A stretch of DNA of 51,599 nt from Hepatocystis sp. ex Piliocolobus tephrosceles. Lineage: Eukaryota > Apicomplexa > Aconoidasida > Haemosporida > Plasmodiidae. The DNA lies in contig CABPSV020000005.1 of NCBI GenBank assembly GCA_902459845.2, positions 1 through 51,599 on the forward strand, written 5' to 3'. The first letter of the stretch is position 1. Each line of letters begins with the position of its first letter. The notes beneath the pieces are model-generated. The model had not been told where the DNA came from. It saw only the letters and a program-made list of their open reading frames with translations, and did not search any database. The position numbers and the translations under genes are program-made. This document shows, in pieces, positions 1-51,599 of this stretch.

Positions 1-70
<70 letters not shown>

Positions 71-77
71 CCTTTTT

Positions 78-120
<43 letters not shown>
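1..120. repeat. Poly-T tract, interrupted only twice by CC
   Basis: About 120 nearly uninterrupted T residues open the window; the only breaks are CC dinucleotides near positions 71 and 78. Such tracts are common in Plasmodium spacers, but this is the longest here. Its true length is uncertain because homopolymers assemble poorly. Confidence 0.9.
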
Positions 121-123
<3 letters not shown>

Positions 124-675
124 TTATATATATATAATATACATACAATTATAGGCCTGTATGGATGTGGTTTTTATGTGTTTTTAAGTTTTAATAATTA
201 AAAAAATATTAATATATATATATATATATATAATGTATTAAACCCAAGTAAAATTTTATTTTTTTTTTTTTATATTTTTATCTTTATATATATTTATTTT
301 TATATTTATTTTTATACTTATATTTTTTTTTTTTTATAAAAATAAAGAATATACATTTTCATAAATAATTAACTCCTGAAGCCTTAATGGTTCAGTGGTT
401 ATGTAGGCGACTACAAACCACGAGGTCACAGGTTCGATTCCCGCAATGGTCAATTGCGAATTCGAATTTTGAAATACATTAACTAAGTGATTTGAACAGA
501 GAGTTTAAACATAAAACCTCAAGCTTTCCACAATTAATGAGTGGGTGTGAGCAGAGATCCAGTATCTCAAGCTTTCCGCCATTAGTGAGTGGGTGTGAGC
601 AGAGGACCAACGTCTCTAGTTCCTCATCATACGTCAAATGGATCACCTGCAGACTGACTGAAAACGCTTCCACAA

Positions 676-707
<32 letters not shown>

Positions 708-1060
708 TATATATGTATAATATACATACAATGTAAGTATAGACTGATAAGGATGTGGTTTTTATGTGTTTGTTTTTAAGTTTTAATAATTAAAAAAATA
801 TTAATATATATATAAATGAATATAACTGTATATAAATATTTATAAATATATATAAATATATATAAATATATATAAATATATAATGTATCAAACCCAAGCA
901 AAATTTTTTTTTTAATTTTTTATATTATATATGTATAATATACATACAGTGCAAGCATATGTCGATATAAATGTGCTTTTTATGTGTTTGTTTTTTTAAT
1001 TTTAATAATTGAAAAAATATTAATATATATATATATATATAAATATATAATTGTGGACTA
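121..1060. repeat. Three diverged copies of an AT-rich repeat (about 150-210 bp each)
   Basis: Copies begin at 121, 704 and 922. Each starts with an ATATTATATA..TATAATATACATACA block. It continues through a conserved core (TGTGGTTTTTATGTGTTTG or a close variant, then TTTTAATAATT followed by an AAAAATATTAATATATA stretch) into a variable (TA)n or TATAAATA run. Copies 1 and 2 end with a near-identical AATGTATnAAACCCAAG block before an A/T run; copy 3 diverges there. Copies 2 and 3 are nearly adjacent. Copy 1 is separated from copy 2 by the SINE-like insert at about 379-676. No coding potential is visible. Confidence 0.8.
379..676 (+). mobile_element. tRNA-headed SINE-like element (GC-rich island)
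   Basis: A roughly 300-base island of near-balanced base composition sits in otherwise extremely AT-rich DNA. Its 5' end (381-452) looks like a decayed tRNA. TGGTTCAGTGG at 388-398 matches the Pol III A box, and GGTTCGATTCC at 431-441 is a perfect B box, with about normal spacing. The acceptor and anticodon stems do not pair well, so a working tRNA is unlikely. A non-tRNA body follows, containing a 48-nt-spaced imperfect direct repeat (518 and 566) with CTCAAGCTTTCC and GTGGGTGTGAGCAGAG. The element stops at about 676 against a run of 26 T. Tail and target-site duplication are not clear. It could be a true insertion or a chimeric or contaminant assembly segment. Confidence 0.6.
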
Positions 1061-1431
1061 AAAAAAAAAAAAAAAGTTGACAAAGGTGAGAGTGTAAGAG
1101 GTTGTATATAAATATATATATTATAAAAAATACATATAATGTTCTATATATATATGAATGTATATATGTTGTGTATGTTAGTACATGTAGGCGTATATAT
1201 ATGTTTTATTATAGTGTCTCATAACAAATAATTAAATGTAGATACATCTTAATTAAATTGAAGCACAAGAATTGGGATAAGATATTTATTACCATATTTA
1301 AAAATTTAAAAAAATGTTTATAGTTCAGCAAAGAATACCTACACCATATGAAGATGTGTGGTTTTTTTTTTTTTTTTTTAAATAATTTGATTTGAAATAA
1401 TTGTAAATAGTAGCCTTCATATTTTGTTTAT
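1061..1431. other. Intergenic, 3' of the TOC75-like gene
   Basis: This AT-rich stretch holds (TA)n runs and short homopolymers. It lies downstream of the minus-strand gene that ends at 1432 and should contain its 3' UTR. I see no gene here. Confidence 0.6.
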
Positions 1432-4401
1432 TTAGTGCATTAGGAGAAATTTCGTCACTACGATTTGTGTAATCATCAAATAAGTTAAAATTAAAAAAAA
1501 AAAGTATAATTTTGTGTTGAATAAATTTAAAAGTTTATTATAAAATAATACTAGAAAAATTGTTTTGTGTTGTATTGCAAAAATTATTTTAGTTGAATAT
1601 TCTTTTTGAAAATCATTTAAATTAATATTGTTTATATTGTAGGTACTGGTACTACTGTTTCTACCATTATTGCTAGTACTGTTGTCACTGGTACTCTTGC
1701 TGTTTGTATTTTTAGTACTACTAGATACCAAACCGTTGTTTGTTATTGTCACATGTTGTATATCTTCTCGAAAATTATTCATACCTTTGTAAGTATTCCT
1801 TTTATTAAGCATTCCTTTTATGGTTTGATAAAACTGTTTAACAAACTTGTTTTTATTTTTGTTTTTTTTACGATGAAATTGCCAACCATGTTTATAGTTC
1901 CATAGATTCTTTTTAAAAAATAATTCTAAATTAATTAATAGATCAACATCGTGTAAAACTAGTTCAAATAAATATAATGGGATAACACAAACAACTTTTT
2001 TTCGATCTTTTGTGTTATTACTATCACTAATGTTGTTGGCGTTGTCTTTATTATTTTTTTTATAAATACGAAACAAACGAAACTTTCTTTGCAAGTCATT
2101 TTTAAAATTAAACAAAAAGTTAAATAAATTCAGTTTATAATTTTTATTAAAAAAAAAAGAATAGTTTATATAAATATTATTTATATTATTGATTGTACAA
2201 TAATTTCCTTTATTAATATTTTTAAAAAATGATAATAATTCAGAATAAAAATCCTTATAACTCAAATTGGGGTTTACAACTTCTCCTTCCTTAGCATTTT
2301 TATTAAATCTATGATACTCTTTTGCTTTTTTTTCTAACATAAAATTTTTATCACTATTAAAATAAAAAACTAGGTCTAACTTATTTTTTATATTAAAGAA
2401 TGTTTTTAACGAGTTAAATTTTTCAAGTAGGTTTGATGAACAAGCATTAAAAGAAGTAGATACTTTTACTTTCGCACTATAAATATTATATAAATTGTTT
2501 AATAGAACTTCTTTATTTTCTGTTTTGGAAAACATAATGTATTTTAAAAATAATTTTTTTAATTTGTTATTTATTTTGTTTACAGTATTTGCAGCATTTG
2601 TAGCATTTGCCACATTTGCAGCATTTGTAACATTTGCAACATTTGTAACATTTGCAACATTTGCAGAATTTACAACATTTGCAGAATTTACAACATTTGC
2701 AGAATTTGCACCATTCGAAACATCCGAAACATTTAATTCGATTACATTTTTACTATCTTTTGATTTTAAAAAATATAAAAAGTTTTGAAACACATTTTTT
2801 TTTATCTTAATTTTAAATTCAAAAATTGTATTATAAACTCTTTTAATAAAAAAAAAAAAAAATTTGTTTTTATGTAAGTAATTATAAATTTCTTTTGCTT
2901 GCAAGGGGTTTCTAAAATAAGTAGGTAATATACCTCCCGTTGTTTTAAAATTAGCTTGTATTTTGTTTTGCACATTATGTGATGGTGTGTAATCAGAATT
3001 TTCGATATTTATTAAATTATTAAAAGCCGATTTATTTATCTCTTTTTTATACTCTTTATTTAAATTGACTCCACTAATCGAATAAGAAGAGTAATTGTTT
3101 TTTAGCTTATCTATTTCGATAATATCATTTATAAAAAGTAAATCGTAAGTATGTTTATTATTTTTATAATTTAAATTTTGAAAATATTTTATTTTAAATT
3201 TATTAGCATAATTAATAACATGTAAATAAGCCAAAGTTATATTTATACAAAACTCTAAAAGTGAACTAAAACCTTTTGATATGCTAGGAATAAGAATAAT
3301 TTTTTTATTTTCTATTATGTCTATTTCTAAAATATGTTTGTTAAGTATTTTATTAAAAAATAGTTTAACATGTATATAACTAAATAAATTAGATTTTGTT
3401 AACAAATTATACATATTTTCATCCCACTTGAAAATAGAACCTTCTTTTATATTCATTTTTTTCTCAAGAAATATTTTCAACTTATCTGATGTCATGACTG
3501 CTTTTTTTTCTAATCCATGATCCATAACATAACTGTTTATGATATTTTCTCGATCAAGAAGTATTAAATGTTGTTTATTTTTTTCAGAACTTTTGGTTGT
3601 GTCATTTTGTTTGAAACCGTTACTAGAGCTATTTTGTTTACACCCCTTAGTGATATTGTTTTGGTCAGACTTATTTTCGTTTATTTTTTTCCCCGTTCCC
3701 ATTCCAACATTCCTCCAAATGTTCTCTTTAAAATCTTTCGTTTTATCTTTTTTTTTATTTACTTTATAAACATTAATTTTAATACAGTTTTTGTCAAGTA
3801 TTAGTTCCTTCACATGTATAACTAACGTGTTTATATCTCCTTCTTTTTTTATTTCATATTTTAAAACGTTGGAAAACAAATAGTTATTTGAGGAATAATA
3901 ATCATTAATAATTTTTATTATTTTATCAATGTCTTTATATTTTATAATATTTATCTTATTATATTTCAGTAAATTTGTTAATATATTTGGATTAATTATA
4001 GTACTATTAATTACTACAGCTTTATCAATTGTTTCATTATTATTAGTATAATTATTTGAATTTGAAATATTAAAAATGTTTTTATAGTGATAAGTATTGC
4101 GGTTCTTGTTGATAATTCCATTGTTTGTATTCGTATATTTCAAAAGATATTTATTTTTAAAATCTTCCCATTGTTTTGTTTTCGTTTCAAAAAAAAACAA
4201 CCTTTTTGTACATGTCCTATGTTTTCGTGTGTTACTTGTTTTAATATTTCGGGGAGTATATTTACAATCTTTATCTTCATATTTTATACCAAATGGGATT
4301 GCAATATTTTTGTAATAGTTACTTATATTAATACATTGTATGTTGATAAACAAATATGTAAGAACAAGTAAACCATTGTATATTGTTAAAACATTTTTCA
4401 T
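1432..4401 (-). CDS. TOC75: TOC75-like Omp85-family apicoplast translocon protein
   Basis: This is a single-exon protein of 989 aa. It opens with a hydrophobic signal-peptide-like stretch (residues 1-23) followed by a basic Asn-rich leader, the bipartite layout of apicoplast-targeted proteins. Residues about 140-200 (IINDYYSSNNYLFSNV ... LVIHVKE) resemble an Omp85/Toc75 POTRA domain. A second POTRA-like unit follows at about 305-370 (IKEGSIFKWDENMYNLL ... HILEIDIIENK). The rest is a large divergent region expected to hold the beta-barrel, interrupted by low-complexity inserts, including Ala-Asn-Val/Thr repeats encoded near 2584-2715. Known family role: the outer-membrane channel for import of nucleus-encoded proteins into the apicoplast. 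The assignment rests on the POTRA pattern plus remembered chromosome 12 synteny; the barrel itself is not obvious by eye. Confidence 0.65.
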   Translation of the reverse strand: MKNVLTIYNGLLVLTYLFINIQCINISNYYKNIAIPFGIKYEDKDCKYTPRNIKTSNTRKHRTCTKRLFFFETKTKQWEDFKNKYLLKYTNTNNGIINKNRNTYHYKNIFNISNSNNYTNNNETIDKAVVINSTIINPNILTNLLKYNKINIIKYKDIDKIIKIINDYYSSNNYLFSNVLKYEIKKEGDINTLVIHVKELILDKNCIKINVYKVNKKKDKTKDFKENIWRNVGMGTGKKINENKSDQNNITKGCKQNSSSNGFKQNDTTKSSEKNKQHLILLDRENIINSYVMDHGLEKKAVMTSDKLKIFLEKKMNIKEGSIFKWDENMYNLLTKSNLFSYIHVKLFFNKILNKHILEIDIIENKKIILIPSISKGFSSLLEFCINITLAYLHVINYANKFKIKYFQNLNYKNNKHTYDLLFINDIIEIDKLKNNYSSYSISGVNLNKEYKKEINKSAFNNLINIENSDYTPSHNVQNKIQANFKTTGGILPTYFRNPLQAKEIYNYLHKNKFFFFFIKRVYNTIFEFKIKIKKNVFQNFLYFLKSKDSKNVIELNVSDVSNGANSANVVNSANVVNSANVANVTNVANVTNAANVANATNAANTVNKINNKLKKLFLKYIMFSKTENKEVLLNNLYNIYSAKVKVSTSFNACSSNLLEKFNSLKTFFNIKNKLDLVFYFNSDKNFMLEKKAKEYHRFNKNAKEGEVVNPNLSYKDFYSELLSFFKNINKGNYCTINNINNIYINYSFFFNKNYKLNLFNFLFNFKNDLQRKFRLFRIYKKNNKDNANNISDSNNTKDRKKVVCVIPLYLFELVLHDVDLLINLELFFKKNLWNYKHGWQFHRKKNKNKNKFVKQFYQTIKGMLNKRNTYKGMNNFREDIQHVTITNNGLVSSSTKNTNSKSTSDNSTSNNGRNSSTSTYNINNINLNDFQKEYSTKIIFAIQHKTIFLVLFYNKLLNLFNTKLYFFFLILTYLMITQIVVTKFLLMH
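2584..2715 (-). repeat. In-frame Ala-Asn-Val/Thr codon repeat in TOC75-like gene
   Basis: Degenerate 9- and 18-nt units (plus-strand ACATTTGCA/GCATTTGTA variants) encode a run of A-N-V, A-N-A and V-N-S tripeptides. The run lies between the second POTRA-like unit and the C-terminal part. It is low-complexity and most likely forms a solvent-exposed loop. Confidence 0.8.
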
Positions 4402-4484
4402 ATTTTTAAAATAATAGAGAAAAAACTAAAAAGTAAGCGCTGTGTATATGTGTTCATATGTTCATATACATGCTCATATATTAC

Positions 4485-4515
<31 letters not shown>

Positions 4516-5039
4516 TAAACAAAACAATAAATGAAATAACCTTATTCTTAATAAATAATAAAAAAAAAAAAATTACGTATTAACAACATTTATCCCAATA
4601 GAACTCGTACATATATACATACATACATACATATGCGTCTCTATTGTCATAAAACCCTTGTATTTTATTTTATTTTTTTTTTTTTTTTTTGCTTGAAAAA
4701 GAAAATATTCAAATAATGTTTATATCCTTTAAGTTGTATACTATTCAACAATATGCATGCGTTTTGTGTTACATATATAATTTTTTTTATAATATAATAA
4801 AGCGTTATCCCTGATTAATTGTATAAATATTTCATTAATTCATATACAGTATTTCATTTTGCTTATTCATATATTCCATTGATTTCTTCCTTTTAGGCTT
4901 AACTATTTAATGACAAAGATAAACATAAATACTTTCTTAACCGCTTTCATTAATTATATATTGTTAGGTGTTTCATTTTAATCACAGATTTACATTGAAT
5001 TTTTCTTTTCCCATATTTTTTATTGATTTTGTTTGATAT
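4402..5039. other. Intergenic: 5' region of the TOC75-like gene
   Basis: This is AT-rich DNA upstream of the minus-strand TOC75-like start. It contains poly-A at about 4484-4510, a tandem CATA run near 4615-4632 and poly-T at about 4670-4690. It presumably contains the promoter and 5' UTR, but I recognise no specific site. Confidence 0.5.
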
Positions 5040-5150
5040 GATTTAATTTGATTTGACTGGATTTAATTTGATTTGACTGGATTTAATTTGATTTGACTGT
5101 ATTTAATTTGATTTGACTGAATTTAATTTGATTTGACTGGATTTAATTTG
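5040..5150. repeat. 20-bp minisatellite (about 5.5 copies)
   Basis: Tandem copies of ATTTAATTTGATTTGACTGG are present, with single-base changes near the end of the unit (TGG, TGT, TGA). The array runs into a poly-T tract at about 5152. Confidence 0.9.
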
Positions 5151-5355
5151 ATTTTTTTTTTTTTTTCTCACCTCATAATTAACAATTATGTATTTAAATA
5201 TGTAATTAAAATAAACATCATAGCATTGTATCGTCTTGTTATCAAAATAAAATTCAATATATACATAAACAAAAATATTATAAAATATCAAAAAAAAAAA
5301 AAAAAAAAAAAATATAATAAATTATTTATTTATCCCTCAAAATATAAATAATCAA

Positions 5356-5650
5356 ACCTTTAGCGTTTAATCATAAATCTTAGATGCTAAACCGTGAGCC
5401 GCAGTTGTGACACTCTGAATCTTCGTTATTTAATCGTTAACCTTCGCTATTTAATCGTTAACCTTCGCTATTTAATCGTTAACCATCAATGTTTAACCGT
5501 GAACCCTAGTTGCTAAACTGTGAACCCTAGCTGCTAAAATGTGAACCCTAGCTACTAAACTGTGAACCCTAGTTACTAAACTGTGAACCCTAGCTGCTAA
5601 ATTGTAAACCCTAACATTTAATCATGAATCCTAGGTATTAAACTCTTACC
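5356..5650. repeat. 21-bp tandem array with telomere-like heptads
   Basis: About 13 imperfect 21-bp units are present. The right-hand units can be read as three heptads: CTAGCTG, CTAAACT and GTGAACC, each followed by the CTA of the next unit, so TGAACCC recurs every 21 bp. The left-hand units are a diverged subtype carrying ATCGTTAACCTTCGC. Plasmodium telomeres are built of GGGTT(T/C)A, whose complement is T(A/G)AACCC, so the recurring TGAACCC is a perfect telomeric heptad. The array lies between two core genes. Confidence 0.8.
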
Positions 5651-6141
5651 CCAAAATAAAGACATGCTTATATAATTATTTTTTGTTTTTAAATTAAATT
5701 AACCCACGTTTGTTTATTTGCAAAAAACTCTTTATTATATAAATTATGTTTAATGAACAGTAAAAAAAAAAGTAAAATAAAAAAGAGGATAATGAGAGAA
5801 CCATTAACAAAAAGCAAATAATAGATACATGAAATGAGGGTGTTCGAAAGGATATGATATTGACGTGATGAACGCTTATAAAACTGTGTTGATATATATA
5901 TATATACATACATATTTTTTAAAAATTATTAAACAAACAAATAGAAAAGCGAAACAGTTTATTTAGTTATCTAAGAACACTTTTTTTATTACCCTCTTTA
6001 AAATAATCATGACATGTGTTTGTAAAACTTGTATATATATTAATAATTTTTTTTTTTTTAAAGAATTAAACAAATCATATTTTCAATTTGGTTAAAAAAT
6101 ATATATATATATATGTTACTACAAAAAAAAAAAATAAATAA

Positions 6142-6192
<51 letters not shown>

Positions 6193-6531
6193 AATATTCA
6201 AAAGCAGACAAAATAAACAAACACACTGTTTTGTACTTATTTTAGAACAATTCATTGTAAACATGAAGATGTTTAGTAAGCATAAAAGAATTGCTTATTC
6301 ACAAAAAAAAATTAAAATGTAAGTATATATCATTTTGTATGTAGAAATATGTATATAAGTTAATTAAACACTTTCCTCGCCCTTACTTTTAATTTCTTAA
6401 TTTAAACTGTCACGTATTTACAACTTAAAAAAAAAAAAAAAAAAAAAAAAAATCAATTAATAGGTACACAATAATAGTAAACAAATGTACATTAATGAGT
6501 TTGTTTATTTGTTTGTTCTTTTTTTTATGTT
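5651..6531. other. Intergenic, 3' of the CPW-WPC gene
   Basis: This AT-rich spacer contains a 49-base poly-A run near 6143-6191 and another at about 6427-6452. It should include the 3' UTR of the minus-strand CPW-WPC gene, a class of transcript often translationally stored in female gametocytes. No coding sequence is visible. Confidence 0.5.
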
Positions 6532-9500
6532 TTATTTTTTTTTAAAAAACGAATTTTTAGATTTTAAATATTGTGACAAATAATAAGTATTATAAAATCT
6601 AAGAGTTTCAAGTTTACTAAAATTTATATCATTATAAACATCTTTTTTTTGCCATTTAGGAGAGTTATGTAAGGTACTTCCACATGGCCATTTAACACTA
6701 CATTGGAAAGCAAAATCTTGTTTTTGTATGAACGTATAATCACTTAAGTCATAAAAATCTGCAAGACATGTTCCTTTGTATTTCTTAGGTGCTTTGCACA
6801 TATATTTGTTCTTATTGTATGAATGTTTGAACTCATGGTTTATGGAGTTGTAGTTTTCACTATCTCCGTAACTTTCGTCATTGGCTTTTCTATTTTCGTA
6901 ACTATTCTTATTGTTTATGTTTGTGTTGTGCTTGTTTGTGGTGTACATGTTTCTGTTTTGCTTTCTATCATTACTACCTTTTTGATTGTTTTCGTCGCTT
7001 TCACCATTTTCGCCATCTTCGCCACTTTCGCCACTTTCGCCACTTTCGCCACTTTTGCCACTTTCGCCACTTTCGCCATCTTTTCCATTTTCGCTATGTT
7101 TTTGCGTGACATTGGTCGCTTTAATGCGTATCCATTGATCAGGACAAGGAGAAGTCCAATCCTGCTCACACGAGTCTTTACATGGCCACGGGGCAAAACA
7201 TTTATTAGAAAAATAAAATTTATCAATTGTATCAAAAGCTAATATATTAAATGAGGTTGCACAGCCGTTTGGCGGTATATAATAATAAGGTGCGATACAT
7301 TTATTATTTTTTAAAAGCCAGTTATAAGGACAAGTTTGATAAAAATTTTCTTCACATTTGTTTATACAAGGCCAAATAACATTACATTTTTTTTCTATAT
7401 TTTTTTTTAGTTCAATACTATTATATATTTCTATAACATGACATGTATTATTTTTTTTAAAAATATCTTTTTTTTTAAAATTGTCGCTATATTCGTTAAC
7501 ACATACATATATGTGTTCTTCCTTATTGGTAGGTGTTTCGATAATACGCTCATTGATAAGTTTATAGCCTAACGGACAAATATGACCGTAGTTTTTTTCA
7601 CATTGTGAAAAACATGGCCAATCAGCTTTACATAGAAAACTCCATTGTTTTTTAAACGTTGGAGTAGCATATTTAAAATTAACTACATCACCACATGATT
7701 CTTTCAAATGTAATGGATAATCTGAAGGTGCTTTACATGATCCATTATTAATATAAGTCCAACCTAATGGGCAGTTTATTCGAATATAATCTCTTTCACA
7801 TTCTTTACAAGGAAATTGAATATTACATTTTTCTTCTAATTTTTTTCTTTTATTTATATCAATTGTTACAAAAGACATATCATGAATGACATCATATACA
7901 TTTTTTACTATATTACCTATGTTTATTATAGATTTGCATGTTCTTAAGTTATTTTTTATATAACTTTTAGGTGCTAAGCATTCATTTGAGTTTATTTTAG
8001 TCCATCCTATTGGACATGTAGTGTAATCTTTTTCAATACATATATTATTTGTATAAGAAAAATTAACATTATCAATTACATAGTTTTCATATAAGTTTTT
8101 TATTGTCGTTATATTTTCATTATTTTTGTCATCAGAAAAACTATTTATTTTTGTATTATTTGTTATATCTCTATTAACAATGTAATTCTTATCTAGTTTT
8201 ATATTATTTTCATTACTACCGTTTAAATTATTCAATGTGTCTATATATAACTTGTTCAAGTTATCTGTTAAGTTATCTGTTAAGTTATTTGTAAAGTTAT
8301 TTGTTAAGTTATCTGTTAAGTTATCTGTTAAGTTATTTGTAAAGTTATTTGTTAAGTTATTTGTTAAGTTATCTGTTAAGTTATTTATGTTAACTAATTT
8401 ATTTTTATTTATATTATCATTTATAGTATGATTTTTTTTTGTCAGTTGAATAAAAGAAAAAGATTTGTTTTGTCGTAGTAGCCTTTTTTTTATTTCATTT
8501 ATTGTTTCATCTATGTTAGTTTTTAGCTCTTCATCTGTAGAAGATTCTTTTAGTAAAATTAAATCAGTAATTTTTTTATCATTTAAAATGAACGAACTGT
8601 CATTATTATTGTTGTTGTTACTCTCACCAATATCTTCAATTTGTATATCTTGACTTTTATTTTGTTTGTTTTTTTTATTATTTGTTAAATATTTTGTTGT
8701 ATCATCCGCATTTAATATCATTCCTTCATATATAGAATTTGTATAACCAATTGGTCCATTATTAACTGAAGGCGTGTTTATATCTAAAGTATTTTTTGAT
8801 TTGTTTAGTCCAAAAATTTTAGTTTTTTTATTTCCCCATGTATTTATATTTTTATTTCTAGTATCAAGAATATATGCATTGTCATTAATAAATACAGCAT
8901 TACAAACTGATGTCCAAGCAGCTTTCATTTTTTTTGTAAAATTTTTAAAGGATATTATATTTTCACATGGTCCTAAATATTCTATGGGAGATGCACATAT
9001 GTTTTCATCTTTATCTAATAAAACCCAATTATAAGGACAAGGCAAATCAAAATTTTGTATATGTTCATCTAGTAATGGCCATTGAATATCACAACGTTGT
9101 GAATATAAATATTTTTCTTCTTTACTAAAGTTTGAAAAAGATATTTTTTTTTCACATGGTCCATTATAAGAAGAAGGTGCTTCACACTGTGAAATACCTA
9201 CATCAGTTATTTTCCATCCAATAGGACATAACGCTTGTAAATCATATTCTTTGTTATTATTTATATGATTCCATTCTATATTACATATTTTTTTTAAACT
9301 TTTTTTTTCTTCTTCTTTTAAATTATATAAATATAAAATATTATTACATGGTCCAATATAAGTATCAGGAGCTGTACATGTTTTATTATCTGGATTAGTT
9401 TTCCAATTTAATGGACACAAATTGTTTAAGTTGTAACTTTTTTCATAACATGGCCAACTAACATTACATATATCTCCCCATACTTTTTTTTCTGATTTAG

Positions 9501-10393
9501 AAAACGTAGAAAAATTTTTAGATCTTACACAATTCCCTGTATAATTTTCAGGAGCATAACAAATATAATTTATTAAAGACCAACCATCAGGACACTCTTT
9601 TTCAAAATTTTCTTCACAATTACCTATACATGGCCATGATACATTACATTGTATAGAAAAGTTATATTTACTTATTGGTGTAGCATTTTTAAAAGATACT
9701 TTTTTATCACAAGGTCCTTTGTAATCTACTGGACTTAAACATGTTGTTCCATCTCCATAGTTACCCCATCTTTCAGGACAAACGTGTGAGTAATTAATAT
9801 CACATAACTCGTTTTCTGGGTTAGGTACCTTTAAACTTTCGGACGCTTTTGCAAGTTGAATTTTTACTTTTTCTTTGAGCACTGAAAAGGATATATATAT
9901 ATGTATTTTTATGAGTGTATGTAAGTACGTATGTATTTATATATGTATACGTTAGCGTAAAATAAAAGTAGAACATATCCATATATGATATAGTTTTAAG
10001 CACGTTCAAATAAGCATACATTAATACTATATATGTGTATAAACATGTATAAATATGTATTTATATACGTGTATAAACATGTATAAATATATGTGTATAA
10101 ACTTGTATAAATATGTATTTATATACGTGTATAAATGTATGTATATATATATTTTACTCGAACGTACCTACAAGCGGAACTTTTTTTAAAACATGAGAAA
10201 AAGAATTTACTAACTCTTCGCTAAAGGAAGATACATCATTAAAAATTTTAACATCGCTAGGTGCATTAAAAGATTTATCAGGATTATTTATGTCAGTATT
10301 TAAAACTTTCGCAAAAAAAATAGAATCTTTAACATCTGTTATAAAAAGTAATAAAAAAATTAAAAAAAAAGACACAACTCTCGTAAACACCAT
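6532..10393 (-). CDS. CPW-WPC family protein (two exons)
   Basis: Two exons on the minus strand. Exon 1 is 10168-10393 (signal peptide MVFTRVVSFFLIFLLLF...), with donor GTACGT. Exon 2 is 6532-9881, with acceptor TTTTCAG. The phase-1 junction forms a Val codon and the product is 1191 aa. I count about ten CPW-WPC modules, each with a CPxxW start, a central C-x-A/S-P-x-x-Y-x-G-P/T-C core and a C-x-x-x-WPC end. Five lie before and five after an Asn-rich spacer, and some modules lack one hallmark, for example IEWNH, IQWPL and NAVF endings. A Gly/Ser/Glu-rich insert splits the last module. Known family biology: secreted proteins of the zygote/ookinete stages, under translational repression in gametocytes. 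The exact function is unknown. Confidence 0.92.
6990..7110 (-). repeat. GC-rich 9-bp repeat encoding Ser-Gly-Glu
   Basis: Tandem GCCACTTTC units (plus strand) encode SGE/DGE/NGE tripeptides inside the last CPW-WPC module. Local GC is far above the surrounding gene and the units are nearly identical, which suggests recent slippage expansion. Confidence 0.85.
8255..8392 (-). repeat. 12-bp repeat encoding N-[LF]-T-[DN] units
   Basis: About eleven units of (plus strand) AAGTTATCTGTT and AAGTTATTTGTT encode a chain of LTDN, LTNN and FTNN. It sits in the spacer between the fifth and sixth CPW-WPC modules. Many overlapping N-x-T triplets result. Confidence 0.9.
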
Positions 10394-10573
10394 TGTAAAA
10401 GAAACAATTATAAAATCAGTAATTAAAAAAAAAAAAAAAATAAATAAAATAAAAAAAAAAAAAAATTTTGTTTAAAACTTGATGTTTAATAAAATACGTG
10501 CACAAGAGGGATGGTATAATGTGTAAAATTGAAAGACTTGTAGAACATTATAGTCATTTATACATCTATCCGT

Positions 10574-10606
<33 letters not shown>

Positions 10607-13311
10607 GGTAGATAACAAAAAAAAACAAAATTAATTTAGGAGACAATATACAATAGTATAGTAGTGTAATGACAACACGCGTCTACACAATAGAAACATA
10701 TATAATATATATTTGTTCTTTTAATTATTATAAAACTATATTTGGGGACCTTATTAAAAATAGGTTTAGTATTTTCTTAAAAGAGAAAAGTGATAATAGC
10801 ATAAAAAAATGAAAAAAAAAAAAAAAAAAAACCTCGTCGAATTGTGATTATACTTATATAGAAAAATAAATGAATGTGTAAATACACTATTTACATTTTG
10901 TTCTTTTGCTTATTTGTTTATTTTATTATTTATCTATTTTTTTTGTTAATAAAGGGAAGGAAAGTTAAAAATGTAAATAAAAATTTTTATTAGTTTTGTC
11001 TATAGAAGTTATTAAAAAAATTATACATATAGATATATGTATATATATATATATATGTTTTTTTTTTTTTTATTTTTTTTATTTTAACTTAAAAAAGTAT
11101 TCGAAAAAAAAAAAAAATTGGATTTATAAACAAATATAGAGTAAAGTTATGTTTACAAGCTGAATTGGGTTTTATTTATTTAAACATATAGTAATAGTTA
11201 TAAACAGTTGTGTTTAATTTTTTGCAACATATGCATACAAATTAGCTTGTCCAAACAACACACATGATGCTAACAAGTAACAACAATTATACTAATTCTT
11301 TTAGATAATAAAAACATATTAATATTTAAACAACTAAGTACCAACATGTTCGTTTTTATAATTATTTATTTTTTCATTGTCTTAAAGGAATTTATCATAT
11401 ATATGTATATACTCCCATTTTTACTCTCGTTTATAACTTTATTTTTTTTTTTTTTTTTGTTACTATTTTAGCACTTTATGTTGTATTTCAGTTAACCTAT
11501 TTTTGTAATTTCATCATATGAACGAAGAAGTTTCTATAAAATGTAACAAACATGTAACAACACACAACTATATAACCACAAAAAAAAAATTTTATTTCTT
11601 ATTTTAGAGGTATTAATAGCAATCGTATTTATGTTAATAATGACAAGAACGTTATATATACATATGTCAAAAAAAAAAAAAAGATATTATTCACTTTACA
11701 AATATAAGTTCATTATATTTTTAATTTTACATACAATGATTTTTGTCACTTTTTTTTAATATTACATCTTATTCGTGAATTATGTTACACTTCAATGTTA
11801 CATATCTTTGCATATAAATGGCAATTGTTAATAAAAATTGCAAAAGGAACTTTTTTCTGGTCTTTTTTTTTTTTTTTTTTGATATCATGTGATCGTTTTT
11901 GTGTATATGTATATGTCTATGTGTTTTTTTTTTTTTTTTCAAACTCTTTTTTTCTCTTTGATTTCTTTATATAAAATTATTAAAACTGTTTAAAATAAAA
12001 TAATTTTTTTTTTTTTGTTATAATAAAGCTCATACCAAATGAAGTGTGTCATATAAATATGTATTTGTGATAGATGTTTAGTTTTTTATTATATATATGT
12101 CTGCATGCGTATATAAATATAAATTAACATATTTAAATATTACTAAAGCTAAAGGGACGACGCATATTTTTCATAGGATGCATATAATAATAGAAGATAT
12201 TACATATATGAACTTTTATAAAATGTTTGTTTAAAATGTTGTTATAAAAGGTTATAAGGTATTATGCAATATAATACATGCATATTATCTAGAACTTCTT
12301 ATTTATATTTTTTTTCTACATGAAATTTAAAGCTTGTTCTTACTATCTTTTTTTTTTTTTTTTTTTAATATCTATAAAAAGGTTATTTTTCTATAAAATT
12401 TATGATTATTTTTTAAATATTTAAGTTTGTCACCATTTATTATATTTTTATTTACTCGTTACAATACTTATTTATGTAATAAGTCAAAAAAAAAAATAAT
12501 GAATAAAAGGACAAATTGCCAGACATAAACGTGTTAAAGATCAAGTATGAATGCAAAATAGGTAAAAAAATAAGCTTTAACATAAAATTTTGTAAATTAT
12601 TTTTATATAACTAAGATATTTTCATTACTTTTTTTTGAAAATATGTTTATGTCAAAAAATTTTTAATTTCTTAAACGTGGTTATTACTTAGTTGCCACAT
12701 TAAATATACCATTGTAGCATTCGTTAAAAAACTGTAAATGCCTATATAGCTATACACGTGTATATGCTTACATATATACATCTATATATATGTATACATA
12801 CATGTCGATGAGTATATAAGTTTAATCTATGCTTTCTCTACTATTGCAAAATTAGTCGTCGTTATTAAAAAAGAAAAACTAAAAACAAAAGCAAAATGTT
12901 TAAACAAAAACATGAATAAAATAAATAAATGAACAAATGAACCAATAAAGAGTAATGTAAAAAAAGATAAGTATTATTTTTAAAAAGCAAAAAAAATTGT
13001 ATTTAAAAAAATATAAAGTAGATAATTAAATAAATGAACGAGTGGATGAATAAGCTATAAGGTAAAATTGTTACATGTATGTAACATTTGTAAAAAAAAA
13101 AAATATATATTTATAGAAATCGTATAAAAAAAAAAATAATAACAATAAGATGAACAAATGTAATTGAAGCGAGAGAAAAAAGCGTTTTATATCAAGTTAT
13201 ATCAAGTGGTGAATGAGAGAATGTAATAAAATTTTTGTTCCTATTTGATAAACATACGATAAAAATGTTTTTATTAAGCCAAGTTTGAAAGGAATATTTT
13301 ATTAATAATGC

Positions 13312-13343
<32 letters not shown>

Positions 13344-13737
13344 AGGAATAGGAAAAGGTAAAAACTTATTTTTCCCTATTAATTTTTTTTTTTTTTCTTA
13401 CTTATTTACTTACTAACTTACTTTGTTTTTTTTTTTTTTAAACAAATAAATCAACCCATATTTATGAATACTTCAAAATATTTTTTATTTACATAAATAT
13501 ATATATATTTTTTTTTAACTATATTTAGCTTTTTTTTTTTTTTTTTTTAAGTATACTTATTTATTTTATTTTTAGTTATTTTTTGAATATGCATAGTTTT
13601 ATTAAACATGTATAAATTTATTAAATATCTTTAACTTAACATTTAATTTTTTTCTCAATGTAACCCATTTAGCCTATTCATAATCCTATACATACATACA
13701 TGTATATTTATATATATGAAGCTCTTACGTTGTAACG

Positions 13738-13812
<75 letters not shown>

Positions 13813-13947
13813 GAAAAAAAAATATTAACAGTTTTTTTTTTTTTACTATCAACCGTACCGATCCACCTTTTTTTCCTTACTTTTTCTTCCCCCATTTTGT
13901 TAGTTTTACTATTCGGGATAAATTTTTTTTTTTTTTTTTTTTAACCA
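10394..13947. other. 3.5 kb divergent spacer between CPW-WPC and SF3B3
   Basis: The two flanking genes are transcribed away from this spacer, so it should carry both promoters and 5' UTRs. It is made of (TA)n runs, including 10577-10600, and many poly-A/T tracts. The longest is about 72 A at 13740-13811, close to the SF3B3 start. A palindromic GTGCAC lies at 10498-10503, about 105 bp upstream of the CPW-WPC start. I found no convincing exon or RNA gene. Confidence 0.5.
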
Positions 13948-16900
13948 ATGCCGGTGTTATATCACTTGACTATACAGAAGCCAACTGCCATAACTAAATG
14001 TGTATATGGTAATTTTTCTGCACCTAAAGCACATGAAATTATAGTTGCAAAAGGACAAGTACTAGAACTTTTAAGAGCAGATAAACAAGGTAAGTTAAAT
14101 TTAATATTGTCTAAAGACATCTTTGGTATAATAAGATGTATACAAACATTTCGACTTACTGGTAGTAATAAAGATTATATAGCAATAGGTAGTGATTCAG
14201 GAAGATTAGTCATATTAAAATATGATAATGAAAAGAATGATTTTGTAAGAGTCCATTGTGAGACATATGGTAAAAGTGGTATAAGAAGAGTTGTACCAGG
14301 TGAATATATTGCTATTGATCCTAAAGGAAGGGCATTAATGATATGTGCAATAGAAAGGCAAAAATTTGTTTATATATTAAATCGAGATAATAAAGAAAAT
14401 TTAACAATTAGTAGTCCATTAGAAGCACATAAAGCTCATACCATATGTCATGATGTTGTTAGTCTTAGTGTTGGTTTTGAAAATCCAATGTTTGCTTCTA
14501 TAGAGCAAAATTATGAAATGTTAGATAAACAATGTGTTAATACGACTAGTTTAGAATATCCTAAAAAAGGTTTATGTATATGGGAAATGGATTTAGGTTT
14601 AAACCATGTTATAAAAAAGCATACATTACAAATTGATATTTCAGCACATTTGCTTATTCCTTTACCAGGAGGTCAACAAGGACCTGGTGGTGTTATAGTA
14701 TGTTGTGAAAATTATTTAGTTTATAAAAAAGTAGATCATGAAGATATTTTTTGTTCCTATCCAAGAAGATTAGAAATAGGACAGGAAAAAAATATATCAA
14801 TAGTTTGTTGGACTATGCATAGAATTAAAAAATTTTTTTTTATTCTTGTACAATCTGAATATGGTGACTTGTACAAAATAGAAGTAAATAGTGATGAAGA
14901 TGGAATAGTGAATGAAATTATTTGTAAATATTTTGACACCGTTCCTGTAGCTAATTCTATTTGTGTGTTAAAATCAGGTGCTCTATTTATAGCAGCAGAA
15001 TTCGGTAATCATTCTTTTTATCAATTTTTAGGTATAGGAAATGATACTAATGAAATTATGTGTACATCTAAACACCCATCAGGTAAAAATGCTATTATTG
15101 CTTTCAAAACTCAGAAATTAAAAAATTTATATTTAGTAGATCAAATATATTCATTATCACCAATTTTAGATATGAAAGTGTTAGATGCCAAAAATACTAA
15201 CACTTCACAAATTTATACATTATGTGGTAGAGGTCCTAGATCTTCTTTACGAATTTTACAACATGGATTAAGTATAGAAGAATTAGCGGATAACGAATTA
15301 CCTGGTAGGCCTAAATATATCTGGACGATAAAAAAAAATAATAGTTGTGAATATGATGGTTATATTGTAGTAAGTTTTGAAGGAAATACTTTAATATTGG
15401 AAATAGGAGAAACAGTAGAAGAAGTATATGACAGCCTACTTTTAACAAATGTCACAACGATGCATATTAATATTTTATATGATAATTCTTTTATACAAAT
15501 ATATGATATGGGAATTAGACATATTAATGGAAAAATAATACATGAATGGGTCCCTCCCAAAAATAAACAAATTAAAGCAGCTACTTCAAATGGAGTACAA
15601 ATTGTTATATCTCTAAGTGGAGGTGAATTAATTTATTTTGAAATTGATGAATCACATGCTTTGGTAGAAATTTGTAGAAAAAATATAAATGTAGAAATAT
15701 TATGTTTATCTATGCAACAAATACCAAATAATAGATTAAGAACCAGTTTCTTAGCAGTAGGTTGTTTAGATAATGTTGTAAGAATATTATCAATCGAAAA
15801 GGATAAATATTTTAAACAATTATCTACTTATTTATTACCTAATAATGCATCCTCACAAGATATATGCATATCTGATATGAAAGAGTTAGGAAATGATAAG
15901 GAGCGTAATATTTTATTTTTAAATATTGGATTAAATACAGGAGTTTTATTAAGAAGTATTATTGATCCAGTATCAGGTACATTAAGTAATCATTATTCAA
16001 AATATTTAGGAGCTAAATGTGTTAAAATATGTCCAGTGAATGTAAATAAAAATCCAGCACTTTTAGTATTATGTGAAAAAACATATTTATGTTATGTACA
16101 TCAAGGGAAATTTATATATTCTCCTTTAAATTATGATATGTTAGAATATGCTTCTTCTTTTTATTCTGAACAATGTTCTGATGGATATGTAGCAATATCA
16201 GGGAATAGCTTAAGAATTTTTAGATTCTACAGGTTAGGAGAAGCATTTAGTCAAAATATTTTACACTTAACTTTTACACCTAGAAAAATTGTATCATTAC
16301 CATTTCCTTCTTTATTTTATGATCATGATACATCTATTGAAATCGAACGAAAAAAAAATTTACGTATGTTAGCAGTTATTGAAGCAGATCATAATGCATA
16401 TGATGAAAATACTCAAAAGGAAATACAAATTGCTCTTAAAGATATTAAATTAGATGTTAATGATAAAAAGGATATAAACAGCGTGAGTACTACTACTACA
16501 AGTCATGCTGTTGATACAAAAAATTTTAAAAATAAATCTTTGAACAATGTTGAAAGTGATGGTGAAACATCCGAATTGGGAAATGAAACACAAGATGCAT
16601 ATAATGGCGATGTAAATGGGATTTTAACAGATAAAAATGGGGAACTAACATATGATGGTGATGCTGGTGATGATGGTGGTGGTGATGATGATAGGGGCCT
16701 AACAAATCAGTATGAGAATGATACAAATAAAAACGGAAAGGTTACAAATGGAAATGAAAAAAACGAAACGAATGAATATGGTGAAATAAATGAGCATGAT
16801 GAAATAAATGAGCATGGTGAAGAAGCAGAGGAAGAAGAAGACAAGGAAGTGTTATATGACAGAATAGGAACATTTAAAGCCGGTTTAGGTAAATGGGGTT

Positions 16901-18460
16901 CGTGTATAAAAATTATTAATCCAGTAAATTTAAAAATAATTGATAAAATATCATTAGAGATGGAAGAAGCAGCACTAAGTGTATGTGCATGTGAACTAGA
17001 AGCATTACATTGTTTAATTGTAGGAACAGTCTCTAACTTATCATTAAAAAATAGAACACTTTCAACAGCCAGCTTACGAGTATATACTTACGATATTAAA
17101 TATAAATTAAATTTATTACATATAACACCAATTGAAGATCAACCATATTGTTTTTGTTCTTTCAATGGACGACTTATAGCATCTATTGGAAACAAATTAA
17201 GAATATATGCATTAGGAAAAAAAAAATTACTTAAAAAATGTGAATACAAAGATATCCCTGAAGCAATAGTTTCTATTAAAGTTTCTGGTGAACGTATTTT
17301 TGCATCAGATATCCGCGAATCTGTGTTAATATTTTTTTATGATTCAAATGAGAACGTTCTGCGTTTGATATCTGATGACATTATACCTAGATGGATTACG
17401 TGTTCGGAACTACTAGACCACCACACAATTATCGCTGCTGATAAGTTTGACTCTGTGTTTATACTGCGAGTAATTCAAAAAAAAAAAAAAAAAAAAAAAA
17501 AACAATAAATAAATAAATAAATAATAATAAAGGAAAAAGACACTATTGCATAGTACAATATAGTACAGTACGTGTTCATGTTCATTTACATATGTCTATT
17601 TTATGTATGTATATATAATTTAACCCATATTTTTTCTTTTTTTTAATATTATATTATCTTTTAAGGTACCAGAAGAAGCGAAACAAGAAGAATATGGCAT
17701 ATCGAATAAATGTTGGTACGGAGGAGAACTAATGAATGAACCAAATAAAAACAGAAAGGTAACTAAACTGTAAAACATAACTATTGCAAATTTTTTATAT
17801 ATATGAATGCGGACGTACGTGCATGTACATATAAAAATGCATGCATATATATACATATATTTACATATAATAATTATTATTATTATTAATATTATTATTT
17901 TTTTTTTTTTTTTTTTTTTTTTTGCCCTCACTTAGCTCGAACATATAATGAGTTTTCATATAGGAGAAATTGTAACTTCTTTACAAAAAGTCAAACTATC
18001 ACCAACTAGCAGTGAGTGTATACTATATTCGACAATTATGGGAACTATAGGAGCATTTATTCCTTATGATAACAAAGCAGAGGTATTTTTTTTTTAAGAT
18101 CAATAAGAGGGGGAAAAATAAATAAATTAAAATAAGGGACACATAATAAACGCTTTATGCAAATTTTAATATGTAGTTACAATGTAACAAAAAAAAACCA
18201 CGTTCATAATTAAAGAACTGTGGTTTAATGATCTTTTGCATTTAGTATTATGTTTTATTAATTTTTTTTTATTTATTTATTTATTCATTTTTTTTTTTTT
18301 CTTTTTTTTCAGTTGGAATTAACACAACACTTGGAAATAATTTTAAGATCGGAAAAACCTCCCTTATGTGGTAGAGAGCATATATTTTTTCGTTCATATT
18401 ACCACCCCGTTCAGGTAAAAGCTATTTAAAAAAAAAATGTGATAAAAGCTAAATAGGCTT

Positions 18461-18502
<42 letters not shown>

Positions 18503-18774
18503 CATCTATTTTATGTTTTTTTGCTAAGCGTTAAACACTTATTACTTAAAAAAATAGTGGCGGTGCTGATATTTCATTTTATAACATATAACATTAACTG
18601 TTATATATTTTAATTATTTTTTTTTTTGTAAAACTATATAGTTATTTATTTATCCAAGTGTATACCATATATACGGAACGTATATACATAAACATGTGTT
18701 CATAATTAAGCATTTTTTTTTTTTTTATAACCAAACATATTTTTTATTTTTATGACTGTTTACCTTTATAGCAT
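13948..18774 (+). CDS. SF3B3: Splicing factor 3B subunit 3 (SF3b130/RSE1), 3' end lost in gap
   Basis: A core subunit of the U2 snRNP SF3b complex. The N-terminus (MPVLYHLTIQKPTAITKCVYGNF) matches the start of SF3B3/Rse1, and the whole protein follows the three-beta-propeller CPSF_A family. Exons: 13948-17469, 17666-17758, 17936-18082, 18313-18414 and 18772 onwards; each complete exon is a whole number of codons. Spliced exons 2-4 restore the conserved C-terminal CPSF_A region (EHIMSFHIGEIVTSLQK ... LCGREHIFFRSYYHPVQ). Exon 5 is visible for one codon only (His) before the run of N, so the last segment, expected to contain a DGDLCEQF-like motif, is missing. About 1289 aa are visible. An acidic Asp/Gly/Asn/Glu-rich insert lies at roughly residues 830-970. 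Confidence 0.95.
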
Positions 18775-18874
18775 NNNNNNNNNNNNNNNNNNNNNNNNNN
18801 NNNNNNNNNNNNNNNNNNNNNNNNNNNNNNNNNNNNNNNNNNNNNNNNNNNNNNNNNNNNNNNNNNNNNNNNNN
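18775..18874. other. Assembly gap (100 N)
   Basis: Exactly 100 N, the usual placeholder for a gap of unknown size. It starts one codon into SF3B3 exon 5, and the sequence after it is non-coding, so the gene's end lies within the gap. Confidence 0.99.
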
Positions 18875-20009
18875 TATAAATTTGTTTTTAAATGTATTTC
18901 TAATTTTATTGCTATACGCATTATGTACCTATTTACGTTTTTAAATTAAAATGTGAAAAAAAACTTTACTCGTGTTTGTTTACAGTTTTAAAATTAAGCT
19001 ACTGTTTTTATTTATTATAATGGCGTATTTTTAATGCTCTGTTATGGGTATGTCATAGATATGTTTGAGAAAATGTGCTTATAAGCTCATGCACGCACAT
19101 ATATATATATATATACATATTCGAATCATATACAAAATCCTTGTAATGTTTTATGATATTTTTAAATAATATAAAATAAAAGTTTTTATTATTTTTCACT
19201 TATAAATAAAAAAAAAAAGCGTTTTATAATGTAAGATAGTATAACATAAAAAAAAAAAAAAAAAAAAAGTTGTATGATGTAATAAAAAAAAAAAAAACTA
19301 TAATGTTTTATTTAAATTTCTAACACTTCAGTCTTAAATATTAAGTAATTTTTTAATATAGTTAAAATGAAACTAATGAATAAAAAAAAGAAAAACATTA
19401 TAGCACATAAAATAATAAACATCACTGATTAGAGAATGTTGTTATAATTCTATTAATGTAACAAAAGGGTATAAAGTAAAGCAATAAAATTTTCCTTATT
19501 TCCCTTTTTTTTTTTTTTTTTTTTTTTTTCTTCTATGATCTTTACTAAATAAAAGAGCTTGTCATGCATGAAAAACATATAATTTGTTTTTAATTTAATA
19601 GCATGTAAAAATGATTTATCAGAAAAGGAATTTGAAAAAACAGAGTGTGAGTTAAAAATTGGTTGATTATATGCTTAAGTAAGTGGGTCAATAAAACCTT
19701 GTTTTGTAACATTATTAAATAAACCAATCAATTGATTGTATTAATTTCTTTAACATGGTTCATCAATTTTTGAAGAATGTTAAAAAAAAAAATAAAACAA
19801 TACAAATATTTTAATATTAAAAATTATAAAAAACGACAATTTTAAAGAAAGTGCATATTTTGTTCGTTTTTCTGTTGGTACATATGTACATATATCTTTA
19901 TATTTTATATTTATAAAGTGCAGTGTTGAAAAAAAAAATATATATATATATATATACGAAGTGTAAATATTTTTAATACGCCACATTTTTTTTTCTTTTC
20001 CTTTCCTGT

Positions 20010-20051
<42 letters not shown>

Positions 20052-20283
20052 CATTACCAAAAAAAAAAATATATATATATAAATATATAATATATTTTAA
20101 TGTCATATTAAATATTTCATTTTCATTCAAAAAGAAAAAAAAAAACAGAAAATTTATAAGTAATTACAATTTAAAGCATTAAGTTTAAAAATTAAAATTG
20201 TTTTTAATCTGAATTTGTACACAATATAAATAAACCAAAGAACATTTTTTATTTGTTACTATTTTTTATTTAATAAAACAAAA
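18875..20283. other. Intergenic between SF3B3 and CHCHD2-like gene
   Basis: It holds the SF3B3 3' UTR and the upstream region of the next plus-strand gene. Poly-A/T tracts lie at about 19247-19268, 19506-19529 and 20013-20049, with short (TA)n runs. I see no other gene. Confidence 0.5.
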
Positions 20284-20346
20284 ATGGGACGTTCATCGAA
20301 AAGTCGTTCGGGTGGTTTTGGTAAGAATAAATAAAAAATATGTATA

Positions 20347-20389
<43 letters not shown>

Positions 20390-20801
20390 TGTGATATGTA
20401 GTTTTATATTTATATGTTATGAAGTATTAAACGAAAACGCTTAACCCATGGATTAAAAAAAAAAAAGCACAGTTTATATTTGAAAGAAAAAAAAAAAAAT
20501 TTCATTATTTTATACAAAGCAATGCTTATATGTAACCAAATGTCCACATATAAAATCACATTTTACTATACTGTTATGTTGTTTTTTGTTTTTTCACATT
20601 TTATTGTTCACAAATAATGCGAACAAAAATATACATGAAACATATATGGTGACTGTTACATAATGTTTTTCATATTTTTCTCTTTTCTATATTTTCATTT
20701 TTTTCGTTATTTTAAAGAAAACTTAACATTCTATTGTGAATTTATTTGTTTTTTGTGTATTCATTTATGTATGTAAACATGTAACTTTATATATAAGACA
20801 T

Positions 20802-20833
<32 letters not shown>

Positions 20834-21604
20834 GAAAATATTAACATATGACAATATCCATTATGACAAATATATATATATGACATAACTTTCTTATCAA
20901 CTTGTTAGGCTCTAGATCATCTGCGTTGAAACCAATGTCCTCAAGTGGTATGAGTAGAGGAAATAACAGCAGTTCATTAAACCGTGCAGGAGGCAACATG
21001 ATGCAACCGTCACAGAAATCAGGAGGTTTTTTATCAAACATGATGGGAACTGTAGCTAGCGGAATGGCATCAGGTGTTGGATTTGGAGTAGCTCAAAGAG
21101 CTGTTGATGCCGTCATGGGTCCTAGACATGTTGAAGTTTCTCATCAAAATAATAATGAACAACTAAATCAAAATGGAGCAATGAGTACCGAAAGAAATAA
21201 TGATTTCAAATGTCAATCCATTAAAAATGAATTAAGCCAAGTAAAAAAAAAAATAATAAAAACTAAAACATAAAAATATGTACGCGTATATATATATGCA
21301 TACAAATGTACATAGATATACAATAACTTAATAAATATAATTTCATTATTGCTTTAAAGTATATACCGTTATCCATACACTTGCAACATTATGTTTTCTG
21401 TTATTATATATAGTATGCTTTTTTCTTATTTGACATTGATTTATTTGTTCATGTATCTGTCCATACATTTTTCAGTGCACTCATTTATTTATTTTTTTTT
21501 TTTTTTTTTTTTTTAATTCAATTTAGTGTTTGATGAACCATTCAGATATCAGCCTATGTCAAAACTATGCAGACTCATTAAAATCATGTCAACAATATAT
21601 GTAA
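20284..21604 (+). CDS. CHCHD2/MIX17-type twin CX9C mitochondrial protein (three exons)
   Basis: Exons are 20284-20320 (MGRSSKSRSGGF), 20909-21240 and 21527-21604; the phases join cleanly into 148 aa. The middle has a Gly/Ala-rich hydrophobic segment (GTVASGMASGVGFGVAQRAVDAVMG) like that of CHCHD2/CHCHD10. The C-terminus shows four cysteines: C-QSIKNELSQ-C, then nine residues, then C-QNYADSLKS-C. This is a twin CX9C (CHCH) fold. Its last pair is reached only by splicing in exon 3, which strongly supports the gene model. The family is imported into the mitochondrial intermembrane space by the disulfide relay and is linked to respiratory-chain and cristae function. The specific role in the parasite is not shown by the sequence. 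Confidence 0.88.
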
Positions 21605-22060
21605 AATGGAAATATTTAAATAATTAACAGTTTATTAAAAAAAAAAAGAAATGACACGAAGATAAGTGCATAGAATTGGCACATAAAGAAAAACAAAATT
21701 TTCATAACAGTTAATTAGTTCTAGATTGCTTTATATTATTTTGTATATATATTGCATATAACATGTTTGTACTTTTTTTTTTTATATAAAGAAACATTTA
21801 TGTTAATAATATATTTTAAAAAGGGGGGCCTCTAAACCTTTAAAAAATATAAATATATTTAACGCAATAGTTTATTCGTTATAATCTTTTGCATTTTTTT
21901 TAATACTAATACGCACATCTATTTATATATATGTATATAGTTTGTGCTCTTTTTTTTTTAATTAGCATAGCAGTTTAAGAAAATGAATAATTGTTTATAC
22001 ATCTAATTAAATATCAAATTTAAATATTGTTTCTTATATTTTTTTATACTTCTATATCGC

Positions 22061-22091
<31 letters not shown>

Positions 22092-22633
22092 CACATTTAA
22101 CTATAGAAAAAAAAATAAAAAAAGACTATAAACATGAATTGCTTTTTTATTTTTATTTTTGGGGAGTTATAAAGCGTTATCATTTAAAATATTATGTTAA
22201 AATACGTACACACACATATATGTATTTATACAGATACATACGCGTGTGTCATTTACCTTTATTAAGGTTATATACATTAGTTTTTCCTTATTTAAATTCA
22301 CATTTTTTTTTTTTTATTTCCCCTTCCCCCATCTAAGTCAAAAAATTTTATTTATAACACGTAGCTTAGAATATGTGTTCCCCTTTTTGGTGTTATTTGG
22401 TACGGTATTTTTGTTACATATTTTATAGTTATGTCAGAAGTATAATATTAGAATTAAAAAATTTGATGTCGTTATATATATATATATATGTATAGGTATG
22501 TACGTGCGTATGTTAACACCTTAAACAAAAAAGGCTTTTTTGTATCATTATTTTAGTTTTGTTATTTTAAAAACTAATTTTATTTTTTTGTTTTTAAGCA
22601 TTTTCATTAATATTATTAACATTAATAACGGAA
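21605..22633. other. Intergenic between CHCHD2-like and PIH1 genes
   Basis: AT-rich spacer between two plus-strand genes with a poly-T run at about 22061-22086. It is expected to hold one 3' UTR and one promoter. Nothing else is recognised. Confidence 0.5.
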
Positions 22634-23166
22634 ATGGAAAATATATATGAGAGTTACTTTAAACAAAAAAATAAAACCTTTGAATTTTCTTCTGAAAAAA
22701 TAAATGATTTATTAAATAATAAAAAAACGATAAGAATATGTCCTCAAAAAGGATATGTCATAAAAACTTATGAAAAAAATGGCGGAAAAGTTTATTTTAA
22801 TATATGTTCTTCTAATCTAATTGCTGAATTCCACTTAAAAAAAATTCCAGACCTAAATAACGAAGAAGGAGTAAGAATTCCTTTAAGTATAGGTGAAGAA
22901 AAAAATAAAGAAGACAAAAAAGGCAATAAATATAAAACATATGATATTGTTCTTAATACAAAAGTTGTCGCACAAAGTAAAACAAATTTGGAACTAAAAA
23001 GAGTTATAGCTGAATTAGTCCAGGTAGCTATACAAAATAAATACAAAACAGAAACTTGCACGAATTTGTTTTTTTTTCCTGAACATAAATACAAAGGTAA
23101 GTTTTTATATTTATTTTTTTGAAATGTATTAAAATAGTTATGTATACTTTGACCATTTTCAAACTT

Positions 23167-23200
<34 letters not shown>

Positions 23201-24055
23201 TAAATCTTTGGAAATTACGATAATTCATATGCATATGCATGTATACATATATATATATATAGGTTCTAATCCAGATGATCATTTTATAAAAGATGATCAA
23301 CAGCATAAATTTAAAATTGTAGAGGAAAATGATGAAAAATTAAATGCAAAGACTGAACATATGCATGACAATGATGATGAAAGTAAAAATGATAAGAACA
23401 GTATTAACAATAAAAATAACAATAACCTAAAAGATATTGAGAGTATAAAAAATTACTTAACAGTTAAAAAACCTGAATGGGATATGTGGTTTGTTAATAA
23501 AAACATACTAGAAGAAAAATATAAAACAATGGAAAAGTTTTATTTACCTTATCTACGTATGTTTCCATTAGAGGAATCAATTGATTGTTTTGACTATAAA
23601 CCACCTTTTTTAAATTCTAATAAAAAAAAAAAAAGAGATAACACAAAAGAAAAAAACGAAATATTCAAATCTTTTTTGAATGAATATAATATTGAGTTAG
23701 ATGATGAATTTTTAACTTATGAACAAATAATAAATACGATATGTGTCATTCAAATTCAACTCCCTTTTTTTATTATTGCTGAACGTGATAAAAAAAATAT
23801 AGATGATCCTCTTGTTATACAACAATTTATTAACGTTTACATATGTGATGAATATTTAAGCGTGTTTTTTAAAAAGTATGAAACAGAAAAAAAAAATATA
23901 TATATTAAATAATAAAAATATAGAAGGAGGTTATATCAGTTTATCTGAATTATGAACAATTTTTAATATACTATATATGTGCTTATTTGCTTATGCATAC
24001 GTGTTGAGTATTTATAACATAGGTTTAAAAAAAACGTAGAAAAGACGTAGTAATC

Positions 24056-24093
<38 letters not shown>

Positions 24094-24336
24094 TCTCCCA
24101 TTTTTCCATTGGGATACAATCCACCATATAAAAACTTTAATATTAGATTTCCGTTTTATTTCGAATCATCAAAAGCGATATCGCAATATATTGAGATGTA
24201 TCACCTTTTAAATATAATAATACCTGTTAGTAAAAATAGTGTTTCCTCTGTTGTATTTAAAAATATAAAAAATGTATTAAATGATGATACACTTACAGAT
24301 AATTCTACAGAAACGAGTGATAGTTCTATATTTTAA
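22634..24336 (+). CDS. PIH1-domain-containing protein (three exons)
   Basis: Exons 22634-23096 (donor GTAAGT), 23263-23875 (donor GTATGA) and 24093-24336 join in phases 1 and 2 to give 439 aa. The N-terminal part resembles the PIH1 domain: KGYVIKTYEKNGGKVYFNICSS ... RIPLSIGEE ... YDIVLNTKVVAQS. An Asp/Asn/Lys-rich linker follows. The C-terminal end encoded by exon 3 (NIRFPFYFESSKAISQYIEMYHLLNIIIPV) resembles the CS-like beta-sandwich of PIH1 proteins. The family acts as a Hsp90 co-chaperone adaptor in R2TP-like complexes, in axonemal dynein pre-assembly and in snoRNP assembly. A dynein-assembly role would fit the flagellated male gamete but is inference. Exon 3 could belong to a separate gene, but the matching phase argues against this. 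Confidence 0.8.
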
Positions 24337-24736
24337 TTTTGGTGATAAAAAGAAAAAAAATACTTTTATACTAAGGTTTTTTTTTTTTTTTTTACATATA
24401 TAAGTGACATTGTTGAACCAGTATATCAACATTAAACTGTTTTAATTACGCTTTTGTATTTTATTTTAACTACACACCCACATTTGCAATTGAGGTAAAA
24501 AAATATATAAAGAAAAAAGAGTTCTCTTTTTTTTTTATCATTTATTATTTTAAATATTATGTATATTTTTATATGTTTATATGCTTGTATGTTTATTTAT
24601 TTTTTGTATAGTTTAAATGAATGTGAAAAAAATACATTATTGTTTAAGTATACACAATAAAAAACAATTTAACTAAAATATGCAATATTTATTATGTCCT
24701 ATAAAAAAAAAAAAATTTCAACTGTTTTATCGATTC
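24337..24736. other. Convergent 3' spacer (about 400 bp)
   Basis: It lies between the end of the plus-strand PIH1 gene and the end of the minus-strand Stm1-like gene, so it should hold both 3' UTRs. It is AT-rich with short poly-T and poly-A tracts. No other feature is seen. Confidence 0.6.
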
Positions 24737-25106
24737 TTATTTTTTGCTTTCTTTCTTATTTTTTTCAATTTCACTGTCATACATGGGATCTTTCTCATCA
24801 GTAGGATTGTAATCATTAACTAAAGCGTCTGAGTTGTTGCCTATATATTTTATTTAAATATATATATTTATATATGTATGTATATATATGTGCAATTAAA
24901 AACAAAAAAATAAATAATGAAGAAACTTATATTAATGTTAAATTATTTTCACAATTTTAAAAATATAAATGTATTTATGTGTACTCACCCCAATTGAATT
25001 TTCCACTTCCATCACGAACGGTTAAGTCTCCATATGCAGGTGTTTTTTTTCCGCTGTGTCGTTCTAAGCGCACATTTTTATCTTTTTCTTTATTTTGATT
25101 CGTCAT
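24737..25106 (-). CDS. Minimal SERBP1/Stm1-like (HABP4_PAI-RBP1 domain) protein, two exons
   Basis: Found from splice signals; each exon is too short to stand out as an open frame. Exon 1 is 24989-25106, ending TTGGG before donor GTGAGT. Exon 2 is 24737-24840, after acceptor ATATAG. They join in phase 1 to encode 73 aa. The signature is VRLERHSGKKTP ... VRDGSGKFNWGG, matching the R-x-x-x-RHSG ... GGSGxxNWG core of the HABP4_PAI-RBP1 family (human SERBP1, yeast Stm1). A short acidic tail (DYNPTDEKDPMYDSEIEKNKK) follows. Known family members bind the 80S ribosome in the mRNA channel and stabilise inactive ribosomes. This protein is little more than the core domain, lacking the long RG-rich regions of animal relatives. 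Confidence 0.82.
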
Positions 25107-25154
25107 TTTTTTTTTTCTTTCTCTCTTTGTTTTGCTCTGTTTTTCTTTGTTTTG

Positions 25155-25299
25155 TTTTGCTTAACAATACTTTGCTTTACTATGATTTGCTTTACTATAC
25201 TTTATTTTACTATGCTTTGTTTTACTATGCTTTGCTTTACTATGTTTTGCTTTACTATGTTTTGCTTTACTATGTTTTGCTTTACTATGTTTTGCTTGG
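25155..25299. repeat. 15-bp minisatellite upstream of the Stm1-like gene
   Basis: About nine imperfect copies of TTTGCTTTACTATGT (plus strand) begin some 50 bp upstream of the minus-strand start codon. They therefore probably fall in its 5' leader or promoter. Confidence 0.85.
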
Positions 25300-25599
25300 T
25301 TTTTTTTGTTTTAATACTACTTTCTTTTAACCTTTTTTGTTTATTGAAAATTTGTTAATGATAAAAAATAAAAAAAAAAAAATCAGTTTTGTGTAGGTAT
25401 AAACATTATGTTTCCTTTGTTGATACTTCAAGTTATTTTTTGGTAAAAAAGAAAGATGTTTTTCAAAAAAACTCTTATTTCAATTGAAAAAAAAAATAGA
25501 GAAAATGTTTCAATGTGTAAAAAAAAAAATAATAGAAATAATTCATGCAATAATAAAGGAAATAATCACAACAGTGATTATAATAACAAGAACAGATAA

Positions 25600-25606
25600 A
25601 GTAATG

Positions 25607-25665
<59 letters not shown>
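25600..25665. repeat. (ATA)n microsatellite
   Basis: About 20 uninterrupted AAT/ATA trinucleotide units lie in the non-coding spacer. Confidence 0.95.
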
Positions 25666-25666
<1 letters not shown>

Positions 25667-25725
25667 GAAAGAGCAATAACACAACAATAGCAGTTACATT
25701 AATAATATAATAATAACAACATTAA

Positions 25726-25920
25726 ATTTTAATAAAATAATAATTAAACGAACTCTAATAATATAAAAATAATAACAGCATGAATTTTAATAAAATAATA
25801 ATTAAACGAACTTTAATAATATAAAAATAATAACAGCATGAATTTTAATAAAATAATAATTAAACGAACTTTAATAATATAAAAATAATAACAGCATGAA
25901 TTTTAATAATAGTAACAAAA
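25726..25920. repeat. 58-bp tandem repeat, 3.3 copies
   Basis: Copies start at 25726, 25784 and 25842, with a partial fourth from 25900. The first three are almost identical; one C/T difference (AACTCTAA versus AACTTTAA) marks the first copy. Each carries AATTAAACGAACT and AATAACAGCATGA blocks. Confidence 0.95.
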
Positions 25921-26221
25921 CGAATATTAATAAAAAAAGTTTTCATATGTTTTGTTTGTAATTGTGGCGTACATCACATAAAGGGCAAGAAAGTGCTATA
26001 TACATATATATGTATGTATATATTTTTTTGTTTTTTTGTTATAAATTATAGCACGAAAAATAAGGACGCAATTATTTTTATTTGATTTTTATGAAAATTA
26101 CATTGGTCATGAGATATAAACACATGATGTTTTAATGTTATTTTTATTTTATTTATTTTTTTTTTTTATCTTTTCGTAATATTGTGTATATACGAGTGGG
26201 TGATCTTAATTATGTTGCAAT

Positions 26222-26263
<42 letters not shown>

Positions 26264-26454
26264 TGTAATTATATATTTTTTTTCTTTTTTTTTTTATATA
26301 CTTTAATACTGTTTTACAATTTTTCCTTTGGATTTCAGACATAAATAATTAATATAAAATGTAAATGATTTGTAAAAAAAAAAAAAAAAAAATGGTATAT
26401 TTAATTACCAAAAATGTGATAGCGCCAAATTTAAAATGTGTATATAAACACAAC

Positions 26455-26488
<34 letters not shown>

Positions 26489-28466
26489 TACAGTTGAATC
26501 ATAATCATGAGATATTCTTAAAAAAACGTAAATTAAAAATTGTAGCTCATACATATAAATTTTGTTAAAATTATGTGCAATGGTTAAAAAAAAAGAAAGA
26601 AGCATTATATATTTGCTTAATATAATTTAAACTTTTGTTGTGTAATTAATTCATAATGAGCAAATATTAGGAAGAAAAAATTTTGTTTTTCACAATGTGT
26701 TAAAAAAATTGAACAAATATATATATATGCAGTGTCCACTTATCATCGAGTTAAAATATTTGCACTCTTTGTAATTGGTATATATACGTGCGTCACTTGT
26801 TTTACATATTGTCAAATGATCAATGGTATAACAAAACATAAAACCGTCGATCATGTGTACATTTCAGCATTTCTATATTTTATACGAATCATGAAATTTT
26901 AAAGCTTTAAAATGGAAGATACTTGTTTAGAAAAAAAAATAAAATAAAATGAACAAAAAAATATATATAAAAATATTTCCTTCAATGATTTAAAAAAAAA
27001 AAAAAAAGTAAAGATTTTCATTTTTAAATGTAAATAAATTTAATATATTTAAATGTACCAATGAGAAACAAACGGTTATTTACTTGATATATAAATATAT
27101 ATATATATATATACAAACATGTTAATCTCATTTTCCTCCACCTCTCTTTTATTCTTTGTTGTATAATTTATTTTTTGAACTTCATTTTTTAATATTTTAT
27201 TTCGTTGTGTGTATTTTTTTACTCAACATTATTAAAAATTTAGATACAAATAGAACCCAACTCCTTTGTTACTGTTTTATATTATTACTATAAAAAAAAA
27301 ATTTACACAATGTGTATGTTAGTTTATAACATTTTACTTAGGTATATAAAACTTAACTTTAATTTTCGATTTTGATTTATCTACAAGTTACTCAAATATT
27401 TATCGTTTATCTAATTAATGTTGTGAGAAAAAGAAAAAAAATATGTTGTCAAAACCCAATTTATAACTAGTATACGTTAAATATCTTACCAAATAAGCAA
27501 TAGTACTTTAATGATACTATTCAAGTTTGTGTATATATATATATTCATGAACAAAATGCAGATATAAACATAAGTGTATATAAACTAAATTATTATATGT
27601 AAATACATACGGCATTAATGTATAGTGCATAATGACAAATTTATATTCGTTCATCTACATTTATAAAAAAGCAGTACTATTTTGATGTAAAATGTTATAA
27701 ACACATTTAAGTAATTAATAATACCATTTTTAAACGTTTAAAAAAAAATTGATAATGCACTTCCCTTCTGTATAAAATAAAAAAATTCATACGTTAAACT
27801 CACTTTGGTTAAGTGTTAATTTTTTTTTTTTTTCCCAACATATTAAACATTACATAGAATGTCACTTAGCGTAACAATGCTCTCAGCTTAAAAACGTAAA
27901 TAAATATATATATATATTTAAAGATATTTGTACATATATTACAAATAACTAAACCTTTATAGTTTAAAAGAAAAAAAAAAGTAATAAATAAAAAACTTTC
28001 ATTTTGTATTGTTAGCTTTATATACTATTGTGAATAATTTTTTTTATATTTGCAAAAGTAACGCTACTTTGAAAAGTTCATTGATATTGTATATACGAGT
28101 ATATACATAAAAAAAAGTATATATATATAAATATAAAGGAATAAACATGAACATATACACAAAACGTATATATACATGTGTATGTATTTATGTAAATTTT
28201 TATTTGTAAGAAGAAACAATCTGAATTAATTGTCCTTTCTTGGATTCTCTATCCAAAGTTTTTTTTTTTTTTTGTTTTGTATTTTCTATTTTTTTTTTTT
28301 TTTATCAATTAATATTTAATGAAAGTTATTAAAAGTAAAATTGTATAATAATGATTAATCTGCCGTATAACTTAACTGTTGAGTTTTTATTAATTTTTTT
28401 TTTTTTTTCCTTTCCATCTTCGGCCTATTAAAATATTATTACCTAAATCAGCGTTCCTCTTTTTAT

Positions 28467-28504
<38 letters not shown>

Positions 28505-29002
28505 TAATTATTTATGTATAACTTGAGTTTCCGCTGCTTTTTTTTCTTTTTTTCTTTTTTTTTTTTACATACTGCCAAATAATGGTAAATAAAAAATAAC
28601 TGTTATGAGATATATAACAAAAATAATGTAAAATATTGTTAAAAATATATATGCATATATGTATATGTTAATTTACTAATATATTATATATATATATATA
28701 CATAATAATAATAATAATATATATATATAATATATATATATATTTTTATACTTATATATATGTATATATATATATTATTATATATATTATGTATATGCAA
28801 ATAAAAGTAAAGAACCCCACGTTCTTATCAACACTTTTCTTTTATTTTTTTTTTTGTTGTTAATTGCTACTGTATGTTGACACTAACAAACGTAGTATAA
28901 ATATAAAGCTACAAAAAAAGATTTATGTATAGCATTATATTTGAATATTTTGTGTCAAAGCATTGTTTTAAAGCCACACTATAAATAATATATTTATGTA
29001 AC

Positions 29003-29060
<58 letters not shown>

Positions 29061-29208
29061 TGACGCAAGTGGATGTACCTGTATAAATTTTATCCAACGT
29101 GCGCATGCATAATTTATTAAGAAAAAAAATAAAATAAAATCGGTATATACATATGTATATTTATATATATATGCTATATAAATCTTTATCAATAAATACA
29201 AACTAAAA
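25921..29208. other. Long divergent spacer without a recognised gene
   Basis: Together with the arrays to its left this makes a 4.1 kb interval between the divergent Stm1-like and NOT4 genes. It holds poly-A at about 26227-26261, (TA)n near 28683-28800 and a TATA run at 29007-29058. No frame codes for a membrane protein or any recognisable domain. A small hairpin followed by oligo-T lies at 28239-28275, in a locally less AT-rich stretch. A lysine-rich minus frame at 28390-28578 looks like a poly-T artefact. Confidence 0.5.
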
Positions 29209-32082
29209 ATGAAGAAAGAGCGGTTACCAGATAAGAAATCCCCGAAGAAAAAACCCAACACATCATCGTATTATTATAAAAAAAGTGAAATATTAGATGA
29301 TATGAGTAATAAAAGTGATATAAAAAAGAACACTTTAAGCAATGTAGATAAAAAACATTTAATTAATGAATACAAAGAAGAGATGGTAGAAAAAAAAAAA
29401 GAGACGAAAGGGGGTAACGAAAAAAAAAAAAATAAAATGGAACTAAAAAAAATAAAAAATTTGGTTAAAAAGGAAGATAACGAAGATTTAAATTTAGATG
29501 ATGAATCTATTTATCTTGATGAAAATGAAGAAAATAAAGAAAATAAAGAAAATAAAGAAAAAACTAAGGGTATTAATAATATCAGTAAAAGTAATAATAT
29601 TAATAAAATACTTAGTAATAGCATTATAAAAAATTCTAAGAATAGTCGTAAATTCAGTAGTAGTAATAATAGCAGCATGAACAATAGTAAGCGTAATAGT
29701 TTTAATGATAGCATTTCTGAAAGTATAGATAATAGCCGACATAATAGCATTGGCAATAATATTATTAACAACTATGATTTTAAAAGTAACAATAACAAAC
29801 TGATAAATAAATTAATAAAAGGAAAAGACAAAAAAGATTCAACATTAGATGATAATAAGATAGATACTTTAATAAAAAGTGAAAATGAAAGTGATAGTTC
29901 CCAAAATAACGATAGTATAATATGCCCAATATGTGTAGAAGTTTTAGATGAAACAGATCGTAATTTTTTTCCATGTGATTGTGGATATCAAATATGTTTA
30001 TGGTGTTTGTATTATATACGTGATTATATGAGTAATAAATGTCCTGCATGTAGAAGAGTTTATGATGAAACAAAATTTATATATAATAGTGGAGCTCATG
30101 AGAAGATAATGAAAAAACATAAAAATCAGATTAAACATAGAAATGAAAATGAAAATATTGTTACATTAATTAAATGTGATTTATATAGACCAGCAAATCT
30201 GTATGGTACAAGTGAATATGGTGATGAGTTATTTGACATAATAAAAGATATAAGAGTAGTACAAAGAAATTTAGTTTTTGTAATTGGTATAACTGCATCT
30301 TATGCAAAAAAACAGATTCTAAGAAAAAATGAAATTTTTGGAAAATATGGGAATATATTAAATCTTATAGTAAATAAATCACAACAATATAATCCTAGTT
30401 ATAATGGTCCGTCTTTTAGTGCTTATATAACATATAGTAATGAGAAAGAAGCAGTAAATGCTATTTATTTTATTGATGGTATGGTTTTAGATAATAAAAC
30501 TTTAAAGGCTTCTTTTGGTACAACTAAATATTGTGCAGCTTTTCTAAAAAACTCCACTTGTGACAATGAAGAATGTTTTTATCTACATGATCTTTCTAAT
30601 GTAGTTGATAGTTTTTCCAAAGATGATATACATGGACCGAAATATATATATCATGATTTATTATATCAATATTTAAAAAAAACACCAGACAAAAAAAATG
30701 AACTTAATAGTAACGATGTCACGCAAAATACAGTTAAAACTATAAAAAAAAATGATGATGAAGAAGGAGAAGAAGAAACCAATACAGTATTAGGATCCCC
30801 AGAACTTAGTACAGGTGGTGTTGCAAGTGCAACAATACCTACTGGTTCAATATCAGAACTGAAACATACTAATGTAACAGCACAAAAAAAAACCAAAACG
30901 AATGAAGAAAAAGAAGAAACTATAAGTATTAATAAAAAAACAATTACACCATTTAATAGTAGTAATAGTAGTACACCTATTAAAATACATAACGAATGGG
31001 ATATAAAAAGTTTAGAAAAATTGAAAGAGTTACAAAACAAAAATGGTAATGATGACATTCGAAAAGATATGAAAATAAAAGATAGTAAAGAAAAAAATAC
31101 TAAGAAAAAAAAAAAAAAAAGATATTCAGAAGAAAATTTTGTAAGTATCGTTAAAAATTTGGGTACAAGTTCTTATTATAAGGATGATGAAGATGATAGT
31201 CACATTGGGGATGCTGTTGGTGCTGATACAGGCAATGATACCGATGATGTTGATAATACTGCCAATGAAAATGACATTGACCATAATAATATCGATAATA
31301 ATGTTGATAATATAGTCGATAATAATGTTGATAATATAGTCGATAATAATGTTGATAATGCAGTTGATAATAATGTTGATAATGCAGTCGATAATAATGT
31401 TGATAATACGGTCGATGATACTGATGATGCGACCGACGACAATCAAAAAAATTATTCAATTAATATGAACACCGGGAATAATAAAAATAAAAAAAAATTA
31501 AAAAATGAGGACAATTTAAATATTTATTTAACAAAAGATAATAATGATAAAATTTGTATTTTAGGTGGTAATAATAAAACAGATAAAACTTATATAAGCA
31601 CTGTACACGGTATTTCAAACATAAAACTGCCATCTATATCTAGCATTAATAAAAGTGAAAATACGATGAGTAAAAAAAGTAGCAGCTTGGCTGATGGAAT
31701 TAACGACGCAGAAGAAGTGTTGGGTGACTACCCTTCAATTTGGGAAGCGAGGTTACAAGCGGACAAAAAGAAAAAAGCTAAACAAAACAAAACAGCAGCG
31801 GTAGCAACAGCAGTAGCAACAACTACAACTGCAACTACAGCACTAACAAAAGGGGCTGTGGAAAAAAATATGAGAAAAGCAAATGAGCACGAGAAAATAA
31901 ACCTAATTAGTCAAAATGAACAAAAAAAGGCGAATAAAACTAAAAATATGGAGGACAAAAATAATCATAATGATTTAGTCGATAAAGAAAACATCATGTT
32001 AAACGATGATGAGAAAACGAACCAGCATATAAAAGAAAAGGAAGATGAAAAGGGTATTACTAGTAAAAAAAAAAAAAAAAAA

Positions 32083-32143
<61 letters not shown>

Positions 32144-34368
32144 GTACTGATAACATTTTATATCAACAAAAACATGTACTAGAGGGATATAAAACTATTG
32201 ATAAAACGAAAGATAAACTAACAAAACATACAGAAACACAAGGAAAAAAAGACAAAATGGAAAATAAATTAAACAACAACAAAACAAATATACGTTTGGA
32301 TATAGGAAGTTCTATGAGTAACAGGAGTAGTAGAGAGAACGTAAGTAGTAGGGGAAATAGCAACAGTAGTATTGTAACAACAACCACAGCACTTTCTGAT
32401 AAAAGTAAAGTAAGTGGCATACAAAAAAAAACGAATACAGATAATAATAGTGTTACTTCTTCAACTGTACATGAACCAAAGGAAAACTTAGTTCATAATA
32501 AAAATAATAAAAATAATAATAATAACAGGTTGTCAAGTTATTCTGATAAACATATTCTTGAAAATGTAAGAAAAATGAACGATGTCAATTTTAAAGTAGA
32601 TAAAAAAAAAAGTAAAATTTCTCAGAACGTTAAAGAGGGAAGAGAGAGTATACAAATGAAATGGAAAAATAATGATACAACATATGAAGGGGAAGGAGAT
32701 AAAGAAGAGACAAATAAAATAAAAGAAAAAAATAAGAATACAATAACGGGTATAAAAAAGGTAAAAAGTGAAAAAGGCGGTGTAGAGGTAAAAGGGCAAG
32801 ATCAAGAATTAGTTATAATTAATAATGATGCAATTAATAAAGCATATGGTGATAATGATACATACAATGATAAAAATTTATATAATATAAAGATTAAAAA
32901 TAAAATAAACGATTCACCAAATAATAAAATACAAAATATATCTGATATTAACGTTGATAAAGAAGATGTTATACAAAATAAACAATTAGAAAGGCAACAA
33001 ATACATATTGATGAGATTCTAAGAATGAAAGCAAATAACAAACATCTAACTTTTAAAAGGGCAATAGACATATATGTTAAACATCATAAAAAAAAAAATA
33101 AATATGAAAATATTAACCCGCAACATTTATATGACATGTTGAATTATTATTTGAATGAAAAAAGAAAAAAAGATAGAGAAAACGCTAAAAATGAAAATAA
33201 AAATGAAAATAAAAATGAAAATAAAAATGAAAATAAATACAATATTCATGATATATTAACAAATGAAAAAAAAGAACCTTTAGATAAAAACGAAGCAGAA
33301 CAGATAAATAAAATGTACGAAGTTAATGTAGGAAATAACGAAATTGTAAAAGACGAAATTGTAAATAACGAAATTGTAAAAGATGAAATTAAAAAAGATG
33401 AAATTAAAAAAACTGAAAGTATTAATAGTAGTACTAAAGGAAACAAAAAAAAAAAAAAAAAACATTTTTTGGATGAAAAAAATATATGTCAAAAAGTAGA
33501 AACTGGTGTGTTTGATATAATAAAAGATATGATGATGCACCAACTTAGTGTGGAAAGTAGTAACAATTATGGATGTAACAATATAAGTAATTATGACGGT
33601 AACAATAATGCTACTATCACAACTACAGGTAATAACGATAATAACCAAATAAATGAAAATGGAGATAACAAACAATTAAATAATAGAAATAACACAGTAC
33701 ATTGTGGGAAAAAAAAAACGAATGAAGAAAGTGCATTATTTAAAGATTTAGAAGTATGCATAAAAAATTTATGTGTTGCTAAAAGTAAAGCACTTCAAAA
33801 TAATCCTAAGGATAAACATTCAATATATATGATAGAACACAAGGGGAATGATCATGAAAATGGAGGAGAAAGTGAAAAAAATAAAAAAAATAACACTTAT
33901 TTAATATATACAGATGAAAATAATGTTTTTTTAAAATCACATGATGGTACAATAGATTTTATGTTTAAAAAAAGCAGTGATATGACTTACGAAGAATATT
34001 TTAATGATAATAAAATAAATATTTATAAAGAATTAATGTTATCAAAAAAAAGGAATAGAAATAGGATTAATCATATTTTATTTGATAAAACTTTTAATGA
34101 ACAAATAAATGCTATTCAAAAATTATGTAAGGGTGACCGTATAAAAAACACGTCAAATAATTTACATTCTGATAATAATGGTAAAAATGATAAGAATTGT
34201 AACAATAACAATGTAAGCGAAACTAATGCATTGTATCAACAACATGGTAATAGTATAAGTAAAAACATTACGCAAATACCGTTGACAAGTGTTTCGAATT
34301 TGTGGGTGGATTTTAATAGTTCCTATACTTCAAAAAATATAAATGAAAAGGTTAATTTTAGTTCATAA
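29209..34368 (+). CDS. NOT4: CCR4-NOT complex subunit 4 (NOT4) E3 ligase homologue
   Basis: A single-exon protein of 1719 aa. A Lys/Asn-rich leader is followed by a C4C4-type RING at residues 239-281 (CPICVEVLDETDRNFFPCDCGYQIC ... CPAC), where FFPC-x-CGYQIC is diagnostic of NOT4/CNOT4. An RRM follows at about 320-435 (NLVFVIGI ... FGKYGNILNLIV ... AVNAIYFIDGMVLDNKTLKASFGTTKY). A C-x5-C-x4-C-x3-H type zinc finger, CAAFLKNSTCDNEECFYLH, lies at about 441-460. This order is that of NOT4. The remaining 1200 or so residues are low-complexity Asn/Lys/Asp. They include an 8-residue repeat (DNNVDNIV type), a poly-Asn run and KNEN repeats. Known family role: an E3 ubiquitin ligase tied to mRNA decay and ribosome quality control. 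Confidence 0.93.
31285..31440 (+). repeat. 24-bp in-frame repeat in NOT4 (DNNVDN[IAT]V units)
   Basis: About five units of a 24-nt sequence (GATAATAATGTTGATAATRYRGTY pattern) encode Asp/Asn/Val octads in the disordered region after the zinc finger. Confidence 0.85.
32084..32142 (+). repeat. (AAT)n run encoding poly-Asn in NOT4
   Basis: About 20 AAT codons follow a lysine run, giving a poly-Asn tract. This is typical of Plasmodium exonic microsatellites. Confidence 0.95.
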
Positions 34369-34420
34369 AGACATTCCTTTTTTTTTTTTTTTAGTTATAA
34401 ACCAAACTTTATTTTATTTG

Positions 34421-34690
34421 TGATTTATTTGTACTTTTATTTGTGCTTTTATTTGTGCTTTTACTTGTGCTTTTACTTGTGCTTTTATTTGTGCTTTTAC
34501 TTGTGCTTTTACTTGTGCTTTTACTTGTGCTTTTACTTGTGCTTTTACTTGTGCTTTTACTTGTGCTTTTACTTGTGCTTTTACTTGTGCTTTATTTTTG
34601 TTTTATTTGTGCTTTATTGTTGTTTTATTTGTGCTTTAGTTTTGTTTTATTTGTGCTTTATTTTTGTTTTATTTGTGATATATTATTGTT
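34421..34690. repeat. 12-bp minisatellite downstream of NOT4
   Basis: About 14 copies of TTTTACTTGTGC (early copies TTTTATTTGTGC) are followed by a degenerate tail of TTTTATTTGTG/TTTATTTTTG units. It starts some 50 bp after the NOT4 stop codon and probably lies in its 3' UTR. Confidence 0.92.
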
Positions 34691-35009
34691 ATTTTCTTTT
34701 TCTTTTGTATTTTATTATTATTACTTTTTTTTTATTTTATTTTATTTGTATTTTATTGTTATTGTTATTCTGTTATTATTTTGTGTTTTATTATTTACAC
34801 ATTATACCCTTAAAGTTGTTAGTCATATGTTTACTACAAGCATATTATACAACAAAATGTAATCATTATATATTATAAATAAATGTGAGAAGATAGTTAC
34901 AAAAAAAAATAAAATGTCTTCATCTCACATATATGGAATATACTATATATTTTCTTTTTTTTTTCTATTGTTGAATATGTACATATTGCATATATACATC
35001 ACTTTAATA

Positions 35010-35062
<53 letters not shown>

Positions 35063-35741
35063 AAATAGTAGTAAATGTATATATATATATGTATATGTGT
35101 ATACATGTTTATTAAAATATATGAAAATATAAGGACGTGTGAAGGAAATAAATGTGAAAGCGAAGTGAAGGCTATCACACCACAAGTTTCCCATTGCATC
35201 CTTTATTTTTTAAATTGTATTATTTTATTTTTTATTTTTGTAACTTCTATAAAATTTATAATTTTTGTAACATTTATAACTTTTTAAAACATGTTTAAAA
35301 TAAAAACTTACATATTTTAATTAATTTAGTATAATTTAAAAAAAAAAAAAAAAAAGTATATCTTTGTTTTAATACCAGTATTGCAATGGACCTTCCATTC
35401 AAATAATATTGATATAAGCATATTTAAACACGAACAAACATGTGTACGTGTTTTTACTTAAACAGGTAAAACACGTACACATATAATAATACACATACAT
35501 ATTCATGTTTAAAATGTAAAATTTTTAACAAAAAAAAAAAAAAAAAAGAATAGTGTTTGGTCATGACAATGAACTGGGTATACAATTCATAAAAAAGAAT
35601 TTTATAAAATGGAGAGTATTTAAATTTAGTGATTATTTCGTGCATATACTTATACATATATATATGTATATGCACAGGTGCGTGTTCCGTTTCAAGATAG
35701 CAAAGTGATGTATTTTTTTTTTTTTCTTATTTTTTTGTTAA
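34691..35741. other. Convergent spacer between NOT4 and the EF-G-like gene
   Basis: It lies between the 3' ends of a plus and a minus gene. A poly-A run of about 46 spans 35015-35060. A short, less AT-rich island at 35132-35201 carries a GTGTGA/TCACAC inverted pair. No coding sequence is recognised. Confidence 0.5.
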
Positions 35742-38700
35742 CTATTTTTTGTAACCGCAAAATGTCATGAACAGATGTGCGTGTCCACTTGAAATGGATC
35801 TCAGAACTGAAGCATAATTATGTGTATTTTTAACTGGCATAAGAGCAATTATTTTCATTATTTTAAAATTAGTTTGTTCTTTATTTTTCATTATTTGAAT
35901 GATACTCCCATCTCTATATTGAATTAAATCTTTTACGATAATACCCACATATGACTCATCAGTTTGTATTTGTAGCATAGATATTGGATCAGCTATATGT
36001 ACACTTGCTTTTTTAATCATTTGATAGTATAAATCGTTACATGCATATTTTGCTACTGCATTTGTGCAGTCATCAGATATTTCTAATTTAGTTATTATTA
36101 TTTCGGTATTAATAATATTACCATTTGTTCTGTATCCGTTACTAAGACAATTTTGTAATGAAATAATACAACTATGTAAAATATCATCATACATTTTTAT
36201 TTTTTTTTTATTATTCTTTTTTAATTCATCAATATATACAAGAACATTTTTATCAACACTAACGTTACTTCTGAACAAGTCTTCGTAATTGAAGTTTAAT
36301 AAGTATTCTTCTATATCGTCATTATTTAGATCTTCATCTTCGTCATCTTCGTCATCTTCGCCATCTTCGTTTGGGATTAAATTTGTGCCATTCTCTTTTG
36401 AGCCCAAACATGTACGATCCTCCTTTGAGCCCAAACATGTACGATCCTCCTTTGAGCCCAAACATGTACGATCCTCCTTTGAGCCCAAACATGTATGATC
36501 CTCATTTGAACCTGAGTATGTTCCATCTTTGTTTAAATTGATATTTTGCCCAGTTGTATCTGCAAAATTTGTTGCACTTACTACGTCTTCCACTTTTTTT
36601 ATAAAACCATTTTCATTCCTTTCATTTGTGTTGTCAAAAATGTTATTCTCGGTTCGTTCTGTTTTACTAATTAGATTATAATCATAACTTGAGTAACATT
36701 TTTCGCCAATAAAACATTCTTTTTTTATATATTTTTTTTTGCTATCCATTTGTAAAATATCATATAATCCAATCATTTTTTTATCTTCATGCATGACATT
36801 AACTTCTATTTGTAGATTTTGTTTGGGTTGTGTTTTGGGTAAATTATTATGTACAATCGAGTAATTATAATTTTTTTTTTTCTCTCCCTCTTTTATAAAA
36901 GATGATAAATATTCAGATACGTTTTCATATTTCAATACATTTTGTATATGTTTTGAAACATCTGTAAACTCTTTTTCTTTAATAGTAAGAGTAAGTCCAA
37001 TTGATGAAAAGTTTGAATTAACTTTCATTTTTTTTTTAATTGTATCTTCATATTGACCTACGACATATTCTTTTTGTATTATTTCTACGTCATCTGTTTT
37101 TAAATCAATGTTATAATCACTTTTAATTTTATCTAAAGTAACTTGTATATTTAAGATACCAATTGATCCAATTACTAATTGATTATTTTTATTTGTATAT
37201 GAAACTATACTATTATCTTCTAAGCATATATTTTTTAAAACTTGTTTTAACTCTTTTTCTTTTCTAGAATCTGTTGGTTTAATAGTACAAGTACATACAA
37301 TTATATTTTTACTGATTCTTTTTTTATAGTTTTTTAAAAAATACCACAATTCTTTTTTTTCGATATGTGTATGCATTACTTTGTATATTTCATTAAAAGA
37401 AACGACATTTTCATTTGAAGAATCATTATTTGGGTTATAATTGTAATCATGTAAGTCGGATTGGTTTGAGTAGTAAAGTTCACTCACATCTAAGCATTGA
37501 CCTTGATTCTTACCTTGATTCTTACCTTGATCCTTACCTGGATCATAACATTTATTATATTTATCATTCAATTTATCATTTTTTTTTTTATATTTACTAA
37601 ATTTATAATCACTTATTTCAGTTGATATAATCGTTTTATTTGTTTTTTTATCTTGTACATTATATTCCACTTTTTTTTTTTCTTCATTTTCTTCCTTTTC
37701 GTACATTATATCACATACTAATATATTTTCAAAGCCTCTTATCATTCCTATGTCATTATTGTCAAGTTCGTTTATCATTATACATCTATCTGCTTTTACT
37801 TTATAAATACTTTTTACTATTTCGTATTTATTATTACGAATGTTATAAAGTTTTGTATTTTTATAAAGTTTTCCTTTAAATACTTTACAAAATGTGTTGT
37901 AACCATTTTTTTCACTTACCAATTTGAATATAAAAATAATGCTTTTACAAAAATTCAGATAAGCATGTTTATTAGTAACTGTTGTACCTGTTGGTATAAC
38001 ACCTGGAGGTACAACACCTGTTGGTACATTTTTATTATTTCTAATTGATTTTTCCATTTCTCCTGTAATGGTTTGCTTTATTTTATCACGATTATGTATT
38101 AAATCATTTTGTTTTATATTTACATGATTCATATTTTCTACATATGTTTCTTTGTTTATGTTAAAACATTGTGTATTGATGGTTTTATCACTATTACTAT
38201 TATCAGTAGTACCAAATGTAACATAATCAAGCAGCAAATGTACCCCATATGAATTCAAAGCACTTCCAGAAAATATAGGAAACACTTTTTTCATATTTAT
38301 ATATTTGATTAACAAACTTTTAATAGTATCATACTCTATTTTAATATTACTTAAGTATGTATGTAACAAATGTATGTCTATATCACACAAAGTTTCAATA
38401 ATCTCTTCTCTTTTTTTTATGATATAATTAACTATATCATCATTTAATATATTTAAAATTTCATATATTATTTGTTTATTATTTTCTTCTGTTGTATCTT
38501 TACAAGATTGTATTGAAGAAAAATGCCTTTGTATATTTTTGTTAGTACAATACCATTTAGATAGTTTTAAAACTGTTTCTAAAGATATTTTTTTATATAC
38601 TATTTTTTGTGCGTACTTAACTGGAGGGTAATAATATAACATCATAGATGGTATATCTAATATAAATTTTAATTTTTTATTTATGTACAAAGGATAAGTT

Positions 38701-39218
38701 ATAAGTAAACCTTTTGAACTTAAATTATTTTTTATACTAGTAAAATTATAATCAATATCTGTTTCATATATATCCATTTTGTTTAGAAAAAAGTATATTG
38801 GGATGTTTTCTTTTATATATCGAAAAATATTAATTGTTTGAATTTCCAATCCTTCTTTAGCATCAACAACAATAACACATTTGTCAGATACGCATAAAGA
38901 TAAAAAAGTTTCATTACTAAAATCAACATGTCCAGGTGTATCAATTAAATTTACTATTACGTTGTTCCATTTAAAACACGAATAAGCTGTTTTTATTGTT
39001 ATCCCTCGTTCTCTTTCTTGTTTTAAAAAATCTAATTGGGTATTCTGGTCATTAATATTACCTTTTACCCTTATTTCATTAGCATTATATAAAATGTCTT
39101 CTGAGATTGTTGTTTTTCCTGCATCAATATGTGCAAGAATTCCTAAATTAACTAAATCATAACTAAAAAATCGTTTATTATATTTTAACAAAAATTTGTT
39201 GATGGTTTGTTTTAGCAT
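35742..39218 (-). CDS. Mitochondrial EF-G-like GTPase, probably EF-G2/RRF2 (GFM2) type
   Basis: A single-exon protein of 1158 aa. The basic N-terminus (MLKQTINKFLLKYNKRFFSYD) looks like a mitochondrial presequence. The G domain is complete: AHIDAGKT (29-36), RGITI (71-75), DTPGH (93-97), NKMD (146-149) and a later FSGSAL. Domain II-V features follow, and the C-terminus HNYASVLRSISSGHAHLFMTFCGY parallels the YSTVLRTLTSGSA motif of GFM2/RRF2. The family's usual length is about 780 aa; the excess is Asn/Lys/Asp-rich inserts and a Cys-containing repeat near residues 903-941. Known role of this subtype: ribosome splitting with the recycling factor in mitochondria. EF-G1 or apicoplast location cannot be fully excluded. 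It is divergent with the MT-A70 gene. Confidence 0.8.
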   Translation of the reverse strand: MLKQTINKFLLKYNKRFFSYDLVNLGILAHIDAGKTTISEDILYNANEIRVKGNINDQNTQLDFLKQERERGITIKTAYSCFKWNNVIVNLIDTPGHVDFSNETFLSLCVSDKCVIVVDAKEGLEIQTINIFRYIKENIPIYFFLNKMDIYETDIDYNFTSIKNNLSSKGLLITYPLYINKKLKFILDIPSMMLYYYPPVKYAQKIVYKKISLETVLKLSKWYCTNKNIQRHFSSIQSCKDTTEENNKQIIYEILNILNDDIVNYIIKKREEIIETLCDIDIHLLHTYLSNIKIEYDTIKSLLIKYINMKKVFPIFSGSALNSYGVHLLLDYVTFGTTDNSNSDKTINTQCFNINKETYVENMNHVNIKQNDLIHNRDKIKQTITGEMEKSIRNNKNVPTGVVPPGVIPTGTTVTNKHAYLNFCKSIIFIFKLVSEKNGYNTFCKVFKGKLYKNTKLYNIRNNKYEIVKSIYKVKADRCIMINELDNNDIGMIRGFENILVCDIMYEKEENEEKKKVEYNVQDKKTNKTIISTEISDYKFSKYKKKNDKLNDKYNKCYDPGKDQGKNQGKNQGQCLDVSELYYSNQSDLHDYNYNPNNDSSNENVVSFNEIYKVMHTHIEKKELWYFLKNYKKRISKNIIVCTCTIKPTDSRKEKELKQVLKNICLEDNSIVSYTNKNNQLVIGSIGILNIQVTLDKIKSDYNIDLKTDDVEIIQKEYVVGQYEDTIKKKMKVNSNFSSIGLTLTIKEKEFTDVSKHIQNVLKYENVSEYLSSFIKEGEKKKNYNYSIVHNNLPKTQPKQNLQIEVNVMHEDKKMIGLYDILQMDSKKKYIKKECFIGEKCYSSYDYNLISKTERTENNIFDNTNERNENGFIKKVEDVVSATNFADTTGQNINLNKDGTYSGSNEDHTCLGSKEDRTCLGSKEDRTCLGSKEDRTCLGSKENGTNLIPNEDGEDDEDDEDEDLNNDDIEEYLLNFNYEDLFRSNVSVDKNVLVYIDELKKNNKKKIKMYDDILHSCIISLQNCLSNGYRTNGNIINTEIIITKLEISDDCTNAVAKYACNDLYYQMIKKASVHIADPISMLQIQTDESYVGIIVKDLIQYRDGSIIQIMKNKEQTNFKIMKIIALMPVKNTHNYASVLRSISSGHAHLFMTFCGYKK
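36395..36510 (-). repeat. 27-bp near-identical in-frame repeat in the EF-G-like gene
   Basis: Four to five copies of a 27-nt unit encode S-K-E-D-R-T-C-L-G, flanked by diverged versions. The central copies are identical at the nucleotide level, indicating recent expansion in an acidic loop. Confidence 0.9.
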
Positions 39219-39295
39219 AATATAAGGACGAAAAAAAAAAAAAGAAAAAACCTAACTAGCTAGCTAGATAAAATAATAACACAATATAAAATAAG

Positions 39296-39336
<41 letters not shown>

Positions 39337-39509
39337 GTATATATAGGCCTGTTTTTATATCGTTCTCTTTCAGTTGACTCTAAATCATATGATTAATTGT
39401 AAAAGCTGATAGATAAGTAGTAAATAAAATGTGGTTTAAAGGGGTAAACTTGTTAAAAAAAAATGAAAAAAAAAAAAAAGAATGTATTAAACATGTATAA
39501 AACCTTCTG

Positions 39510-39540
<31 letters not shown>

Positions 39541-40245
39541 CACATCACTCACATTATCTATATGTTTATATATAAATTACCCCTTTCTTCTTAACATAAC
39601 ATATTAACATATTTTTTTATTCAAGATTCTAATTTGTTTGTTAGTTTTTATCTTTGTCCTTTCACATATTGTTTTAATAAAAAAGTAAAAATGTATTTGA
39701 TGGGCATTGTTCTAATTTTATGGAAAAGGGGGCAGACAAATATGTATATATAAAATATAGTATATACAACATTACGACTGTTTGATATGTATATGTGATA
39801 TATAAAATTGTTATGTAAAAAGAAATATACTGCTGCCCTCTTATAAATGTGACAAGTTTAAAAAAAAAAAAATCCTCACTATTCAGCTAATACTGTTTAC
39901 AAGAATGTAAAATATATGTACGATATAATTTATAGAACATATTGTTTCCTTTACCATGTACAAAAAAAAAAAAAAAAAAAAAAAAAAACTTTTTTTTTTA
40001 TAGTTCCTTTTGTTCACTCATTCATTCATTTACTCACCTATGCACCCATTTACTCATTCATTCATCCTCTCATTAAATCTTCACTCATTAAACTATTAAT
40101 ATATACTCACCAAATTCGAATAACGTTTTATTTTGTAAATAGTTTGGTATACTTGAACTTTTTTATAAATAGTTATAAATAAAGCGTCGTAAGCTTCTTT
40201 TATGCATGCATAGATGTATATATGTACATAATTATTATTTCCTGC

Positions 40246-40283
<38 letters not shown>

Positions 40284-40424
40284 TCAATAAATTTTTTTTT
40301 TTTTTTTAATGCAGGATAAAAGTCTGTATAAGTATTTAGCAAAAATAAAAGAAAAAAAATTTTCATCATGCATGAACACTGTTAGAGCCTATTAATATAC
40401 ATAATTTTGTAAAAAAAAAAAAAA
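39219..40424. other. Divergent spacer, part 1 (EF-G-like / MT-A70)
   Basis: Upstream region of the minus EF-G-like gene. It holds a CTAGCTAGCTAG palindrome at 39256-39267 just before the start codon, a (TA)n run at 39300-39336 and several poly-A/T tracts. It should contain promoter and 5' UTR sequence. No gene is seen. Confidence 0.5.
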
Positions 40425-40580
40425 TTATATGTATATACATTTACATATATACGTTTAATATATACATTTACCTATATACATTTACATATATACATTTACC
40501 TATATATATTTACATATATACATTTACATATATACATTTACATATATACATTTACATATATATATTTACATATATATAAA
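40425..40580. repeat. 14-bp minisatellite upstream of MT-A70
   Basis: Imperfect copies of CATTTACATATATA (variants CATTTACCTATATA) repeat about ten times, then grade into a (TA)n run at 40588-40618. The array ends some 290 bp before the MT-A70 start. Confidence 0.85.
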
Positions 40581-40585
40581 AGAAC

Positions 40586-40622
<37 letters not shown>

Positions 40623-40870
40623 AAAAAAAAAAAATAGATACTATAAATATATATACATATACAAGCGCGCATATATTTGACCATTGGGGTGTGTTTGATA
40701 AATATAAAATTTATTTATAATTTTTTATCATTAATTTTTTTTTTTTTTAAACAAAAAAGGTATTTATATATATATATTTATGTCGTGACATTTTGTGAAG
40801 CACATAAATTACGTACTTATATTGCGTATAACTATTAGATATATAAACACGTACATATGTTTAAAGAAAA

Positions 40871-43498
40871 ATGAAAAATTCCAATAATGAAGATTTAAAT
40901 GAAAATGTCCCTAAACAACCGCCAAGTGCGCCCATAAACCCGCCAGTAAATTTTAGTAACAACAGAATGAATAATGAAGGAAGTAGTACAAATTTTAATA
41001 CACACATTCAAAACAGCGTTCCACCGTATGGTAAACCACCAAATAATATATCATATCAATATATGAATGCGGGGTATACAACACATAATCATTTTCCTAA
41101 TCCCAATCCTCCACTCCCACCAACAACAAATTACAACAATAATGGGGTTTTGACAAATAGTAATTATATTAAAAATAGTAATTATAATAATATGGGTTAC
41201 CCAATTATTTGTAACAATAATCAAAATAAAAATGTGGGAAGTAACATAAGTAGTAACATGAGTAACAACATGAGTAACAACATGAGTAACAACATGAGTA
41301 GTAACACTAGTAGTAACATAAAAGGTTCAATAAATTATTATAATTCTAACTTAAATGGTAGCATTAATCGCCCACCATGTGGTAATAACACAAACATGCC
41401 TACATATAGTAACAACATTCCGAATAATATGTATATGAATATGAATTATAATTATAACAAAAATCCCCATTTAAACTATAATAATAATATAATAAAAAGC
41501 TCTAACCTGAGTAATACAACTATTCCTTATAATACCCATATAGGGGGTAATATTCCTACTATTGAAGGTCCTCCTCCTTATCCATCATATGATATTAAAA
41601 ATGTTAATAATAGTACAAAAAATAATGAAAATGATAATTTAATTACATCATCGAATTTTAACAAAGGAAACTATTATAATAATAATTATAAAAATGGTAA
41701 TGTTATAATTAATAACATGAATCACCCCAATATAATAAATAATAATAATAATAATAATAATAGTAATACAGGTAATAATAGTTGTAATAATAATATGTAT
41801 ATAAACATGAGTAATAATAAATATAACATAAAAAATAATCCACCTGTTCCTATGTGTCCTCCTCCCAATCCTAACATGGTAAATATTACTGCTAATAATA
41901 ATAATAATAATACTATTAACAATATGAATAACATAAAATTAAAAAAAACAAATTACATGATGAATTATCCACCACCTTATTATCCAGGAGAGAGAGATAA
42001 AATAATGTATGATTCAAAAAATACAACAAATTATCCAGAGAATTTTATGAAAGATATGAAAATGACTGATCAATTTTATGATAATAACATGGGATACATT
42101 TCTTCTCATTTAAAACCAAATTCTATACCATATAACAATAATAATAACATGAATATGCATAAAAATGATGATATTATAAATATAAATTACAAGAACTTGA
42201 ACAATGATATGAACCAAAATATATATAATAATTGTGGTACTAATGTTAGCAGTAGTAACAACACGAGTAACAACACAAGTAACAACAACAGTTTCAACAT
42301 TAGTAAATCTGATAATAATAGCAGAAATAGCTCCAATAATAACCAAAAAGTGTCAGAAAAAAAAACAACTCCATGTAATATAAACGTAGATGGAAGAGAA
42401 AGATTGCAAAATGATTATAATCAAAATTTTGTAAATACAGGAGAAAGACCACAAAATTTTATACGAGATAGTGATGAGAATAAGAGGTTTATAAAATATC
42501 CCAAATTAAAACAATTATTAGAATTAAAAAATATAATAATAAAAAAAAGATCAACACCTGCTCGTTATATTAAATGTGATTTAAGAACTTTTGATTTGGG
42601 TTCCTTAGATATGAAATTTGATGTTATATTAATAGATCCACCTTGGAAAGAATATTATGACAGAAAAATATATAACTTAGATATATTAAATAATGTTCAT
42701 ATAAATAATTATGACTTAAATAATAATAATAATAATACAAATAAAGAAAAAGCTGATAAATATTGGTCGTTAGAAGATATAGCAGATTTAGAAATCGAAA
42801 AAATTGCTGCAATACCATCTTTTCTTTTTTTATGGTGTGGTGTGACACATTTAGAAGATGCACGACTTCTATTAAATAAATGGGGTTATCGTAGATGTGA
42901 AGATATATGTTGGTTAAAAACAAATATAAATGAAAAAAATAAAAGGATAAAATATCTAAATGAAATAAATAATGAAAACTCCTATTTACAAAGAACAACT
43001 GAACATTGTTTAGTTGGGATAAAAGGAGCAGTTAGAAGATCATCAGATATTCATCTAATACATGCGAATTTGGATACGGATGTTATAATAGCTGAAGAAA
43101 CAGATGAAAATATTTATAATAATAATAAACCGGAAGAATTGTATAAAATAATAGAAAAATTTTGCTTAGGAAGAAGAAAAATCGAACTATTCGGTACCAA
43201 CAGAAATATAAGGAATGGATGGTTAACCTTAGGAATTAATATCGATACAACTTTGTTTAATAAAGAAGAATATACGAGTTGGTTTGAAGGGGATATAGCA
43301 TGGCCAGAAGCAACTTCTTATATTGGTGGAAAATATATGGGAACAACACCTGAAATAGAAAATCTGCGTCCAAAATCACCTCCCAGAAATACGAATGCTG
43401 GTTCTGGTGCTGGTACTGGTTCCGGTGGTGCTACTGGTACTGGCTCCGGTACTAATGTTGTTTCTGGAGCGAGTTCCAGTACAAGCACAAATACGTAA
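40871..43498 (+). CDS. MT-A70.2: MT-A70 family m6A methyltransferase, METTL14 type
   Basis: A single-exon protein of 875 aa. The first ~550 residues are Asn/Pro-rich low complexity (SNMSNN repeats, PPYP motifs). The C-terminal third is an MT-A70 domain: FDVILIDPPWKEYY, with DPPW at residues 589-592; then SFLFLWCG, WGYRRCEDICWLKTN, RTTEHCLVGIKG, IHANLDTDVIIAEE, FCLGRRKIELFG and GWLTLG. The RRCEDICW, HAN.D.D and EIENLRPKSPP motifs and the Gly-rich tail are those of METTL14 rather than METTL3. Human METTL14 has EPPL in place of DPPW, so this protein keeps the catalytic-type motif. It should pair with a METTL3-like subunit encoded elsewhere to methylate mRNA adenosine. The gene symbol follows my recollection of the P. 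falciparum name. Confidence 0.92.
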   Translation: MKNSNNEDLNENVPKQPPSAPINPPVNFSNNRMNNEGSSTNFNTHIQNSVPPYGKPPNNISYQYMNAGYTTHNHFPNPNPPLPPTTNYNNNGVLTNSNYIKNSNYNNMGYPIICNNNQNKNVGSNISSNMSNNMSNNMSNNMSSNTSSNIKGSINYYNSNLNGSINRPPCGNNTNMPTYSNNIPNNMYMNMNYNYNKNPHLNYNNNIIKSSNLSNTTIPYNTHIGGNIPTIEGPPPYPSYDIKNVNNSTKNNENDNLITSSNFNKGNYYNNNYKNGNVIINNMNHPNIINNNNNNNNSNTGNNSCNNNMYINMSNNKYNIKNNPPVPMCPPPNPNMVNITANNNNNNTINNMNNIKLKKTNYMMNYPPPYYPGERDKIMYDSKNTTNYPENFMKDMKMTDQFYDNNMGYISSHLKPNSIPYNNNNNMNMHKNDDIININYKNLNNDMNQNIYNNCGTNVSSSNNTSNNTSNNNSFNISKSDNNSRNSSNNNQKVSEKKTTPCNINVDGRERLQNDYNQNFVNTGERPQNFIRDSDENKRFIKYPKLKQLLELKNIIIKKRSTPARYIKCDLRTFDLGSLDMKFDVILIDPPWKEYYDRKIYNLDILNNVHINNYDLNNNNNNTNKEKADKYWSLEDIADLEIEKIAAIPSFLFLWCGVTHLEDARLLLNKWGYRRCEDICWLKTNINEKNKRIKYLNEINNENSYLQRTTEHCLVGIKGAVRRSSDIHLIHANLDTDVIIAEETDENIYNNNKPEELYKIIEKFCLGRRKIELFGTNRNIRNGWLTLGINIDTTLFNKEEYTSWFEGDIAWPEATSYIGGKYMGTTPEIENLRPKSPPRNTNAGSGAGTGSGGATGTGSGTNVVSGASSSTSTNT

Positions 43499-44058
43499 AC
43501 ATGTGGAAATTTATATGCATATGAATATATATATATTGCCATACCTTTTTTTGAAGTAACATTTTTATGTACACATAAATTTATGTATACTCATCACTTT
43601 ATATGCATACATCAATCCAGCTATACTAGCACATGACATATTTGATTATATATATATATATATATATATTTACAAAGCTATTGTTTTTAAGATTTTTTTT
43701 CCCATTTAAAATTTTGTGTTTTATAATTATTAGCCAATTTTTGTATTCTGAAAAAAAAGCAAAACTTGTGTATCTTTTTCGTTTTACTGTTGTTTGTTTT
43801 TTATTTTTTCTATTTTCTATTTTGATTTTAAGAACAAAAACATATGTATTCAAATTCATATTTTTTTATGTATTTATTTTTATTTGGTTTCAAATCACCA
43901 TTTGAATGTTATACCTATTATAAACAAGTATAAATATTTGTGTATATATGCATATATTATATATGTGCATGTGTACTTTATTTTATTTTATTATTTTTTC
44001 ATTATCCTGTTTTTTTCTTTTTTTTAAATATGTAATATTTTTTTTTTTTGGTATACTC

Positions 44059-44108
<50 letters not shown>

Positions 44109-44733
44109 ATTAAAAGTAAAAAATAAATGTGTTTACTACATATATATGCGTATTGCTTATGCCCTAAATGAAAACACAGACATAGCCAGGTTCTTTTAAC
44201 TACCGTTTTGTTAATATTTTACATCCGATTTATAACATCTATTAATTTTTTATTCCTGTTATTTTTTTTTTTTTTTTTGTGCATAAACTAAATTGTTACG
44301 ATGTGTTGAGTAATTATTATTCGTTTTTAAGTAAAATATTAAAATACGTGTATTTGTATTTGTATTTGTATTTGTAATTTTTTTTTTTTTTTTTTTACGC
44401 ACTATGTTAACCTAAGCATTTAAAAAAAAAAAATAAAAAGAAAGGGTACTAAGCAAATACTAAACACACATTTATCAAATAAGCACGAACTAACCAAACA
44501 GATACCCATTCATCAGGCATAAATTGACTAAAAATGTAATGACTATAAATACAATGAATAAAAATGCATTAAAAAAAAAAAAAAAAAATTCATCAACTGT
44601 AATCCATTAGTTTTTAAATAAATGTTATATTTTTTCATCTGCACACAATCACATACATTTTTTAATGAAAATATAAGGAATTAGTAACAACATAACAGTA
44701 AAAAAAGGCATGCAAAAGTTTTAAAACGCTTAA

Positions 44734-44776
<43 letters not shown>

Positions 44777-44845
44777 CTTGTATATGCATGTATTTGTGTT
44801 TATATACGTATTATGTGGACCTTAAATAACATTCGTTAGTGGTTA

Positions 44846-44886
<41 letters not shown>

Positions 44887-45154
44887 AAAAATCACACTTA
44901 AATATACTATTTTAACTCCCATTTTTTGTTTTTTTTAATTTTTGTTATTCATTTTTAAAAACATAATCAAAAGAAATAAAATTTCCCTGTAAAAATTCGA
45001 AAAAATAAGAATACCAAAAAAAATATATATATTTTATTAATTTGCTCCCTGTTTATTTTTTTTCTCTAATTTTTTTCAATAAGTTTTTAAATACAAACTC
45101 TTAAAAAAAAAAAAAAAAAAACATCTATTTTTGCATAACCCACTTTTAAAAAAC
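43499..45154. other. Intergenic between MT-A70 and SHMT
   Basis: AT-rich spacer between two plus-strand genes. Homopolymers occur at 44059-44106 (A), 44849-44880 (T) and 45172-45193 (A, just inside SHMT intron 1), with a (TA)n run at 44740-44774. It should include the MT-A70 3' UTR and SHMT promoter. No gene is seen. Confidence 0.5.
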
Positions 45155-47053
45155 ATGGTACGATTGTTAAAAAAAAAAAAAAAAAAAAAAAAATCAATGA
45201 GCAAATGGAGTAAAACATAGGAGTAAAAGCAACGTGTGTTGCAAAATGATATAATGTAATGCAAAACCCATTTTTTTGTTTTTTTTGCTAAATTTAAACT
45301 TAATACAAGGATACATAATTTTTTAGCGCTACATTTTCACATTTTCACATTTTCACATATACATATAGAAAAAAAAAAAAAAAAAAAAAAAAAAAATGTT
45401 ATATGTTATGCCCCTACAAATTTTTCCTTTTTTTTTTTATAGTTTAACACCGAAGCATTAAATGTTTTCGACAAAGAGTTGAGTGACATATTAAATTATG
45501 AAGAAAAAAGACAACGTGAAACAATCAACTTGATTGCTTCAGAGGTACCGATTTTTACACAAAAAAAAAAAAAAAAAATATACAATTGAATAGAGAATGA
45601 TAATACCATGCGTCTACATAAAAACACGAACGTTATACATACCATACACATACAGTATACACACCATACACATACAGTATACCCACCATACACATACAGT
45701 ATACACACCATACACATACAGTATACACACAATACACATACAGTATACACACAATACACATACAGTATACATACCTACACGTACAATAAATACATACTTT
45801 ATCCTACATGTACATGTCCACCTATCCAGAACTTAATTAACCAAGCAGTACGTGAATGCTTAGGACATGTTGTTAGCAATAAATATTCAGAAGGGTACCC
45901 AAAAAAAAGATATTACGGAGGAAATGATTATATAGATAAGATTGAAGAGTTATGTTGTAAAAGAGCATTAGAAACATTTAATGTAAGTGACGAAGAATGG
46001 GGTGTTAATGTTCAATCGTTATCAGGATCATGTGCTAATGTACAAGCACTTTATGCATTAGTAGGTTTAAAAGGAAAAATATTAGGTATGCATTTATGTT
46101 CTGGTGGACATTTAACTCATGGGTATTATGATGAAAAAAGAAAAGTATCTATTACATCTGATATGTTTGAATCTAGATTGTATAAATCTAATAGTGAAGG
46201 TTATATAGATTATGCTACAGTACGAGAAATGGCCCAGTCATTTAAACCACAGGTTATAATATGTGGATATTCAGCTTACCCAAGAGATTTATGTTATAAA
46301 AAATTTAGAGAAATATGTGATGAAGTAAATGCATATTTATTTGTTGATATATCACACTATTCAGGTTTTGTTGCTACTAAATTGCTGAACAATCCTTTTG
46401 AATATGCTGATATAGTTACAACGACTACTCATAAACTTATTAGAGGTCCAAGAAGTGCTTTGATATTTTTTAATAAAAAAAGAGTTGAAGGAATAGAACA
46501 AAAAATTAATAGTGCTGTTTTTCCATCATTCCAAGGTGGACCACATAATAATAAAATAGCTGCAGTAGCTTGTCAATTAAAGGAAGTAAACTCAGATAGT
46601 TATAAAAATTATGCTAAACAAGTATTACTAAATACCAAAGCCTTAGCTAAGTGTTTAATGGATAATAACATTGAATTAGTAACAAATGGTACAGATAACC
46701 ATCTTATTTTAGTGAATTTAAAAAATCAAAATATAACTGGTTCAAAATTACAAGAAACGTGTAATGCTATAAATGTTGCTTTAAATAAAAACACCATCCC
46801 ATCAGATATTAATTGTGTTTCACCTAGTGGGGTTCGTATAGGTACACCATGCATAACTACAAGAGGAGCTAAAGAGAAAGATATGGAATTTATTGCGAAT
46901 ATTTTGATCAGAGCAATTAAAATAACAATAGATATACAAGATAAATTCGGTAAAAAATTAATAGATTTTAAAAAAGGACTCATCAATAACTCTGACATTG
47001 AACAGTTAAAATCAGAGGTTATTCAATGGGCAAATTCCTTACCATTCCCTTAA
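45155..47053 (+). CDS. SHMT: Serine hydroxymethyltransferase (three exons, first exon = ATG only)
   Basis: Exons 45155-45157 (ATG, donor GTACGA), 45443-45544 and 45830-47053 give 442 aa, the usual length for Plasmodium cytosolic SHMT. Exon 2 (FNTEALNVFDKEL ... TINLIASE) is preceded in frame by TAG and has no internal Met, so the start must be spliced in. The enzyme converts serine and tetrahydrofolate to glycine and 5,10-methylene-THF, feeding dTMP synthesis. Visible: YSEGYP, the PLP lysine K237 in TTTTHKLIRGPRS, GGPHNNK, and GSKLQETCNAIN. Cys125 (MHLCSGG) and Cys364 (DINCVSPSG) sit at the positions reported as a redox pair in the P. falciparum enzyme. The open frame running upstream from 45830 to 45608 is a chance extension through an intronic minisatellite. 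Confidence 0.95.
45643..45774. repeat. 22-bp minisatellite inside SHMT intron 2
   Basis: Six units of 22 bp share CATACACATACAGTATAC plus four variable bases (ACAC, CCAC). It lies between the GTACCG donor at 45545 and the CTATCCAG acceptor ending at 45829. It is A/C-rich on the plus strand, unlike the pure A+T runs around it. Confidence 0.93.
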
Positions 47054-47054
47054 T

Positions 47055-47109
<55 letters not shown>

Positions 47110-48260
47110 TACACCTAAATGTAACTATATTCAACTGTACATGTCCTACGGGATTGCACATGTGTACGTGCTTATTTATATATAAGTAGGTATATATATA
47201 TATATATATATATACAAACATTAGTACATATTTATTCATAAGTAAATGTACTTATAAGGAAGTATATATTTATATGTAGATACATACTTATATTGATAGT
47301 TATTCAATTAGACATGTTCACAGTTCTTTGCATGTTTGTTTTGCGTATATTTACATATGTACATATATTGTATATTTGTGACGTTCACATTATTTAAATA
47401 TCCCATTCGTTTTATTAATATATAAAACATAATTTTTATTATTCAGGATGTAGTGTGCTCATTTTTTTGTTAATATATACATAATTATATAAAACGTATG
47501 AATAAATAAACGAATATAAGACATATCACAATGTATGTCGATGCAACACAACCTATATCTGAAGTAATATAAACACTTTATAACATACAAAATTTTAATA
47601 CATCATCATATGTATTTATACATGTTCCTATAAAAAAATAAAAAAAATAAAAAAAATAAAAAAAATAAAAAAAAAATAAATATATAAATAAAAGAACGAA
47701 CAAGTATAAATACAAGCAATTTTAGTTCTTAATAATTTTCCAATAAAAAAAAAAAAAAAAAAATTAATAAATGAATGAATGAATAAAACTACTTTTTTAC
47801 AAAGTAAAATGATAATATTTAATTTCGATTTTTTTTTTTTTTTTTTTTTTTTGTATGAGTTGTATATTGCTCAAAGTGTTTTAGGAAAATTCAAAAATGA
47901 CAATACAGTGCTTGCTTCTAAATAAAAAAAAAAAAAAAAAAAAAAAAACGTTATGGGCATGCATTGATTCGATATAAATAAGCAGATAAATTAAATATAT
48001 AATTTTTAGTGATGCATTTCAATGATGTAGTATATAAATATATACATATATATACTTAACACGTGTGCGTATGATTATATTAATATAAGCAAAAAATTAT
48101 CTTAAGGTAATATGTGCTTTTATATTTTTTTCTATTGTTCTTGATTTTTTTTTTTTTTTTTTTTACAAGTTAAATAAAAATAAAACATATAAAATCAAGT
48201 TAATAGTAAAAATAAAAATACAGCATCAACATACGTATATATGGAACATTTTTTATTTTG
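47054..48260. other. Intergenic between SHMT and ATP synthase beta, part 1
   Basis: It begins with a 50-base poly-A immediately after the SHMT stop codon. A short AAAAAAT-type tandem run (about 47631-47690) and poly-T/A tracts near 47828 and 47922 follow. No gene is recognised. Confidence 0.5.
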
Positions 48261-50681
<2,421 letters not shown>

Positions 50682-50718
50682 TTAAAAACGGTACAACGCA
50701 TATAGTTACCTTCATATG

Positions 50719-50749
<31 letters not shown>

Positions 50750-51549
50750 CATACGTATGTATATGTATATGTATATACGTATGTATATGTATATGTATAT
50801 ACGTATGTATATGTATATACGTGTTGGATAGGTTTATGTATAACGTTAACTCGTGTATGGATGTCATACAAAAACAAATCAGTATAAAATTTACTTAAAT
50901 TTATGGTAATGCTCATACTTACATATTATATGCAATGTTGCATACATATGTATACAGTTATTGTTATATCTCAATACAGAAATACACAGTTGCTGTTTTT
51001 TTTTTTTTATTTTTACTCGTAAATTCCTCAGCTCTAAATTTGTTGTACACACAAATACACGTATTGATGTGTATATATGTACATTTAAGTACATTAATGT
51101 ATACATTTTAAAGGTGTTTTTGTTTTGTTTTTTTCTAGATTATTTTTTTTTTTTTACTTTTTTTTTTTTTTTACTTAAATTAAGCATTTGGATATTCTTC
51201 ACATATATACACAAACACACACGTACGCATATATATATATATATATATATTTAGCGAACGTATATTAACTTGTTGATTTTACCTTTTGTACGTTAACTTC
51301 AGCTTTTGCGTTAATTTTTTTTTCATTTCTTATACTACAAATATATATACTATAATTTTTTTTTGAATTGTTCTTTTGGAGGTTTATGCAAAAACATATA
51401 TACATATAAAATTACAAGTACACACATACAAACGCATGCATGCATGTATAGACACACACAAACACATACATGCATAAATATATACATACATACATAAATA
51501 TACGTCTGGTGTTCCATAAAAAATAAATTTTTTTTATCATATCTGAGTG

Positions 51550-51599
<50 letters not shown>
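50682..51599. other. Intergenic, 3' of ATP synthase beta, ending in poly-A
   Basis: AT-rich spacer with a (TA)n run at 50727-50748, followed by about six tandem alternations of TATATGTATATG and TACGTATG to about 50822. CA-rich microsatellite-like stretches near 51200-51225 and 51415-51475 are slightly less AT-rich. The window ends in about 47 A residues. No gene is seen. Confidence 0.5.

What the first reader, a model, noticed from the sequence alone, without database searches (positions are those of the whole stretch)
379..676. tRNA-derived SINE-like insert in a Plasmodium core region
A ~300-base island of much higher GC than its surroundings has Pol III A and B boxes in tRNA spacing, a decayed cloverleaf, an unrelated body with a 48-nt-spaced direct repeat and an abrupt end at a homopolymer. 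Plasmodium nuclear genomes are generally thought to have no SINEs, and only some avian parasites are reported to carry retroelements. It is either a new short retroelement or a foreign/contaminant segment joined in assembly.
Basis: partly seen in the sequence, partly recalled or inferred. Interest (0 to 1): 0.75.

Follow-up and report, generated by a model that had tools for sequence, protein, structure and literature searches.

The report
GC-rich tRNA-like gene in Hepatocystis
A 295-base GC-rich island in a monkey malaria-like parasite looks more like a native gene for an unknown RNA with a tRNA-type promoter than like a jumping element or contamination, but sequencing reads are still needed to prove it.

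Summary
Bases ~379-675 form the most GC-rich 297-base stretch of the window (43% against 23%), with perfect A and B boxes at true tRNA spacing, two 48-nt repeats and an end at a 27-T run. The genome is Hepatocystis sp. from a red colobus, a lineage nested within Plasmodium. The island is not called a tRNA by ARAGORN or Rfam. No second copy of its body, and no RVT_1-type reverse transcriptase, turned up in the 12.4 Mb held.

The new evidence is a second locus, on contig C583. It carries the same AT-rich unit, a T-rich tract and a similar 5' flank ending in an A box at the same 50-base spacing. Similarity upstream of the head argues against SINE retroposition and against a foreign join at the left border. 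The box-bearing strand folds better than shuffles; the other strand does not.

Best reading: a native Pol III ncRNA gene with an internal tRNA-type promoter, similar in kind to the P. falciparum RUF6 family but not shown to belong to it, with a broken or decayed paralogue on C583. A misassembly downstream of the A box is not excluded: similarity to C583 fades there, and the right border is a homopolymer in a short-read assembly. No relative of the body was found in any collection searched.

The parts
121..258 (+). Unit A: AT-rich intergenic repeat unit upstream of the island
   Evidence: 121-242 is 85% identical to unit B; window 101-287 aligns to the C583 copy at 82% over 199 columns, E 4e-53 in a two-sequence comparison without low-complexity filter
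259..335 (+). T-rich low-complexity tract between unit A and the flank; C583 has a T-rich tract at the same place
   Evidence: the distance from unit start to AAAGAATATA is 224 bases here and 194 on C583
336..380 (+). AT-rich 5' flank of the tRNA-like head; 344-398 aligns without gaps to C583 (40 of 55 identical; 32 of 44 without the A box)
   Evidence: 0 of 1000 dinucleotide shuffles reach the score; 33.0 bits with the A box, highest among 196 overlapping strand-loci, next 25.4; without the A box only third; AAAGAATATA-to-AGTGG distance 50 bases at both loci; identities
381..452 (+). tRNA-like head, inferred 5' end of a Pol III transcript
   Evidence: not called a tRNA
388..398 (+). A box
431..441 (+). 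B box
395..421 (+). Predicted 11-pair hairpin with one bulge and a GCGA loop, in place of a cloverleaf
   Evidence: 0 of 200 shuffles of 396-422 fold as well, though the head as a whole, 379-452, is ordinary (26 of 200)
453..675 (+). Body of the putative ncRNA
   Evidence: no second copy found in own genome; no Rfam match at E<=10
518..565 (+). 48-nt repeat, copy 1
566..613 (+). 48-nt repeat, copy 2 (83% identical to copy 1)
676..702 (+). 27-T run; would end a Pol III transcript, and is also the T leader of unit B
   Evidence: first T-run of 5 or more after 381; T-runs, some interrupted, also precede unit A, unit C and the C583 unit
704..905 (+). Unit B, a further copy of the upstream unit
   Evidence: query
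922..1049 (+). Unit C, a further copy of the upstream unit
   Evidence: 85% identical to unit B

Best explanation
Bases 381-675 are most likely a native non-coding RNA gene of Hepatocystis, transcribed by RNA polymerase III from an internal tRNA-type (type 2) promoter, as is inferred for the GC-rich RUF6 genes of P. falciparum. TFIIIC would bind the A and B boxes, Pol III would start near 380 and stop in the T-run at 676-702, giving a ~300-nt structured RNA. Its likeliest origin is a diverged tRNA gene fused to a body that contains a 48-nt duplication. Part of the locus (upstream unit, T-rich tract, 5' flank, A box) was duplicated to or from contig C583, where the gene is broken or decayed. 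Shown: boxes and spacing, GC contrast, strand-specific folding, the shared upstream context. Inferred: transcription, start and stop points, origin and any function; a folded RNA with a regulatory or structural role is the working guess.
For: Perfect A and B boxes at tRNA spacing; 3 such places in the genome, the other two being tRNA genes, 0 in the control. tRNA resemblance beyond the boxes (4 of 500). The box strand of 381-675 folds at z -2.8 with 0 of 200 shuffles as good, and 379-690 with 1 of 100; the opposite strand is at z -0.3, 79 of 200. 27 T just behind, no T-run of 5 or more inside (weak, 1549 of 2000 shuffles also lack one). 43% GC in a 23% GC window fits constraint or recent origin (inference). 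Native context: the C583 locus shares unit, T tract, flank and A box in order. Precedent: RUF6, GC-rich genes with internal A and B boxes (PMC6974570, passages, whole Discussion).
Against: No transcript and no conservation in another species could be tested. Behind the A box the two loci share little: a local alignment of 399-676 is at chance (557 of 1000 shuffles reach it); end-to-end scores are reached by 146, 52, 13, 15 and 11 of 1000 shuffles for 40, 60, 80, 100 and 120 bases, and 9 of 2705 offsets on the same locus do as well for 80 bases, the best lying elsewhere. C583 has no recognisable B box, and its head folds no better than shuffles (105 of 200). The flank without the A box is not exceptional across all fetched loci (20.3 bits, third; plain scores of 35-37 elsewhere), so its weight rests on the place being fixed beforehand by the unit match. 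Genome searches from either side did not return the other locus (330-470 of the window; L010 1640-1860; flank pattern). The T-run belongs to unit B anyway. 500-675 alone and 379-452 alone do not fold better than shuffles (37 of 200; 26 of 200).
Confidence: 0.5

Rival explanations
1. A foreign tRNA-derived repeat, for example a contaminant animal SINE, was joined into the Hepatocystis contig by the assembler, closing at the T-run on the right.
For: The assembly was made from short 10x reads of monkey blood with Supernova, SPAdes and Canu, then scaffolded and gap-filled (PMC7425995, passages). The right border is a 27-T run that a short-read assembler can cross wrongly (inference). GC differs sharply from the surroundings. 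No other copy of the body was found in the 12.39 Mb held, and similarity to C583 fades just behind the A box.
Against: The left flank and A box recur beside the same unit on C583 with the same 50-base spacing, so a join would have to fall in or just behind the A box in register. CpG observed/expected is 0.72, window 0.85, unlike an old methylated primate repeat (inference). No related body in GTDB or viral contigs (exact patterns), plasmids or phages or the protein collection (two frames); I know of no animal genome set among the DNA collections, so this is weak.
Confidence: 0.25
2. A true SINE-type retroposon insertion, from a Hepatocystis family or acquired from host or vector.
For: tRNA-like head, unrelated body and T-rich site, the classical SINE layout.
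Against: No second copy of the body found, no RVT_1 found in the held genome, no target-site duplication seen, no poly-A tail on the sense strand, and similarity to the second locus lies upstream of the head. A survey of 64 apicomplexan genomes reports no SINE family in the passages I saw; Hepatocystis has 0 mentions in its main text (PMC9141347).
Confidence: 0.12
3. A decayed tRNA pseudogene with neutral sequence behind it and no function.
For: The cloverleaf is broken, the head alone folds no better than shuffles, and C583 shows that such a locus can decay.
Against: Both boxes are perfect, GC has not drifted to the local level, and the box strand of 381-675 folds better than shuffles.
Confidence: 0.13

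Closest known systems
RUF6 / GC-rich ncRNA family of Plasmodium (subgenus Laverania)
   Same: GC-rich gene in an AT-rich parasite genome, internal A and B boxes, Pol III transcription inferred by its authors (PMC6974570; PMC9262227 passages)
   Different: RUF6 has 15 members, beside some central var genes, and is described as conserved throughout Laverania. Here one body copy was found, next to conserved core genes. RUF6 is shorter, as I recall. Its sequence was not at hand for comparison.
tRNA-derived SINE
   Same: tRNA-like head with A and B boxes, unrelated body
   Different: No family of copies found, no RVT_1 found, no target-site duplication seen; similarity to a second locus lies upstream of the head
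tRNA gene
   Same: Box sequences and spacing; head resembles nuclear tRNA genes beyond the boxes
   Different: Not called by ARAGORN or Rfam; the predicted fold has one long hairpin with a GCGA loop
Ty3/Gypsy fragments of avian Plasmodium and Haemoproteus
   Same: Mobile elements reported in haemosporidians (PMC5880244 passages; PMC9141347 passages)
   Different: LTR elements coding for gag-pol; the island matches no such protein

Membership tests
tRNA-derived SINE | tRNA-related head with internal Pol III promoter | tested here: met
tRNA-derived SINE | Many dispersed copies | tested here: not met
   Body: no other copy in the 12.39 Mb held of a published 19.95 Mb genome. Flank and A box: one further place, C583
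tRNA-derived SINE | Copies share sequence from the head onward and differ upstream | tested here: not met
   One pair only: C583 shares the upstream unit and flank and fades behind the A box
tRNA-derived SINE | Target-site duplications and a LINE-type tail | tested here: inconclusive
   Shared words of 9 or more bases between 301-381 and 676-770 are T-runs and one AT-rich 9-mer at 348; T-runs hide a duplication if there is one
tRNA-derived SINE | Partner reverse transcriptase in the genome | tested here: not met
   PF00078: no match in the held part; other RT models not searched
RUF6-like GC-rich Pol III ncRNA | GC-rich against the genome, with internal A and B boxes | tested here: met
RUF6-like GC-rich Pol III ncRNA | Sequence homology to RUF6 | not tested
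RUF6-like GC-rich Pol III ncRNA | Multicopy, next to central var genes | tested here: not met
   Single body copy found; neighbours are conserved core-type genes
RUF6-like GC-rich Pol III ncRNA | Transcribed by Pol III | not testable with these tools
   No expression data at hand
tRNA gene | Cloverleaf recognised by ARAGORN or the Rfam tRNA model | tested here: not met
SRP RNA | Match to an SRP RNA model | tested here: not met
   No Rfam match for the island at E<=10; RF00017 has no match at E<=0.001 anywhere in the held genome

The most novel reading that the evidence does not exclude
Hepatocystis carries a GC-rich, tRNA-promoted Pol III ncRNA gene outside Laverania, of independent origin from RUF6 or from a common ancestor, next to core genes and with no var genes to regulate (their absence is recalled; the genome paper's main text has 0 mentions of 'var gene'). 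Such RNAs would then not be tied to var switching.
Probability: 0.35. Interest if true: 0.6.

Novelty: new variant of a known kind. Interest (0 to 1): 0.42.

Why it matters
RUF6 is described from Laverania, where it is linked to var gene choice. A GC-rich gene with the same promoter type in a mammalian haemosporidian, next to core genes, would allow a test of whether this class of RNA predates or is independent of var regulation. If it is an artefact instead, it is a useful warning about T-run joins in blood-derived parasite assemblies.

Tried and rejected
Known RNA: Rfam on the whole window at gathering, on the island at E<=10 and on the C583 region (two matches at E 1.3 and 1.7, far below their gathering scores, taken as chance) gave nothing. 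SRP RNA or Alu contamination: RF00017 has no match in the held genome. Coding: the 48-nt spacing equals 16 codons and one + frame is open across it, but one + frame and one - frame (2 of 6), searched with X at the stops, found no protein at E<=10. Foreign source: exact patterns of body or head found nothing in GTDB contigs or viral contigs; blastn found nothing in plasmids; in phages it found 14 records with short pieces at E 0.09 or worse, 6 of them in annotated tRNAs. Sequence strings in the literature: none.

Other places fitting the head pattern with up to 3 mismatches (17 places; the pattern was made from C5 and C583, so those two fit by construction): one apicoplast tRNA, 11 in a low-complexity array on C178, and single ones on C42, C200 and C301 that I did not follow up; the control gave 2. 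In one search some tRNAs were compared in the wrong orientation; one search repeats it with orientation corrected, on the 23 nuclear genes of the 47 over Rfam's cut-off (24 lie on C611, which I take to be the apicoplast).

Print: statements on what is not reported rest on searches and on word counts in PMC7425995 and PMC9141347. One search listed 12 of 6,484 papers, none with the word Hepatocystis. PMC7425995 counts 19 ncRNA genes in its table; I could not see which, so this island may be among them.

Full report
Source. The window is the whole of contig C5 (51,599 bases) of an assembly with 12.39 Mb in 611 contigs; it contains one gap of 100 N at 18775-18874. Its serine hydroxymethyltransferase is 100% identical, over 85% of the query, to Hepatocystis sp. 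ex Piliocolobus tephrosceles; four Plasmodium proteins follow at 77-80%. That database record lies on a contig of 64,320 bases, so the sequence held here is cut or assembled differently. Of 11 ORFs of 150 aa or more, 10 were scanned and the last: eight have a Pfam match over its cut-off (CPW-WPC, RSE1/DDB1/CPSF1 type, PIH1, RING, EF-G type, MT-A70, SHMT, V/A-type ATPase); the ORF nearest the island (1432-4401, minus) has only a POTRA match just below cut-off; two have none. The RSE1-type ORF matches SF3B3 best and the EF-G-type ORF ribosome-releasing factor 2. The published genome has 19.95 Mb and was assembled from short 10x reads of red colobus blood; Hepatocystis is described as nested within Plasmodium (PMC7425995; passages, section 17). 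If this is that genome, about 62% is held, so copy counts are lower bounds.

Observation. The GC contrast, boxes, repeats and T-run end are present. The A+B pattern occurs at 3 places in the genome, and the other two are tRNA genes. The distance from head start to B box is that of true tRNAs. The head is not called a tRNA by ARAGORN or Rfam, yet it resembles nuclear tRNA genes more than shuffles that keep both boxes (4 of 500). In one search the nine best loci for 399-475 are all loci fetched for tRNA genes, but that stretch includes the B box.

Copies. Searches with the whole island, a 23-base body pattern (up to 3 mismatches; it found only the two tandem repeats) and a 29-base flank pattern (up to 3 mismatches) found only this place. 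A search with 330-470 at E<=10 returned only this place and one hit at E 9.9 in the neighbouring T-rich tract. No RVT_1 was found.

The second locus. A search with unit B (704-905) gave 71 matches: units A, B and C of this contig, one nearly full unit on C583 at 9533-9661, and 67 that begin at query position 56 or later, in the low-complexity part. C583 was thus picked by the unit alone. Reading on there, the unit is followed by a T-rich tract and then by a stretch aligning without gaps to window 344-398 (40 of 55 identical, 32 of 44 without the A box). The distance from AAAGAATATA to AGTGG is 50 bases at both loci; from unit start to AAAGAATATA it is 224 and 194. The plain score beats 1000 of 1000 dinucleotide shuffles with or without the A box.

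Controls against it. In 98 overlapping loci and window pieces, both strands, AT-rich sequence elsewhere reaches plain scores of 35-37, against 39 here with the A box and 35 without. With composition-aware scoring the place is first with the A box (33.0 bits, next 25.4) and third without (20.3, after 21.8 and 20.4). Genome searches started from either locus did not return the other. I therefore rely on the place having been fixed beforehand by the unit match. Behind the A box, local similarity is at chance (557 of 1000 shuffles), and end-to-end similarity is weak (13 of 1000 for 80 bases; 9 of 2705 offsets as good). No B box is recognisable. C583 also carries an E1-type (ThiF, UBA_E1_SCCH) and a p24-type (EMP24_GP25L) gene.

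What this means. A retroposed SINE shares sequence from its head onward and not upstream (established knowledge of SINEs). Here the shared part lies upstream and stops inside the head, which fits a DNA-level duplication of a locus with its 5' region. It also makes a foreign join at the left border unlikely. The right border stays open: the T-run that ends the island is also the leader of unit B.

Structure. The + strand of 381-675 folds better than 200 of 200 shuffles (z -2.8), and 379-690 than 99 of 100; the opposite strand of 381-675 does not (79 of 200 as good). By parts: 381-500, 1 of 200 as good (opposite strand 12 of 200); 500-675, 37 of 200; 505-620 with both repeats, 3 of 200; 440-560, 21 of 200; 530-676, 55 of 200; the head alone, 379-452, 26 of 200. 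Within the head one hairpin of 11 pairs with a GCGA loop is predicted, not a cloverleaf. With one sequence, covariation cannot be tested.

Comparison. The nearest known kind is RUF6, GC-rich genes with internal A and B boxes, described as conserved throughout Laverania (PMC6974570; 12 of 29 passages, whole Discussion). I could not compare sequences, and multicopy number and var neighbourhood are not met, so this is not filed as RUF6. A survey of 64 apicomplexan genomes names Gypsy-like and LINE-like elements and describes a tRNA-scan step for SINE candidates; in the 12 of 25 passages I saw it reports no SINE family, and its main text has no mention of Hepatocystis (PMC9141347). PMC7425995 lists 19 ncRNA genes for this genome, and this one may be among them.

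Judgement. A native Pol III ncRNA gene is the best single reading at 0.5; a misjoin 0.25, a pseudogene 0.13, a SINE 0.12. Reads across the two borders would settle most of this.

Noticed in passing
window 121-1049 and G000:C583 9533-9661: An AT-rich ~130-200 base unit occurs three times here and once on C583, each preceded by a T-run, some of them interrupted; on the minus strand each copy would end in an A-run. Origin unknown.
   Followed up: partly
window 18775-18874; 1-120; 51553-51599: A run of 100 N shows a scaffold gap, and the window starts with a T-rich run of 120 bases and ends with 47 A, so its ends look assembly-limited. The database record of its SHMT lies on a contig of 64,320 bases.
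   Followed up: no
window 20902-21273: GC-rich ORF whose sequence recalls CHCHD2/Mix17-type mitochondrial proteins (recalled); Pfam gives no match.
   Followed up: partly
G000:C178 11254-11464: Low-complexity array of TGGTTTAG-like units that fits the A-box pattern by composition.
   Followed up: no
window 45608-47053: The SHMT ORF is 481 aa against 442 aa in its closest relatives, and a 22-base tandem repeat (45634-45785) lies at its start, so the true start is probably further in.
   Followed up: no
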